A stretch of 64,000 nucleotides of DNA, from assembly GCA_016791045.1 (NCBI GenBank), contig JAEUNO010000020.1, positions 1-64,000 of the forward strand, read 5' to 3'. Origin of the DNA: Methyloversatilis sp. GTDB lineage: Bacteria > Pseudomonadota > Gammaproteobacteria > Burkholderiales > Rhodocyclaceae. The notes beneath the pieces are model-generated. The model did no database searches and was not told the origin of the DNA. It saw only the letters and a program-made list of their open reading frames with translations. This document shows positions 1 through 64,000 of the stretch, in pieces (within the stretch, counting starts at the first letter, position 1; each line of letters opens with the position of its first letter). Position numbers and translations under genes: made by a program.

Positions 1-30
1 GAGGGGAGAGGTCGGCGCTCGGTGGTGTTT

Positions 31-56
31 CCCTCGCCCGCCTCAGCGGGAGAGGG
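31..56. repeat. REP-like palindrome upstream of pccA
   Basis: The left arm CCCTCGCCCGC and the right arm GCGGGAGAGGG are separated by a 4-base loop, and a GGGTGAGGG tail follows at about 71. This resembles dispersed GC-rich intergenic palindromes of proteobacteria. It could equally be the terminator stem of a gene lying before the window. The rest of positions 1-146 holds no gene that I can support. Confidence 0.45.
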
Positions 57-146
57 TGGCGCGGAGCGCCGGGTGAGGGCAGCGGGCTCGTTTGCCGCGC
101 AGTTCCCTGACATGTTCGAGAACATACTGATTGCAGGAGACCTAGC

Positions 147-2138
147 TTGTTCAACAAGATACTGATCGCAAACCGCGGCGAGATTGCGTGCCGCGTCATC
201 CGCACGGCACGCCGCATGGGCATCGCCACGGTGGCGGTGTATTCCGAAGCCGACCGCAGCGCGCTGCATGTCGAGCTGGCCGACGAAGCCGTGTGCATCG
301 GCCCGGCGGCGGCGCGCGAGTCCTATCTGGTCATCGACAAGATCATCGCCGCCTGCAAGGCGACGGGTGCCGAGGCGGTGCATCCGGGTTACGGCTTCCT
401 GTCGGAGAACGAAGCCTTCTGTGCCGCGCTGGAGCGCGAGGGCATCGTGTTCATCGGGCCGAAGGCGCACGCCATCGGCGCCATGGGCGACAAGATCGCG
501 TCGAAGAAGCTGGCCAAGGAGGCCGGCGTGACGACGATTCCGGGCTGGAACGACCCGATCGAAAGTCCGGAGCGCGCGGTCGAGATCGCGCGCGGCATCG
601 GCTATCCGGTCATGATCAAGGCCAGTGCCGGCGGCGGCGGCAAGGGTTTGCGCGTGGCGTTCAACGATGCCGAGGCGCATGAAGGTTTCGCCTCCTGCGT
701 CAATGAGGCGAAGAACGCCTTCAACGACGATCGCGTGTTCATCGAGAAATTCGTCGAAGAGCCGCGTCACATCGAAATCCAGGTGCTGGGCGATGGCCAC
801 GGCAACGTGGTGTATCTGAACGAGCGCGAGTGCTCGATCCAGCGGCGGCACCAGAAGGTGATCGAAGAGGCGCCGTCGCCCTTCATCGATCCGGACACCC
901 GGCGCGCGATGGGCGAGCAGGCGGTGCGGCTGGCCAGGGCGGTGCAGTACCAGTCGGCCGGCACGGTCGAGTTCGTCGTCGGGCGCGACAAGTCCTTCTA
1001 CTTTCTCGAAATGAACACCCGGCTGCAGGTCGAGCATCCGGTGACCGAACTGATCACCGGGCTGGACCTGGTCGAACAGATGATCCGCGTGGCCGCCGGC
1101 GAAAAGCTCGCCTTCACGCAGGCCGACGTGAAGCTCGAAGGCTGGGCGATGGAAGCGCGCATCTGCGCCGAAGATCCGGCGCGCGGTTTCCTGCCGTCGG
1201 TCGGGCGCCTGATCCGCTACCGTCCGCCGGTCGCCAGCGACCGCGTGCGCGTCGATACCGGCGTGTTCGAGGGCGGCGAGGTGTCGATGCACTACGACTC
1301 GATGATCGCCAAGCAGATCTGCTACGGCGCCACCCGTGCCGAAGCGATCGCGCAGCTGCGCGACGCGCTCGACGCCTTCTGCATCCGCGGCCCGAATCAC
1401 AACATCGCCTTCGTGTCGGCGGTGCTCGGTCATCCGCGCTTCGCCGCGGGCAACTTCACGACTGCCTTCATCGCCGAAGAGTACCCGCAGGGTTATGACC
1501 CGACGACCGCAGCCTACGAAGACGAGGCGTTGCTGGTGGCCGTCGCCGCCACGGTGCATCAGCGTTACATCGAACGCGCATCGCGCATCGTCGGCCAGCT
1601 GCCCGGACACGAGTTCCGCATCAGCCCGGATGCGGTGGTGCGCCTGCGCGACGCCGAACACCGGGTGCACATCGAGAACGACGGCGACCACCACGCGGTG
1701 CTGATCGACGGCGTGCGCCACCGCATGGTGAGCGACTGGCGCGTGTCCGATCCGGTGTATCGCGGCCAGATCGACGGCCGTCCGTTCACGCTGCAGGTCG
1801 AACGCATCGGCCTGCGCTACCGGCTGCAGCACCGCGGCGCGCGCGTCGACGCCGAAGTGATGAGCCCGCGCGCCGCCGAGCTGCTCAAGCGCATGCCGGT
1901 CAAGTCGGCCCCCGACCTGTCGCGCTTCCTGCTGTCGCCGATGCCGGGCCTGCTGCGCGAAGTCGCGGTGAAGCCTGGCCAGGCGGTCAAGGCCGGCGAG
2001 CGCCTGGCGGTGATCGAAGCGATGAAGATGGAGAACATCCTGCGCGCCGAGCGCGACGGCGTGATCGGCAAGGTATCGGCACAGCAGGGCGAAAGCCTGG
2101 CCGTGGACCAGATCATTCTGGAATTCGCTGCCGGGTGA
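147..2138 (+). CDS. pccA: Propionyl/acetyl-CoA carboxylase alpha subunit (biotin carboxylase + BCCP)
   Basis: This 663-residue protein carboxylates its own biotin with ATP and bicarbonate, for transfer to propionyl-CoA (or another acyl-CoA) by a separate beta subunit. The order is a biotin carboxylase N-domain (KILIANRGEIACRV), an ATP-grasp with a glycine-rich loop (GGGGKGLR near 162), the EMNTRLQVEH signature near 290, a linker domain and a C-terminal biotinyl domain with EAMKMEN and biotin-lysine K627. The length fits PccA rather than the ~450-residue AccC. The start is TTG at 147, placed 6 nt after AGGAGA (135-140), and no in-frame ATG fits better. The beta subunit gene is not in the window and presumably lies upstream. 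Substrate choice is inferred from length and family. Confidence 0.9.
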   Translation: MFNKILIANRGEIACRVIRTARRMGIATVAVYSEADRSALHVELADEAVCIGPAAARESYLVIDKIIAACKATGAEAVHPGYGFLSENEAFCAALEREGIVFIGPKAHAIGAMGDKIASKKLAKEAGVTTIPGWNDPIESPERAVEIARGIGYPVMIKASAGGGGKGLRVAFNDAEAHEGFASCVNEAKNAFNDDRVFIEKFVEEPRHIEIQVLGDGHGNVVYLNERECSIQRRHQKVIEEAPSPFIDPDTRRAMGEQAVRLARAVQYQSAGTVEFVVGRDKSFYFLEMNTRLQVEHPVTELITGLDLVEQMIRVAAGEKLAFTQADVKLEGWAMEARICAEDPARGFLPSVGRLIRYRPPVASDRVRVDTGVFEGGEVSMHYDSMIAKQICYGATRAEAIAQLRDALDAFCIRGPNHNIAFVSAVLGHPRFAAGNFTTAFIAEEYPQGYDPTTAAYEDEALLVAVAATVHQRYIERASRIVGQLPGHEFRISPDAVVRLRDAEHRVHIENDGDHHAVLIDGVRHRMVSDWRVSDPVYRGQIDGRPFTLQVERIGLRYRLQHRGARVDAEVMSPRAAELLKRMPVKSAPDLSRFLLSPMPGLLREVAVKPGQAVKAGERLAVIEAMKMENILRAERDGVIGKVSAQQGESLAVDQIILEFAAG

Positions 2139-2172
2139 GCCATGGCGGCGGAAGTGCCGCCGCCATGGCTCA
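2136..2172 (+). terminator. Perfect 16-bp stem-loop at the pccA stop
   Basis: Positions 2136-2151 are exactly complementary to 2157-2172 with a 5-nt loop, and the stem begins at the TGA of pccA. No T-run follows, so it is not a canonical Rho-independent terminator. It may end transcription or protect the mRNA 3' end. Confidence 0.5.
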
Positions 2173-2183
2173 AGTCCGCGGCT

Positions 2184-2236
2184 CCGGGTGTCGTTAAGCT
2201 TTGCTGCTTCCCATTTCTGGCGTAACGACACCCCGG
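2184..2236 (+). promoter_or_regulatory. Second stem-loop between pccA and the response regulator
   Basis: The arm at 2184-2196 (CCGGGTGTCGTTA) pairs with 2223-2236 (TAACGACACCCCGG) with one bulged base and a 26-nt loop. It lies 80 nt before the receiver gene and could be a leader structure or part of a tandem terminator. Only the pairing is observed. Confidence 0.4.
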
Positions 2237-2316
2237 ACCCATGAACTTCCGACACTTCAGCCCCGCCCGGCCACGGGTGGCAACCGGCCGTTCGCGTTGC
2301 GGCGGAGCGCTCTGAC

Positions 2317-2700
2317 ATGCGCGCCCGCATCATGCTGGTGGAAGACCAGCCCGAGATCCGCCAGTTGATCCGCATGACCCTCGAGTTCGGTGATTTCGAG
2401 CTGGCCGAGGCGCCGGATGCGGATGCCGGCTGGACGCTGATGCAGCAACGCCCGCCCGACCTGATCCTGCTCGACGTGATGATGCCGGGCTCGATGGACG
2501 GTCTCGAGTTGTGCCGCCGACTGCGTCAACACCCGGCGCTGCAGGCGATTCCGGTCATCCTGCTGACCGCACGCAGCCAGCAGCGCGACATCGAGATCGG
2601 CTTCGAAGCCGGCGCCAATGCCTATCTGACCAAGCCCTTCAGTCCGATGGAACTGCTGGACCGCATTGCCGGGCTTCTGAATCCGCCAGACGCGAGATGA
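2317..2700 (+). CDS. Single-domain response regulator (CheY-like receiver)
   Basis: This 127-residue receiver has no output domain. The acidic pair E9/D10, phospho-acceptor D53 (LILLDVMMPG) and the conserved lysine in YLTKPF are all present. It would take phosphate from a histidine kinase and signal through protein contact. Its TGA stop overlaps the ATG of the kinase gene (ATGA at 2697-2700), so the two are probably translationally coupled and work as a pair. The target is unknown. Confidence 0.88.
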   Translation: MRARIMLVEDQPEIRQLIRMTLEFGDFELAEAPDADAGWTLMQQRPPDLILLDVMMPGSMDGLELCRRLRQHPALQAIPVILLTARSQQRDIEIGFEAGANAYLTKPFSPMELLDRIAGLLNPPDAR

Positions 2701-5588
2701 ACCTGCGCGACCCGGTGTGGGCCGACCCGTCCGGTGCATCCGTCGGCGACGCGCCGCCCCTCGTGCGTGCATTGCGCGATCCTTCCCTGCTCGCCTGGCC
2801 GGCGCTGGCACTCGGCATGCTGGTCACGCTGGTCATCACCTTCCTGCTCTGGGACAGGCTGGCCCAGGCCACGGCACAGCGCTTCGACAGCGAGGTCGAG
2901 AAGGTGGTGGACCAGATCAGCCGCCGCATGGAGGCGCACGAGAACATCCTGCGCGCCGCAGCCGGCCTGATGCAGGCCAGCGACGAGGTGACGCGCGCCG
3001 ACTGGTACAACTATGTGAACCAGCTGGGGCTGGAGCGCAACTTTCCGGGCGTGCTCGGCGTGGGCTTGTCGCTGCGCATTCCGGCGGCACACCTGGCCGC
3101 CCATGAAGAGACGATCCGGCTCAATGACATGCCGACCTATGCGGTCTGGCCGAAGCACGTGCGCGACGAGTATCACAGCATCGTGTTTCTCGAACCGCTG
3201 AACGCGCGCAACTTCAGGGCCATCGGCTACGACATGTATTCGGAGCCGGTGCGGGCCGAAGCGATGCGGCGCGCGCGCGAAAGCGGCAACGTGGCGCTGT
3301 CCGGGCGGGTGACGCTGGTGCAGGAAGGCAAGGGACCGGTGCAGCCGGGCTTCCTGCTGTATTACCCGCTGTACGTGCGCGACGAGCCGGCCGACACGCC
3401 GGCCGAACGGGGTCGCGCACTGCTCGGCTACACCTACAGTCCGTTCCGCGCGCATGATCTGTTCGGTGACATCCTGCTCGGATTCGCCGACAAGGTGGTC
3501 GTGACGATCCACGATGGGCGGGGCGTGTCACCCGGGACGGTGCTGTACAGCAGCGCCGAAGGCAAGCCGGTGTCCTCGCTCGAAGCGGTGCGCGAGATCG
3601 AACTGGCGGGACATGCCTGGACGGTGAGCCTGCGTGCGCCGGCCGCCTTCAGCGCCGACCACCTCGTGCTCTGGCTGGTACCGTTGATGGGCGCCGGCCT
3701 GAGCGCGCTGCTGTTCTACCTGCTGCGCCTGCTGGCCACAACGGCGCGTGCCAATCGCAGCGCGCACGCCATGACGCAGGCGCTGACCATCAGCGAATCG
3801 CGCCTGGTCACACTGCTCGACACCGCCGCCGACGGCATCGTCACCACCGACGAATCCGGCATGGTGCTGACGGTCAATCGTTCCGCTGCCGAAATGTTCG
3901 AGATCGGCATTGATGCGGCGATCGGCCTGCCGCTGGCGCGCCTGCTGCCGATGTTCGATGCCGCATGGTTTGCCGGCCAGGCGGACACGCAACCCATCGG
4001 GCTGCGCTGGCGCTTCCGGCAGGATGTGCAGGGCGTGCGCCGCTCGCGTCGTTTTCCGGTCACCGTGTCGGCCAGCCGCTTCAACCTGCACGGGCGACCG
4101 GTGTATTCGCTGCTGATGCGTGACATTTCCGAACAGGTGGAAGCGCAGACGCGCATGCGCCTGCATGATCGCGCGCTCGAATCGTCGAGCGAGGCGGTGA
4201 TCATCCGCGACGTTCAGCGTGGCGGATACCCCGTGGTGTATGTGAATGCGGCATTCGAACGGCTGACCGCCCGCGCGGCCGACGAAGTGATCGGCCGCAC
4301 CTTCACCCTGGCGTCGGGGGAGCAGAACCCGGAGCACGTGCTGGACGAAATGCGCTGGGCGATCGCCCACCAGAAGCCCTTCAGCACGACGCTCGACGTG
4401 AGGCGCGCGGACGGCCGCTCGATCTGGGTGGCGCTGTCATCGTCGCCGGTGCGCGACAACGAAGGCCGGGTCACGCACTACGTCGACGTGTTCGGCGACG
4501 TGACCGAGCGCATCGAGTTCGAACGCAAGCTGATCCGCCGCACGAATCGGCTGCACACCGTGTTCGCGCTGTCGCCGGACGGCTTCGTCACCTTTGACGA
4601 GGGGGGCACGCTGACCAATGTGAACCCGGCGTTCCTGCGCATGACCGAACTGACGCAGTCCGAACTGGTGGGCCTCAGCGCCGCCGCGTTCGACGGCCGG
4701 CTGGCCCGGCTGGCCGACCCGGACAAGCCGTGGCCAGGCCTGGTGCTCGATCAATCGACCGCCGAACCGCAGCGCCTGTGGCTCCGCCTGCCCGAACCAC
4801 GGGTGCTCGAACGCAGCGCGCGCGTGGCACCGGAAGGTCGCTCCGAGACGGTGCTGTACTTTCGCGACATCACGCAGCAGTTCGAGGTCGACCGCATGAA
4901 GAGCGAGTTCCTCAGCACCGCGGCGCACGAGTTGCGCACGCCGCTGGCGTCGATCCTCGGCTTTGCCGAACTGCTGATCAACCGCGAATACGACGAGCCG
5001 GCGCGCCGGCGCATGCACACCATCATTCACCGCCAGTCGCGCGTGCTGGTCAATCTGATCAACGATCTGCTCGACCTGGCGCGCATCGAGGCACGGACCG
5101 GGCAGGATTTCCGCTTCGAGGACCTGTCGGTGAAGGGCATCATCAGCGCCACGCTGGAAACCTTGACCATGCCGGACGACAGCCATACCGTGCGGCTGGA
5201 CATGCCGCCGGCGGTGCCGCGCATCCGGGTCGATCACGCGAAGATGGTGCGCGCGCTCGGCAATGTCATCACCAATGCCTTCAAGTATTCGCCGGGCGGC
5301 GGCGAAGTGGTGGTGACGGTATGCGAAGCCCTGCGCAATTCGCGGCTGATGGCCGGCATGCGCGTGATCGACCGCGGCATCGGCATGACGCCGGACCAGC
5401 TGGCGCGCATCTTCGAGCGCTTCTACCGTGCCGATCCGTCGGGCAATATTCCGGGTACCGGTCTGGGCATGTCGCTGGTGAAGGAAATCATGGACCTGCA
5501 TGGCGGCGAGATCGAGATCGACAGCGCATCGGGCGTCGGCACGACGGTGACACTGTGGCTGCCGGTGATGGACACGGCGACCACCTGA
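2697..5588 (+). CDS. Membrane sensor histidine kinase with CHASE and PAS domains
   Basis: This is a 963-residue hybrid-free sensor kinase. I see a transmembrane segment at about 33-52, a periplasmic CHASE-type domain (about 75-310), a second transmembrane segment (about 322-346), three PAS-like segments (about 365-480, 490-605 and 615-730), HisKA with phospho-acceptor H744 (AAHELRTP), and a HATPase_c domain with G-boxes including GTGLGMSLV. The ATG at 2697 overlaps the stop of the receiver gene. A longer reading from 2511 is possible but would run inside the receiver gene in another frame, so I reject it. The CHASE domain suggests sensing of a small extracellular ligand, which is not identifiable here. 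Confidence 0.9.
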   Translation: MNLRDPVWADPSGASVGDAPPLVRALRDPSLLAWPALALGMLVTLVITFLLWDRLAQATAQRFDSEVEKVVDQISRRMEAHENILRAAAGLMQASDEVTRADWYNYVNQLGLERNFPGVLGVGLSLRIPAAHLAAHEETIRLNDMPTYAVWPKHVRDEYHSIVFLEPLNARNFRAIGYDMYSEPVRAEAMRRARESGNVALSGRVTLVQEGKGPVQPGFLLYYPLYVRDEPADTPAERGRALLGYTYSPFRAHDLFGDILLGFADKVVVTIHDGRGVSPGTVLYSSAEGKPVSSLEAVREIELAGHAWTVSLRAPAAFSADHLVLWLVPLMGAGLSALLFYLLRLLATTARANRSAHAMTQALTISESRLVTLLDTAADGIVTTDESGMVLTVNRSAAEMFEIGIDAAIGLPLARLLPMFDAAWFAGQADTQPIGLRWRFRQDVQGVRRSRRFPVTVSASRFNLHGRPVYSLLMRDISEQVEAQTRMRLHDRALESSSEAVIIRDVQRGGYPVVYVNAAFERLTARAADEVIGRTFTLASGEQNPEHVLDEMRWAIAHQKPFSTTLDVRRADGRSIWVALSSSPVRDNEGRVTHYVDVFGDVTERIEFERKLIRRTNRLHTVFALSPDGFVTFDEGGTLTNVNPAFLRMTELTQSELVGLSAAAFDGRLARLADPDKPWPGLVLDQSTAEPQRLWLRLPEPRVLERSARVAPEGRSETVLYFRDITQQFEVDRMKSEFLSTAAHELRTPLASILGFAELLINREYDEPARRRMHTIIHRQSRVLVNLINDLLDLARIEARTGQDFRFEDLSVKGIISATLETLTMPDDSHTVRLDMPPAVPRIRVDHAKMVRALGNVITNAFKYSPGGGEVVVTVCEALRNSRLMAGMRVIDRGIGMTPDQLARIFERFYRADPSGNIPGTGLGMSLVKEIMDLHGGEIEIDSASGVGTTVTLWLPVMDTATT

Positions 5589-5632
5589 TCGCCGAAGTTC
5601 TGCCATGATCCGCGCATTCATCGGAGATCGAC

Positions 5633-6514
5633 ATGCGACTGGGCGACGGGCGGGAAAGCGAAAACATCGAGGACCGCCGGGGTGCGCGCGGCGGCGGCAT
5701 GCTGGGTGGCGGCGGTCGCAAGATCGGTGTCGGCACCATCGTGCTGGCGCTGGTGGCGATGTATTTCGGTGTCGATCCGTCGGTGGTGCTCAATATGGGT
5801 GCCGGCCTTCCGCAGACGTCGCAGCAGGCGCCGGTGACCCCCGGGGTGCAGTCCACCGGACGGGCGGAAGACGATGCGCTGGCGCGTTTCACCGCACAGG
5901 TGCTGGCTGACACTGAGGACACGTGGAACGCGCTGTTCCGCGCCGGCGGCAAGCAATACCGCGAACCGAAACTGGTGCTCTACACCGGCGGCACGCAGAC
6001 CGCCTGCGGCACCGGGCAGGCCGCGATGGGGCCGTTCTACTGCCCGGGCGACGAGCGTGTCTATCTTGATCTCGACTTCTACCGCGACCTGCAGGCGCGC
6101 TTTGCCGCGCCGGGCGATTTTGCGCAGGCCTACGTGATCGCGCACGAAATCGGCCATCACGTGCAGCATCAGCTGGGCATTGCGGAGAAGGTGCAGGCCA
6201 CGAAGCAGCGCGTCAGCGAGCGCGACGCCAACCAGCTGCAGGTGCGCATGGAACTGCAGGCGGACTGCTTCGCCGGCATCTGGGCGCACCACGCCAACCG
6301 CTCGCGCGGCATTCTCGAACAGGGTGACATCGAAGAGGCACTGCGCGCCGCGTCCGCCATCGGCGACGACACGCTGCAGAAACAGGCGCAGGGCTATGTG
6401 GTGCCGGAAAGCTTCACCCACGGCAGCGCCGAACAGCGCATGCGCTGGTTCAGGCGCGGCCTGGACAGCGGCGAAATGAAGGCCTGCGACAGCTTCGGCG
6501 CACGCGCGCTTTAG
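5633..6514 (+). CDS. ypfJ: Putative neutral zinc metallopeptidase, YpfJ family
   Basis: This 293-residue protein has a glycine-rich N-terminus, one transmembrane helix (about 31-45) and a periplasmic zincin-like domain with HEIGHH at 171-176 (H171, E172, H175), the HExxH metal and catalytic motif. The family (PF04228) is annotated as putative neutral zinc metallopeptidase, and its physiological substrate is poorly known. The gene starts 44 nt after the kinase gene and may share its transcript. Its stop abuts a heptad-repeat block. Confidence 0.85.
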   Translation: MRLGDGRESENIEDRRGARGGGMLGGGGRKIGVGTIVLALVAMYFGVDPSVVLNMGAGLPQTSQQAPVTPGVQSTGRAEDDALARFTAQVLADTEDTWNALFRAGGKQYREPKLVLYTGGTQTACGTGQAAMGPFYCPGDERVYLDLDFYRDLQARFAAPGDFAQAYVIAHEIGHHVQHQLGIAEKVQATKQRVSERDANQLQVRMELQADCFAGIWAHHANRSRGILEQGDIEEALRAASAIGDDTLQKQAQGYVVPESFTHGSAEQRMRWFRRGLDSGEMKACDSFGARAL

Positions 6515-6515
6515 C

Positions 6516-6634
6516 AGATTCAAGATTCAAGATGCAAGACGCAAGACGCAAGACGCAAGACGCAAGACGCAAGACGCAAGACGCAAGGGAGGTACCGCGT
6601 GCCCCTTGAATCTTGCATCTTTCTTCTTGCATCT
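6516..6634. repeat. Inverted heptad-repeat element without a gene
   Basis: The left arm (6516-6588) is ten 7-bp units (AGATTCA twice, AGATGCA once, AGACGCA seven times) followed by AGG. The right arm (6604-6634) is the inverted form: four heptads plus AGG, exactly 31 nt, with a 15-nt spacer between. It sits between convergent genes. The right arm and outer flank (GC before the first heptad) match the blocks around the S23 gene at 10.0-10.5 kb, so I read it as a gene-less relative of that element. The seven identical AGACGCA units suggest expansion by slippage. Confidence 0.85.
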
Positions 6635-6639
6635 GCCTT

Positions 6640-7650
6640 TCAGCCGATGCTGACGACGACCTTGCCGACGTGGGCCTGGCTCTGCTGGTGTGCGAGCGCC
6701 GCGCGGGCTTCTTCGAAGCCGAACACGCGGTCGATGACCGGGCGGATCCTGTGCAGTGAAATCACCCGGTTCATCGACTCGAACATTTCGCGCGAGCCGA
6801 CGAACACGCCGCGCACGGTCGAGGTGGTGAACAGCAGCGGCAGCGGATTGATTTCGCCGCCGGTCAGCACGCCGATCAGGTGCGCCTGACCGTTCTGGCC
6901 GAGCGAAGCGATCGAGCGCTGCAGCGTACCCGGGCCGCCGACTTCGACCACGTGGTCGACGCCGACGCCGCCGGTGGCGGTGCGCACTTCCTGATCCCAG
7001 TCCGGATGGCTGCGGTAGTTGATCAGCGTGGTCGCACCGAGCGCCTTCGCCTTTTCCAGCTTGGCATCACTCGACGAGGTGGCGATCACCTCGGCGCCCG
7101 CCGCCTTCGCGAACTGCAGTGCGAACATCGACACGCCGCCGGTGCCGAGCACCAGCACGCGATCGCCGGCGCGCAGCGGCGCCGGACCTTCGAACAGGGC
7201 GTTCCACGCGGTGAGTGCCGCGCACGGCAGGGTGGCGGCTTCCTCGAAGCTCAGGTGAGCCGGCTTGGCCACAAGCGAATCCTGCGGGAACAGGCGGTAT
7301 TCGGTCAGCACACCGGGCGCGGTGCCGCCCAGTGTCTTGCCGAAGTACTGCGGCTGCAGGCGACCGGCGATCCAGGTTTCGAAGAAGGTGCCGATCACGT
7401 GGTCGCCGGCGGCAAAGCGGTCAACGCCCGCACCGGTTTCGACCACCTCGCCCGCGCCGTCGGACAGCGGCACCAGATCCTTGGAGTCGACGCCGGGATA
7501 CAGGCCCTGCAGGATGAACAGATCGCGGTAGTTGAGTGACGCTGCACGCATCTTCACCAGCACCTGGCCGGGACCGGGGCGCGGGACTTCGGCGTCGATC
7601 ATCGTCAGGCTGTCGGCATTGCACTGCTCAAGATAGGCTTGGTAACGCAT
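6640..7650 (-). CDS. Zinc-type NAD(P)-dependent alcohol dehydrogenase (MDR family)
   Basis: This 336-residue medium-chain dehydrogenase/reductase has an N-terminal GroES-like domain (LVPLSDGAGEVVETG) and a Rossmann fold with VLGTGGVSMFALQFAKAAG near 170. The usual catalytic-zinc cysteine after the N-terminus is not evident (the loop reads LSDGAG), so it belongs with the zinc-independent quinone-oxidoreductase-like members despite its common annotation. The ATG at 7650 is preceded by GGAGG; longer readings to 7866 lack that support. The substrate is unknown. It is divergent from the next gene. Confidence 0.82.
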   Translation of the reverse strand: MRYQAYLEQCNADSLTMIDAEVPRPGPGQVLVKMRAASLNYRDLFILQGLYPGVDSKDLVPLSDGAGEVVETGAGVDRFAAGDHVIGTFFETWIAGRLQPQYFGKTLGGTAPGVLTEYRLFPQDSLVAKPAHLSFEEAATLPCAALTAWNALFEGPAPLRAGDRVLVLGTGGVSMFALQFAKAAGAEVIATSSSDAKLEKAKALGATTLINYRSHPDWDQEVRTATGGVGVDHVVEVGGPGTLQRSIASLGQNGQAHLIGVLTGGEINPLPLLFTTSTVRGVFVGSREMFESMNRVISLHRIRPVIDRVFGFEEARAALAHQQSQAHVGKVVVSIG

Positions 7651-7796
7651 TCGTGGGAACCTCCATTTGATATTGTCGTGGGCGCAGGGCTCGGACTGCG
7701 ACGCGATGGTGCCATGCCCCGGTGCGGACGGGTGTCTCGCATGCGCATGCCTATATATAGATTGAAAGTCTCTCCGCATTGCCTTCCGAACGTGAC

Positions 7797-8993
7797 ATGC
7801 CGAAATTCCCGTTCTGCCTGCGCCGTCTGCTGCCGGCCTTGCTGCTCGTTTGCGCGCACGCTGCATACGCCCTCGGCCCCGGCGAACTGGCAGTCATTGT
7901 CAATGTGTCGGATCCGGCGAGCGTGGAAACCGCCGCCCATTATCGCCAGCAGCGCGACATCCCGGCCGCCAACGTCATCGAGGTGAGCTTCCCGCACGAG
8001 CGCGGCGCGCTGTCGCGGGAAGAGTTCGAACGGGTGTACGCCGAGGTCGACGCAAGGCTGGCGCCCGGCATCAAGGCCTTCGCGCTGGCCTGGACGCGCC
8101 CGTGGCGCGCCGGCTGCATGAGCATCACCTCCGCTTTCGCATTCGGCTACGACGACAGCTTCTGTTCATCGACCTGCGGCCCGACGCGGCCGAGCGGCTA
8201 TTTCAACAACGGCCGCAACGCGCCCGGGAACGCCGCGATGCCCCGGCCCGCCATGCTGCTGGCGGGTGAATCGGTCGAGCAGGTGAAGCGCCTGATCGAC
8301 CGCGGCGTGGCCGCCGACTACAGCTATCCGAAAGGCACGGTCTACCTGGTGCGCACCGAAGACACGGCGCGCAATGTTCGCGCCTTGCTGTTCGACGAAA
8401 CGATGGCCCAGGTGCGCGGCCTGCAGTTCGCCAGCCCGAGGGCGGCCGAAGCGTTCGGCCAGCAGGACGTGATCGGCTATTTCACCGGCGCAGTGCGCGT
8501 GCCGGCACTGCCGACGCTGGGCTTTCTGCCGGGCGCGCCGGCCGACCACCTGACGTCGGTCGGCGGCACGCTGCTCGACAACACCGCGCAGATGAGCGCA
8601 CTCGAATGGCTGACGGCGGGCGCCACCGGCAGCTACGGCACGGTGATCGAGCCGTGCAACCACCTGCAGAAATTTCCCCATCCGGGCATCCTGATGAGCA
8701 TGTACGCGGAAGGCGACACGCTGATCGAGGCCTACTGGAAGAGCGTCGCCTGGCCGGGTGAGGGAGTGTTCATCGGCGAGCCGCTGGCGCGCCCGTTCGG
8801 CACCCGCGCCGTGCGGGACGAGGCGGGCTGGTGGGTCGAGTCGCATTCGGCCACCGGCCGGCGCGCGCTGATCGAAGTGGCGCGGAGCGTGGTCGGGCCG
8901 TATCGCGCGGTACAGCAGCTGATGCTGCCTGCGGGCTTTGCGCGGCAACGGTTGAAGGTCGACCGCGGTGTCGGCGCCGTCAGGGTGCGCTGA
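7797..8993 (+). CDS. TIGR03790-like exported protein of unknown function
   Basis: This protein of about 398 residues has a clear signal peptide (positively charged start, hydrophobic core [13 protein letters not shown] cleavage site near 25). The mature part has the features I associate with TIGR03790 proteins: [29 protein letters not shown], and a late [11 protein letters not shown] segment. No function is established. I chose the ATG at 7797 over an in-frame TTG at 7779 because the signal peptide begins there. The gene overlaps the end of fcl by 14 bp, tail to tail. Confidence 0.75.
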
Positions 8994-10065
8994 GGCCGGC
9001 CTGAAAGTCGCGGTACGCGCGCGAGAGGCCCTCGGCCAGACCGGTGCTGGCCTGCCACCCGATCGAATTGAGCCGCGTCACGTCCATCAGCTTGCGCGGC
9101 GTGCCGTCCGGCTTGGTGGTGTCGAACACCAGTTTGCCGTCGAAGCCGACCACCTTGCCGACGAGTTCGGCCAGCGCCCTGATCGTGACGTCCTCACCAA
9201 CGCCCACATTCACCAGCGGCGGCTCGAAGCGGCCGGTCTTCGACTCGTCGCTGCCCAGCAGGCTCGCGTACTTTTCGTCCGGCAGATTGATCAGGAAGAC
9301 GCAGGCGTCGGCCATGTCGTCGCTGTACAGGAATTCGCGCCGCGGCGTGCCGGTACCCCACAGGGAGATGCAGGATTCAAGATTCAAGTTGCAGGTGGCG
9401 CGGAGCTGTTCCTTGAGGTCGTCGGGGATGGGGCCATGCGCCGCCTCGTCGTGCTCGATGGCGGCCCAGTTGCGCTGCGACGCGAGTCTGGCGAGGTGGA
9501 ACTTGCGGATCATGGCCGGGATGACATGACTGTTCATCAGGCTGTAGTTGTCGCCCGGCCCGTACAGATTGGTCGGCATCACCGCCAGGTATTGCGTGCC
9601 GTACTGTCGGTTGTAGCTCCAGCACATCTCGATGCCGGCGATCTTGGCCAGCGCGTACGGCCGGTTCGTCGGTTCGAGCGGACCGGTCAGCAGGCAATCT
9701 TCGCGCATCGGCTGCGGCGCCAGCTTCGGATAGATGCAGCTCGAGCCAAGGAACATCAGCCGCGTGACGCCGTGCTTCCACGCGCTGTGGATCACGTTGG
9801 TCTGGATGACCAGGTTGTCGCGGATGAATTCGGCCGGGTAGCTGTTGTTGGCGACGATGCCGCCGACCTTCGCCGCGGCGAGGAACACGTACTCGGGCTT
9901 CTCGGTGGCGAAGAAGGCGTCGGTCGCGGCCGCGTCGGTCAGATCCAGCTCGGCGTGCGTACGGGTGACGAGGTTCGTGTAGCCCTTTGCTTCAAGGTTG
10001 CGCACGATGGCCGAGCCGACCAGGCCGCGGTGGCCCGCGACGTAGATGCAAGAGTCAAGATTCAA
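8980..10065 (-). CDS. fcl: GDP-L-fucose synthase (GDP-4-keto-6-deoxymannose epimerase/reductase)
   Basis: This 361-residue short-chain dehydrogenase makes GDP-L-fucose from the Gmd product. Visible are the NADP-binding GHRGLVGSA (11-19), the SSCIYPK segment, and Tyr137/Lys141 of the YxxxK catalytic pair (PYALAKIAG). The start is a TTG at 10065 that lies inside a heptad repeat, so the first seven residues (MNLDSCI) are repeat-encoded. No Shine-Dalgarno is obvious. A second repeat block at 9366-9395 encodes residues 225-233 (CNLNLESCI) in the loop before LWGTGTP, without breaking the frame. It is the last gene of the minus-strand run waaA-gmd-S23-fcl. Confidence 0.9.
9366..9395. repeat. Heptad-repeat block inside fcl
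   Basis: Four heptads (AGATGCA, GGATTCA, AGATTCA, AGTTGCA) plus GG lie within the fcl coding region and are read as CNLNLESCI. The block occupies a loop expected to be variable between GPIPDD and LWGTG, so the enzyme could tolerate it. Confidence 0.85.
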
Positions 10066-10074
10066 GATGCAAGG
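10044..10074. repeat. Left 31-nt heptad block of the S23 element
   Basis: Four heptads (AGATGCA, AGAGTCA, AGATTCA, AGATGCA) plus AGG span exactly 31 nt. The block overlaps the first codons and the TTG start of fcl and is inverted relative to the block at 10491-10521. Confidence 0.88.
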
Positions 10075-10091
10075 TCCGGAGCGGAGTGGGT

Positions 10092-10433
10092 CTATTTGAT
10101 CGAACGGATCAAGCCGTGAAGCATTTTCGAGATTTCTTCGGCTTCGCCAAGCCAGGCCCGGCCGGTCTCGCGGTCGATGTAGCCGATGTCCATGCCGATG
10201 TATATCTGCGTGCGAAGCTCGCCGGCGGAGCCCTTTGCATAGTAGAAGAACTGAGCCGCTTCCTTGCTGGAACCGCGTTCGTGCCCTTCAGCAATGTTCG
10301 ATGGCACGGAAAGACTGGAGCGGGTGATCTGGTCCCTAAACCCGAAGTCACGAAGATCGACCAGACCTTTGTAGATCGAGGCACTCAACCTCGCAGACCG
10401 CTTCCAGACCTCAAGATCCTCGAATCTGCTCAT
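10092..10433 (-). CDS. Four-helix-bundle protein, S23/IVP (Avd-like) family
   Basis: This 113-residue protein matches the 23S-rRNA intervening-sequence-protein family by [13 protein letters not shown] near the N-terminus, [19 protein letters not shown] in the middle and amphipathic helices throughout. Relatives include ORFs in rRNA intervening sequences and the Avd accessory protein of diversity-generating retroelements, both linked to nucleic-acid binding. Its own role is not established. The ATG at 10433 is preferred over the GTG at 10436. It is enclosed by inverted heptad blocks and lies 26 nt upstream of fcl. No reverse transcriptase, variable repeat or rRNA is nearby. Confidence 0.85.
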
Positions 10434-10490
10434 CACCGCGCCCCGATTTCACGAAGCACGATGACCGCAAAACCCGCATGGTCCGCCCTT

Positions 10491-10521
10491 CCTTGCACCT
10501 TGCACCTTGAATCTTGCATCT
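10491..10521. repeat. Right 31-nt heptad block of the S23 element
   Basis: On the minus strand this reads AGATGCA, AGATTCA, AGGTGCA, AGGTGCA plus AGG, 31 nt. It ends 4 nt after the gmd stop region and is inverted relative to 10044-10074. The outer flank, GC followed by CTT on the plus strand, matches the right arm of the element at 6604-6634. Confidence 0.88.
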
Positions 10522-10525
10522 GCCT

Positions 10526-11641
10526 TCATTCAAAGTGGTCGTAAGCCTTGAAGCCCGCCATCTTCACCAGCGCATCGCGCTTGGCGCTGGTGTAGTCGGC
10601 TTCCACCATTTCCTTCACCAGTTCGCGCAGCGTCGTCTTGGGCGTCCAGCCCAGCTTCTCGCGCGCCCGGGTCGGATCGCCGAGCAGAGTTTCGACTTCG
10701 GTCGGGCGGTAGTAGCGCGGATCGACCTTGACGATCACATCGCCCACCTTCGCTTTGGCGCGGTCGCCGGTGATCGCGGCGACGATGCCCACCTCCTGCT
10801 CGCCCTCGCCTTCGAAGCGGATCGTGATGCCCAGCTCGGCGGCGGCGAATTCGACGAACTGGCGCACGCTGTACTGCACGCCGGTGGCGATCACGAAGTC
10901 TTCCGCCACCGCCTGCTGCAGCATCAGCCACTGCATTTCGATGTAGTCGCGCGCATGGCCCCAATCGCGCAGCGCGCTCATGTTTCCGAGGTACAGGCAG
11001 TCCTGCAGCCCGAGCGCGATACGCGCGATGGCGCGCGTGATCTTGCGCGTGACGAAGGTTTCGCCGCGCACCGGTGACTCGTGGTTGAACAGGATGCCGT
11101 TGCAGGCGTAGATGCCGTACGCCTCGCGGTAATTGACGGTGATCCAGTAGGCGTAGAGCTTGGCGCAGGCGTACGGGCTGCGCGGATAGAAGGGCGTGGT
11201 TTCCTTCTGCGGGATTTCCTGCACCAGGCCATAGAGCTCGGAGGTCGAGGCCTGATAGAAGCGCGTCTTCTTTTCGAGCCCCAGGATGCGGATGGCTTCC
11301 AGGATGCGCAGCGCGCCGATGCCGTCGGCGTTGGCCGTGTATTCGGGCTCTTCGAAACTGACGGCCACGTGAGACTGGGCGGCCAGGTTGTAGATTTCGT
11401 CCGGCTGCACCGCCTGGATGATGCGCACCAGGCTGGTTGAATCGGTCAGGTCACCGTAGTGCAGGATGAACTTGCGGTTGTCGACGTGCGGGTCTTCGTA
11501 CAGGTGGTCGATGCGGTCGGTGTTGAAGAGCGAGGAGCGGCGCTTGATGCCGTGCACCTCGTAGCCCTTCTTCAGCAGGAATTCGGCGAGGTAGGCGCCG
11601 TCCTGGCCGGTCACGCCGGTGATGAGTGCGATTTTGGTCAT
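10526..11641 (-). CDS. gmd: GDP-mannose 4,6-dehydratase
   Basis: This 371-residue enzyme converts GDP-D-mannose to GDP-4-keto-6-deoxy-D-mannose, the substrate of Fcl. It has the NADP motif GVTGQDG (9-15), the catalytic segment ASTSELYG, Tyr157/Lys161 (SPYACAK) and the [11 protein letters not shown] cofactor-binding stretch typical of Gmd. The ATG at 11641 begins MTKIALITG; the longer reading to 11707 adds an unrelated tail. It follows waaA by 43 nt in the same direction, and the S23 element lies between it and fcl. Confidence 0.93.
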
Positions 11642-11684
11642 GGGCTTTGATCCGGTGTGAATGGCACGGGATGACAGCGCGCGA

Positions 11685-12977
11685 TTATCGCCGATGATCG
11701 TGCGCAAGCTGCTCGAGTCGCGCAGCGAGCAGCGGTTCGATCAGTGCCATGCAGCGTCCGGTGGCGCCCCGGTGCATGGCGGCAAACGCCCGGCCGGCGT
11801 CCGCCATGCGCTGTCTTGCCTGCGGATCGTCGAGCAGGGCAACGACCGTCGACGCCATCTCCTCCGGTCCGGTGGCCCGTGCGGCGGCACCGGCCGCCAG
11901 TGCGTCGTCGGTGGCCTGGGCGAAATTGAACATGTGCGGTCCGACGACGACCGGGCAGCCCGCCGCGCACGCTTCGATCAGATTCTGCCCGCCCAGCGGC
12001 AGCCAGCTGCCGCCGATGACGGCGACGTCCGCCAGCGCGTACCAGGCGACCATTTCGCCCATCGAGTCGCCGAGCCACACCGTGTCACGGTCGCCGGGCA
12101 GCGTGCCTTCGCTGCGCCGAATCGCGTGCCAACCGCATCCGGCCACGATGCCGGCCACCTCGTCGAAGCGCTGCGGATGCCTCGGCACCAGTGCGATGAG
12201 CACATCGTCCGGCAGCCGTGCCTGCAGCGCCGGCAGCAGCAGCACCTCTTCGCCGTCGCGCGTGCTGGCCAGCAGCACGATGCGGCGGGCGCCGAGTGCC
12301 GCGCGCCACCGTTGGCCGAGCGCGAGCTGATCCGGAGGCGGTGCCAGGTCGAACTTGAGATTGCCGGTGACCGTGACGTTGCGCGCACCCAGCCCGCTCA
12401 GCCGTGCGGCGTCGGCAGCGGTCTGTGCGGCGATGCCCGACAGCGCATCGAGCATCGTGCCGGCCAGTGCGGGCATCCTTGCGTAGCGACGCGCCGACCG
12501 GTCCGACAGGCGGGCGTTCGCCAGCACCACCGGAACGCCGACGCGACGGCACTCGGCAATCAGGTTGGGCCACAGTTCGGTTTCCATCAGGATGCCGACG
12601 GCCGGGCGCCACGCACGCAGGAAGGCGCGCTGCGCCCACGGCAGATCCCAGGGCAGCCAGGCAAGGGCCACCGTGTCGCCATAGAGTGCCTGCGCCGTGG
12701 CCCGCCCGGTCGCGGTCGTCTGGGTCAGCAGGATGCGCGTGTCGGGATGCGCCTGGCGCAGCGCCGCGATCAACGGCTGCGCGGCGCGTGTTTCGCCGAC
12801 CGACACCGCGTGTATCCAGAGGGTCGATGCCGCGGGTTCGACGCGGAAGCGCCCCAGCCGCTGGGCGACATCGTGGGCATACCCCGATTCCCGTCGGGCG
12901 CGCCACGCCAGACGCAGCAGCACGGCGGGCAGTGCGACCAGCCAGATCAGGGTGTACAGGACGCGATTCAGGGGCAC
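11685..12977 (-). CDS. waaA: 3-deoxy-D-manno-octulosonic acid (Kdo) transferase
   Basis: This 430-residue inner-membrane glycosyltransferase adds Kdo to lipid IVA in LPS core synthesis. It has an N-terminal membrane anchor (about 5-22), an N-terminal domain with [15 protein letters not shown] (the catalytic Glu region), ETELWPNLI, and a C-terminal CMP-Kdo-binding domain with [14 protein letters not shown] and GPHMFNF, all family-typical. The start is a GTG at 12977 with no strong ribosome-binding site. It is divergent from the CDP-sugar operon across 172 bp and heads the minus-strand run to gmd. Confidence 0.92.
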
Positions 12978-13149
12978 GGGTCAGGAAGCCGGAGGCGGAC
13001 AGCCGGCAGGGCGCCGGACCGATCGGTGCCAAGGATACCAAGATGGCGGCAGCCTCCCGGCTGCCCGCGGCGGCGTGAGATAATCGCCATCCTGAGCGGC
13101 GCGCAATTCCGTCGCGCGTTCGCTGCACTACATACTGGACCCGTCATTG

Positions 13150-13920
13150 ATGAAAGCCGTGATTCTCGCCGGCGGCCTCGGCACCCGGATTTCCGAAGAG
13201 TCGCACCTCAAGCCCAAGCCGATGATAGAAATCGGCGGCCGGCCCATCCTGTGGCACATCATGAAGATCTATTCCCGTTACGGGATCAACGACTTCGTGA
13301 TCTGTCTCGGATACAAGGGCTACGTCATCAAGGAGTACTTCGCCAACTACTTCCTCCACATGTCCGACGTCACGTTCGACATGTCGAAGAACGAGATGGA
13401 AGTCCATCAGCGCTACGTCGAGCCATGGCGGGTGACACTGGTCGACACCGGCGAGAACACGCTGACCGGCGGCCGGCTGCGCCGGGTGCGCCAGCATCTG
13501 GGCGATCAACCTTTCTGCTTCACGTACGGCGATGGCGTGGCCGATGTCGATATCGGCGCACTGGTCGATTTCCATCGCGCGCACGGCAAGGCGGCGACGG
13601 TGACGGCCATCCAGCCGCCCGGGCGCTACGGCGCGCTGAACCTCGACGGCCATGCCGTACGCAGCTTCCAGGAAAAGCCGGCCGGCGATGGCGCGTGGAT
13701 CAACGGCGGTTTCTTCGTGCTCGATCCGTCGGTCATCGACCTGATTACCGGTGACCAGACCAGCTGGGAGGCCGAGCCACTCATGCAGCTGGCGCGCGAC
13801 GATCGCCTGATGGCCTATCCGCATGCCGGTTTCTGGCAGGCGATGGACACCCTGCGCGACAAGAACCAGCTTGAAGAAATCTGGCAATCGGGCCGTGCGC
13901 CCTGGAAGTGCTGGGAATGA
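13150..13920 (+). CDS. rfbF: Glucose-1-phosphate cytidylyltransferase
   Basis: This 256-residue nucleotidyltransferase forms CDP-D-glucose from CTP and glucose-1-phosphate. It has the N-terminal [10 protein letters not shown] and [10 protein letters not shown] motifs, [11 protein letters not shown] characteristic of RfbF, and the late [11 protein letters not shown] segment. The ATG at 13150 directly follows an in-frame TTG at 13147. It is the first gene of an operon in which most junctions overlap by 4 nt, and its stop overlaps the rfbG ATG. Together they start CDP-4-keto-6-deoxyglucose synthesis. Confidence 0.94.
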
Positions 13921-14987
13921 GCGACGGCTTCTGGCGCGGCCGGCGCGTCCTGCTGACCGGTCACACCGGCTTCAAGGGAAGCTGGCTGTCGCTGTGGCTG
14001 CATGCCCAGGGCGCCGAGGTGCATGGCTACGCACTGGTGCCGCCCGCTTCGCCCAACCTGTTCACCGTTGCCGGGGTGGCTGGAGCGCTGGCGTCGTCCA
14101 CCCTGGCCGACATCCGCGACCTGACGACGCTGACCGCGCTGTGCCGCGAGGTGCGGCCGCAGATCGTGTTTCATCTGGCGGCCCAGGCGCTGGTGCGCCA
14201 GTCCTACCGCGAGCCGGTCGATACCTTCGCCACCAATGTGATGGGTGTCGTCAATCTGCTGGAAGCCGTGCGCAGCACCGGTGGCGTCAGGGCGGTGGTC
14301 AATGTCACCACCGACAAGTGCTACGAGAACCGGGAGTGGCCGTGGGCCTACCGCGAAATCGAGCCGATGGGCGGACACGATCCCTACAGCGCCAGCAAGG
14401 GCTGCGCAGAACTGGTCACGGCAGCCTACCGTGCGTCCTTCCTGAAGGAGGCCGGCGTTGCGGTGGCCACCGCCCGGGCCGGCAACGTGATCGGCGGCGG
14501 CGACTGGGCCGAAGACCGGCTGCTGCCGGACATTTTCCGTGCGCTCGACGCGCGCCGCACCCTGCCGGTGCGTTCGCCGCATGCCGTGCGGCCCTGGCAG
14601 CACGTGCTCGAACCGCTGTCCGGCTATCTCGCGCTGGCCGAAGCCCTGGCCGGTGGCAACGGCGATTTCGCCGAAGCGTGGAATTTCGGTCCGGCGGATG
14701 ACGACGCGCGCGACGTAGCCTGGATCGTCGGACGCCTCGCGTCGCGACTGCCCGATCTCGTCTGGCAGGTCGACGCGGCGCCGCAACCGCACGAAGCCCA
14801 TTACCTGAAGCTCGACAGCAGCAAGGCCCGTTCGCGGCTGGGCTGGCAGCCGCGCTGGCGTCTGGCCGAGGCGCTCGACCGCACGCTGCAGTGGCATCAG
14901 GCGTGGCGCGCCGGCGCCGACATGCGTGCTGTCTGCCTGGCCCAGATCGCCGACCATGTCGCATCAGCGGATGCAGACCGTTCATGA
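13917..14987 (+). CDS. rfbG: CDP-glucose 4,6-dehydratase
   Basis: This 356-residue extended SDR oxidises CDP-glucose to CDP-4-keto-6-deoxyglucose. It has [14 protein letters not shown] at the N-terminus, [19 protein letters not shown] and the YSASKG catalytic Tyr/Lys, and [15 protein letters not shown], a hallmark of RfbG. The ATG lies in an ATGA overlap with rfbF and has GGAAG 8 nt upstream. Its stop overlaps the next start (14984-14987). Confidence 0.94.
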
Positions 14988-15547
14988 GCAATCGCCCTGA
15001 CTGGTCGCCCACCCCGCTTGCCGGACTGGTCGTCGTGCAGCGTCCGCGCATCGAGGATCACCGCGGCTTCCTGTCGCGCTTCTTCTGCGCCGATACCCTG
15101 CGCGAAGCCGGCTTCGACGCGCCGGTCGCACAGATCAACCATACGCTGACGCGTGCCCGCGGCGCGCTGCGCGGCCTGCATTACCAGCGCCCGCCGCATG
15201 CCGAAGTGAAGATGGTGAGCTGCCTGCGCGGCGAGGTGTTCGACGTGGCCGTCGACCTGCGCGCGGGCTCCCCCACCTTCCTGCGCTGGCATGGCGAAGT
15301 GCTGTCCGCCGACAATCGGCGCAGTTTGCTGATCCCGCGCGGCTTCGCGCACGGTTTCCAGGCGCTGACCGACGACTGCGAACTGCTCTACCTGCACAGC
15401 GCCGCCTATGCGCCCGATGCCGAGGGTGCGGCCAACGCGCTCGACCCCGCGCTGGCGATACGCTGGCCGCTGGACATCACCGACCTGTCGGAGCGCGATC
15501 GCACGCACCCGATGCTCGACCCGGATTTCAAGGGAATCACCGCATGA
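14984..15547 (+). CDS. dTDP-4-dehydrorhamnose 3,5-epimerase-like sugar epimerase
   Basis: This 187-residue cupin resembles RfbC, with GFLSRFFCADTL, QINHTLTRARGALRGLHYQ containing the catalytic His region, and FAHGFQALTDDCELLY. Given neighbours rfbF and rfbG, its likely substrate is a CDP-4-keto-6-deoxyhexose rather than the dTDP sugar, probably as a C3 and/or C5 epimerase. That is inference from context. It is overlapped by 4 nt at both ends. Confidence 0.88.
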   Translation: MSNRPDWSPTPLAGLVVVQRPRIEDHRGFLSRFFCADTLREAGFDAPVAQINHTLTRARGALRGLHYQRPPHAEVKMVSCLRGEVFDVAVDLRAGSPTFLRWHGEVLSADNRRSLLIPRGFAHGFQALTDDCELLYLHSAAYAPDAEGAANALDPALAIRWPLDITDLSERDRTHPMLDPDFKGITA

Positions 15548-16773
15548 AATGTCGCCACTGCGGCACCGAGCTGACGCTGCCGCTGATCGATCTGGGCAGC
15601 GCACCGCCATCCAATGCCTACCTGACGCAGGCCGCATTGTCGGCACCCGAGAAGTGGTACCCGCTGCGCGTGCTGGTGTGCGATCACTGCTGGCTGGTGC
15701 AGACGGAAGACTATGCGCACCACGGCGAGCTGTTTTCCGACGATTACGCCTATTTCAGCTCCTTTTCGACCAGCTGGCTGGCGCATGCCCGGGCCTACGT
15801 GTCGGCCATGACGGAGCGCTTCGGTCTCGGCGCGACCTCGCATGTGGTGGAGGTGGCATCGAACGACGGCTACCTGCTGCAGTACGTGCGCGAACGCGGC
15901 GTTCCCTGCCTCGGCATCGAACCGACTGCAAGCACCGCCGCCGCTGCACGCGGCCGCGGCATCGAGGTGATCGAACGGTTCTTCGGCGTGGCGCTGGCCG
16001 ATGAGCTCGCCGCCGCGGGGCGGCGCGCCGACCTGATGGCGGCCAACAACGTGCTGGCGCACGTCCCCGACATCAACGACTTCGTCGCCGGCTTCGCCCG
16101 CCTGCTCAAGGACGACGGCGTGGCCACCTTCGAATTTCCGCATCTGCTGAATCTGGTGCAGCTCAACCAGTTCGACACCATCTATCACGAACATTTTTCC
16201 TACCTGTCGCTGGTCGCGGTTGCGCGAATCTTCGAGTCGAACGGCCTGAGCGCATTCGACGTGGAAGAACTGCCGACGCACGGTGGCAGCCTGCGCGTGT
16301 TCGCACAGCGCACGCAGACCGGCCGCCGGCCGGTGGCACCGGCCGTCGCCGCCATGCTGGCGCGCGAACACGCGGCCGGCATGACCCGGCCCGCGTTCTA
16401 CAGCGGCTTCCAGCACAAGGCGGAGAAGGTGAAGAACGATCTGGTCGCCTTCCTGATCGACGCGCGGCGCGACGGCCGGACGGTCGCGGCCTACGGCGCG
16501 GCGGCCAAGGGCAACACCCTGCTGAACTTCGCCGGCATCCGCGGCGACCTCATTTCGTATGTCGTCGACCGCAATCCGGCCAAGCAGGACATGTTCATGC
16601 CGGGTAGCCGCATACCCATCGTCGACGAGTCGCGGCTGCAGGCCGAGCCGCCGGATTATCTGGTGATCCTGCCGTGGAACCTGCGGGATGAGGTGATGGC
16701 GCAGCTGGCCGCGGTACGCCAGCGAGGGACAAAGTTCGTGCTGGCAGTGCCGACGCTGGAGGTGATTGCGTGA
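15544..16773 (+). CDS. SAM-dependent sugar C-methyltransferase (TylCIII/KijD1-like)
   Basis: This 409-residue protein has an N-terminal zinc-binding domain (C3, C6, C46, C49), a class I SAM domain (VVEVASNDGYLLQYV near 101-115), the YHEH sequence at 214-217 matching the catalytic Tyr/Glu/His cluster of KijD1-type C3 methyltransferases, and a C-terminal domain with YGAAAKGNTLLNF. It would add a methyl branch to a 4-keto-6-deoxy sugar. With rfbF and rfbG upstream, the substrate is probably CDP-linked. It is coupled by ATGA overlaps on both sides. Confidence 0.88.
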   Translation: MKCRHCGTELTLPLIDLGSAPPSNAYLTQAALSAPEKWYPLRVLVCDHCWLVQTEDYAHHGELFSDDYAYFSSFSTSWLAHARAYVSAMTERFGLGATSHVVEVASNDGYLLQYVRERGVPCLGIEPTASTAAAARGRGIEVIERFFGVALADELAAAGRRADLMAANNVLAHVPDINDFVAGFARLLKDDGVATFEFPHLLNLVQLNQFDTIYHEHFSYLSLVAVARIFESNGLSAFDVEELPTHGGSLRVFAQRTQTGRRPVAPAVAAMLAREHAAGMTRPAFYSGFQHKAEKVKNDLVAFLIDARRDGRTVAAYGAAAKGNTLLNFAGIRGDLISYVVDRNPAKQDMFMPGSRIPIVDESRLQAEPPDYLVILPWNLRDEVMAQLAAVRQRGTKFVLAVPTLEVIA

Positions 16774-17615
16774 AGGTGGTGGTCACCGGTGCCAGCGGTT
16801 TCGTGGGCCGTCACGTCGTCACCGCGTTGATCGCACGCGGACATGACGTCACCGCCGTGTCGCGCACCGTGCGCGAATCGGCGCCGTGGGCAGGCCCGGC
16901 GCGGCAAATCGCGCTCGATCTTCACGATCCATCGATTGACCCGGTCTCCCTGATCGGCACGCCGGACCTGCTGATTCATCTCGCGTGGCCCGGTTTGCCG
17001 AACTATCGCGGGCTGTTTCACATCGATCGGAACCTGCCTGACGATTGCCGTTTTCTGCGCCGGATGGTCGATGCAGGGCTGCCAAGGCTGCTGGTGACCG
17101 GCACCTGTTTCGAGTATGGCATGCAGGATGGCGCACTCGCCGAAGACACTCCGACGCTGCCGGACAACCCCTACGGCGTGGCGAAGAACACGCTGCGCCT
17201 CTATCTGCAGAGCCTGTGCCGCGAGCAGGCCTTCTCGCTGCAGTGGGCACGGCTTTTCTACCTCCATGGGCCCGGTCAGAACCCGAACAGCCTGCTGGCC
17301 CAGCTCGATGCGGCGATCGATCGCGGCGATGAAGTGTTCCCGATGTCCGGCGGCGAGCAGCTGCGCGACTACCTGCCGGTTGCGGATGCCGCATCCTTGC
17401 TCGTCACGCTGGCGGAAAGTCCGGATGCGCAGGGCGTCTTCAATTGCTGCAGCGGTGTGCCGGTCTCCGTGCGGAGACTGGTCGAGCGCCACCTGCACGA
17501 GCGCGGTGCGTCGATGCGGCTCGAACTCGGGCGTTACGCCTATCCCGACCACGAACCCTTTGCCTTCTGGGGCGTACGCGCCCGGCTGGATCGACTGCTG
17601 GAGGCCTTGGCGTGA
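16770..17615 (+). CDS. NAD(P)-dependent epimerase/ketoreductase of the CDP-sugar pathway
   Basis: This 281-residue extended SDR has VVVTGASGFVGRHVV at the N-terminus and a PYGVAKNTLR catalytic segment. Position at the end of a pathway containing a 4,6-dehydratase, epimerase and C-methyltransferase suggests that it reduces the C4 keto group to finish a branched 6-deoxyhexose. The GTG start at 16770 overlaps the previous stop, and its stop overlaps the next gene. The exact stereochemistry cannot be told. Confidence 0.8.
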   Translation: MKVVVTGASGFVGRHVVTALIARGHDVTAVSRTVRESAPWAGPARQIALDLHDPSIDPVSLIGTPDLLIHLAWPGLPNYRGLFHIDRNLPDDCRFLRRMVDAGLPRLLVTGTCFEYGMQDGALAEDTPTLPDNPYGVAKNTLRLYLQSLCREQAFSLQWARLFYLHGPGQNPNSLLAQLDAAIDRGDEVFPMSGGEQLRDYLPVADAASLLVTLAESPDAQGVFNCCSGVPVSVRRLVERHLHERGASMRLELGRYAYPDHEPFAFWGVRARLDRLLEALA

Positions 17616-18682
17616 TGCGCGAACTGTTCAGGGCGGAGCGACTTCCTGTGCTTCAGAACCGCACTTTTGCGAGCTTCGAGCAGGCATGCAGCAGTGCGAC
17701 GGGCGATGTCTTGCTGGTACAGGACACGCAGACCGGTCTGGTGTTCAATGCGGCATTCGACCCGCAGTTGCTGGCCTATGACGCGGACTATCAGAACGAG
17801 CAGGCGTGCTCGGCGGTATTCCAACGACACCTCGACGAGGTCGCAGGGTTGATCGACCGTCATCTCGCCGGGCGGGCCCTGATCGAAGTGGGCTGCGGCA
17901 AGGGCTACTTCCTTGAGCATCTGCGCGCTCGCGGTTATGCGATCACCGGCCTCGACCCGGCTTACGAAGGCAGCAATCCTGATGTCATCAAGGCGCCGTT
18001 CGAAGCGGGCCTGGGCCTGTCTGCCGACGGAATCGTGATGCGTCACGTACTCGAACACATGCAGGCGCCCATGGATTTCCTGTCCGATATCGCCCGCGCC
18101 AACAGAAACCAGGGCATCGCCTACATCGAAGTGCCCTGTCTTGACTGGATCTGCACGCATCGGGCCTGGTTCGACCTGTTCTACGAGCACGTAAATTATT
18201 TCCGCCTGCGCGATTTCCATCGCATGTTCGGTCGAGTGCTGGACAGCGGTCACGTGTTCGGCGGTCAGTATCTGTACGCTTTCGTCGACCTCGCGACGTT
18301 GCGCACACCCGAGGCGGGCAACGATGATCTCGTCTGCCTGCCTGCCGACTTCATGGCCGGAGTCGACCAGGCCCGGGCTCGCGTCCTGCAGAGCCCGCGA
18401 CGCAACGTGATCTGGGGTGCCGCTTCGAAGGGCGTCATCTTTGCCACGCATCTGATGCGGCAGGGCGTACGTTTCGACCTTGCCATCGACATCAACCCTG
18501 CGAAGCAGGGTCGCTTCCTTCCCGTGAGCGGTCTGCGTGTGGCATCACCCGAAGAGGCTGCGACCTTGCTCGAACCGGGAGATCACATGTTCGTGATGAA
18601 CTCGAACTATCTGCAGGAAATCATCGAGCAGTCCGGAAACCGCTTTACCTACATCACGGTGGACCATGAAAAAATTCTCTGA
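17615..18682 (+). CDS. Second SAM-dependent C-methyltransferase-like protein
   Basis: This 355-residue protein has a SAM-binding motif (LIEVGCGKGYFLEHL near 88), FYEHVNYFRL comparable to the catalytic YHEH of the neighbouring methyltransferase, and a C-terminal WGAASKGVIFATHL domain as in TylCIII-type enzymes. The N-terminal zinc-cysteine domain is absent or degenerate. The ATG at 17615 shares a base with the previous TGA; a GTG at 17612 is also possible. Two related C-methyltransferases in one operon suggest a doubly modified sugar or two sugars. Confidence 0.78.
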   Translation: MRELFRAERLPVLQNRTFASFEQACSSATGDVLLVQDTQTGLVFNAAFDPQLLAYDADYQNEQACSAVFQRHLDEVAGLIDRHLAGRALIEVGCGKGYFLEHLRARGYAITGLDPAYEGSNPDVIKAPFEAGLGLSADGIVMRHVLEHMQAPMDFLSDIARANRNQGIAYIEVPCLDWICTHRAWFDLFYEHVNYFRLRDFHRMFGRVLDSGHVFGGQYLYAFVDLATLRTPEAGNDDLVCLPADFMAGVDQARARVLQSPRRNVIWGAASKGVIFATHLMRQGVRFDLAIDINPAKQGRFLPVSGLRVASPEEAATLLEPGDHMFVMNSNYLQEIIEQSGNRFTYITVDHEKIL

Positions 18683-19442
18683 GGAAGTCACCGCCCGCAT
18701 CGACGGCAACGGTCAGGACAGCGCCCTGAAGCAGAGTGCGCATGGCTTTCTGCTCGAATCCCTGCGTACCCAGTATTCCTACAATTTCTCGTGGCTCGGT
18801 CGGCCTGTCATCCAGTACCCGCAGGATATCGTGGCCATGCAGGAACTGATCTGGACGGTGCAGCCGGACCTCATCGTCGAAACCGGCATTGCGCATGGCG
18901 GCTCGCTCATTCTTTCGGCATCGATGCTCGAACTGAATGCGGCCTGCGGCGGCAATCCGGATGCTCGCGTGCTCGGTATCGACATCGATATCCGCCCGCA
19001 CAACCGCGAAGCCATACTTGCGCACCCGATGGCGAAGCGCATCGACATGATCCAGGGATCGAGCATCGCGCCGGAGATCATCGAGCAGGTGCGCTCTCGT
19101 GCTGCCGGCATGCCGCGCGTGCTGGTCTGTCTCGACAGCAACCACACGCATGATCACGTGCTGGCCGAGCTTGAGGCGTATGCCCCGCTGACATCGGCGG
19201 GAAGTTACTGCGTGGTGTTCGATACGGTGGTTGAAGACATTCCGAAGGCACTGTCCGGTGCTCGCCCCTGGGGTCCCGGAGACAATCCGAAAACCGCGGT
19301 ACGCGAGTATCTGAGGCGGATCACGGAAGAAGGCCGCATGGCGCTGGACGGGCGGCCGTTGAGTCTCGAGATAGACAAGACGGTCGAGCACAAGCTGCTG
19401 ATTTCCGTCGCACCTGATGGCTACCTGCACCGCCCTGGCTGA
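18666..19442 (+). CDS. Cephalosporin hydroxylase (CmcI)-family methyltransferase-like protein
   Basis: This 258-residue protein matches the CmcI family (PF04989), with IVETGIAHGGSLILSASML, GIDIDIRPHNREAI and LVCLDSNHTHDHVL; the His/Asp residues are consistent with a metal-dependent SAM site. Members in polysaccharide loci are thought to O-methylate sugars such as rhamnose. The start lies 17 nt inside the previous gene. The acceptor is unknown. Confidence 0.8.
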   Translation: MKKFSEEVTARIDGNGQDSALKQSAHGFLLESLRTQYSYNFSWLGRPVIQYPQDIVAMQELIWTVQPDLIVETGIAHGGSLILSASMLELNAACGGNPDARVLGIDIDIRPHNREAILAHPMAKRIDMIQGSSIAPEIIEQVRSRAAGMPRVLVCLDSNHTHDHVLAELEAYAPLTSAGSYCVVFDTVVEDIPKALSGARPWGPGDNPKTAVREYLRRITEEGRMALDGRPLSLEIDKTVEHKLLISVAPDGYLHRPG

Positions 19443-19467
19443 CATTCCGTTACCGGAGAAGCGGCAC

Positions 19468-20949
19468 GTGTCCCTGCGCACGAACGTCATCGCCAACTAT
19501 CTCGGTCAGGGTTGGACTGCACTGATGCAGTTCGCATTCGTGCCCCTGTACCTGAGTTATCTTGGCGTCGAGGCGTTCGGCCTGATTGGCGTGTTCACGA
19601 TGCTGCAGGCGTGGATGGTGCTGCTCGACCTCGGCATGACGCCGACGCTGAATCGCGAAATGGCGCGCTTCACCGCCGGCTCTCATTCGGCACGGAGCAT
19701 CAACGACCTGCTGCGTACGCTCGAATGGATCTGCATCGCGATGGCGGCCGGCATCGTGTTGGTGATCTGGGGTGCGTCAGGCTGGCTGGCGTCGGACTGG
19801 CTGCAGCCCGGTGCGCTGCCCGTGTCGTCGGTCGCAGATGCGATCGCGCTGATGGGCATCGTGATCGCATTGCGCTTCGTCGAGGGCATCTACCGCGGTG
19901 CGCTGATGGGCCTGCAGCGTCAGGTCTTCTTCAACGCATTCAATGCCTTGAACGCGACCTTGCGTGCCGCCGGCGCGGTTGCGGTGCTGATCTGGTTGTC
20001 GCCGACCATCGAAGCCTTCTTCATCTGGCAGGCGTGTGCGTCACTGTTCGCCGTCGCAGGGCTTGCGCTGGCCACCCATCGCACGCTGCCCGCCATCGAC
20101 ACCGCTGCGCGATTTTCAAAGCAGGCGCTGCTGGACGTGCGTCATTTCGCAGGCGGCATGGTCGCCACCACGCTGATGGCGCTGCTGCTCACGCAGATCG
20201 ACAAGGTGCTGCTGTCGCGCATGATTTCGCTCGAAGCCTTCGGTTATTACACGCTGGCCGCAACCGTTGCGTCGGCGCTCACGTTGCTCGTTGGACCGGT
20301 TACGCAAGCCGTTTACCCGCGATTCACCGAAATGGTTATCCACGGGGAATCTGCCCGCCTTGCGGAGCTATATCATCAAAGCGCCAAGACAGTTACGGCT
20401 ATTTGCGCACCTGTCGCAATGGTTTTTTTGATCATGCCTGACGTCCTGCTGAAAGTCTGGACTGGAGATTCAAAGATATCGGCCGCGGCTGCACCGATCC
20501 TCGCATTGTTATCCGTGGGAACGTTTCTAAATTCGTTGATGCATGTTCCGTACGTGCTTCAGCTTGCATATGGATGGGTACGTTTTTCGGTAATAATGAA
20601 CCTCATTGCTGTTCTATTATTGGTTCCCGCAATTTTATGGTTGGTGCCTAACTATGGAGCTCTGGGCGCTGCATGGGTCTGGGCTGCATTGAATACCGGC
20701 TACGTATCGCTTGGTATGTACTTCATGCACCAGCGCCTATTGCCCGCCGAAAAAATCGAGTGGTACGTCAAGGATGTAATGACGCCGCTTGCGGCGTCGA
20801 TCATCGTTATCGGTGGTTTCTCTTTTCTAATCGTTGAACCCATGCCACGCGGGTTACAAGCAATTCTTTTGATTGCATCCGGTGTAAGCGCCCTGCTATT
20901 CAGCCTTTATAGTGTCGGAAGATTGAGTTTTTCGAGGACAAAAATATAG
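19468..20949 (+). CDS. Wzx-like polysaccharide flippase, mosaic in base composition
   Basis: This 493-residue protein has about 12-14 hydrophobic segments and belongs to the MATE/MOP oligosaccharide flippase group. It would move undecaprenyl-linked oligosaccharide across the inner membrane. The GTG at 19468 has GGAG 9 nt upstream; an ATG at 19417 would add 17 residues and overlap the previous gene. The first ~290 codons are GC-rich like the operon, but from about 20350 codon use turns AT-rich and stays so into the next genes. The reading frame is intact, so this looks like a recombinant gene. Confidence 0.85.
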   Translation: MSLRTNVIANYLGQGWTALMQFAFVPLYLSYLGVEAFGLIGVFTMLQAWMVLLDLGMTPTLNREMARFTAGSHSARSINDLLRTLEWICIAMAAGIVLVIWGASGWLASDWLQPGALPVSSVADAIALMGIVIALRFVEGIYRGALMGLQRQVFFNAFNALNATLRAAGAVAVLIWLSPTIEAFFIWQACASLFAVAGLALATHRTLPAIDTAARFSKQALLDVRHFAGGMVATTLMALLLTQIDKVLLSRMISLEAFGYYTLAATVASALTLLVGPVTQAVYPRFTEMVIHGESARLAELYHQSAKTVTAICAPVAMVFLIMPDVLLKVWTGDSKISAAAAPILALLSVGTFLNSLMHVPYVLQLAYGWVRFSVIMNLIAVLLLVPAILWLVPNYGALGAAWVWAALNTGYVSLGMYFMHQRLLPAEKIEWYVKDVMTPLAASIIVIGGFSFLIVEPMPRGLQAILLIASGVSALLFSLYSVGRLSFSRTKI

Positions 20950-21082
20950 CCATCAGGCCAGTTTTAATAGCCGCAAAATGAAAGTGCTCACCTGTCTGAT
21001 TGGTTCGTTCTCGCATTTCAAAATCTAGGTCGGTCGATATGAATTTCAATTGTAAGTCCCCTGTCACCAAAAATCCCGAAAT

Positions 21083-23002
21083 ATGAACTACAGAAAGGAG
21101 ATTGACGGGCTTAGGGCACTTGCCGTCGTCCCTGTCATTCTGTTCCACGCTGGCTTCGAGCAATTCAGTGGGGGCTTTGTGGGGGTCGATGTGTTTTTTG
21201 TGATCAGTGGCTACCTGATCACAACAATCCTGATTGTCGAGTTTGAGCGTGGGAGCATCTCAATCGCCCATTTCTTCGAGCGCCGTGCAAGGCGAATTCT
21301 TCCCGCGTTGTTCGTAGTTATGTTCGTGTGCATTCCTTTAGCGTGGTTTATGTTGTTGCCGCACGAGCTGAAAGAGTTTTCAAAAAGTCTTGTGGCCGTT
21401 TCGCTTTTTGTATCGAATATCCTCTTTTGGCGGGAGAGCGGATATTTTGCCAGTGCGGCGGACTTTAAACCCCTTTTACATACATGGAGTCTGGCGGTTG
21501 AAGAGCAATACTACATCCTGTTTCCATTCTTTTTGATTGTGGTATGGCGTTTTGGAAAGAATTATCTGAAGGCTTTTCTCTGCATTGTTTTTATTATTAG
21601 CTTAGCGGCAGCCCATTGGGGGTCCATAAATTTTCCGACCGCAGCGTTTTTTCTTTTGCCGACACGTGGATGGGAACTATTGATCGGAGTATTTGCCGCG
21701 TTCTATCTGGCAAATTCAAATCGAACCGAGTTCACCAGGCTTACACGTGAAATCGGCGGCTGTCTCGGTTTGGCTTTGATAATCTTTTCCGTTTTTTCGT
21801 ACAGCAGGGAAACGCCATTTCCGGGGCTGTATGCAGTCATCCCAACAATCGGCGCCCTCCTCATTATCGTTTTTGCAACCGAAAGAACCCGAATCGGTAG
21901 GTTTGTCGGAAATCGGATTTTCGTTGGAATTGGATTGGTAAGCTATAGCGCATATCTATGGCATCAACCGTTATTTGCCTTCGCAAGAATTCGCGGCTTT
22001 ACCGAGTTTGATCCATACATCTCCTTGGGACTCATGGCCGGAACTCTGGGAGTGGCGTTTCTAAGTTGGAGGTATATCGAAACGCCCTTTAGAAGAGAGA
22101 CTTCTATAAATAGAAATAAGCTTCTGCTCACTGGATTTGCGGGAACGATCTTTTTTATCGGCATCGGCCTTGTCGGCGTCCTCACGGAAGGATTTTCATA
22201 CCGGTACCCGGCTCTGTCGGCGCTAAATTCGCATTCTGCATGGCCAAATGAGTTAAACAGCACCGACGAATGTAGGGCGCATTTCGGTGGGGATCAATAC
22301 TGTGTAATTACAGATGTCAATAAAGAACCAACTGATTTACTTCTCGGGGACTCGCATGCCAATCATTTTTATCCTGGTATTTCAGGCAGGTTCGAGCAAA
22401 AAAACAGAAACTTATTGATGTTTGGTGCTGGTGGCTGCCCACCGCTGTTGGACATAGATATGGGTTATCATTACGCGCACGGGACGCGGCTCAGGTGCAT
22501 GGAAAGAACTAATGATGAAGTAAAAAGGCTTCTTAAGATTGATTCAATCAGAAATGTTTTTCTCTCGTTTCACAGCGAAACGCTCTTTGATTCACGGGTA
22601 AGTTTTTTTGATTCAAGAGGTGAAATATACTTCGATAATGATAGGGTTTCCGCCGCAACGCGTGCGCTAGTTCGAGTCGTAAAAACTGCGGCTGACAACG
22701 GCAAAAAAGTATATGTCATTGAGGACTTGCCGGATGTTACATTTTCAGCATATCGGCGTTGTCTCGCTCAAACCAACAGCGCAGAAAATTCAAGGCCCTG
22801 TCTAAATCTCAAGAGCCAGAATGAAGCCTATTTCCGTGTTCTTGAAAACCTTAGGCCCCACGGTGTTGAGATTGTTCGAACGCATCAGTTGTTGATCTCG
22901 TTTCCCTATTCCAATTCGGGGGTTCTTCTTTACAGGGATGAAACCCATCTTTCGTTGAAAGGATCAGTTTATGTCGGAGATCGGTTGGCCTTGGGCGACT
23001 AA
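21083..23002 (+). CDS. Membrane acyltransferase with C-terminal SGNH domain (OafA/YrhL type)
   Basis: This 639-residue protein has an N-terminal acyltransferase-3 domain of about ten membrane helices (EIDGLRALAVVPVILFHAG, VDVFFVISGYLI, FFERRARRILPA) and a soluble C-terminal SGNH-like domain (LLGDSHANHFYP and a late DETHLS segment). Such proteins O-acetylate surface polysaccharide or LPS. It lies in the low-GC block and is preceded by 133 bp of AT-rich DNA with no further gene evident. It was probably acquired separately from the flanking high-GC genes. Confidence 0.9.
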   Translation: MNYRKEIDGLRALAVVPVILFHAGFEQFSGGFVGVDVFFVISGYLITTILIVEFERGSISIAHFFERRARRILPALFVVMFVCIPLAWFMLLPHELKEFSKSLVAVSLFVSNILFWRESGYFASAADFKPLLHTWSLAVEEQYYILFPFFLIVVWRFGKNYLKAFLCIVFIISLAAAHWGSINFPTAAFFLLPTRGWELLIGVFAAFYLANSNRTEFTRLTREIGGCLGLALIIFSVFSYSRETPFPGLYAVIPTIGALLIIVFATERTRIGRFVGNRIFVGIGLVSYSAYLWHQPLFAFARIRGFTEFDPYISLGLMAGTLGVAFLSWRYIETPFRRETSINRNKLLLTGFAGTIFFIGIGLVGVLTEGFSYRYPALSALNSHSAWPNELNSTDECRAHFGGDQYCVITDVNKEPTDLLLGDSHANHFYPGISGRFEQKNRNLLMFGAGGCPPLLDIDMGYHYAHGTRLRCMERTNDEVKRLLKIDSIRNVFLSFHSETLFDSRVSFFDSRGEIYFDNDRVSAATRALVRVVKTAADNGKKVYVIEDLPDVTFSAYRRCLAQTNSAENSRPCLNLKSQNEAYFRVLENLRPHGVEIVRTHQLLISFPYSNSGVLLYRDETHLSLKGSVYVGDRLALGD

Positions 23003-23206
23003 GATCAATTCTGTTGCGTTTGGAAATCCGCTCTCATGATTTTCGCTTCTTATTGGCTAGGGTCAATACAATTTTGTATTTCTTTCTTCCCTTGCCATCA
23101 ACAGCTTTTGATTTTGTAGTACTTCGAGCACTTCATTGTGGCTTTTTTGTGGTGCCACTCGAGCAGGTTTTTATCGGTCACCTTTCCAGCGTGGATGCGT
23201 TGAGTA

Positions 23207-24058
23207 ATGAGCTCGTCGGTTAAAGTAAGTATAGGTATGCCCGTCTTTAACGGCGCGGCTTTTATTGAGTCGGCAATAGAATCGTTGCGGGCGCAGTCGT
23301 TCACCAATTTTGAATTGATTATTTCCGATAACTGCTCGAGCGACCAAACGAGGGAGATTTGTACCAAATACCAGTCTGCGGACGCCAGGATCTGCTATTT
23401 TCGCCAGAGCGAGAATATTGGTGCGGCAGGAAATTTTGAGTTTGTGCTCGAGAGGGCTTGCGGTGAATTTTTTATGTGGGCTGCGCATGATGACCTGTGG
23501 GATCAATCGCATCTCGCTGCGGCTTTGGCTGTATTAGAGAATGATGGGTTGGATTTCGCATTCCCTAGTTTTTGGCTTGAGAGTACGCAGTTCGGCATTC
23601 GAAAGCGAGTTGATCCGCAGATGTTCGATTTTCTGGACCATCGAGACCGTCGCGTAAGGGTCTTGCGCTTCCTGGCGCTACATCACATGTCGCACAAGTG
23701 CAATCTCGTGTATTCGTTGTTCCGAGCGGATCTGATACGCGCCGCATTGCGAGTGCAGTCTATCGACGATGATGCAGTGTTGTCGGCGGTGGTGCTTGGG
23801 CTCTCAAGAGGCCGTGCCCTTGACCAGAGTTCTTTTCATAAAAGGTATCAGTTTTTCTGGCCGGGTCTCTTTAATTTCCGGAGATTTTTTAGCTTTTATT
23901 TTCGTGATCGCAGGCCGTTCACGACGTATAAAAGTCAAGCCGTTTTAAAGCTATGCGCTTTGTTTCCAGAGTATTCAGTTGATATTGAGAAAATCTTTTC
24001 GAAATATGGTGAGTGGCGATACGGTAGAAAGTACAAAATCTGTGATTCAATTTTTTGA
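23207..24058 (+). CDS. Glycosyltransferase family 2
   Basis: This 283-residue GT-A fold protein has VSIGMPVFNGAAFIESAIES at the N-terminus, ELIISDNCSSDQT, and AAHDDLW near 90 as the DxD-like metal site. It transfers a sugar to a lipid-linked acceptor; donor and linkage are unknown. It is AT-rich like the acyltransferase gene before it. The 204 bp between the two contain only a doubtful 69-codon reading (23014-23223), which I do not annotate. Confidence 0.85.
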   Translation: MSSSVKVSIGMPVFNGAAFIESAIESLRAQSFTNFELIISDNCSSDQTREICTKYQSADARICYFRQSENIGAAGNFEFVLERACGEFFMWAAHDDLWDQSHLAAALAVLENDGLDFAFPSFWLESTQFGIRKRVDPQMFDFLDHRDRRVRVLRFLALHHMSHKCNLVYSLFRADLIRAALRVQSIDDDAVLSAVVLGLSRGRALDQSSFHKRYQFFWPGLFNFRRFFSFYFRDRRPFTTYKSQAVLKLCALFPEYSVDIEKIFSKYGEWRYGRKYKICDSIF

Positions 24059-24077
24059 TAAACGGTATGGCGCATCG

Positions 24078-24100
24078 CTTGCAAAAAAGCTTTTTTCAAG
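24078..24100 (+). terminator. AT-rich palindrome after the low-GC glycosyltransferase
   Basis: CTTG and CAAG bracket a symmetric AAAAAAGCTTTTTT core 20 nt after the stop at 24058. It could act as a weak terminator. The rest of 24059-24246 shows a return to high GC at about 24170 and no gene. Confidence 0.35.
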
Positions 24101-24246
24101 AAATTGATATGGACGATTTATGGTGCCGATTTAATGATTTTTGAGTGTGATGGGTGACATTCATGCGCTCATTACCCACGATTAAATCGGGCCCGGTCAA
24201 TGCCGCATCGTTGCGAAGCTTCCAGCCTTCCAGGACCTGATTCAAC

Positions 24247-25014
24247 GTGATCGCCTTTCTCAGAAAACAGCTCCGGACGAACCCCCTGTTCGCCTTCAAC
24301 CTCGTCTTCCGCGATCGCTGGGTGGCGCAGCAGGCGGCTTCGCTGCCTGCCGGCACGCGGGTGCTCGACGTGGGCGCCGGCTCCTGCCCCTACCGCCCGC
24401 TGTTCGCGCACTGCGACTACCGCACGCAGGACTTCACCGGCCTGAAGGACGACCAGCTGCGGCACGGCGGTTACGGACAGATCGACTACATCTGCGATGC
24501 CGCGGCGATCCCGGCACCGGATGCCAGTTTCGACGCCGTGCTGTGCACCGAGGTGATCGAACACCTGGCCGAGCCGGAAAAGGTGATCCACGAGTTTGCG
24601 CGCCTGCTGCGCCCGGGCGGCCGGCTGATGCTGACGGCACCGCTCGGTTCCGGCATCCATCAGGAGCCGCATCACTATTTCGGTGGCTTCACGCCCTGGT
24701 GGCACCGGCGCGTGCTCGAAGCGGCCGGGTTCGAGTCGATTCACGTCGACGCCAACGCCGGCTCGTTCCGCTTCTTTTCGCAGGAATCGCTGCGCTTTGT
24801 CGCCGGCACGATGCCGTTCCGTCGTCTGCCGCTGTTGCCCAGCCTGCTCTGGCTGCCGTTCTGGCTGCTGCTGCTGCTGCCGGTGCTGGCCGGCCTGATT
24901 CCGCTGGCGGCCGCGTTGCTCGACCGCTACGACCGCGAACAGCGCTTCACCATCGGCTATCACGTGACCGCGGTGCGCCGCAGCGCACCTGCTTCGGCCC
25001 GCGGGACGCCCTGA
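24247..25014 (+). CDS. Class I SAM-dependent methyltransferase
   Basis: This 255-residue Methyltransf_11-type protein has motif I RVLDVGAGSCPYRP, VLCTEVIEHLAEPE and LLRPGGRLMLTAP. A hydrophobic C-terminal stretch (about 195-222) suggests membrane association. In this locus it probably methylates a glycan or lipid-linked intermediate, but the acceptor is not identifiable. The GTG start at 24247 has only a weak, distant AGGA. High-GC codon use resumes here after the AT-rich block. Confidence 0.8.
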   Translation: MIAFLRKQLRTNPLFAFNLVFRDRWVAQQAASLPAGTRVLDVGAGSCPYRPLFAHCDYRTQDFTGLKDDQLRHGGYGQIDYICDAAAIPAPDASFDAVLCTEVIEHLAEPEKVIHEFARLLRPGGRLMLTAPLGSGIHQEPHHYFGGFTPWWHRRVLEAAGFESIHVDANAGSFRFFSQESLRFVAGTMPFRRLPLLPSLLWLPFWLLLLLPVLAGLIPLAAALLDRYDREQRFTIGYHVTAVRRSAPASARGTP

Positions 25015-25017
25015 GGC

Positions 25018-26226
25018 ATGAACATCCTGTGTGTGTTCGGTCGCCACAACTACGGCGACCCGTCGCGCGGCGAGGGCTACGAGTACAGCAACTTCCTGCC
25101 GGCTCTGCGTGCGCTCGGCCATGACGTGCACCACTTCGAATCGTGGGACCGCTCGGCGCAGGCCGATTTCGCCGCGCTCAACACCGCATTGCTCGACCGT
25201 CTCGACGCGCTGCGTCCGGACCTCGTTTTCTGCGTGCTGATGGGTTACGAAATCTGGTCGGAAACGCTGCAGACGCTGCGCGACGCGGGTCTGCCGGTGC
25301 TGAACTGGGGCACCGACGACTCATGGAAGTACAGCCAGTTTTCGCGATTCGTCGCGCCCGAAGTCAGCCTGTGGGCGACCACCTCGCATGACGCTTTCGA
25401 CGCGGCCCGCGCCGACGGGCTGGCCATGTTCCGCCTCAGTCAGTGGGCAGCCAGCGGCACCCGCACGCGCGAGCCGCTGGCGTCGGCCGACTGTGAGCAT
25501 GACGTGAGCTTCATCGGCTCGGCCTACGGCAACCGGGGTCGCTGGGTCGAGCGTCTGCGCCAGCGCGGCTTGCCGGTCGCGTGCTTCGGCCAGGGCTGGC
25601 CGAGCGGGCCGGTGGCGGCCGAACGCATTCCGGAGCTCTACCGCAGTTCGCGCATCAGTCTCAATTTCGGCGATTCGGGCCTGCAGTGGCGCGGTTTTCG
25701 CCCGTACCGCAGCCGGCAGATCAAGGCGCGCGTATTCGAGGTGCCGGCGGCCGGCGGGTGCCTGATGACGGAGGTGGCCGACCGGCTCGACGCGTACTAC
25801 GCCTGCGGCAGCGAGATCGAAACCTTCACCGACGAGAGCGATCTGGTCGAGCGCGCGCGCGCGCTGCTGGCCGATCCGGCGCGCCGCGACGCCATGGCAT
25901 GGGCCGGCTACCGCCGCACCATGGCCGAACACCTGTACGAGAGCCGCTTCCAGCCATTGCTGGAAGAGTGCGCCGCGACGTCGCATGCGACAGTCTGGCC
26001 GATCGATCGCACCCGATTCCTGCAAGCGGTGGCCGGGCATCGCAGCGGCCTCGCGCTGCGCGCACTGCGCGGCCTGATGGTGCGGCCGCTGCAGTGGCTG
26101 TGGGGCGAACGTCGCGGCGAGCGCGCGGCGCGCCGGCTGCTGTTCGAACTGAGCTGGCGGCTGTGCGGCGCGGCGACCTATCGCGCGGCCGGTCTGCCCG
26201 GCCGGCTGTTCTACCGTGCGAGCTGA
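25018..26226 (+). CDS. CgeB-like glycosyltransferase
   Basis: This 402-residue protein resembles the CgeB/Glyco_trans_1_2 group, with an N-terminal NILCVFGRHNYGDPSRGEGYEY, a central DVSFIGSAYGNRGRWVERL, and IKARVFEVPAAGGCLMTE typical of the donor-binding half. It is likely a GT-B sugar transferase in glycan assembly; donor and acceptor are unknown. It starts 3 nt after the methyltransferase stop and overlaps the next gene by 11 nt. Confidence 0.75.
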   Translation: MNILCVFGRHNYGDPSRGEGYEYSNFLPALRALGHDVHHFESWDRSAQADFAALNTALLDRLDALRPDLVFCVLMGYEIWSETLQTLRDAGLPVLNWGTDDSWKYSQFSRFVAPEVSLWATTSHDAFDAARADGLAMFRLSQWAASGTRTREPLASADCEHDVSFIGSAYGNRGRWVERLRQRGLPVACFGQGWPSGPVAAERIPELYRSSRISLNFGDSGLQWRGFRPYRSRQIKARVFEVPAAGGCLMTEVADRLDAYYACGSEIETFTDESDLVERARALLADPARRDAMAWAGYRRTMAEHLYESRFQPLLEECAATSHATVWPIDRTRFLQAVAGHRSGLALRALRGLMVRPLQWLWGERRGERAARRLLFELSWRLCGAATYRAAGLPGRLFYRAS

Positions 26227-27094
26227 CGCCGTGCCGGACGCCGCGCCGCGCATCAGCGTCGTGCTGTCCTTCCGCGATGCCGGCAGCGGACTGGATGACG
26301 CCGTGGCGTCGCTGCAGTGGCAGACCGAAGAAGACTGGGAACTGATCGCCATCGACGACGGCTCGCGCGACGCGGGTGCCGAATTGCCGCGCCTGCTGGC
26401 CGACCCGCGCATCCGCCTGATCCGGCACGCGCACAGCGCCGGGCTGGCCACCCGGCTGAACGAGGGCGTGCGACTTGCGCGCGGCCGCTACATCGCGCGC
26501 ATGGACGCCGACGACATCGCGCTGCCGCAGCGGCTGCGCGTGCAGGCCGACTACCTTGATGCACATCCGGACATCGATCTGCTGGCGGCGTCGGTGCTCA
26601 TGATCGATGACACCGGAGCGCCGATCGGCGTGGCGCTCAGCCCGACCGGGCATGACCGGCTCGTCCATCGTTCGGCGCTGCATTTTCCGATGCCGCACCC
26701 GACGTGGATGGGGCGGGCGGACTGGTTCCGCGCGCATCCGTATGACGAGAAGGCCGTCAAGGCGCAGGACCAGCATCTGCTCTATCGCACCTTCCGCAGC
26801 AGCCGCTTCGCGGCGATCGGGCAACCGCTGCTGGCCTACCGCTACGCCCAGCTGTCGGTGCGCAAGACGCTGCTCGGCCGTTACCACTTCCTGCGTGCGG
26901 TGTGGGCGCACGGCTCGCCGGCGGACGCCTGCGTGTCGACGCTGCTGCATGCCGCAGCGGCCGTGCGCGATCTGCTGGCCATGGCCTTTCGGCGCGATCG
27001 GGACGTGATCGGTCGCCGCGTCGGCGCGATCCCGGATACCCTGCGCGACGAATGGACAAGACTGTCGGCGCAGCTTCGCGCCGCGCGGAACTGA
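26216..27094 (+). CDS. Glycosyltransferase family 2
   Basis: This 292-residue GT-A protein has ISVVLSFRDAGSGLDDAV, LIAIDDGSRD, and ARMDADDIALPQRL with the DxD motif near 100. The GTG at 26216 overlaps the preceding gene; another GTG at 26231 is possible. It belongs to the high-GC second half of the polysaccharide locus, 9 nt before asnB. The specificity is not inferable. Confidence 0.84.
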   Translation: MRADAVPDAAPRISVVLSFRDAGSGLDDAVASLQWQTEEDWELIAIDDGSRDAGAELPRLLADPRIRLIRHAHSAGLATRLNEGVRLARGRYIARMDADDIALPQRLRVQADYLDAHPDIDLLAASVLMIDDTGAPIGVALSPTGHDRLVHRSALHFPMPHPTWMGRADWFRAHPYDEKAVKAQDQHLLYRTFRSSRFAAIGQPLLAYRYAQLSVRKTLLGRYHFLRAVWAHGSPADACVSTLLHAAAAVRDLLAMAFRRDRDVIGRRVGAIPDTLRDEWTRLSAQLRAARN

Positions 27095-27103
27095 AAGACA
27101 CCC

Positions 27104-29062
27104 ATGTGTGCAATTGCAGGACTGTGGTCGCCGCGCGCCGACCCCGCTGATGCTGTGTTGCAGGCCATGGCGGCGACCATGCTGCATCGCGGTCCGGATG
27201 ACGGCGGTACGTGGATCGACAGCGGGACCGGACTGGGTCTGGCGCACCGGCGGCTGGCCATCGTCGACCTGTCGCCGGCGGGCCATCAGCCGATGCAGTC
27301 GCGCTGCGGCCGTTACGTGATCGCCTTCAACGGGGAAATCTACAATCACGCCGCGCTGCGCGACGCGCTGGACGCGCAGCGCGGCGGGGCCACGCCGTGG
27401 CGTGGCCATTCCGACACCGAAACGCTGCTCGAGGCGTTTGCCGAGTGGGGTTTCGAAGCCACGCTGCAGCGCTGCGTCGGCATGTTTGCGCTGGCGCTGT
27501 GGGACCGCCAGGCACGAGTGCTGCAGCTGGCACGCGACCGGCTTGGCGAGAAGCCGCTCTACTACGGTCGTGCAGGCAATGGCGATCTGGTGTTCGCATC
27601 CGAATTGAAGGCGTTCGCCGCGCTGCCCGGCTGGTCGCCCGAAATCGACCGCCAGGCGGTATCGCTGTTCATGCGCTACGCCTGCGTGCCGGCACCGTGG
27701 TCGATCTACCGCGGCATCCGCAAGCTGGAGCCGGGCGCGACGGTGCGCTATGACGCGGCCGACGCCGAGCCGGTGATGGGGCGCTACTGGCATGCGCTGT
27801 CCGCCATCGAGGCGGCGCGCGCGCAGCCGTTTTCCGGCTCGCTGCAGGACGCGGCCGATACGCTGGAGCAGCTGCTCGGGGACACGATGCGCCTGCAGAG
27901 CATGGCCGACGTACCGCTCGGCGCCTTTCTGTCGGGCGGCATCGATTCGTCGACCGTGGTGGCGCTGATGCAGAAGCTGGGTGGCGCGCCGGTGCGCACC
28001 TTCAGCATCGGTTTCAACGAAGAGGGGTACGACGAGGCGCAGCATGCAGCGGCCGTGGCGCGTCATCTGGGCACGCAGCACACTGAACAGTACGTGACGG
28101 CCGACGAGGCGCGCGCGGTCATTCCGCTGCTGCCGCAGCTGTACGACGAGCCGTTCGGGGATTCGTCGCAGATCCCGACCTATCTGGTGTCGAAGCTGGC
28201 GCGCGGACATGTCACGGTGAGCCTGTCGGGCGATGGCGGTGACGAGCTGTTCGGCGGCTACAACCGCTACTTCATCGCGCAGGCGCTGTGGCGTCGCCTG
28301 TCCGGTCTGCCGACGCCGGTGCGGGCGCAGGCCGCGACGATGATCCGCCTGCTGCGGCCGGTCACCTGGTCGAAGCTGCTCAAGCCCTTCATGGGCCTGT
28401 TGCCGGCCCGCTACAACTACGCCAATCCGGGCGACAAGCTGCACAAGCTGGCCGAAGTGCTCGCGCTGGTCGAGCCGCGCGCGCTGTACGACCGACTGGT
28501 TCGCTTCTGGGAATGGGACATCTGCCCCGGCGTCGAGCCGCCGGACGCGATGGCCGCCGATGCCGGCTGGGACCGCTTCGGTGGCAACGACCGCTTCGTC
28601 GACGCGATGATGTATGCGGACACGGTGAGCTATCTGCCGGACGACATCCTGGTCAAGGTCGACCGCGCGTCGATGGCGGTCAGTCTGGAATCGCGCGTAC
28701 CGATGCTCGACCACCGCATCCTCGAATTCGCATGGCGCCTGCCGGACAGCGCGCGCGCATCGGGTGGCGTGGGCAAGCGCGTGCTGCGCGAAGTGCTGGC
28801 GCGCCACGTACCGACCGCGCTGACCGACCGGCCGAAGATGGGGTTCGGCATTCCGATCGGCGAATGGCTGCGTGGCCCGCTGCGTGCCTGGGCGGATGCG
28901 CTGCTCGACCCGCAGCGCCTGCGCGCCGACGGCTATCTGGCGGCCGATCTGGTGCGCGCCCGCTGGGAGGAGCATCTGTCCGGCCGGCGCAACTGGGAGT
29001 ATTCGATCTGGAACGCGCTGATGTTCCAGTCCTGGCTGGAGCACTGGCATGGCAAGCGGTAA
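27104..29062 (+). CDS. asnB: Asparagine synthase (glutamine-hydrolysing), AsnB type
   Basis: This 652-residue enzyme has an N-terminal class II glutaminase with nucleophile Cys2 (MCAIAGLWSP) and a C-terminal synthase domain with the PP-loop SGGIDSS (277-283). Classical AsnB makes asparagine. Members inside glycan loci often amidate a uronic acid or other carboxylate, so a role in glycan amidation is possible but inferred only from context. It overlaps the following glycosyltransferase by 14 nt. Confidence 0.9.
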   Translation: MCAIAGLWSPRADPADAVLQAMAATMLHRGPDDGGTWIDSGTGLGLAHRRLAIVDLSPAGHQPMQSRCGRYVIAFNGEIYNHAALRDALDAQRGGATPWRGHSDTETLLEAFAEWGFEATLQRCVGMFALALWDRQARVLQLARDRLGEKPLYYGRAGNGDLVFASELKAFAALPGWSPEIDRQAVSLFMRYACVPAPWSIYRGIRKLEPGATVRYDAADAEPVMGRYWHALSAIEAARAQPFSGSLQDAADTLEQLLGDTMRLQSMADVPLGAFLSGGIDSSTVVALMQKLGGAPVRTFSIGFNEEGYDEAQHAAAVARHLGTQHTEQYVTADEARAVIPLLPQLYDEPFGDSSQIPTYLVSKLARGHVTVSLSGDGGDELFGGYNRYFIAQALWRRLSGLPTPVRAQAATMIRLLRPVTWSKLLKPFMGLLPARYNYANPGDKLHKLAEVLALVEPRALYDRLVRFWEWDICPGVEPPDAMAADAGWDRFGGNDRFVDAMMYADTVSYLPDDILVKVDRASMAVSLESRVPMLDHRILEFAWRLPDSARASGGVGKRVLREVLARHVPTALTDRPKMGFGIPIGEWLRGPLRAWADALLDPQRLRADGYLAADLVRARWEEHLSGRRNWEYSIWNALMFQSWLEHWHGKR

Positions 29063-30200
29063 GGCGCCGGTGTCGCTCGCCGGAAAGAAGCTGCTGTTTC
29101 TGGTGACCGAGGACTGGGCGCTCATTTCGCATCGGCTGCCGCTGGCGCTCGCCGCGATGGATCAGGGCATGCACGTGCTGGTGCTCGCCCGTACCGGTGA
29201 CCGCGCAGACTACCTGCGCAGCCTCGGCCTCGAAGTTCACCACGTGCCATTCGAGCGCGGCAGTCTCAATCCGCTCAGCGACCTCATGCTGCTGATGCAT
29301 ATCGTGCGGCTGTACCGGCAGCTCAGGCCGGACGTCGTGCATCACGTTGCGCTCAAGCCGGTGATCTACGGCGGGCTGGCCGCCCGGCTGACCGGCATGA
29401 AGCATGTGGTGAACGCGCTGCCCGGTCTGGGTTTCGTGTTTTCTTCGTCGACGCTGACCGCTCGCCTGCTCAAGCCCTTCGTGCGCGGTGTGCTGCGCGG
29501 CGTGCTGGCCGTGCCGGGCAGCCGGCTCATCCTGCAGAATCGGGATGATGTGCGCATGTTCACCCGGGAGGGACTGGCATCCGAACGGAGCATCCGTTTC
29601 GTCCCGGGAGTCGGCGTCGATCTCGATGCCTACAGCCGCGCGCCCGAGCCGGACGGTCGGGTCAGGATCGTGCTGCCGGCACGCATGCTGGTCGACAAGG
29701 GCGTCAATGAATTCGTCGAGGCCGCCCGCCTGCTGCACGCCCGCGGCATCGAGGCCGACTTCGTGCTGGTCGGCGGCATCGACGCCGACAACCCGGCCGC
29801 GCTGAAGGCCGAACAGTTGCGGGCCTGGGAGCGGGAGGGCCTGGTGAGCTGGAGCGGGCATTGCACCGACATGCCTGCCATGCTGGCGTCGGCCCACATC
29901 GTCTGTCTGCCGTCCTACCGTGAAGGCCTGCCCAAGGCGCTGCTGGAAGCCTGCGCCGCGGCGCGTCCCATCGTTACCACGGATGTCCCGGGCTGCCGCG
30001 AGGTCGTGCGCGACGGTGAGAACGGCCTGCTCGTGCGGGTGCGCGATGCCCGCGATCTGGCCGACAAGCTGGCGACGCTGATCGCCGATCGGTCGCTGCG
30101 ATGGCGCATGGGGCAGGCCGGACGCCGGATCGCCGAACGCGAGTACTCGGCGGCGCTGTCGTCCGAGCAAACGATTGCCATCTATCGCGAACTGCTCTGA
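29049..30200 (+). CDS. Glycosyltransferase family 4 (PglA/WbpH-like)
   Basis: This 383-residue GT-B enzyme has an N-terminal acceptor domain (LFLVTEDWALISHRL, DVVHHVALKPVIYG, NALPGLGFVF) and a C-terminal donor domain with LPSYREGLPKALLEACAAARPIV containing the E-x7-E motif. Close architectural relatives add the second sugar onto an undecaprenyl-PP-linked N-acetylsugar. This matches the WecA-like gene and WbpM-like dehydratase just downstream. Confidence 0.87.
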   Translation: MASGKAPVSLAGKKLLFLVTEDWALISHRLPLALAAMDQGMHVLVLARTGDRADYLRSLGLEVHHVPFERGSLNPLSDLMLLMHIVRLYRQLRPDVVHHVALKPVIYGGLAARLTGMKHVVNALPGLGFVFSSSTLTARLLKPFVRGVLRGVLAVPGSRLILQNRDDVRMFTREGLASERSIRFVPGVGVDLDAYSRAPEPDGRVRIVLPARMLVDKGVNEFVEAARLLHARGIEADFVLVGGIDADNPAALKAEQLRAWEREGLVSWSGHCTDMPAMLASAHIVCLPSYREGLPKALLEACAAARPIVTTDVPGCREVVRDGENGLLVRVRDARDLADKLATLIADRSLRWRMGQAGRRIAEREYSAALSSEQTIAIYRELL

Positions 30201-30302
30201 AGCCGATCCGCTCGCGCCCGCCGCGGCCGGTAATCCGCGAGAATGAGCGCCCATGCTTGATAACATGTCCGGCGGATCATCCGCACAGCCCTGCAGTCCT
30301 CA

Positions 30303-31286
30303 ATGTCCATCGAATCAGTCCTGCCCGCCCTGACCGCCTTCGGCATGACTGCCATCGTGCTGCAACTGTTGCTGATGCGCGCCCGCCACCTGCTTCCGAT
30401 GGATAGACCGAACGAGCGCTCGCTGCACACGCAGCCCGTTCCGCGTTTCGGTGGCCTGGCCATCCTGATCGGTGGTGCGCTGGCCCTGCCCCTGGCCGGC
30501 CAGGCCTGGGCCGGCTGGCTCTGGCCGGTGCCGGTGCTGGCCGCCGTGTCGCTGATCGATGACTTCCTCACCCTGCCTGCCATACCGCGCTTTGCGGTGC
30601 AGATCGGCGTGGCGGCTGCCTTCGCCGCATCGTTGATGGGCATCACGTGGTGGCTGCTGCCGACGGTCTTTGCGATGGTCTGGATGACCAATCTGTACAA
30701 CTTCATGGATGGCTCCGACGGGCTGGCCGGCAGCATGGCGCTGATCGGCTTCGGTGGCTACGCGCTGCTTGCGGCACTGGGTGGCGACCTGCAGCTGATG
30801 TCGGTCTGCCTCGTGATCGCCGGCGCCGCGCTTGCCTTCCTGCTGCGCAATGTCCACCCGGCAAAGGTGTTCATGGGTGACGCCGGCTCGATTCCGCTCG
30901 GCTTCATGGCGGCCGCGATCGGCCTCATCGGCGTGGAACGCGGATTGTGGGATCTTTTTGCGCCCGCGATGCTCTTCCTCGTGTTCGTCGCGGATGCATC
31001 GGCAACGCTGGTGCGTCGGCTGCTGCGCGGCGAGCGCGTGTGGCAGGCGCATCGGACGCATTACTATCAGCGGCTGGTGCGCATGGGTCTGGGACATGCA
31101 GGCACGGCCCGACTGTATGTCGCGGCGATGGTGGGTTGCGCCGCCTCGACCGTGATCGTGCAGATGCTGTCGCCGGCCCGCACGATCTGGTTGCTCGTCG
31201 CGTGGTGCCTGCTGTTCGGCGCCATGGGGCGGCGTATCGACAGGCGCTGGCGGTCGTTCGAATCGAAGCTGACGGAGGGTCAGTGA
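30303..31286 (+). CDS. Undecaprenyl-phosphate sugar-1-phosphate transferase (WecA/WbpL family)
   Basis: This 327-residue, roughly ten-helix membrane protein of the MraY/WecA family starts repeat-unit assembly by moving a sugar-1-phosphate onto undecaprenyl phosphate. Signature segments are SLIDDFLTLP, MTNLYNFMDGSDGLAG and NVHPAKVFMGDAGS. Given the WbpM-like enzyme downstream, the donor is probably UDP-linked N-acetylated 6-deoxyhexosamine (QuiNAc/FucNAc type). It follows a 102-bp gap with no gene, and its stop touches the next start. Confidence 0.88.
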   Translation: MSIESVLPALTAFGMTAIVLQLLLMRARHLLPMDRPNERSLHTQPVPRFGGLAILIGGALALPLAGQAWAGWLWPVPVLAAVSLIDDFLTLPAIPRFAVQIGVAAAFAASLMGITWWLLPTVFAMVWMTNLYNFMDGSDGLAGSMALIGFGGYALLAALGGDLQLMSVCLVIAGAALAFLLRNVHPAKVFMGDAGSIPLGFMAAAIGLIGVERGLWDLFAPAMLFLVFVADASATLVRRLLRGERVWQAHRTHYYQRLVRMGLGHAGTARLYVAAMVGCAASTVIVQMLSPARTIWLLVAWCLLFGAMGRRIDRRWRSFESKLTEGQ

Positions 31287-33172
31287 TGAAATTGCTTTCC
31301 CGTTCCACGGTTGTCTTCCTGTGCGACATCGTGCTTGCCGGCGCAGCCTGGTATCTGTCCTTCCTGCTGCGCTTCAACTTTTCCATCCCGGAAGATTTCG
31401 TACGCTCGCTGTGGGTCACGCTGCCGTGGGTCGTCGGGGCGCAGGCGCTGGTGTTCCGGCTGATCGGGCTCTACCAGGGCATCTGGCGCTTCGCCAGCCT
31501 GCCTGACCTGCAGCAGCTGGTGCGTTCGGTCGCCGCGGCGGCGCTGTGTGCGCCACTGATCGTGCTGCTCGGCATGTCGGTCGTCGTGCCGCGTTCGGTC
31601 TATGTGCTCGACCCCATCCTGCTGATCATCCTGATGGGTGGTGTGCGCTTTGCATACCGCGCCTGGCGCGAGCATCGCGAATTCGGCGCGCTGATGGCCA
31701 AGGGCAAACCGGTGCTCGTGCTGGGGGCCGGCGAGACGGCGGCGCGGCTGTTGCCGGACATCAGCCGCTCGGGCCAGTGGCGCGTGGTCGGCCTGCTCGA
31801 CGACAACGCGAAGAAGCACGACCGCACGCTGTACGGCCTGCGCGTGCTCGGGCCGGTGCGCGAGCTTGAACGCCTGGCACGCGAAATGAAGGTGTCGCAC
31901 GCCATCATCGCCATGCCGAACGCCTCGCACGAGGCACGACGCGATGCCGCCAACGCGTGCGTGCGGGCTGGCGTGAAGCCGATGACCGTGCCGTCCTTCG
32001 ATGACCTGATCAGCGGCAAGGTGTCGGTCGCCGCGGTACGCGAGGTCGAGGTGGAAGACCTGCTCGGGCGCGATCCGGTCAAGATCGACGCGCCGCGCCT
32101 GCGTCAGCTGATCGAAGGTCAGGTGGTCATGGTGACAGGCGCCGGCGGCTCGATCGGCTCCGAACTGTGCCGGCAGATTGCACGTTTTTCGCCGTCGGCC
32201 ATCGTGGCGTTCGAACGCGGCGAATTCTTCCTCTACACCCTGGTGGAAGAATTCGCCGAGGTGTTTCCGCAGCAGCGCATCGAGCCGGTGATCGGCGATG
32301 TGCGGGACGAGGCGCGACTGACGGCGGCGATGCAGCAGTACCGCCCGGTCGTCGTGTTCCATGCGGCCGCCTACAAGCACGTGCCGCTGATGGAAGGCGC
32401 CAATGCGGCCGAGGCCGTCCGCAACAATGTCGGCGGCACACTGGCGGCGGCGCGCGCGGCGCAGGCCTGCGGCGTCCCGCGCTTCGTGCTGGTGTCGACC
32501 GACAAGGCGGTAAACCCGGTGAATGTCATGGGGGCGACCAAGCGGCTGGCCGAAATGGCTTGCCAGGCGCTGGCTGCGCGCGGCGGCACGACAGCCTTCA
32601 GCACGGTGCGTTTCGGCAACGTGCTGGGCAGCGCCGGCAGCGTGATTCCGAAGTTCCAGGAACAGATCGCGCGCGGCGGGCCGGTCACCGTGACCCATCC
32701 GGACATCATCCGGTATTTCATGTCCATCCCCGAGGCGGCGCAGCTGGTGCTGCAGGCGGCGCTGATGGGCGAGGGCAGCGAAATCTTCGTGCTCGACATG
32801 GGCGAGCCGGTGCGCATCGCCGATCTGGCGCGCGACATGATCCGCCTGTCGGGCGCCTCGGAAAACGAGGTGAAGATCGAATTCACCGGCTTGCGGCCGG
32901 GCGAAAAGCTGTTCGAGGAACTGCTGGCCAGCGACGAAACCACACGGCCGACCCATCACCCCAAGGTACGCATTGCGCGGGCCCGGGCCATCGATGACAC
33001 GCTGTGGCTGGCCCGCCTCGAGCGCTGGCTGTCCGGTGCGCTGCCGGTCGATCCGGTGGCGCTGCGCAGCGAGCTGGCGCAGTGGGTCACCGAATACAAA
33101 CCGCAGAACGACGCACCGCAGCCGGTGATGCGGGCGCCCGCGGCAACCGGTCCGGACAGTCAGCAGGCATGA
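31286..33172 (+). CDS. Membrane-bound UDP-N-acetylglucosamine 4,6-dehydratase (WbpM/PglF/CapD type)
   Basis: This 628-residue protein has four N-terminal membrane helices, a CoA-binding-like Rossmann segment (VLVLGAGETAARLL) and a second SDR domain with MVTGAGGSIGSELCRQ and STDKAVNPVNVMGATKR, the TDKA/M/K arrangement of WbpM-type enzymes. It makes the UDP-4-keto-6-deoxy-HexNAc used in O-antigen or N-glycan-like sugars. The ATG at 31286 has GGAGGG about 6 nt upstream; longer readings fall in the previous gene. Its stop overlaps the apaH start. Confidence 0.92.
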   Translation: MKLLSRSTVVFLCDIVLAGAAWYLSFLLRFNFSIPEDFVRSLWVTLPWVVGAQALVFRLIGLYQGIWRFASLPDLQQLVRSVAAAALCAPLIVLLGMSVVVPRSVYVLDPILLIILMGGVRFAYRAWREHREFGALMAKGKPVLVLGAGETAARLLPDISRSGQWRVVGLLDDNAKKHDRTLYGLRVLGPVRELERLAREMKVSHAIIAMPNASHEARRDAANACVRAGVKPMTVPSFDDLISGKVSVAAVREVEVEDLLGRDPVKIDAPRLRQLIEGQVVMVTGAGGSIGSELCRQIARFSPSAIVAFERGEFFLYTLVEEFAEVFPQQRIEPVIGDVRDEARLTAAMQQYRPVVVFHAAAYKHVPLMEGANAAEAVRNNVGGTLAAARAAQACGVPRFVLVSTDKAVNPVNVMGATKRLAEMACQALAARGGTTAFSTVRFGNVLGSAGSVIPKFQEQIARGGPVTVTHPDIIRYFMSIPEAAQLVLQAALMGEGSEIFVLDMGEPVRIADLARDMIRLSGASENEVKIEFTGLRPGEKLFEELLASDETTRPTHHPKVRIARARAIDDTLWLARLERWLSGALPVDPVALRSELAQWVTEYKPQNDAPQPVMRAPAATGPDSQQA

Positions 33173-33984
33173 GCACCTACGCGATCGGCGATCTGCAGGG
33201 CTGTTTCGATCCACTCGAAGCGCTGCTTGAACATTGCGGCTTCGATCGCAGGCGCGATCGCCTGTGGTTTGTCGGCGATCTGGTCAATCGAGGCCCGAAA
33301 TCGCTCGAAACGCTGCGCTTCGTGCGCGATCTGGGCGACGCTGCCGTCACGGTGCTCGGCAACCACGACCTGTCGCTGCTGATGATCGCGGCCGGCCAGG
33401 GCAAACGGCACCGTCTCGACACCTTTCACCACGTGCTCGACGCACCCGATGGCGACGAGTTGATCGACTGGCTGCGCCAGCGCCCGATGATGCATGTCGA
33501 GGGCGACTACGCGATGGTGCACGCCGGCCTGTTGCCGCAGTGGGACATCGCGCAGGCACAGGCCCTGGCGCACGAGGTCGAGGCGGCGCTGCGCGGGCCG
33601 CAGTCGGTCGAATTCATGCAGCGCATGTGGGGCAGCGAACCGGCTCAGTGGCGCGACGACCTGCACGGCTGGGACCGCCTGCGCATCGTCGTCAACGCGT
33701 TCACCCGCATGCGCTTCTGCACGCCTGACGGCCGCATGGAATTCCACAGCAAGGGCGCACCCGAAGAGCCGCCGGACGGCTATCTGCCCTGGTTCGACAA
33801 CGCGGCCGCGCGCTGGCGCAGCCACACGCTGGTGTGCGGCCACTGGTCGGCGCTCGGCTATCGCACCGCCGATCACGTCATCGCACTCGATTCCGGTTGT
33901 CTGTGGGGCGGTGCGCTGACCGCGCTGCGGCTCGAAGACCGCGCGGTGTTCCAGGTGCCGTGCGAGCGCTGCGCCACGTTCTGA
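33169..33984 (+). CDS. apaH: Symmetrical bis(5'-nucleosyl)-tetraphosphatase
   Basis: This 271-residue metallophosphoesterase hydrolyses Ap4A to two ADP. Motifs are IGDLQGCFDPLEALL, FVGDLVNRGPKSLETL, VLGNHDLSLL and the later VHAGLLPQW and GHWSALG, covering the metal-binding Asp/His/Asn set. It overlaps the polysaccharide gene by 4 nt (ATGA), though it is functionally unrelated to it. A REP-type array follows the stop. Confidence 0.95.
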   Translation: MSTYAIGDLQGCFDPLEALLEHCGFDRRRDRLWFVGDLVNRGPKSLETLRFVRDLGDAAVTVLGNHDLSLLMIAAGQGKRHRLDTFHHVLDAPDGDELIDWLRQRPMMHVEGDYAMVHAGLLPQWDIAQAQALAHEVEAALRGPQSVEFMQRMWGSEPAQWRDDLHGWDRLRIVVNAFTRMRFCTPDGRMEFHSKGAPEEPPDGYLPWFDNAAARWRSHTLVCGHWSALGYRTADHVIALDSGCLWGGALTALRLEDRAVFQVPCERCATF

Positions 33985-33987
33985 GGC

Positions 33988-34527
33988 GCGACCGGCGGTC
34001 GCTCCTGCAGAGTCGAAGCACCGTTCTTGTAGGAGCGAGCCCTGCTCGCGATTTCACCCGTCAAACACGTGATGTCGCATGATCGACGCGCGGATCGCGA
34101 CCGGGGGTCGCTCCTACAGGGGGGCGGCGCGGTTCTTGTAGGAGCGAGCCATGCTCGCGATCCGGCTCTCCCGATACGTGATGGCATGTGATCGACGCGC
34201 AGATCGCGACCGGGGGTCGCTCCTACAGGGGAGCGGCGCGGTTCTTGTAGGAGCGAGCCGTGCTCGCGATCCAGCTCTCCGGATGCGCGATGGCACGTGA
34301 TCGACGCACCGATCGCGACCGGGGGTCGCTCCTACAGGTGTGGCGCGGTTTTTGTGCGAGCGAGCCGTGCTCGCGATCCGGCTCTCCGGATGCGCGATGG
34401 CATGTGATCGACGCACCGATCGCGACCGGGGGTCGCTCCTGCAGGGGGGCGCGGTTTCTGTAGGAGCGAGCCGTGCTCGCGATCCGGCTCTCCGGATAAG
34501 TGATGGCATGTGATCGACGCGCAGATC
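33988..34527. repeat. Tandem array of five ~109-bp REP-containing units
   Basis: Units start at 33988, 34097, 34206, 34315 and 34422 (periods 109, 109, 109, 107, 106), and a sixth begins at 34528 but diverges. Each unit holds an inverted pair: GGTCGCTCCTACAG on one side and TAGGAGCGAGCC-TGCTCGCGAT on the other. A ~45-bp linker containing GTGATCGACGC is also repeated. No gene is present between apaH (33984) and the PTS gene (34581). The array resembles REP/BIME elements and could act as a terminator or gyrase or IHF target. Confidence 0.92.
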
Positions 34528-34580
34528 GCGATTTGCAGTGAACAGACCCTAGAATGCGGGCTCGCCTACGGAGGATTTCC

Positions 34581-34988
34581 ATGATCGGGTTGTTTCTGAT
34601 CACCCACAGCAGTTACGGCGAATCGCTGATCCAGTGTGCCTGCCATGTGCTGAACACCCGGCCGGTGCAGATGGCGCAGCTGGGCGTGTCGGGACAGGAC
34701 GATCCGCTCGACCTGCTGCCGCTGGCCCGCAAGTGGCTGTCGGTCGTCGATACCGGCGACGGCGTGCTGCTGCTGACCGATGTGTTCGGCGCCACGCCAT
34801 CCAATCTCGCGCAGAAGCTGTGCGAGCCGGGGCGGATCGAGGCGGTGGCCGGCGTGAATCTGCCGATGCTGCTGCGTACGCTGACCTACCGCGAACGCGA
34901 AACGCTGCACGGCCTGGTGAACCGGGCGGTCAGCGGCGGACGTGACGGAGTGATGGCCATGAGGACGACGCGCGATGCCAAGACGTGA
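34581..34988 (+). CDS. PTS EIIA component, mannose family
   Basis: This 135-residue EIIA-Man-like protein has the predicted phospho-histidine H9 (GLFLITHSSYG) and the LTDVFGATPSN segment. The ATG at 34581 has GGAGG 6 nt upstream. It is followed by overlapping HPr and EI genes and no EIIB/EIIC, so the set is a regulatory rather than sugar-transporting PTS, as in many betaproteobacteria. The output target is unknown. Confidence 0.9.
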   Translation: MIGLFLITHSSYGESLIQCACHVLNTRPVQMAQLGVSGQDDPLDLLPLARKWLSVVDTGDGVLLLTDVFGATPSNLAQKLCEPGRIEAVAGVNLPMLLRTLTYRERETLHGLVNRAVSGGRDGVMAMRTTRDAKT

Positions 34989-35244
34989 CATCACCATCAT
35001 CAACAAGCTGGGCCTGCATGCGCGCGCCTCGGCCAAGCTGACCCAGCTGGCCAGCCGTCATCAGTGTGAAGTCTGGCTGGAGCGCAACGGCCGCCGCATC
35101 AACGCCAAGAGCATCATGGGCGTGATGATGCTGGCCGCCGGCAAGGGCAGCACGATCACCATCGATACCGAAGGCAGCGATGCCGATGCGGCGATGGCCG
35201 GACTGGTCGCGCTGATCGAAGACCGTTTTGGCGAAGGCGAGTAA
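34975..35244 (+). CDS. ptsH: Phosphocarrier protein HPr
   Basis: This 89-residue HPr has catalytic H15 (LGLHARAS) and the regulatory serine S46 (AKSIMGVMML), so it could also be an HPr kinase target. It overlaps the EIIA gene by 14 nt and runs up to the EI gene. It carries phosphate from EI to EIIA. Confidence 0.95.
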   Translation: MPRRDITIINKLGLHARASAKLTQLASRHQCEVWLERNGRRINAKSIMGVMMLAAGKGSTITIDTEGSDADAAMAGLVALIEDRFGEGE

Positions 35245-35245
35245 C

Positions 35246-36994
35246 GTGACCTTCACGTTGCACGGTCTGGCGGTGTCGGGCGGCATCGCGATCGGCCATG
35301 CCTACCTCGTGTCGCATGCCACGCTCGAGGTGGCGCACTATGCCGTGGCACCGCGCAAGGTCGAGGACGAAATCCTCCGCCTGTCACGCGCCTTCGACAC
35401 GGTGCGCACCGAGCTGGCCGAGCTGCGCAGCGGGCTGGTCACCGACAGTTCCGAAGCGCTGGGTGAACTGCTCGCCTTCGTCGACCTGCACAGCATGATT
35501 CTCGACGACCCGATGCTGCTCGACGAGGCGCGCGAATTCATGCGCACGCGCCGCTGCAACGCCGAGTGGGCGATCAAGCGGCAGATGGACCGGTTGGTGG
35601 AACAGTTCGACCAGATCGACGACGCCTACCTGCGCAGCCGCAGCGCCGATGTGGTGCAGGTGGTCGAGCGCGTGCTCAAGGTGCTGGCCGGCAAGCGCAA
35701 CCGCATGAGCACTCGCCGGCGCGACACCGACAGCATCGTCGTCGCGCATGATCTGTCGCCGGCCGACACCATCCAGTTCAAGGCACAGCGCATCGCCGCC
35801 TTCGTGACCGATCTCGGCGGCGCCACCTCGCACACCGCCATCGTCGCGCGCAGTCTGGCCATTCCGGCGCTGGTCGGCATGCACCAGGCGCGCACGCTGA
35901 TCCAGGACGACGACATGCTCATCGTCGATGGTCTGCGCGGCGTGCTGATCATCAATCCGGACGACAACATCCTCGATGAGTACCGGCTGCGCGCGCGCGA
36001 GATCGAGATCGAGCGCTCGAAGCTGAAGCGTCTGGTCGGCGGCGTCGCCAGTACGCTCGACGGTGAGGTGGTGCAGCTGTACGCCAACATCGAACTGCCG
36101 CAGGACGTCGAGCAGGTGCGCGAGGTGGACGCCGACGGCATCGGCCTGTTCCGCACCGAATTCATGTTCCTGAACCGCGATACGCTGCCCGACGAGGACG
36201 AACAGTTCGAGGCCTACCGCAGCGTCGTGCAGGCGATGAAGGGCAAGCCGGTCACGCTGCGCACGCTCGATATCGGCGCCGACAAGGCGCTGCGCGGCGC
36301 GCAGCGCAGCGAAGCCAATCCGGCGCTGGGCCTGCGTGCCATCCGCTACTGCCTGGCCGAACCGCGCATGTTCGTTACGCAGCTGCGTGCCATCCTGCGC
36401 GCCTCGCACTACGGCAGCGTGCGCATCATGCTGCCCATGGTGGCGTTCCAGCACGAGATCGAATCGGCGCTCGCCCTGATCGCGCTGGCGCGCCAGCAGC
36501 TGCGCGAGGCCGGACGCAAGTTCGACGAACGCGTGCCGGTCGGCGCCATGGTCGAGATTCCGGCCGCGGCGCTGGCGCTGGGCACGCTGATGAACCACTT
36601 CAGCTTCCTGTCCATCGGCACCAATGACCTGATCCAGTACACGCTGGCCATCGACCGTGCCGACGAGGCGGTGGCGCATCTTTATGATCCGCTGCATCCG
36701 GCGGTGCTGCGACTGATCCAGCAGGTGATCGCGCAGGCCAAGCGCGCCGGCATGCCGGTGGCGGTGTGCGGCGAAATGGCCGGCGAGCCGCAGTTCGCCC
36801 GCCTGCTGCTCGGCATGGGGCTGCGCCAGTTCTCGATGCACCCTTCGCAGCTGCTGGAGGTGAAGCGCGAAGTGCTGCGGTGCGACTGCGGCGACGTGGC
36901 ACCGCGCGTGCTCAAGCTGCTGCGCTCCGACGACCCGCTGCGCATCCGCGAGCAGCTGGAACGCATCAACACCGGCCTGACGCCGGTGCAGTGA
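35246..36994 (+). CDS. ptsI: PTS enzyme I (PEP-protein phosphotransferase)
   Basis: This ~582-residue enzyme takes phosphate from PEP to its active histidine and passes it to HPr. The phospho-His lies in [21 protein letters not shown], and the PEP-binding barrel has [11 protein letters not shown] and [17 protein letters not shown] prefer the GTG at 35246, just after the ptsH stop with AAGGCGAG upstream; a TTG at 35228 in frame would overlap ptsH. It ends in an overlap with ruvC. Confidence 0.93.
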
Positions 36995-37530
36995 TGCGCA
37001 TACTCGGCATCGATCCCGGCCTGCGCATCACCGGTTTCGGCGTGCTGGAAGCGGTCGGCGCGAAGTTGCAGTACGTGGCCAGCGGCCGCATCACGTCGAA
37101 TGAACGCGATCCGCTGCCGTCGCGCATCGCCACGCTGTTCGAAGGCATCCGCGAGGTGGTCGACACCTGGCAGCCGACGCATGCCGCGGTCGAAATCGTG
37201 TTCGTGAACGTCAATCCGCAATCGACGCTGCTGCTCGGCCAGGCGCGTGGCGCGGCGCTGTCGGCGCTGACCGCGGGCGGCCTGCCGGTGGCCGAATACA
37301 CCGCGTTGCAGGTGAAGCAGGCGGTGGTCGGCCACGGCAAGGCGAACAAGGAACAGGTGCAGTTCATGGTGACGCGCCTGCTGGCGCTGGCCGCCACGCC
37401 GGGCACCGACGCCGCCGACGCGCTGGCCTGCGCCATCTGCCACGCACACGCCGCCCGCGGCATCGGCGTACTGGCCGGTCCCGGCAGCCGGCGCCGCGGC
37501 GGGCGCATCATCGCGCGTCGTCCGGCCTGA
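36994..37530 (+). CDS. ruvC: Holliday junction resolvase RuvC
   Basis: This 178-residue endonuclease resolves four-way junctions. It has [17 protein letters not shown] with the first catalytic Asp, [14 protein letters not shown] with the Glu, and the terminal [14 protein letters not shown] with the last acidic pair. The ATG at 36994 shares a base with the ptsI stop; an in-frame GTG at 36991 is also possible. It is followed 150 bp later by ruvA. Confidence 0.94.
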
Positions 37531-37611
37531 CGCTGCTTCCACAGCAAGGCCCCACAGCCTTTCCTCTCAGGCCGCATCGCGAAGCAGTCACTCGCCTACA
37601 ATCGCGCATCC

Positions 37612-37658
37612 ACGGGGCGTGCTCGCTCGAGCAAGGGCTTGCGAGCGCTGTGCCCCGT
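37612..37658 (+). promoter_or_regulatory. Stem-loop and possible -10 box upstream of ruvA
   Basis: Outer arms ACGGGGC and GCCCCGT, with inner arms GCTCGC and GCGAGC, form a two-part hairpin ending 22 nt before the ruvA ATG. TACAAT at 37597-37602 is a good -10 match, with no clear -35. It may be a leader of a separate ruvA promoter. Confidence 0.35.
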
Positions 37659-37680
37659 TCCCCCTGATTCCGGAGTCCCC

Positions 37681-38256
37681 ATGATCGGTCGCCTCACCGG
37701 CACGCTGCTTGAGAAGAACCCGCCGCGCATCCTGCTCGACGTGCAGGGCGTGGGGTACGAAGTCGATGTGCCGATGAGCACCTTCTACAACCTGCCGTCG
37801 GCCGGCGAGCGGGTGACGCTGCATACCCACTTCGTGGTGCGCGAGGATGGACACTTCCTGTTCGGCTTTGCCTCCCCCGCCGAGCAGGCGGCCTTCCGCC
37901 AGCTGGTGAAGATCACCGGCATCGGGCCGCGCATGGCGCTGGCCGTGCTGTCCGGCATGTCGGTGGATGAACTGGCGCGCGTCGTGGCCATGCAGGAAGC
38001 CGGGCGGCTGACGAAGATTCCGGGCATCGGCAAGAAGACCGCCGAACGGCTGCTGCTGGAGCTGCGCGACAAGCTGTTGCCGACCGCCTCGCTGGCCAGC
38101 GCGGTGGCGCCCGACGCCGGCGCCGACATCCTGAATGCGCTGATGGCGCTGGGCTACAGCGAGCGCGAAGCGCAGGCTGCGCTGCGTACGCTGCCTGAGG
38201 GCGTGGGCGTGTCGGATGGCATCCGGCAGGCCTTGAAGGCCTTGTCGAAGGCCTGA
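37681..38256 (+). CDS. ruvA: Holliday junction branch migration protein RuvA
   Basis: This 191-residue DNA-binding subunit of RuvAB has an N-terminal OB fold ([20 protein letters not shown]), helix-hairpin-helix motifs ([16 protein letters not shown] and [16 protein letters not shown]) and a C-terminal domain that contacts RuvB. The ATG at 37681 follows GGAG by 5 nt. RuvB does not follow: the next gene is a cytochrome c. Confidence 0.95.
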
Positions 38257-38383
38257 GGTGCGGTTTCGCCACGCGTCGCTGTTGCGGCGCAACATCCGTT
38301 TGATGTGCATCAATCCCGTGGTCAGGCGCCGGTCGTAGCGTGTACGCATCGTTCCGAAGCTTTCAACCATCAGGAGTTTCATC

Positions 38384-38773
38384 ATGCACATCGTCCACAC
38401 CGCACTGGCTGCCGGCCTCGTGTCGCTCGGCCTGATCAGTACGCCTGCGCTGGCCGATCCGGCGAAAGACACCGCCATGCTCAAGCTGGCCGCCAACAGT
38501 GGCTGCACCGTCTGTCACAGCGTGGAACCCGCAGCCAAGGCCGACGGCAGCGTGCCGGTCGGCCCGCCGTGGCGCGACGTCGCTTCGCGCTACTACGGCG
38601 TCAAGGATGCGCAGAACACGCTGACGCAGATCGTCATGCACGGCTCCAGCCCGTATTCCAGCCACTGGAAGGGCAAGGTCGGCGGACTGGCGATGCCGCC
38701 GAACGAGGTCGCCATCAGCGAAGCCGATGCAAAGAAGCTGGTTGGCTGGATACTTTCGCTCGATGTGAGATAG
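38384..38773 (+). CDS. Periplasmic monohaem c-type cytochrome
   Basis: This 129-residue protein has a signal peptide (cleaved near ALA-DP, about residue 25), one haem site CTVCH (about 41-45) and a likely axial Met in AMPPNEVAIS near 105. It is a class I cytochrome c of the c5/c551 kind and would carry electrons in the periplasm. AGGAG lies 8 nt before the ATG. The partner is unknown. Confidence 0.9.
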   Translation: MHIVHTALAAGLVSLGLISTPALADPAKDTAMLKLAANSGCTVCHSVEPAAKADGSVPVGPPWRDVASRYYGVKDAQNTLTQIVMHGSSPYSSHWKGKVGGLAMPPNEVAISEADAKKLVGWILSLDVR

Positions 38774-38788
38774 GTCCGCTTGACTTGA

Positions 38789-38813
38789 TGCGCACACGCT
38801 TTTAATGTGCGCA
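38789..38813 (+). terminator. Hairpin after the cytochrome gene
   Basis: TGCGCACA (38789-38796) pairs perfectly with TGTGCGCA (38806-38813) around a 9-nt loop, 15 nt after the stop. There is no T-run after it. It separates the cytochrome gene from the riboswitch. Confidence 0.4.
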
Positions 38814-38814
38814 C

Positions 38815-38868
38815 TCGCGCCGATTTGAGCTACAGCTTGCGGGCGCGTTACAAATGCAGCTAAAGAGG
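38815..38868 (+). ncRNA. SAM-II-type riboswitch upstream of metH
   Basis: The compact fold matches the SAM-II (SAM-alpha) class. P1 is CGCGCC (38816-38821) with GGCGCG (38842-38847), perfect over 6 bp. The loop ATTTG (38823-38827) pairs with CAAAT (38851-38855) to form the H-type pseudoknot. The conserved GATTTGAGC, GCTTGC and GCAGCTAAAGAGG segments are present in order. It would bind S-adenosylmethionine and reduce metH expression when SAM is plentiful. The match is from memory of the consensus. Confidence 0.8.
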
Positions 38869-38873
38869 TTCCG

Positions 38874-38909
38874 ACCCGTCGGTACGCTTCCTGCGTTCGA
38901 CGGGTTTTT
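38874..38909 (+). terminator. Rho-independent terminator between riboswitch and metH
   Basis: ACCCGTCG (38874-38881) pairs perfectly with CGACGGGT (38898-38905), followed by TTTTT to 38909. It begins 5 nt after the riboswitch and 80 nt before metH, so it is placed to serve as the expression platform. An antiterminator pairing was not identified. Confidence 0.8.
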
Positions 38910-38989
38910 GCATTGGTGCCGCCATGATGGCGTGACGTCATTGCCGTGACCCTCTGCAGTGCCGACCGCCCCGCATCACGGAGATCCAG

Positions 38990-42673
<3,684 letters not shown>

Positions 42674-42691
42674 GCGGCGCCTGTTCTTTCG

Positions 42692-43273
42692 ATGAAGCGT
42701 CGGCTGAGTCTTGCCGCTTGCGCACTGCTGCTCGCCGCGTGCGGGAGTCTGCCTGATCGCGATCCGCAGCTCGAGCGCCTGCTGGCCTATCGCGAACTTG
42801 TCCGGAGTACGGTGGCGGCGGGCGACTGGATGCTGGATGCCTGGCGACAGCTGTCGGCGGATGACGACTTTGCCGCGATGATTCAGGCGTCGGCCCGTCG
42901 GATCCGGCCGGACAGCCGGATCATCTGCCCACGCCGGATCGATGGTGAGTTTCCGGCGTATCCGTCCGCCAGACGAGTCGATCTTCAGGAGGCGGTGTTG
43001 ATGGTCGCCCTGATCGTGGATGCCGAGGGCCGGATCCGCAAGGTTCGCCACGTTCCGCACCCTCGCATCGTGGCGGAACCGCCGTACGTGAAGGCCGCGC
43101 TCGATGCCATCGGCGGATGGACCTTTTCGAAGGGATCGATCGATGGCGAACCCGCTGATTTCGCCATGCTGCAGACGATTGCTTTCCAGTTGGAGCAGGG
43201 CGTCTTCAACATGAAGGAGCTGGATGGCGGTGATGCACGCTGCCGCAAGACGGACGTCGCCGCGCTTCCCTGA
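42692..43273 (+). CDS. Lipoprotein with TonB-C-terminal-like domain
   Basis: This 193-residue protein has a lipoprotein signal (SLAACALLLAAC, lipidation at the Cys of the LAAC box). Its C-terminal half (VALIVDAEGRIRKVR and PYVKAALDAIGGWTFSKGSIDGEPADF) resembles the TonB C-terminal fold of envelope proteins. No function is assignable. It follows metH by 18 nt and may be cotranscribed. Confidence 0.65.
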   Translation: MKRRLSLAACALLLAACGSLPDRDPQLERLLAYRELVRSTVAAGDWMLDAWRQLSADDDFAAMIQASARRIRPDSRIICPRRIDGEFPAYPSARRVDLQEAVLMVALIVDAEGRIRKVRHVPHPRIVAEPPYVKAALDAIGGWTFSKGSIDGEPADFAMLQTIAFQLEQGVFNMKELDGGDARCRKTDVAALP

Positions 43274-43283
43274 ACGCAGGGCT

Positions 43284-43898
43284 TCAGCCGCGGAACAGCG
43301 GATCGTCCGCCGGCAGCTGCAGCGCCTCGAACACCTTCAGCGCCGCCCAGGCGTCGTTTGCGGCGTACAGCACCTGCGCCGGCGTGAGCACCGGCAGCGA
43401 CCAGTTCGATGTGGTCACCGACTTCGACTTGCGGAAATTCTGCCCCAGCACCACGCCGACCGCCGCGCGCACGCCGATCGAGTTGTTGTAGCCCTGCTTG
43501 CGGAACACGCGGTCCAGATCGACCAGTCCGCGCGGCACCACACCCAGCTTTGCCAGCACCTGCGAGCGGTCCGACGACAGGCCGAAGCCGATCTTCAGCA
43601 CCTCTTCGTCATGCAGCAGCTCGGCCAGCACCGGCCAGCAGTCGCGATGATGCAGCTGGAACACGTACGCACGATCGGTCAGCGCGAACTGCACCACATG
43701 CGGGCCGCTGCTCACCTCGCCCGGCTTGAAGGTGGGTTTGGACTCGGTGTCGAAGCCCACCTGCCGCGCCGCGCGGATGTCGGCCGCCGCCGCGGCAAAG
43801 GCCGCCGGCGTCGCCGGCACGTGGATGCAGTCCGGCGGCACGCCGGGAAATACGGGCAACAGGTCGGTTTCCGCTTTCGAAGGGGCGGTTTTTCGCAT
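43284..43898 (-). CDS. 3'-5' exonuclease, DnaQ-like (RNase D/WRN type)
   Basis: This 204-residue DEDDy-type exonuclease has VGFDTESKPTF (Asp/Glu), LKIGFGLSSD with the next Asp, and NWSLPVLTPAQVLYAANDAWAALKVFEAL holding the Tyr-x3-Asp pair. It probably degrades single-stranded DNA or RNA ends; the cellular role is unknown. It is convergent with the lipoprotein gene, and a REP array precedes it. Confidence 0.85.
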   Translation of the reverse strand: MRKTAPSKAETDLLPVFPGVPPDCIHVPATPAAFAAAAADIRAARQVGFDTESKPTFKPGEVSSGPHVVQFALTDRAYVFQLHHRDCWPVLAELLHDEEVLKIGFGLSSDRSQVLAKLGVVPRGLVDLDRVFRKQGYNNSIGVRAAVGVVLGQNFRKSKSVTTSNWSLPVLTPAQVLYAANDAWAALKVFEALQLPADDPLFRG

Positions 43899-43972
43899 TG
43901 CAGTGGTTTCGGGTTCGCCGGGGATGGCGCGGGGGGATGATTGCTCAGTCCGGCGGATTGCGACAGCATGAA

Positions 43973-44246
43973 GCGAGACCGGGGGGCGCTCCTACGGGGG
44001 GCACGGCTTTGTAGGAGCGAGCCCCGCTCGCGATTCCACCCTCCGAACACGCGCCGGCGCGTGATCAACGCGCCGATCGCGACCGGGGGTCGCTCCTACA
44101 GGGGAGCGCGGTTTTGTAGGAGCGAGCCCTGCTCGCGATTCCACCCTCCGAATACGCACCGGCGCTTGATCAACGCGCCAATCGCGACCGTGGGTCGCTC
44201 CTACAGCGGAGGCACGCTCTCGTAGGAGCGAGCCCCGCTCGCGATT
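43973..44246. repeat. Second REP-type array, about 2.6 units of 105 bp
   Basis: Units begin near 43973, 44079 and 44184. Each has the same inverted TAGGAGCGAGCC and GGTCGCTCCTAC cores as the array at 33988, but the linker differs (TTCCACCCTCCGAA and GTGATCAACGCGC). The stretch 43899-44289 has no gene and separates the exonuclease and isochorismatase genes. Confidence 0.9.
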
Positions 44247-44289
44247 CCGTCCTTGCGATGCCGGCCGCAGTCCGAGACGGTCCGACGCT

Positions 44290-44910
44290 TCAGCCCTTCG
44301 GCGCCGCGTAGCTGGTCATCAGGTTGCGGTAGTCGGGGATGTGGTTGGACAGCAGCGTGGCCAGGCCTTCGACGTCGTTGCGCCAGTCGCGGTGCAGTTC
44401 GCACGCCACGCCGAACCAGTTGATCAGTTGCGCGCCGGCCTGCGACATGCGGTCCCAGGCGGAATGGCGGGCGATGTCGTTGAAGGTGCCGGAGGCGTCG
44501 GTGACGACGAATACGTCGAACCCTTCCTCGATCGCCGACAGCGCCGGAAAGGCGACGCACACTTCGGTGACCACGCCGGCGATGATGAGCTGCCTGCGGC
44601 CGGTGGCCTTGATCGCCTTGACGAAGTCCTCGTTGTCCCAGGCGTTGATCTGGCCCGGGCGGGCGATGTAGGGCGCGTCGGGGAACAGGCTCTTCAGTTC
44701 CGGCATCAGCGGGCCGTTCGGGCCCTGTTCGAAGCTGGTGGTCAGGATGGTCGGCAGCTGGAAGTACTTCGCCAGGTCAGCGGTGGCCAGCACGTTGTTG
44801 CGGAACTTGTCCGGATCGATGTCGCGCACCAGCGACAGCAGACCGGCCTGATGGTCCACCAGCAGCATCACGGCGTTGTCCTTGTCCAGCTTCTTGTACG
44901 GCTTGTTCAT
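44290..44910 (-). CDS. Isochorismatase-family hydrolase (YcaC-like)
   Basis: This 206-residue cysteine hydrolase has AVMLLVDHQAGLL with the catalytic Asp, ARPGQINAWDNEDF and GVVTEVCVAFPALSA with the nucleophilic Cys, as in YcaC. Substrates of YcaC proteins are unknown. AAGGAG lies 7 nt before the ATG. It lies just downstream of the pirin gene in the same direction (87 bp apart) and may share its control. Confidence 0.88.
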   Translation of the reverse strand: MNKPYKKLDKDNAVMLLVDHQAGLLSLVRDIDPDKFRNNVLATADLAKYFQLPTILTTSFEQGPNGPLMPELKSLFPDAPYIARPGQINAWDNEDFVKAIKATGRRQLIIAGVVTEVCVAFPALSAIEEGFDVFVVTDASGTFNDIARHSAWDRMSQAGAQLINWFGVACELHRDWRNDVEGLATLLSNHIPDYRNLMTSYAAPKG

Positions 44911-44997
44911 GTCGTTCTCCTTGCGGTTGAGGGCCGTCAGCCTACAAGGCGTCGGGCGGTGTAAACCCTGCGCGCCCGGTGCGCGCAGGGGTAGAAC

Positions 44998-45864
44998 TCA
45001 GGCCACTGCGGACTCGAAGCGGCCGCTGTTGAAATCGTCGATGGCTTCGCGGATTTCGTCCTTCGTGTTCATCACGAAGGGGCCGTAGCCGGCGATCGGT
45101 TCGTCTATCGGTTCGCCGGCCAGCAGCAGCACGCTGGCGTCGGCATCGGCGGCGATCGAAAAGGTGCTGCCCTCGCGGTGGTACAGCGCCATCTGCGCCT
45201 CGCGCACCGGCTGGCTGCCGTTGGCGCGGATCAGGCCGTGCAGCACCACCAGCGCCAGCGTGTGGCCGTCCGGCACCGTCAGTTCGACGTTCGCACCGGC
45301 CTTCAGCTTCAGGTCCCACACCTCGACGGGCGTGAAGGTGCGGGCCGGGCCGCGATGGCCAAGATACTCGCCGGCGATGACGCGCAGATGTCCCGCGGCC
45401 CCGGGCAGTTCGACCACCGGAATGTCGGTCTTCGCCAGATGCTGGTAGCCCGGCGTGGCGCGCTTGTCGCGCGCCGGCAGGTTCACCCACAGCTGCACCA
45501 TTTCCAGCGGACCGCCGCGGCGGGTGAATTCGGGCGAGTGGAATTCCTCGTGGATGATGCCGGCACCGGCGGTCATCCACTGCACGTCGCCCGGGCCGAT
45601 CACGCCGCCGGCGCCGGTCGAATCCTGATGCGCCACCTCGCCGTCGTAGACGATGGTGACCGTTTCGAAGCCCCGGTGCGGATGGCGGCCGACGCCGCGC
45701 GGCGTATCCGACGGTTCGAATTCGGCCGGGCCGGCATAGTCGAGCAGCAGGAAGGGGCTGACATGGCGCCCCATCGAGTCGTACGAAAACAGCGAACGCA
45801 CCGGAAAGCCGTCGCCGACCCAGTGACCTTTCGGTGCGCTGTACAGACCTGAAATCTTCTTCAT
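44998..45864 (-). CDS. Pirin-family protein
   Basis: This 288-residue double-cupin protein has HPHRGFETVTIVYDG and AGAGIIHEEFH, with the metal-binding His/His/His/Glu set of the N-terminal cupin. Some pirins have quercetin dioxygenase activity and others regulate enzymes, so the role here is open. The ATG at 45864 has GGGAGA upstream. It is divergent from a LysR gene, which is the likely regulator. Confidence 0.9.
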   Translation of the reverse strand: MKKISGLYSAPKGHWVGDGFPVRSLFSYDSMGRHVSPFLLLDYAGPAEFEPSDTPRGVGRHPHRGFETVTIVYDGEVAHQDSTGAGGVIGPGDVQWMTAGAGIIHEEFHSPEFTRRGGPLEMVQLWVNLPARDKRATPGYQHLAKTDIPVVELPGAAGHLRVIAGEYLGHRGPARTFTPVEVWDLKLKAGANVELTVPDGHTLALVVLHGLIRANGSQPVREAQMALYHREGSTFSIAADADASVLLLAGEPIDEPIAGYGPFVMNTKDEIREAIDDFNSGRFESAVA

Positions 45865-45889
45865 GGTGTTTCTCCCGTTCGTTTGCAGC

Positions 45890-45902
45890 GTTCCGGTGGA
45901 AC
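45890..45902. promoter_or_regulatory. Palindrome 1 between pirin and LysR genes
   Basis: GTTCC and GGAAC are separated by 3 bp, 26 bp from the pirin ATG. It shares its half-sites with the palindrome at 45972. LysR proteins bind such paired sites, so I read it as an operator. Confidence 0.55.
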
Positions 45903-45971
45903 CGTGCTGCGATGGGGTGAATACTAGATTCAGGACAATCGATGCACTAGACGGCAAAATGGCACTTCAGC

Positions 45972-45987
45972 GTTCCATTGGTGGAAC
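45972..45987. promoter_or_regulatory. Palindrome 2 between pirin and LysR genes
   Basis: GTTCCA and TGGAAC flank a 4-bp centre, 14 bp before the LysR start. The two palindrome centres are about 83 bp apart, close to eight helical turns, compatible with looping by a LysR tetramer. Confidence 0.55.
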
Positions 45988-46000
45988 GATGGAGGATGCG

Positions 46001-46990
46001 ATGGCCACTGCAATGCAGGATCTGAACGATCTGTACTTCTTCACCCGGGTGGTCGAGCACGGTGGCTTTGCGCCGGCGGCGCGGGCACTCGACCTGCACA
46101 AGTCGAAACTGAGCCGGCGCATCGCGCTGCTCGAAGAGCGCCTCGGCGTGCGCCTGATCCAGCGCTCGACGCGGCGCTTCGCGGTGACCGAGATCGGCCA
46201 GGCCTATTACGGGCATTGCGTGGCGATGCGGGTCGAAGCCGAGGCGGCGCAGGAGGCAGTCGAGCGCACGCGCGCCGAGCCGCAGGGCATCGTGCGGCTG
46301 GCCTGCCCGACCGCGCTGCTCGAATACCAGGTGGCGGACATCCTGTCGCGCTACATGGCCGAGTGCCCGCGCGTGCAGATCCACGTCGAAAGCACGAACC
46401 GCCGCGTTGACGTGATCCGCGAAGGATTCGACCTGGCCATCCGGGTGCGCTTTCCGCCGCTGGAAGACACCGATCTCGTGATGAAGGTGCTGGGCGACAG
46501 CCACCAGCGGCTGGTCGCGCACCCGCGGCTGGTCGAGCCGCTGGCCGGCCCGTGCGTGCCGGCCGACCTGTCGGCGCTGCCCAGCGTCGCCTGGGGGCCG
46601 GCGCAGCGCGAACACCGCTGGAATCTGCAGGGGCCGGACGGTGCCAGCGCCCAGGTGGTGCATGCACCGCGGCTGGTCACCGACGACCTGTCGGCCCTGC
46701 GCAGCGCCGCATTGCATGGCGTCGGCGTCGCGCAGCTGCCGACCATGATGGTGCGCGACGATATCGAAGCGGGCCGCCTGATCGACGTGCTGCCGCGCTG
46801 GGCACCGCGCAGCGGCATCGCGCACGTGGTGTTTCCGTCGCGCCGCGGCCTGCTGCCGGCGGTACGCGGGCTGGTGGACGCGTTAAGTCGCGGCTATGTG
46901 GTGGCCGATGCGCCCGACCCGCGTGCGACGCATCCGCCCGCTTCTGCAACAGCCACGCCGACAGCCGATCAGTACTTCAACCGCGCGTAA
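46001..46990 (+). CDS. LysR-family transcriptional regulator
   Basis: This 329-residue regulator has an N-terminal winged helix (LYFFTRVVEHGGFAPAARAL through LEERLGVRLIQRSTR) and a substrate-binding domain. The ATG at 46001 is preceded by GGAGG 5 nt upstream; upstream in-frame starts (45989 and 45863) are less supported. It is divergent from the pirin gene and probably controls it. It ends 22 nt inside the convergent exonuclease gene. Confidence 0.92.
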   Translation: MATAMQDLNDLYFFTRVVEHGGFAPAARALDLHKSKLSRRIALLEERLGVRLIQRSTRRFAVTEIGQAYYGHCVAMRVEAEAAQEAVERTRAEPQGIVRLACPTALLEYQVADILSRYMAECPRVQIHVESTNRRVDVIREGFDLAIRVRFPPLEDTDLVMKVLGDSHQRLVAHPRLVEPLAGPCVPADLSALPSVAWGPAQREHRWNLQGPDGASAQVVHAPRLVTDDLSALRSAALHGVGVAQLPTMMVRDDIEAGRLIDVLPRWAPRSGIAHVVFPSRRGLLPAVRGLVDALSRGYVVADAPDPRATHPPASATATPTADQYFNRA

Positions 46991-49161
46991 TAGGTCTGCT
47001 GCGCGGCTTCGCGCGCTTCGCCCAGCGTGTGGATGCCCTTTTCCGCGAGCAGCGGAATCAGGCGCAGGAACACCTCGGCCGTGACGATGGCGTCACCGAG
47101 CGCGGTGTGGCGGCCGATGACGGTGATGTTGAAGCGCTCGGCGATGGCTTCGAGCCGGTGCGATTCCTGGTTCGGATGCACCAGCGCCGACAGCAGCAGC
47201 GTGTCCAGCACCGGCTGTTCGAAGCGCAGGCCGGTGGCCGCTTCCTTCAGTTGCAGGAAGCGCATGTCGAAGGCGGCGTTGTGCGCGACCAGTACGGTGT
47301 CCTGCGCGAACGCATGGAAGGCCGGCAGCACGGCGGCGATGGTCGGCTGACCGTCCACCTGGTCCTGCGTGATGCCATGGATCGGGATCGATGCTGCAGG
47401 AATCGGCCGCTGCGGGTCAACCAGCTGTTCGAAGCTTTCCTGCCGCAGCAGCTTGCCATTGACGATGCGCGCCGCGCCGATCTGGATGATTTCGTCACCA
47501 CCGCCCGGGTTCAGCCCGGTGGTTTCGGTGTCGAACACCGTGTAGGTGAGCTCGGTGAGCCGCCGGTCGGCCAGCGCGCAGCCGGATTCGCTGGTCTGGA
47601 ACAGATCGAAGTCGTAATACTCGGGCCGGCTGCCGAGCGGGAACAATTCGGCCGCGTCGAGCTGTTCCCGCTCGCTCGCCAGCGGCAGCAGGAAGCGGAA
47701 GAAGGCGCGGTGACGCACCCGCTCGCGCTCGAGCCAGAATTCACCGCCGTGCCGTTCCACCACGTCGCGCACCGACAGCGGCGAGCGTTCGCCGCCGCTG
47801 ACCATGTCGTCCATCTGCCAGCCCATGATGGTTTCGGTGCTCATGGTCTGGCCCTGCCAGATCAGGTCGAGGTGGGCCCTTCCGGCCTGCGCCGCGCGAC
47901 CCAGGCGCAGGCTCACGCTGCGGATGTCGTACTCGTCGGCCAGCCGCTCGGCCAGCGAGGCCAGCGCCTGCAGCAGCGAAAAGCTGTCCACCTTGAGCCA
48001 CAGCGCGCCGCCGCCGTCGTCGCCCTCCTCGATTCCGGCGCGCAGCCGGCCCGGCGCATCGATGCGCCGCTGCGCCGCCGACAGCAGGTCTTCGCCCAGC
48101 ATGTCTTCCAGCGGCCAGCGCGTCTTGATGCCTTTTGCGGCGTTGTCGGCCAGCGTGTGCAGGCGCGCGCCCATCGCGCCGATCTCGTCGCGGATCACCG
48201 TCTGGAAGCGCTCGCGCATCGCCGGTTCGAGGTCGGGCAGGTCGAGCATGTCGATCGCCGCCTGCATGCTGGCGAGCGACGCGCGGCTGCCTTCGGTCAG
48301 CGCGAGCAGCAGCGCGTCGCGCGCCGACTCTTCTTCGAACTCACGCGTGATGTTGTCCAGCATCAGCACGAAACCGGTGATCGCGGCGCCGTCGCCGTCG
48401 TCCGGCGCACGGGTGACCGCCGTCATCTGGGCGCGCAGCAGCTGGCCGGCGCGCGTGGTGGTGACGAACTGCGCCGACGGACTGGCCACGCCGCGTTGCC
48501 GGCGCTGCTGGATGTTCTCCAGCGCGTGCGCCACCCGCTTGCGGTCGAACACGGTGTAGATCGAGCGCCCGAGGCCGATCAGTTCGGCGCCCGAGGCAAC
48601 GCCGGGCGCATCGGACAGCGCGCGGAACTGCAGCCGGGCGCGCGTGTTGTACAGCAGGATGCGGCCGTCGAGGTTGCACACCACGACGCTTTGCGTCAGT
48701 TCCGACATCAACGCGGCGAGCCGGCTGCGCTCCTGCTCGATCGAGCGGCTCGCTGCCTGCACCTGCTGTGCCACGTCGGCGCGCAGGGCGTCGCGTTGCT
48801 GCGCCAGCGCAAGAATGACCTCGCCCAGCGCGCGGTTGTCGGGTGTGCCGTGCGCGGTCGGCGCGCGTGTCGCGTCGGTGCCGAGCAGCGTGCGGGCTTC
48901 TTCGAGCAGGCGCGCCGGCGGTTTGACGTAATGGCGCACCAGCGCGTTGAGGCCGGGTGCAACGCCGAGCAGCACGAACAGCAGCGTCAGGCCGCCCAGC
49001 GCCGCCATGCTGTCGGAAAGCTCAGCGAGCGCGCTGCGGCCGGCCGGCGCCAGCGTCGACCACACCAGGGCGGCGGTGACCGCCGCCCACAGCAGCATGA
49101 CGCCGCCCAGGGCAACCAGCGCCAGCAGCACGCGCCGATCCGGCCGGTTGCGCGGATTCAC
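46969..49161 (-). CDS. Membrane PAS/kinase-like sensor fused to a DEDDh 3'-5' exonuclease
   Basis: This 730-residue fusion has two membrane helices (about 10-36 and 52-72), a coiled linker, a PAS-like region (about 145-270) and a degenerate kinase-like region (about 275-495) without a recognisable phospho-His. The C-terminal domain (about 535-730) resembles the DNA polymerase III epsilon exonuclease and keeps all DEDDh residues: D544, E546, D632, H685 and D690. The exonuclease is predicted to face the cytoplasm. It overlaps the receiver gene before it by 4 nt and the LysR gene tail to tail. The substrate and physiological role are unknown. Confidence 0.85.
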   Translation of the reverse strand: MNPRNRPDRRVLLALVALGGVMLLWAAVTAALVWSTLAPAGRSALAELSDSMAALGGLTLLFVLLGVAPGLNALVRHYVKPPARLLEEARTLLGTDATRAPTAHGTPDNRALGEVILALAQQRDALRADVAQQVQAASRSIEQERSRLAALMSELTQSVVVCNLDGRILLYNTRARLQFRALSDAPGVASGAELIGLGRSIYTVFDRKRVAHALENIQQRRQRGVASPSAQFVTTTRAGQLLRAQMTAVTRAPDDGDGAAITGFVLMLDNITREFEEESARDALLLALTEGSRASLASMQAAIDMLDLPDLEPAMRERFQTVIRDEIGAMGARLHTLADNAAKGIKTRWPLEDMLGEDLLSAAQRRIDAPGRLRAGIEEGDDGGGALWLKVDSFSLLQALASLAERLADEYDIRSVSLRLGRAAQAGRAHLDLIWQGQTMSTETIMGWQMDDMVSGGERSPLSVRDVVERHGGEFWLERERVRHRAFFRFLLPLASEREQLDAAELFPLGSRPEYYDFDLFQTSESGCALADRRLTELTYTVFDTETTGLNPGGGDEIIQIGAARIVNGKLLRQESFEQLVDPQRPIPAASIPIHGITQDQVDGQPTIAAVLPAFHAFAQDTVLVAHNAAFDMRFLQLKEAATGLRFEQPVLDTLLLSALVHPNQESHRLEAIAERFNITVIGRHTALGDAIVTAEVFLRLIPLLAEKGIHTLGEAREAAQQTYYARLKY

Positions 49162-49532
49162 GCGGTGACTTCGAGCAGGGCGTTTGCCTGCTGCAGCAGC
49201 GCCCGGGTGGGACAGGGTTTGGTCAGATAGGCATCGGCGCCGAGCGCGAGGCCCTTGGCGATGTCGGTGTCGCGACCCTTCGCGCTCAGCAGCACGATGC
49301 GCGGACCGGACGGCACGTCCTGCGCGCGCAGCGCCTGGCAGACGTCGAAGCTGCTGTGGCCGGCGGCATTCAGGTCGAGCAGCACGAGCTCGGGCGGCTG
49401 CTCCGCGACGGCGGCCAGCGTGGCCGCGTCATTGTGTGCGACCGAAACGTCGAAGCCTTCGCGCCGGAACATGAACTCCAGCGACATCCGCATATTGGGG
49501 TCGTCGACCGCAATCAGGATGCGATGCGTCAT
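49158..49532 (-). CDS. Single-domain response regulator
   Basis: This 124-residue receiver has D10/D11, phospho-acceptor D53 (LVLLDLNA) and lysine in YLTKPC. It has no output domain. It overlaps the sensor-exonuclease gene by 4 nt, suggesting joint production. Whether the degenerate kinase-like region can phosphorylate it is doubtful. AGGAGGAG precedes the ATG. Confidence 0.85.
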   Translation of the reverse strand: MTHRILIAVDDPNMRMSLEFMFRREGFDVSVAHNDAATLAAVAEQPPELVLLDLNAAGHSSFDVCQALRAQDVPSGPRIVLLSAKGRDTDIAKGLALGADAYLTKPCPTRALLQQANALLEVTA

Positions 49533-49646
49533 CGTGATCTCCTCCTTCTGCAGCCCGCGCGGGGTCCGGCGGGCCTCTTGTAGGCTGCACTCTAGCCGTC
49601 AGGGCAGGCCGGCGCCTTGCGCTGGATCAGACCCGGTGCTGCCGGC

Positions 49647-50000
49647 TCAGGCCGTCTTCTTTCCGGTCTGCAGGTGGGCGTGCCGGCTCAGCGCAAAGCT
49701 GGCGAAGAACTTGCACCAGATGGTCGAGCCGGCAATGGCCGACCAGACTTCATACTCGAGTGAACCGCTGACCACGCCGAGGATGACGAACACCACGACG
49801 ATGCCGGCGACCAGATTGATCGTCATTTCATACGGTGCCCAGCGCGCGGCGTCGGCCGGCGGCTCGCCGCGCTTGATCGCCACTTCAGAGAAATCGCGTT
49901 TGACCATGATGCGCCAGGCGCGGCGCAGCCAGAAGAAGGCCATCGGGAACAGCGCGAGAAACAGAATCCACGTCATTGCGACGCTGATGTCGAAAACCAT
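49647..50000 (-). CDS. Small membrane protein of unknown function
   Basis: This 117-residue protein has two hydrophobic segments (about 8-26 and 62-84), the first in a W-rich context (FFWLRRAWRIM). I do not recognise a family. AGGAG lies before the ATG. It lies downstream of the symporter genes but is separated by a strong terminator. Confidence 0.6.
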   Translation of the reverse strand: MVFDISVAMTWILFLALFPMAFFWLRRAWRIMVKRDFSEVAIKRGEPPADAARWAPYEMTINLVAGIVVVFVILGVVSGSLEYEVWSAIAGSTIWCKFFASFALSRHAHLQTGKKTA

Positions 50001-50051
50001 GTCGGGCTCCTGACCTGCTCCGCCGGCAGGGCTGCGCGGCGGATGCGGGAG

Positions 50052-50084
50052 AAAAAAGGCCCCGCCGGCAGGACCGGCGAGGCC
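50052..50084 (-). terminator. Rho-independent terminator after the symporter operon
   Basis: Read on the minus strand, GGCCTCGCCGG pairs with CCGGCGGGGCC across a short loop, with one mismatch, and a TTTTTT run follows. It lies about 60 nt after the symporter stop at 50145. Confidence 0.85.
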
Positions 50085-50144
50085 TCACATTAAACCATCA
50101 GTCCGCGCAGCGGGCCGATGGTCCGGTCAGCATGAACCGCGTGC

Positions 50145-51950
50145 TCAGTGCGCGCCGTCCACCGCCTTGGAACCGCGCGGGATGCGCACGGCTTCGACCA
50201 TGTGCTGGATGTGCTCCGGCGGTTCCTTGGTCACCTTGTCCACCGCGAAGGCAACGATGAAGTTCACCAGCGCGCCCACGGCACCGAAGGCTTCCGGCGT
50301 GATGCCGAAGAAGCTGTTCGCGCCGCCGATCATGTCGACGAACTCGGTACCCTTCACGAAGAAGATGCCCTTGTGCGCAAACACGTAGAACAGCGTGACG
50401 GCCAGACCTGCCAGCATGCCGGCGATGGCACCTTCCTTGTTCATCTTCTTCGAGAAGATGCCCATCATGATGGCCGGGAACAGCGACGATGCCGCGATAC
50501 CGAAAGCCAGGGCCACCGTACCTGCCGCGAACCCGGGTGGGTTCAGGCCGAGCCAGCCGGAGATCACGATGGCCACCGCCATGGCGATCTTGCCGGCGAG
50601 CAGTTCGCCCTTTTCGCTGATGTCAGGCACGAAGATGTTCTTGATCAGATCGTGCGATACGGCGGACGAGATGGCCATCAGCAGGCCGGCAGCGGTCGAC
50701 AGCGCCGCAGCAAGACCACCCGCAGCCACCAGCGCGATCACCCAGTTGGGCAGCAGCGCGATTTCCGGGTTGGCCAGCACGATGATGTCGGCGTTAACCG
50801 TCAGCTCGTTGCCCTTCCAGCCGGCCGCTTCGGCCTTCGCCGCCGCTTCTTCGCTCTTCGGCTTGTCGTTGTAGTACTGGATGCGACCGTCGCCGTTCTT
50901 GTCCTCGAACTTCAGCAGGCCGGTCTTTTCCCAGCGCTTCATCCAGTCCGGACGATCATCGGCCTTGATGCTCGACTCTTCGGCGTACAGGTCACCGCCC
51001 TTGACGACAGCCGTATTGACCGTGCCGTGCAGGTTGAGCTTGGCCATCGCCGCGACAGCCGGAGCGGTCGTATAGAGAATGGCGATGAACACCAGCGCCC
51101 AGCCGGCCGAGCTGCGTGCGTCCTTGACCGTCGGAACGGTGAAGAAGCGCATGATCACGTGCGGCAGACCGGCGGTACCGATCATCAGCGACAGCGTGTA
51201 CACGAACATGTTGAGCGTCGAGCCCGCCGTGGTCGTGGTGTATTGGCCGAAGCCCAGATCGGTCACGACCATGTCGAGCTTGCTCAGCAGCGACACGTCG
51301 GTACCCACCATGTTCGAACCCAGGCCAAGTTGCGGGATCGGCATGCCGGTGAGCTGCAGCGAAATGAAGATGGCCGGCACCGTGTAGGCCAGGATCAGCA
51401 CGATGTACTGCGCGACCTGCGTGTAGGTGATGCCCTTCATGCCGCCGAACACGGCGTACAGGAACACGATGCCCATGCCGACATAGATGCCCACCTCGGA
51501 CGACACGCCGAGGAAGCGCGAGAACGCCACGCCCACACCGGTCATCTGGCCGATGATGTAGGTGATCGATGCGGTCAGCAGGCAGATCACCGCCACCATC
51601 GAGGCCGACTTCGAATAGAAGCGGTCGCCGATGAACTGCGGCACCGTGAATTTGCCGAACTTGCGCAGGTACGGCGCCAGCAGCATGGCCAGCAGCACGT
51701 AACCGCCGGTCCAGCCCATCAGGAACAGGCCGCCGCCGTAACCCATGTTGGAAATCAGGCCGGCCATCGAAATGAAGGACGCAGCCGACATCCAGTCAGC
51801 CGCAGTCGCCATGCCGTTGGTGACCGGGTGCACGCTGCCGCCGGCAGCGTAGAACTCGCTCGTCGATCCTGCACGAGCCCAGATGGCGATGCCGATGTAG
51901 AGCGCGAAGCTCAGGCCGACACCGATGTAGATGGTTGTTTGCAGATCCAT
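50145..51950 (-). CDS. Sodium:solute symporter, VC_2705 subfamily (ActP-like)
   Basis: This 601-residue symporter of the SSS family has 13-14 helices and the family segments GYGGGLFLMGW and FTVPQFIGDRFY. It resembles acetate permease ActP but belongs to the long subfamily paired with a DUF4212 subunit. An inserted loop (about 306-390) carries DKNGDGRIQ at about 350-358, an EF-hand-like calcium-binding loop. The ATG at 51950 is 5 nt after the DUF4212 stop. Substrate is probably a short carboxylate, which is unproven. Confidence 0.85.
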   Translation of the reverse strand: MDLQTTIYIGVGLSFALYIGIAIWARAGSTSEFYAAGGSVHPVTNGMATAADWMSAASFISMAGLISNMGYGGGLFLMGWTGGYVLLAMLLAPYLRKFGKFTVPQFIGDRFYSKSASMVAVICLLTASITYIIGQMTGVGVAFSRFLGVSSEVGIYVGMGIVFLYAVFGGMKGITYTQVAQYIVLILAYTVPAIFISLQLTGMPIPQLGLGSNMVGTDVSLLSKLDMVVTDLGFGQYTTTTAGSTLNMFVYTLSLMIGTAGLPHVIMRFFTVPTVKDARSSAGWALVFIAILYTTAPAVAAMAKLNLHGTVNTAVVKGGDLYAEESSIKADDRPDWMKRWEKTGLLKFEDKNGDGRIQYYNDKPKSEEAAAKAEAAGWKGNELTVNADIIVLANPEIALLPNWVIALVAAGGLAAALSTAAGLLMAISSAVSHDLIKNIFVPDISEKGELLAGKIAMAVAIVISGWLGLNPPGFAAGTVALAFGIAASSLFPAIMMGIFSKKMNKEGAIAGMLAGLAVTLFYVFAHKGIFFVKGTEFVDMIGGANSFFGITPEAFGAVGALVNFIVAFAVDKVTKEPPEHIQHMVEAVRIPRGSKAVDGAH

Positions 51951-51954
51951 GGCA

Positions 51955-52209
51955 TCAATCCTCGTGTACGTCGAACTGACGGTCAATGTCGCCCATCTTC
52001 TTGGCGTAATAGAAGATCAGCGCGATGAAGACGTAGATCGAGCCTTGCTGTGCAAACCAGAATCCGAGCGGGTAGCCGCCCAGCTTGATGCCGTTGAGTG
52101 CGTCCGCGAACAGGATGCCGGCGCCGAACGACACCACGAACCAGACGATCAGGATCTTGGTGAGCAGGCCCAATGTGGCTTGCCAGTAGCCACTGTTTCC
52201 TTTTTCCAT
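51955..52209 (-). CDS. DUF4212 small symporter subunit
   Basis: This 84-residue protein has two membrane helices and the segments GLLTKILIVWFVVSFGAGILF and GFWFAQQGSIYVFI of the DUF4212 family, described as the small partner of VC_2705-type symporters. GGAGGAG lies before the ATG. It is the first gene of a two-gene operon with the symporter. Confidence 0.88.
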   Translation of the reverse strand: MEKGNSGYWQATLGLLTKILIVWFVVSFGAGILFADALNGIKLGGYPLGFWFAQQGSIYVFIALIFYYAKKMGDIDRQFDVHED

Positions 52210-52389
52210 GGGTGTTTCTCCTCCGATGTTTTTGAACTACCCGGCTCCGCGGCTGTTGTGCCGGGGCTTTTATGACCGCAGTTCCGGGCGCCCTTTACTG
52301 CTGCGTGCCGGATACTAGGGTGCTTACCTTACGGCAAGCTTATGCGGCGCTGGCCGCAGCGATCCTTCGCGGCGATGACTCCCGCGCAT

Positions 52390-52407
52390 GCCGGATGGCG
52401 ATCCGGC
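52390..52407. promoter_or_regulatory. Palindrome upstream of the antiporter gene
   Basis: GCCGGAT and ATCCGGC are separated by GGCG, 37 bp before the nhaP2-like start, within the 234-bp divergent gap. Possible operator or leader hairpin; nothing else in 52210-52443 is recognised. Confidence 0.35.
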
Positions 52408-52443
52408 GCGGTAAAAACCGTCATCCCGTGGTAGTTTCGGTGC

Positions 52444-54186
52444 ATGGTCGCTATCAACGGATATCTTCTGCTGGCCGGCCTGCTGCTGTTCGCCAGCGTG
52501 CTCGGCAGCACCGTGTCCACCCGCCTCGGGCTGCCGCTGCTGCTGCTGTTTCTGTTGGTCGGCATGCTGGCCGGCGAAGACGGGCCCGGCGGCATCCAGT
52601 TCAGCGATTTCACGACCGCCACGCTGGTCGGCCAGCTGGCGCTCGCGGTCATCCTGCTCGACGGCGGTCTGCGCACCCGCACCGAAACCTTCCGCGTGGC
52701 GCTGCGCCCGGCGGCCGTGCTGGCCAGCTGGGGCGTGGTCGCCACCGCGGTGCCGCTCGGGTTGTTCGCCACTTGGCTGCTTGATGTGGACTGGCGGCTC
52801 GGCATGCTGCTGGCCGCCATCGTCGGCTCGACCGACGCCGCAGCCGTGTTCGCGCTGCTGCGCAACAGCGGGGTGCGCCTGAACCAGCGGGTGAAGGCCA
52901 CGCTGGAGATCGAATCCGGCGCCAATGACCCGATGGCCATCCTGATGGTGACCATGCTGGTCGAAATGCTGCTGCACCCGGAACAGTCGAGCCCGCTGCG
53001 CTTCGCGTTGATGCTGGTCAGCCAGATGGGGCTGGGTGCGCTGGCCGGTCTCGCCGGCGGCTGGGTGCTGGCGCGCCTGCTGCGCCGGCTCAAGCTGGCC
53101 GAAGGCCTGTATGCCTTGCTCATCCTGTCCGGCGGTCTGCTGATCTTCGCCGCCACCAACCTGCTCAACGGCAGCGGTTTTCTCGCCATATATATAGCGG
53201 GGCTCATCGTGGGCAACCGGCGCAGCCACGCGACCGAACACGTGCTGCGCGTGATGGACGGCCTGGCCTGGCTGGCGCAGGCCGGCATGTTCGTCGTGCT
53301 CGGCCTGCTGGTGACGCCATCGCACCTGCTCGACCACGCGTGGGAAGCGCTGGCGATGGCGGTGTTCCTGATCCTGGTCGCGCGCCCGTTCGCGGTCGCC
53401 ACCGGCCTGCTGCCCTTCCGCTACCCGGTGCGCGAGGTGGCCTACATATCGTGGGTCGGGCTGCGCGGTGCCGTGCCCATCGTGCTGGCCATCGTGCCGG
53501 TCATGATGGGCGTGCCCGATTCGCTGCTGCTGTTCGACGTCGCCTTCGCCGTCGTGCTGCTGTCGCTGCTGGTGCAGGGCGCCACCGTGCCGACGGCCGC
53601 GCGGGTGTTCGGCGTCGAGGTGCCGCCGCGCGACGAGCCGGTGGACCGGCGCGAAGTGTGGGTCGGCGGCGACGCCGCACTGGAACTGCTCGAATACCTG
53701 GTGGGCGCGGGCTCGGCGGCCGAAGGGCGCCACCCGGATGACATCGCAGCCGATTTCGGCGAACCGGGTGATGTGCGCTGCGTCGCCGTCACGCGCGACC
53801 AGCGCCTGGTGCGCCTGCAGCCGGCGTCCCGGCTGGCCGAAGGCGACGCGGTGTGGTTCGCCGCGCCGGAAGCGCTCGCCGAACCGATCGCCCGCGCCTT
53901 CGGCGCCGTGTCCGGCGGCCTGAGTGCGCACGCGGGTTTCTTCGGAGAGTTCGTCGTCGACCCCAGCTGCCGCGCCGGCGACCTCGTGCTGAACTACGGC
54001 TTCGAACTGCCTGGCGACGACGCCGACCTCGACTTGCAGACCCTGATGCTCAACCGCCTCGGCCGCGGCGCCGTCGTCGGCGACCGCGTCAGCGTAGGCG
54101 CCATCCAGCTCACCGTGCGCCGCATGGACGCCGCCGGCAACGTGGTCGCGGTGGGGTTGAAGGTGCCGCAGGCGGGGGAGCACTGA
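52444..54186 (+). CDS. nhaP2: Potassium/proton antiporter, NhaP2/CvrA family
   Basis: This 580-residue protein has about 12-13 membrane helices of the CPA1 exchanger fold (LEIESGANDPMAIL with the ND pair of the ion site), then a cytoplasmic TrkA-C-like domain and a C-terminal ligand or transporter-associated domain. It would exchange K+ (or Na+) for protons. It ends the core-like region; a hairpin at 54188-54221 follows. Confidence 0.88.
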   Translation: MVAINGYLLLAGLLLFASVLGSTVSTRLGLPLLLLFLLVGMLAGEDGPGGIQFSDFTTATLVGQLALAVILLDGGLRTRTETFRVALRPAAVLASWGVVATAVPLGLFATWLLDVDWRLGMLLAAIVGSTDAAAVFALLRNSGVRLNQRVKATLEIESGANDPMAILMVTMLVEMLLHPEQSSPLRFALMLVSQMGLGALAGLAGGWVLARLLRRLKLAEGLYALLILSGGLLIFAATNLLNGSGFLAIYIAGLIVGNRRSHATEHVLRVMDGLAWLAQAGMFVVLGLLVTPSHLLDHAWEALAMAVFLILVARPFAVATGLLPFRYPVREVAYISWVGLRGAVPIVLAIVPVMMGVPDSLLLFDVAFAVVLLSLLVQGATVPTAARVFGVEVPPRDEPVDRREVWVGGDAALELLEYLVGAGSAAEGRHPDDIAADFGEPGDVRCVAVTRDQRLVRLQPASRLAEGDAVWFAAPEALAEPIARAFGAVSGGLSAHAGFFGEFVVDPSCRAGDLVLNYGFELPGDDADLDLQTLMLNRLGRGAVVGDRVSVGAIQLTVRRMDAAGNVVAVGLKVPQAGEH

Positions 54187-54187
54187 G

Positions 54188-54221
54188 TGCCCGCCCGCCT
54201 GCGGCACGGGTTAGGCGGGCA
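54188..54221 (+). terminator. Hairpin after the antiporter gene
   Basis: TGCCCGCC (54188-54195) pairs with GGCGGGCA (54214-54221) 2 nt after the stop, with no T-run. The remaining 395 bp to hsdM contain no tRNA, integrase or gene that I recognise; two overlapping short readings (54277-54534 and 54374-54586) look non-coding. This gap marks the edge of the defence island. Confidence 0.4.
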
Positions 54222-54616
54222 GGCTTCCGGCGTCGCGACCGTGGGGCGAAATGGCGTCCAGAACACCCGGGGTAAATCATTGAGGCATGTGCTTGCATGC
54301 CATCGCCCTATGCTGGATTTTCGTCTGATCCACCTGCTGCGGAACCACTTTTCGGGGTGAGTCTTTCGTAGCCTTGCCCCCCGCACAGGCAGGTGAATGC
54401 GACCACATGACGCAATTCGTCCGGCAGCGGGCTGCCAGTGGTTGTCCCGAGTTCCAACGCTGCACCTTTCCGGCTCTTGCGGCTTTACCGAGTGACGGGC
54501 AAAACGTATGGTTCGTATGGTTGCGCGCTGACAATCGCCCTCAGGTTCAGGAGGTGTCGGCATCCTCATCCTTGACACGAACATGACGCAGTTCATTCAT
54601 AACAAATAGTCGTCTC

Positions 54617-56458
54617 ATGAACCAACAGGCCCTCTCATCCTTCATCTGGTCGGTCGCCGATCTGCTGCGCGGCGACTACAAGCAGTCCGAGTACGGGCGC
54701 GTCATCCTGCCTTTCACCGTGCTGCGCCGGCTGGACTGCGTACTCGAAGCGACCAAGCCGGCCGTGCTGCTCGAAAACGAAGCGCGAACCCGGGCCGGCC
54801 TGAACCCGGAGCCCTTCCTGCTGCGCATGGCGGGCCAGAGCTTCTACAACACCAGCCCGCTGGATCTGGGCAAGCTGCTGGGCGACCAGGACAACATCCG
54901 GCCCAACCTGCACGCCTGCATCCAGGGTTTCTCACCCGCGGCGCGCGACATCTTCGAGCGCTTCGACTTCTCTACGCAGATCGAGCGGCTGGCCAAAGCC
55001 AACCTGCTCTATCTGGTGACCGAGAAGTTCGCCAACATCGATCTGCACCCGGACAAGGTGGACAACGCCAGCATGGGCGGGGTGTTCGAGGAGCTGATCC
55101 GCAAGTTCGCCGAAATATCGAACGAAACCGCCGGTGAGCACTTCACCCCGCGCGAGGTGATCCGGCTCATGGTGAACCTGCTTTTCATCGAGGACGACGC
55201 GGTGCTGACCGCCGGCAAGGCGGTGGTGCGCGACATCTACGACCCGACCGCGGGCACCGGCGGCATGCTGTCGGTGGCGGGCGAATATCTGCTGGAGCAC
55301 AACCCGCGCGCACGCCTGAACATGCACGGGCAGGAGCTGAACGATGAGTCCTGCGCCATCTGCAAGGCGGACATACTCATCAAGGGTCAGGACATCGCCC
55401 ACATCGTCGCCGGCAACACCCTCAGCGACGATGGCCACCCGCAGCGCAAGTTCGACTACATGCTGTCCAACCCGCCGTTCGGCGTGGAATGGAAGAAGGT
55501 CGAAAAGCAGGTACGGCAGGAGCACGAACAGAAAGGTTTCGACGGCCGCTTCGGTCCCGGCCTGCCGCGGGTGAGCGACGGCTCCATGCTCTTCCTGCTG
55601 CACCTCATCAGCAAGATGCGCCCGGCGGTCGACGGTGGCTGCCGCTTCGGCATCGTGCTCAACGGCTCACCGCTGTTCACTGGCGGCGCCGGCAGTGGCG
55701 AGAGCGAAATCCGCCGCTACGTGCTGGAGAACGACCTGCTCGAAGCCATCGTCGGCCTGCCCACCGACATGTTCTACAACACCGGCATCAGCACCTATGT
55801 GTGGGTACTGAGCAACCGCAAGCCGGCCCATCGCAAGGGCCAGGTCCAGCTCATCGACGCCAGTGGTTTCTGGCAGAAGATGCGCAAGAGCCTGGGCAGC
55901 AAGCGCAAGGAAATGAGCGAGTCGCACATCGCCCTGGTCACCCGCCTGTTCGGCGAACACGCCGAGGCCGACATGGTGACGGCGCTCGACGCCAAGGGCC
56001 AGGCACTGGGTGAGCCTCAACTCGTCACACGCAACGACACCCCACCCGCCCCGCCCGAGGGCGGGCGGCTGAAGCGGGTGCCGATCGCCCGCATCTTCAG
56101 CAATCAGGATTTCGGCTACACCACCCTCACGGTCGAGCGCCCGCTGCGCGATGAAGCCGGCAACGTGGTGCTGGGGCAGAAAGGCAAACAGAAGGGCAAG
56201 CCCCAGCCCGACAGCGCGCTGCGCGACACCGAGAACGTGCCACTGGGCGAAGACATCGCGGCCTACTTCCAGCGCGAGGTACTGCCGCACGCGCCGGACG
56301 CCTGGATAGACGAAGAGAAGAGCAAGGTGGGCTACGAAATTCCTTTCAACCGGCACTTCTACGTGTTCGAGCCGCCACGCAGCCTGCACGCCATCGATGA
56401 GGAGCTGAAGGCGGTATCGGCGAGCATCATGAGAATGCTCGAAGGGCTGGCGGAGTGA
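54617..56458 (+). CDS. hsdM: Type I restriction-modification system DNA methyltransferase subunit
   Basis: This 613-residue N6-adenine methyltransferase has an N-terminal HsdM helical domain, SAM motif I ([10 protein letters not shown] near 210-220) and the catalytic NPPF at about 285. It forms M2S complexes with HsdS and, with HsdR, the restriction complex. Alignment with the later hsdS and partial hsdR on the same strand shows a full type I system with extra genes between subunits. No strong ribosome-binding site precedes the ATG. Confidence 0.95.
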
Positions 56459-56468
56459 GCGGGGCCTG

Positions 56469-56531
56469 CTTATTACATTTGGAAAACGACAACGCGACTT
56501 TTCTCTGCAAAAGCCGATACTTGCTATCACA
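56469..56531 (+). repeat. 63-nt direct repeat, copy 1 (hsdM-albA gap)
   Basis: The unit begins CTTATTACAT and ends CTTGCTATCACA, sharing GAAAACGACAA with copy 2 at 56635-56697. Between these are CTTTT and AAAAG arms that can form a hairpin. It starts 11 nt after the hsdM stop. Confidence 0.6.
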
Positions 56532-56634
56532 CAGCCAGCATCGCCTTGCCGTCATTGCCAGGGTTTTTAATGGCGCGCGGTCCGCATCAGTGCCACCGAC
56601 TGTTTTTGAGCACCTTGCGCACAAATCAAGCAGT

Positions 56635-56697
56635 CTTATCACATCCGAAAAACGACAAGACCGTTTTTTGATTAAAAAACAAAGGCTTGTTATCACA
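56635..56697 (+). repeat. 63-nt direct repeat, copy 2, ending at the AlbA_2 gene start
   Basis: The unit begins CTTATCACAT, contains GAAAAACGACAA and a GTTTTTT-AAAAAAC hairpin, and ends CTTGTTATCACA with its last base being the A of the next gene's ATG. The end motifs are spaced exactly as in copy 1 (51 nt). It could be an operator pair or an RNA element. Confidence 0.6.
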
Positions 56698-58160
56698 TGA
56701 ACAAGGACAAGCTGTGGCTTGAGCATGCCCGTAGCTGTCTGGAGAACAGTCTCCGCCCAGTACCGCATGAAACCAATGAACTGGACTGGAAGGCCGGCCT
56801 GTCTGACGAGAAGGACAGGCTCGTCGAACATCTGGTCGCCTTTGCCAACCATCCCAACGGCGGCTGGCTGGTTTTCGGCATTTCCAATGCTGACGCCAGC
56901 CTTGTGGGAGTAGGACAAGCAGAGGTCGAAACCATCGTTTCACGGCTCACCAACCTGGGGCGGGACGCCATTGAACCGCCGCTGGTGCTGGATCACGCTG
57001 TAGTCGCATGTGACGACGTATCGCTGCTGTTCGTCTACATCAAGGAACAAGCGAACAAACCCGTCCATCGTCGCGGCAAGAGCATCGAAGAAGCCTGGAT
57101 CCGTTCTGGCGGCACCACTCGCAAGGCGTCCCGGTCGGAAATCGGCGCTCTGATGCTCCACAGCCAGACTCCGCGATGGGAGGCCCTGCGAGCCAGTTCG
57201 CTGCTGCCTGCCAACGAAGTCATCGCCCGGCTGGATCTCGCAACCATTGCCAAACTGCTGCAGCGCCCTCTGCCGGAAGATAGCGGCGAGCTGATGAACT
57301 GGCTGACCGACGAAGGCATGGTGGAAGCCGACGGTCATGGCTACTACATCACTCACTTCGGTGCCATCGCCGCAGCCCGCGAACTGGACCAGTTCGACCC
57401 CCTCGGGCGCAAGGGTATCCGCGTCATCCGCTACCAGGGCACGAACAAGGTCGATACCGTCGATGAACTGCTCGGTCACAAAGGCTATGCCGTGGGCTTC
57501 GAAGGGCTTATCGGTTACCTCAAGCGCGTGCTGCCCCATTCCGAAGTCATCCAGCAGTCCTTGCGCGAGCAGGTCACCATCTACCCTGAGATTGCGCTGC
57601 GCGAGCTCATCGCCAACGCACTCATCCACCAGGATTTCTCGGTGTCCGGTGCAGGCCCCATCATTGACATCTACGACGATCGCATCAGTTTCACCAATCC
57701 GGGCGGCCTGCTGCCAGGCAAACGCCCGGACCGCCTGATCGGTGCAACACCCGAATCGCGCAACGAGCGCCTCGCTTCCAAGTTCCGCCAGTACCGGATC
57801 TGCGAAGAGCGTGGCACCGGCTTCCAGAAGGTCGTTGCGGCCATCGAACTGTTCGGCATGCCACCGGTACGCTTCGAACCTCTCGAAAACGCCTTTCGCG
57901 TCACCCTGTTCGCCCCGAGAAAGTTCGCCGACATGTCGCAGTCCGAACGTATCGAGGCCTGCTACCAGCACGCCGTGCTGCAGTATTTTTCCAGCCAGAC
58001 GCTCACCAACACCAGCTTGCGCACTCGCTTCAAGGTCAGCGAACGTCAGCGCAACCTGATCACCAACCTGATCGGTGACGCCGTTGAAGCCGGCCGCATC
58101 AAGCGCAAGGACGCGGAAAGCGGCAACAAGTTTGCCGAGTACCTGCCTTACTGGGCCTGA
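56697..58160 (+). CDS. AlbA_2 (Schlafen-like) / RecG-C-terminal-like ATP-binding protein
   Basis: This 487-residue protein has an N-terminal AlbA_2 domain (ELDWKAGLSDEKDRLVEHLVAFANHPNGG, about 25-140) and a C-terminal HATPase_c_4-like domain (LRELIANALIHQDFS and NPGGLLPGKRPDRLIG). Members are annotated as ATP-binding or transcriptional regulators and occur in type I restriction loci. Its exact job is unknown; regulation of the system or an accessory defence role is inferred from position between hsdM and hsdS. Its stop overlaps the next ATG. Confidence 0.82.
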   Translation: MNKDKLWLEHARSCLENSLRPVPHETNELDWKAGLSDEKDRLVEHLVAFANHPNGGWLVFGISNADASLVGVGQAEVETIVSRLTNLGRDAIEPPLVLDHAVVACDDVSLLFVYIKEQANKPVHRRGKSIEEAWIRSGGTTRKASRSEIGALMLHSQTPRWEALRASSLLPANEVIARLDLATIAKLLQRPLPEDSGELMNWLTDEGMVEADGHGYYITHFGAIAAARELDQFDPLGRKGIRVIRYQGTNKVDTVDELLGHKGYAVGFEGLIGYLKRVLPHSEVIQQSLREQVTIYPEIALRELIANALIHQDFSVSGAGPIIDIYDDRISFTNPGGLLPGKRPDRLIGATPESRNERLASKFRQYRICEERGTGFQKVVAAIELFGMPPVRFEPLENAFRVTLFAPRKFADMSQSERIEACYQHAVLQYFSSQTLTNTSLRTRFKVSERQRNLITNLIGDAVEAGRIKRKDAESGNKFAEYLPYWA

Positions 58161-58489
58161 TGCTTACCGCAATGACGAAGCCATCTTGCATGTTTGTTAA
58201 GACTTGCCCCACCCATGTCTCGACCAGGCCGCAGCGGGCGCCTATAGTCCGACCGAACAACACCCGCCACGCCTCTCCACGATGCGCACCAGGCGGGTTT
58301 CTCGTTTACGCGATCGGAAATGAGGCGACCACGGCTCGGTTCGCCGTGCGCGGACAGCACGATATGACCGCACCTCACCAGACGTACGCGCCCAGCAATG
58401 GCCCGATCAAGAGGTGGTCGGTGATCGCCGTGGCAATGAAGCTTCCGGCGCAAGAACCTGAAACCGGTTTGTGGGAGGTTACGGCATGA
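58160..58489 (+). CDS. Small ORF coupled to both neighbours
   Basis: This 109-codon reading starts at an ATG overlapping the AlbA_2 stop (TGATG) and ends in an ATGA overlap with hsdS, so it would be translationally coupled at both ends. A middle segment (GGFLVYAIGNEATTARFAV) recalls phage Ash/Icd-like small proteins from memory, but I am not certain. The N-terminal part is low in complexity. It may instead be a leader that couples hsdS translation. Confidence 0.4.
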   Translation: MLTAMTKPSCMFVKTCPTHVSTRPQRAPIVRPNNTRHASPRCAPGGFLVYAIGNEATTARFAVRGQHDMTAPHQTYAPSNGPIKRWSVIAVAMKLPAQEPETGLWEVTA

Positions 58490-59868
58490 GCTTGCCGAGG
58501 TATCCGGAGTATCGGGACAGTGGGGTGGAATGGCTGGGCGCAGTTCCTGCGCATTGGGCTGTAAAGCGGTTCAAATGGCTGATCGAACGCAATGACGGGG
58601 GCGTTTGGGGCGATGACCCAGACGGCAATGGCGACACCATTGTGCTCCGCTCAACCGATCAGACTGTGGACGGTCAATGGAGGCTCGATGAACCTGCCTC
58701 GCGGAAGCTATCGGAGTCCGAGCGCCGCGGTGTGACGTTAGAGATTGGCGACCTGCTAGTCACGAAATCCAGCGGTAGCGCGCTTCATATCGGCAAGACA
58801 ACTCTTGTCGACGAGCAAGTGGCAAAGCTTGGAGCTTGCTACTCAAACTTCATGCAACGTTTCAGGCTCAACGACGAATTCTTGCCAAAACTCGCCTGGT
58901 ACGTGATGAACAACGAGCTTGCGCGCCGTCAGTTTGATCTGGCCTCGAATTCCACCACTGGGCTTGCCAACCTCAACGGCACGATGATCTCGGAAATACT
59001 CATGCCGGTGCCGAGTGCTTTGGAGCAAGCGGTCATCACCGCGTTCCTCGACCGCGAAATCGCCAAGATCGACGCGCTGATTGCCGAGCAGGAAAAGCTG
59101 ATCGCGCTGCTGGCGGAAAAGCGCCAGGCCACCATCTCCCACGCCGTCACCCGCGGCCTCAACCCCGATGCGCCAATGAAGGATTCAGGCGTGCCGTGGC
59201 TGGGGGAGGTACCGGCACATTGGGACATGAAGCGTGTGAAGGACTGTGGCTGCGAAATTGTAGACTGCAAGAACAGGACTCCGGAGCTTCATGACAACGG
59301 GGATTATTTCGTTGTCAGAACTTCCTGCGTCAAGGATGGAAAGTTCAATCCTGAGCCGGGGTATCGAACCGATGAGGCAAATTTCATAGAGTGGACGGCC
59401 AAGGGGAAGCCGCGTGCACGCGATGTTCTCTTTACGCGCGAAGCTCCAACGGGCGAGGCGTGTCTAGCGCCCGAAGGGCTAGATTTTTGTCTCGGGCAGC
59501 GAATGATGTACATCCGTCCGCCGGAGCAGGTCTTACTCAGCGAGTTTCTGCTCTATTCAATCTATGGTGGCCTCGCGCGCGAGCGAATCAGTGAAAAGTC
59601 GAAAGGGAGCACAGTCGGGCATCTAAGGATAGGAGAAGTTGGTGAACTGCCACTACTTCTCCCACCCCTAGTCGAGCAGCACGGTCTTGTCGAGTTCGTC
59701 CGCGATGAGCTTGCCAAGATTGAATCGCTGGAAGTCGCGTCGGGACGCGCCATCGCGCTGCTCAAGGAACGCCGCTCCGCCCTGATTGCCGCCGCCGTCA
59801 CCGGTCAGATCGACGTGCGCGGTACCTTGCAGTGCGAGGACGAATCAACAGAAGACATGAGCGCATGA
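58486..59868 (+). CDS. hsdS: Type I restriction-modification specificity subunit
   Basis: This 460-residue protein has two target-recognition domains, each beginning with a conserved turn (VEWLGAVPAHWAVKRFK near 15; VPWLGEVPAHWDMKRVK near 235), and two long helical spacers (EKLIALLAEKRQATISHAV; AIALLKERRSALIAAAV). It sets DNA target specificity. The ATG at 58486 has GGGAGG 7 nt upstream; an in-frame ATG at 58471 is less likely. The stop overlaps the DUF262 gene. Confidence 0.94.
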   Translation: MSLPRYPEYRDSGVEWLGAVPAHWAVKRFKWLIERNDGGVWGDDPDGNGDTIVLRSTDQTVDGQWRLDEPASRKLSESERRGVTLEIGDLLVTKSSGSALHIGKTTLVDEQVAKLGACYSNFMQRFRLNDEFLPKLAWYVMNNELARRQFDLASNSTTGLANLNGTMISEILMPVPSALEQAVITAFLDREIAKIDALIAEQEKLIALLAEKRQATISHAVTRGLNPDAPMKDSGVPWLGEVPAHWDMKRVKDCGCEIVDCKNRTPELHDNGDYFVVRTSCVKDGKFNPEPGYRTDEANFIEWTAKGKPRARDVLFTREAPTGEACLAPEGLDFCLGQRMMYIRPPEQVLLSEFLLYSIYGGLARERISEKSKGSTVGHLRIGEVGELPLLLPPLVEQHGLVEFVRDELAKIESLEVASGRAIALLKERRSALIAAAVTGQIDVRGTLQCEDESTEDMSA

Positions 59869-61733
59869 AAACCATAGACGGCAAGGCCCGCACCGTCAGC
59901 GAGGTGCTGAAGGGCAAACGCTACGGCATCGACTTCTACCAGCGCGAGTACCGCTGGCAGCGCAAGCAGGCCAAGGAACTGATCGACGACCTGAGTGCGC
60001 AGTTCCTGCAGTCGCACCGGCCGGGCAACGCGCGCGGCGCGGTGGCGCAGTACGGCAACTACTTTCTCGGATCCATCATCCTCAGCGAGCGCGACAACCA
60101 GCTGTTCATCGTCGATGGCCAGCAGCGGCTGACCACGCTCACCCTGCTGCTGTTATTGCTGCACCGCCGTCAGGGCCAGCGGCCCGACCGGGTACATCTG
60201 GAGGACCTCATCTACTCCGAACGCTTTGGTGAGCGGGCCTTCAATATTGCGGTGGATGACCGGCGCGCCATCATGACCGCGCTGTTCAGTGGCGAGGTGC
60301 CGGACACCAGCGAAGCTTCGGAGTCGGTGCAGACCATCGTCGCCCGCTTCCAGGACCTCGACGACATGCTGCAGGAACTGGGCGACGAGCTGGACGACGC
60401 CGCGCTGCCTTATTTCTGTGACTGGCTGACCGAGAAGGTCTACCTGATCGAGATTCGCGCCGCGTCCGACGAAGACGCCTACACCATCTTCGAAACGATG
60501 AACGACCGCGGCCTCTCGCTGACGCCGCTGGACATGCTCAAGGGCTACCTGCTGGCCAATATCAGCGACGTGGGCCAGCGCAACGAAGCGGCACGCCTGT
60601 GGCGCGAACGCATCGAAGCGCTGCGCAAGCTCGGCAAGGACGAAGACACCGACGCGGTGAAGGCCTGGCTGCGCGGACGCTATGCCAACAGCGTGCGCGA
60701 GCGCAGGAGTGGTGCGGAGAACAGGGACTTCGAGCGCATCGGCACCGAATTCCACCGCTGGACAGGCGAACACGCCGAAGCACTGGGCTTGCGTCAGAGC
60801 GAGGACTACTTCCGCTTCGTCTGCCAGGATTTCGTGTTCTACACGCGCCAGTACGAGCGCATCCGCAAGGCCTCGCTGATGCCCGAGAAAGGACTGGAGC
60901 CCATCTACCACGTTGCCGCGTTCAACTTCACGCTGCAGTACCCGCTGCTGCTGGCACCGCTGGAGGTGACCGACCCGCCCGAGATGGTGACGCGCAAGCT
61001 GCGGGCAGTGGCCATCTTTCTCGACATCTTGCTCGCACGACGGGCGGCGAACTACCTCAGCATGACTTTCGCGGCCATGTCTTACGCGGTGTTCCTGATC
61101 CTGCGCGACATCCGTGGCAAGACGCTGGGCGAACTGGTGCCGCTGCTGATGGCGCGGCTGGACGAGCAGGGGTGCGACTTCGACGGCACCAGCGACAAAC
61201 GCCGCAACGGATTTGCCGGCTTCGCTCTGAACCAGTGGTCGATGCGCTACATCAAGGTGCTGCTGGCACGCATGACGGCGCACCTCGAAGCGGCATCGGG
61301 CATACACAGCCAGACCAGCGACTACCTGGTAGAGGGCCGGGGACGCTTCGAGATCGAGCACATCTGGGCCAATCATCCCGAGCGCCACACTGACGAGTTT
61401 GCCTCGCCAGCCGAGTTTGCCGAGTGGCGCAACCGCTTCGGTGGCTTGCTGCTCCTTCCCAAGACCTTCAACGCCAGTTATGGCGATCTGCCCTATGCCG
61501 AGAAGCGGCTGCATTACGTGACGCAGAACCTGCTGGCGCGATCACTGCACGAGCAGTGCTATGAGCGTCACCCTGGCTTTCTGGAGTACATACGCAAAGC
61601 GGGGCTTCCTTTCGAGCCGCTGCCCGAGTTCCGTAAGGCTCAGATGGAAGCACGGCAGCTCTTGTATCGGAAACTGGCCGACCAGGTGTGGGACCCGCTG
61701 CAACTGGAGCGTGAAGCGAGGCTAGCCCCATGA
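59865..61733 (+). CDS. DUF262/DUF1524 nuclease, GmrSD-like
   Basis: This 622-residue protein has an N-terminal DUF262 domain with IVDGQQRLTTL at about 83-93, the nucleotide-hydrolysis motif of GmrS, and a C-terminal DUF1524 HNH-like domain with FEIEHIWANHPERH near 495. This fused arrangement is known from type IV restriction and related defence proteins that attack modified phage DNA. The ATG lies in an ATGA overlap with hsdS, so it is part of the restriction operon. Its target is not predicted. Confidence 0.88.
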   Translation: MKTIDGKARTVSEVLKGKRYGIDFYQREYRWQRKQAKELIDDLSAQFLQSHRPGNARGAVAQYGNYFLGSIILSERDNQLFIVDGQQRLTTLTLLLLLLHRRQGQRPDRVHLEDLIYSERFGERAFNIAVDDRRAIMTALFSGEVPDTSEASESVQTIVARFQDLDDMLQELGDELDDAALPYFCDWLTEKVYLIEIRAASDEDAYTIFETMNDRGLSLTPLDMLKGYLLANISDVGQRNEAARLWRERIEALRKLGKDEDTDAVKAWLRGRYANSVRERRSGAENRDFERIGTEFHRWTGEHAEALGLRQSEDYFRFVCQDFVFYTRQYERIRKASLMPEKGLEPIYHVAAFNFTLQYPLLLAPLEVTDPPEMVTRKLRAVAIFLDILLARRAANYLSMTFAAMSYAVFLILRDIRGKTLGELVPLLMARLDEQGCDFDGTSDKRRNGFAGFALNQWSMRYIKVLLARMTAHLEAASGIHSQTSDYLVEGRGRFEIEHIWANHPERHTDEFASPAEFAEWRNRFGGLLLLPKTFNASYGDLPYAEKRLHYVTQNLLARSLHEQCYERHPGFLEYIRKAGLPFEPLPEFRKAQMEARQLLYRKLADQVWDPLQLEREARLAP

Positions 61734-62028
61734 AATTCGAAACCTTCGTCGCCGGCCAGTGGGCGCCGCGCTACCAGTACAAGAGCTTCGAGCCCACCCC
61801 CATCAATCGCGAATGGCATTGGGAAGACCCGAGCATTGCCGTGCTGCTGGAGCAGGCCAACCGCGCGCTGGGCGAGCTGAATGCGTTCTCGTTGATCGTG
61901 CCGGACATCGATCTGTTCATCCAGATGCACGTCGTGAAGGAAGCCCAGACATCCTGCGTGAGAACACAGGACGCCAGAAGGGGCGGGTTTATGTGTTTGA
62001 TCGCTACCTTGGCTTGTTCTCAAGTTAA
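61730..62028 (+). pseudogene. Decayed fic gene with a large internal deletion
   Basis: The first ~72 codons match the Fic N-terminal domain (FETFVAGQWAPRYQYKSFEP, LNAFSLIVPDIDLFIQMHVVKEA). After that the frame shifts. In the +1 frame the end of a Fic C-terminus appears (DILRENTGRQKGRVYVFDRYLGLF, stop at 62026-62028). About 270 codons, including the catalytic HPFxxGNG loop, are missing, with the junction near 61946-61965. Its start overlaps the DUF262 stop. No active AMPylase is possible. Confidence 0.8.
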
Positions 62029-62327
62029 AGAAAACGGGTTTTTCTTACTTTGTGTTGTGATCAAGGTAAACAAGACAACGACTGGTGCTCCCTCATCTTC
62101 GCCCTGACGCGGGCCCCCAGGTGGCCTCCCTTCCTGCGAAGAGGGCTTGTCACGCCCGTGGTTCCTTGCAGCGCTACCCGGACAAACCCGATTTCGTTCA
62201 ACAAGGGGGATCGCGTCACGATAGCCAAGACTCTGCTGGAAGAAATTGTCTGTCGCCGGTGACAATGACACTGCGGAATCGGGTGGAAAGCCTCATGAGC
62301 GCTTGCCAGATCAGCTTCCATCTGTAA
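62029..62327. other. Gap after the fic remnant, nothing recognised
   Basis: I see no gene that I can support here. A short AT-rich hairpin (AAGAAAA at 62028-62034 with TTTTCTT at 62040-62046) sits just after the fic remnant. Short readings on both strands have no recognisable domain. It may be scar DNA from earlier mobile elements. Confidence 0.3.
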
Positions 62328-62353
62328 TATTCGCTATTCGCGAATAGCGAATA
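62328..62353. promoter_or_regulatory. Perfect 26-bp palindrome upstream of the AbiE-like pair
   Basis: Bases 62328-62340 (TATTCGCTATTCG) are exactly complementary to 62341-62353. The palindrome ends 10 bp before the ATG of the HTH gene. It contains overlapping smaller sites (TTCGCGAA). An operator bound by the HTH protein is the simplest reading. Confidence 0.7.
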
Positions 62354-62363
62354 CGGTGGCGGG

Positions 62364-62912
62364 ATGGAACTCAAACCTCAGGACCTGCTGGTGCTGTTGA
62401 AGGTGGCGGCACATCCGCCACGGCGCTGGACCTATGCCGCGCTGGGTGAGGCGCTCGGGATGAGCGCCTCGGAGGTGCATGCGAGCGTAAAGCGCTCCGT
62501 GACGTCCGGCCTGGCGGTGGCGCCGGCACGCGGCGAGTGGACGCCGGTACGGCCCAGTCTGCTGGAGTTCGTGCTGCACGGTGTCCGTTATGTCTGGCCC
62601 GCCACGCCCGGACCGATCAAACGCGGCGTGCCAACCGCCTTCGGCGCCGAGCCGCTGGCCAGCCAGCTCACCGCCGCACCGGGCGAGGCGCCGGTATGGG
62701 CCGACCCGGCCGGCAGCGCCAAAGGCCCGACGCTCTCCCCGCTTTACCGGACCGCGCCCAAAGCCGCTCTCGCCGACCCGGCCTTGCATCGCCTGCTGGC
62801 CTTGCTTGACGCGCTGCGCACCGGTCGGGCGCGCGAGCGCACATTGGCCGCCACGCTGATGAAGGCTGAGCTCTCGCAGTCCGAGCTGGGGGCAGCCGAT
62901 GCGGAGCGATGA
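62364..62912 (+). CDS. Winged-helix regulator/antitoxin (AbiEi-like role)
   Basis: This 182-residue protein has an N-terminal winged helix (QDLLVLLKVAAHPPRRWTYAAL through SASEVHASVKRSV) and a variable C-terminus. It overlaps the nucleotidyltransferase gene by 14 nt and has a 26-bp palindrome just upstream, an arrangement seen in antitoxin-autoregulators of type IV toxin-antitoxin systems. It is not a close match to classical AbiEi, so the assignment rests on context. Confidence 0.7.
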   Translation: MELKPQDLLVLLKVAAHPPRRWTYAALGEALGMSASEVHASVKRSVTSGLAVAPARGEWTPVRPSLLEFVLHGVRYVWPATPGPIKRGVPTAFGAEPLASQLTAAPGEAPVWADPAGSAKGPTLSPLYRTAPKAALADPALHRLLALLDALRTGRARERTLAATLMKAELSQSELGAADAER

Positions 62913-63582
62913 TCCCAATCTGCCAGCCCTGCGTCGCATTGCCGAAGCGCTCGATGAGCTGCGCGAACAGGTGGTGTTCGTCGGCGGCGCGGTGGCAGGC
63001 CTGCTGGTGACCGACCCGCTGGCTGACGCCGTGCGCGCCACGCGCGACGTGGATGCCGTAGTGAATGCCTGCCGGGCCACCTTTCATCGCATCGAGGAAC
63101 AGGTGGCCGCCCGGGGTTTTGCACGCGACATGAACAGCGATGTGATCTGCCGCTGGGTACACAAGGACTCTGGCCTTGTGTTCGACCTGATGCCGGTGCA
63201 GCCCGAGGTACTGGGCTTTTCGAACCGCTGGTATCCCTATGCGGTGGACAGCGCTGTCCCTCTTGATCTGGGCGATGGCATCACGATACGGCTGGTCAGC
63301 GCGGTCGCTTTCGTGGCTACCAAGCTGGAAGCCTTCGTCAGCAGGGGCGGCGGCGACTTCATGAGCAGCCACGATCTTGAGGACGTGCTGAACGTCGTCG
63401 ACGGACGCGAGGAACTGCTCGAAGAAATGGCCGCAGCACCGGCCGAACTGAAACATGCGGTGGCCGGGGTCTTCGCGCACCTGCTCGCGAACTCCGACTT
63501 CATCAATGCCCTGCCAGGGCTGATCGCCGAACCGGACCGCGCAGGTCTTGTGACCGAAAGGCTGAGGGCCCTGAGCCGATGA
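62899..63582 (+). CDS. Nucleotidyltransferase, AbiEii-like toxin candidate
   Basis: This 227-residue protein has a nucleotidyltransferase motif (GGAVAGLLVTDPLADAVRATRDVDAVV, with the GG and DxD elements) and a helical C-terminus. The DxD pair should bind metal and NTP. It pairs with the winged-helix gene by overlap, as in AbiE-type toxin-antitoxin systems, but is shorter than typical AbiEii. Its TGA overlaps the hsdR ATG. Confidence 0.75.
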   Translation: MRSDDPNLPALRRIAEALDELREQVVFVGGAVAGLLVTDPLADAVRATRDVDAVVNACRATFHRIEEQVAARGFARDMNSDVICRWVHKDSGLVFDLMPVQPEVLGFSNRWYPYAVDSAVPLDLGDGITIRLVSAVAFVATKLEAFVSRGGGDFMSSHDLEDVLNVVDGREELLEEMAAAPAELKHAVAGVFAHLLANSDFINALPGLIAEPDRAGLVTERLRALSR

Positions 63583-64000
63583 ATCTGCACCAGGAACACC
63601 ACTTCGAGCGCGAAATCTGCGCCCACCTCGGCGCCCATGGCTGGCTGTACGACGAGGACGCCGCGCAGGGTTTCGATGCCGCAAGCGGCCTCTACATGCC
63701 GGATCTGCTGTCCTGGCTGAAGGTGTCGCAAGCCGAAAGCCTGCTCAAGCTTGAGAAGACGCACGGCGCCCAGCTCGGCAAGGTGCTGGCCGAGCGGGTG
63801 CGCAAGAGCCTGAACGAGCGCGGTACGCTGGAGGTGCTGCGCCGGGGCGTGGACATGCTGGGCCTTCCGGCGCCGCTGCAGCTGGCGCAGTTCAGGCCGG
63901 CGCTGGGGCTGAACCCGGCCCTCCAGGCGCGCTACGAGGCCAATCACCTGCGGGTGCTGCGCCAGGTGCATCACTCGCCCAATCTGCCCAAGGATGCGCT
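63579..64000 (+). CDS. hsdR: Type I restriction endonuclease subunit R (N-terminus only)
   Basis: The visible 140 codons begin MNLHQEHHFEREICAHLGAHGWLYDED and continue through LLKLEKTHGAQLGKVLAERV and LEVLRRGVDMLG, which resembles the N-terminal region of HsdR proteins. The helicase and nuclease motifs lie beyond the window. The ATG is in a 4-nt overlap with the nucleotidyltransferase gene. This subunit cleaves unmodified DNA with HsdM and HsdS. Confidence 0.85.
   Translation, partial: MNLHQEHHFEREICAHLGAHGWLYDEDAAQGFDAASGLYMPDLLSWLKVSQAESLLKLEKTHGAQLGKVLAERVRKSLNERGTLEVLRRGVDMLGLPAPLQLAQFRPALGLNPALQARYEANHLRVLRQVHHSPNLPKDA

Follow-up and report, generated by a model that had tools for sequence, protein, structure and literature searches.

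Background

The closest described counterparts of the element reported here are the intervening sequences (IVSs) of 23S rRNA genes that carry a gene for an S23 protein (S23p). In Coxiella this IVS is 428-444 nt long, has heptamers of the form GACAGAT upstream of S23p and is excised by RNase III (PMC4990558). According to the same source, IVS stem-loops took the place of small loops in rRNA helices, and an earlier proposal holds that the IVS is a mobile element whose ORF serves its mobility. In Coxiella S23p is apparently not made and its ORF is under reductive evolution (PMC4990558); both argue against the protein being needed in that organism.

Several families of dispersed repeats also bear comparison. 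In the REPIN/RAYT systems, dispersed inverted hairpin pairs occur together with a single gene that is flanked by the same hairpins and encodes RAYT, a Y1 HUH transposase. The STRRs of cyanobacteria are short tandem heptanucleotide repeats. Heptads of the sequence GGGAATC, which form quadruplexes and are preferentially arranged in four units, have been described from Xanthomonas, along with related repeats from Nostoc (Rehm 2015, PMC4692102); two Xanthomonas genomes contain 70 and 75 convergent pairs of them, reported there as generally lacking an association with mobile elements. Likewise, TAACTGA repeats are known from Beggiatoaceae, for which a repeat-binding protein has been suggested as a possible mobile element (PMC4679880). 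The main texts of both papers make no mention of S23 or 23S. Among the entries listed by our search of the open-access literature, with subscription journals mostly outside its scope, none was seen to bring S23 genes together with inverted heptad arrays and dispersed heptads. What had been put forward before amounts to heptamers in one IVS and the mobility of IVSs, a general link between S23 and heptads not being found in the sources covered.

Results and discussion

The S23 element of the window

The window is the whole stretch of 64,000 nucleotides analysed here, from Methyloversatilis sp. (assembly GCA_016791045.1, contig JAEUNO010000020.1); its relevant features are collected in Table 1. 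A sequence-only reading had described one S23 gene enclosed by inverted 31-nt blocks, and both the arms and the match of the encoded protein to PF05635 (114 bits; cut-off 33.8) bear this out. Read inward, arm 1 is AGATGCA AGAGTCA AGATTCA AGATGCA AGG and arm 2 is AGATGCA AGATTCA AGGTGCA AGGTGCA AGG; the consensus AGATKCA proposed for the units holds for five of the eight and fails for AGAGTCA and the two copies of AGGTGCA. These terminal inverted repeats are complementary at 87% of positions (27/31) and spaced by 416 nt, and when the element is folded as RNA they pair outermost (z -4.4; 0 of 100 shuffles equally stable). The S23 gene fills most of the inter-arm space and matches PF05635 alone, no transposase being recognised from this gene. 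It is the sole PF05635 match found in the genome (47 contigs, 92% complete), and the best named relatives are from Methyloversatilis, at 97% and 96% identity.

Table 1. Coordinates of the S23 element, its neighbours and related heptad arrays in the window
Feature	Position	Strand	Remarks
Gene-less heptad hairpin	6514..6636 (also given as 6516-6634)		two convergent genes on either side; arms at 6514-6550 and 6600-6636
fcl (GDP-L-fucose synthase), host gene	8980..10065	-	NF047922, 461 bits in two stretches, under the model cut-off of 500
Lone four-unit heptad block	9366..9393	+	inside fcl; units read in frame
Whole S23 element	10044..10521		478 bp; between gmd and fcl
Arm 1	10044..10074	+	four 7-nt units plus AGG, 31 nt
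S23 (four helix bundle protein) gene	10092..10436	-	114 aa; GTG start, ATG one codon later
Arm 2	10491..10521	-	four 7-nt units plus AGG, 31 nt; inverted relative to arm 1
gmd (GDP-mannose 4,6-dehydratase), host gene	10526..11707	-	opposite side of the element; TIGR01472, 595 bits, cut-off 415

The start region of fcl overlaps arm 1. Scanning the window for repeats of periods 4-12 at a threshold of 18/21 lag matches returned only 6515-6590, 10491-10521 and one period-6 stretch, with arm 1 below this threshold. The lone block inside fcl has no inverted partner in 9340-9440; around it the Fcl matches of several relatives skip about 35 residues, those of G203 and G205:C9 being of full length.

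The S23 protein

The best solved relative of the window S23 protein is XCC0516 (PDB 2gsc, five chains), presumably from Xanthomonas campestris, as would fit its locus name. A structure of S23p from that species, cited in PMC4990558, is a homopentamer of four-helix bundles. In an alignment of 95 sequences, which omits five loci with in-frame stops (L068, L086, L093, L119 and L123), the strongly conserved residues include W11, Q36, R39, S43, N47, A49, E50, G51, S70 and E73 (window numbering). For dN/dS, five pairs could be scored and five further ones were saturated. The window S23 gene gave ratios of 0.09 and 0.12 against two Methyloversatilis copies and 0.12 against L056, and a second S23 type gave 0.07-0.08 in two pairs; in the scorable pairs the gene is under purifying selection.

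Inverted heptad arms around S23 genes

Three samples were used: the 80 closest relatives in named genomes, of which two without a full flank were dropped to leave 78; 29 loci found with Pfam in 199 genomes of the family; and 17 of 20 S23-bearing plasmid records, mostly cyanobacterial, with three further records from Riemerella left out. Matching inverted arms within 130 nt of S23 were found at 55/78, 22/29 and 11/17 loci respectively, that is at 88 of the 124 in total. This disposes of the possibility, raised with the sequence-only reading, that S23 genes are rarely so flanked. The controls gave much lower counts: mismatched locus pairs 25/496, direct orientation 22/124, non-S23 ORFs of 120 aa or more at the S23 loci 2/264 (with a period-7 array in a flank in 22/264) and random intervals 0/195. 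Thirty-six loci lie below the arm threshold, which misses some real arms (visible ones at L148) and admits some that are not heptads (L110-L113). Four of the family matches, which are under the Pfam cut-off (L151-L154), have no arms. The samples include near-duplicates, L132 and L155 being identical, L247 and L258 99% identical, and L083 and L084 98% identical over the stretch compared.

Strong periodicity in the flanks (16/21) was of period 7 at 87 of the 124 loci and of period 8 at 11, with every other period from 4 to 13 at no more than one locus; among 76 loci with arms the best period was 7 in 68. The median length of the armed elements is about 461 nt, with a 5-95% range of 408-562 (76 loci). 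At 18/21 the arrays cluster within 150 nt of S23, with 22 in 97 and 27 in 99 flanks, as against at most three in any farther 150-nt bin; these positional counts, and a comparison of periods 4-14, omit ten family loci (L143, L146-L154) that tblastn had missed and that were restored by Pfam coordinates for the 124-locus counts.

The sequence of the unit varies by locus, and includes CAAGGTG, AAAGGTC, GTAAGCT, AAGTTGA, GGGAACA, AGGAGTC and GTGTAGG among others. What is kept is an AG locked to the phase of the repeat, present in 112 of 145 arms, whereas column permutation gave 62 on average and 73 at most; these were arms already known to be periodic, from 94 loci out of 115 in all, including 16 of the 17 plasmid loci. 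The strand that leads into the element carries more G than C in 130 of the 145. At L092, L094 and L114 the arm period is 8. The arrays of L243 and L138 are in direct orientation; in L138 CAAG-type arrays at 1440-1500 and 1840-1890 flank S23 in the same orientation, unlike those at most loci.

Elements of this build are found in several phyla and at sites that are unrelated, with S23 standing next to gene pairs as different as gmd-fcl, guaB-guaA, cas6-cas4, cas10-cmr3 and nrdB-nrdA, or within 23S rRNA. In the cyanobacterial plasmids L243, L246 and L255 the S23 elements lie in CRISPR operons, in the orders cas6-S23-cas4 (type I-D in L246) and cas10-S23-cmr3 (type III-B). No S23 match was obtained among 50,697 phage records.

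S23 elements in 23S rRNA genes and comparison with other systems

Four of 132 loci checked, L132, L155, L144 and L251, lie inside 23S rRNA genes; L132 and L155 come from different contigs of a single genome, and Rfam confirms the location for L132, L144 and L251. From the surrounding sequence we read the insertion site as probably helix 45. The IVS arms are AGAGGAC AGAAGAC AGATGAC AGATGAC AGA in L132, AGAGGAC GGATGAC AGAGGAC GGAGGAC AGA in L251 and AGGATTC AGGTTTC AGGGTAC AGGAATC in L144. Since these three IVSs carry heptad arms, they have a plan as well as a gene in common with the window unit: in both, an S23 gene lies within complementary arms capable of forming a stem, L132 and L251 have arms of four heptads like those of the window unit, and the 478 bp of the latter compare with the length of the Coxiella IVS. 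They differ in that the window unit lies between the protein genes gmd and fcl, and in that the window genome has gene-less copies as well. The window element may be viewed as an IVS outside rRNA.

The likeness to the heptanucleotide repeats of Xanthomonas, Nostoc, Beggiatoaceae and the cyanobacterial STRRs resides in the 7-nt unit and the largely intergenic placement, the unit sequences themselves being different; the Xanthomonas and Nostoc heptads also share the preference for four units with the window arms, and those of Xanthomonas occur in inverted pairs. REPIN/RAYT systems have a similar layout of hairpins and gene, but the gene here is S23, and there is no gene for an HUH Y1 transposase between the repeats. 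With respect to the S23/Avd likeness suggested earlier, its S23 side is upheld by a score of 109.7 bits on TIGR02436, whereas Avd of the diversity-generating retroelements (DGRs) is a distant small helical relative only: the window protein has no match to the DGR Avd model at E 0.1, and the cyanobacterial S23 of L246 reaches 28 bits on it (cut-off 80). In contrast to a DGR, the window unit has no space for a reverse transcriptase beside S23 between its arms. A function shared with Avd has a weak sequence link in its favour and was not upheld. On the plasmid L298 a DGR (reverse transcriptase and Avd) and an S23 element occur together (10186-10539, 44265-44633), the S23 element with two heptad arrays and the DGR with no strong one next to it. 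A 50-kb stretch of pANA02 has only two strong period-7 arrays, both beside S23 and none beside avd.

Different states of the same site in related genomes

Comparing empty and filled sites in close relatives, as had been proposed for the window unit, revealed differing states at guaB-guaA, gmd-fcl, 6516-6634 and cas6-cas4. One series comes from guaB-guaA, a housekeeping pair identified by IMP dehydrogenase and GMP synthase models over their cut-offs. In five of the 13 genomes of the genus (G152, G199, G200, G204 and G205) an S23 element with GGGGCTG-like units lies between these genes; in six (G000, G005, G182, G201, G202 and G203) there is no S23, and inverted CAAG arrays flank a terminator-like hairpin; G070 and G118 have neither S23 nor arrays. 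A second, partial guaB-guaA copy on G205:C51 was too short for scoring. At the site of the gene-less hairpin 6516-6634, CAAG hairpins are found in G000, G201, G203 and G205, and GGGGCTA-like hairpins in G118, G182, G199 and G200; G005, G204 and G202 have other sequence there, G070 has 30 nt and G152 one side only. The other sequences in G204, G005 and G202 (L235, L236 and L241) are GC-rich, intergenic and inverted-looking.

Between gmd and fcl, G000, G203, G205:C9 and G182 (at 2.32 Mb) carry the element, whereas L160, L161, L162, L163, L168 and L169 lack it; L170 is masked there. The junctions without the element are orthologous or paralogous, the copies in G205 and G182 being paralogues. Both genes, gmd and fcl, are present at 13 of the 126 loci that were examined, and in 12 of these, from Methyloversatilis, Thiobacillus, Sideroxydans, Gallionella and a Nitrosomonadales MAG, S23 lies between the two genes. 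Because this order recurs across betaproteobacterial genera and the element-free copies of G205 and G182 are paralogous, we rejected the gmd-fcl site as stand-alone proof of movement; transfer of the genes as a block could explain part of its pattern.

Farther afield, cas6-S23-cas4 of an Anabaena 90 plasmid and an S23-free relative have flanks 98.4% and 99.6% identical. This pair was rejected as an exact empty site, as the S23-free relative carries another insert there; that insert (L300, about 1015-1287) has inverted ends resembling GTAGGTTGGGTT. Similarly, nrdB-S23-nrdA in Nostoc edaphicum is 85% identical to the S23-free arrangement in Calothrix NIES-4105. At the gmd-fcl, guaB-guaA, cas6-cas4 and nrdB-nrdA junctions no target-site duplication was clear by eye, and the alternative alleles carry other sequence.

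Gene-less hairpins and dispersed arrays

Dispersed tandem 7-nt units occur in the window genome. The pattern CAAGANNCAAGANNC has 49 matches there (42 and 7 by strand) as against none for the reversed control, and many of them form inverted pairs with short loops, on contigs C2, C5, C8, C9, C11 (two) and C24, to which the pairs at window 6514-6636 and in the guaB-guaA gap on C41 are to be added; some arrays, for instance on contig C7, have no partner. The gene-less version of the unit that had been proposed at 6516-6634 is real, although the array on its left runs to about ten units, longer than a 31-nt block. When six gene-less hairpins were folded as single-stranded DNA, z ranged between -2.65 and -8.34, and from 0 to 4 of 200 shuffles were equally stable. 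The gene-less copy L025 has 15 nt inward from the arm in common with the S23 unit, a hint that it may have originated by internal deletion; other loops differ. Very long heptad arrays are seen at G203:C17 882-1842 and at G000:C21 from 5223 to the contig end (L005); as this contig ends inside one, such arrays may break assemblies. The Nostoc plasmid L299 has a gene-less inverted pair of AAGGCAG heptads (28495-28627), and an S23 gene some 4 kb away has arms of GGGAACA.

The dispersed arrays were also compared with the type of S23. In 36 genomes, chosen by hand-picking 37 of the 80 closest loci and leaving out L110, five or more CAAG matches outside the S23 flanks were present in 12 of the 16 whose S23 is of CAAG type and in 6 of the 20 whose S23 is of another type (p 0.018 by Fisher's test and 0.0045 by a rank test, kinship being ignored in both); a looser class rule that included S23's own arrays gave 17 versus 19 genomes and p 0.0004, and the tightened version is the one reported. 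Across the 199 genomes of the family, 23 had any CAAG match and six had at least five: G000, G116 and G182 with S23, four of the five matches in G182 being its own S23 arms, and G005, G147 and G149, in which S23 was not found (3/29 versus 3/170). S23 is present in 8 of the 13 genomes of the genus. The matches there number 195 in G203, 61 in G000, 28 in G201, 16 in G205, 9 in G005, 7 in G204, 5 in G182, 2 in G199, one each in G202 and G152 and zero in three genomes, counts that overstate the number of elements because matches overlap in long arrays.

The sequence-only reading would have been weakened by heptads spreading in genomes devoid of S23, and this is partly what we see: no S23 was found in G005 (a single contig, 99% complete; 9 matches) or G201 (93% complete; 28 matches). 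As these two genomes keep their heptads, arrays can persist without a resident S23 gene. Arrays of GGGRYTR are found in G199 and G200, whose S23 is of that type, and in G182 and G118, which are without it; they are absent from G204, G205 and G152, all with that S23 type (reversed control 0-2 per genome). For the GGGGCTG type, heptads and S23 were not found to correspond strictly within the genus.

Nature of the S23 elements

Taken together, we consider that the window unit is probably a copy of a mobile element that is widespread, about 460 nt long and made up of two inverted arrays of 7-nt units around a single S23 gene. The best reading of the comparisons would be that S23 elements are mobile elements without a transposase, with the rRNA IVSs and many dispersed heptads as their forms or relics, and their recurrence at differing sites, sometimes in rRNA genes, suggests one source for several short-repeat families. 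The original idea of a transposon-like unit with S23 as its sole protein accords with the inverted arms of the 88 loci, the variable sites and the dispersed hairpins; that S23 itself drives the movement is a step that we infer. The mobile-element reading is weakened by the 36 loci that fail the arm threshold, by the persistence of heptads without S23, by the uneven match of GGGRYTR arrays to S23 type, by the period-7 arrays beside 22 of 264 other ORFs, by arms of period 8 or in direct orientation, by possible block transfer at gmd-fcl, by the apparent lack of S23p in Coxiella and by the want of a clear target-site duplication.

The most serious competitor, which we regard as rather unlikely, is that heptad hairpins spread independently of S23, by slippage or by template switching at hairpins, S23 being a passenger that settled in a loop. 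Arrays in genomes where S23 was not found (G005, G201, G147 and G149), unit numbers that vary up to the very long array of G203:C17, and the terminator-like hairpin that takes the place of S23 between the guaB-guaA arrays of six genomes are all in keeping with it. Yet one gene family lies between inverted arms in several phyla despite differing heptads, which other ORFs do in only 2 of 264 cases, and the purifying selection seen on S23 where it could be scored disfavours a mere passenger. A second possibility, that the unit is immobile and its arms form an RNase III stem for processing RNA or regulating an S23 gene of use to the host, would account for the stable fold of the paired arms and the conservation of S23, and has a precedent in the excision of IVSs by RNase III (PMC4990558); it is improbable in view of the unrelated genes that S23 adjoins, its presence or absence among relatives and the existence of gene-less copies. 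That the arrays are G-quadruplexes or other structural repeats selected for DNA structure, with S23 incidental, draws on the quadruplex-forming, preferentially four-unit GGGAATC heptads (Rehm 2015, PMC4692102), but the window units AGATTCA and AGATGCA have no G runs and yet keep the 7-nt period, the four units and the inversion. For these units we rejected quadruplex formation as the general cause, and the structural reading as a whole seems very improbable.

If the S23 elements are mobile, the S23 protein, whose solved relative is a pentamer of four-helix bundles, would bind the arms, probably by recognising an AG every 7 nt, the bound form being a hairpin in RNA or in single-stranded DNA. 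It would carry this hairpin to new sites, mostly gaps between genes, from a stop to the next start, or the loops of hairpins. Cutting and joining might be performed by host enzymes or by an as yet unrecognised activity, and the possible routes include RNA, single-stranded DNA hairpins and template switching by the host. The gene-less hairpins could then be non-autonomous passengers moved in trans, or deletion relics. In its broadest form we offer the proposal only tentatively: a new class of transposase-less mobile elements, present in at least Pseudomonadota, Cyanobacteriota and Bacteroidota, may use a pentameric S23 that reads AG-phased, otherwise drifting heptads to mobilise its own and gene-less hairpins into intergenic gaps and rRNA loops, and may be the common source of IVSs and of the heptads of cyanobacteria, Xanthomonas and Beggiatoaceae.

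Implications

Were this correct, the rRNA IVSs, the S23 proteins and the dispersed heptads of bacteria would become one subject, and the origin of heptad repeats, left open in PMC4692102 and PMC4679880, would fall within it. S23 would gain a testable role, and its placement beside CRISPR, purine synthesis and sugar nucleotide genes would be explained. More generally, the S23 elements would point to movement of DNA or RNA without a known transposase.
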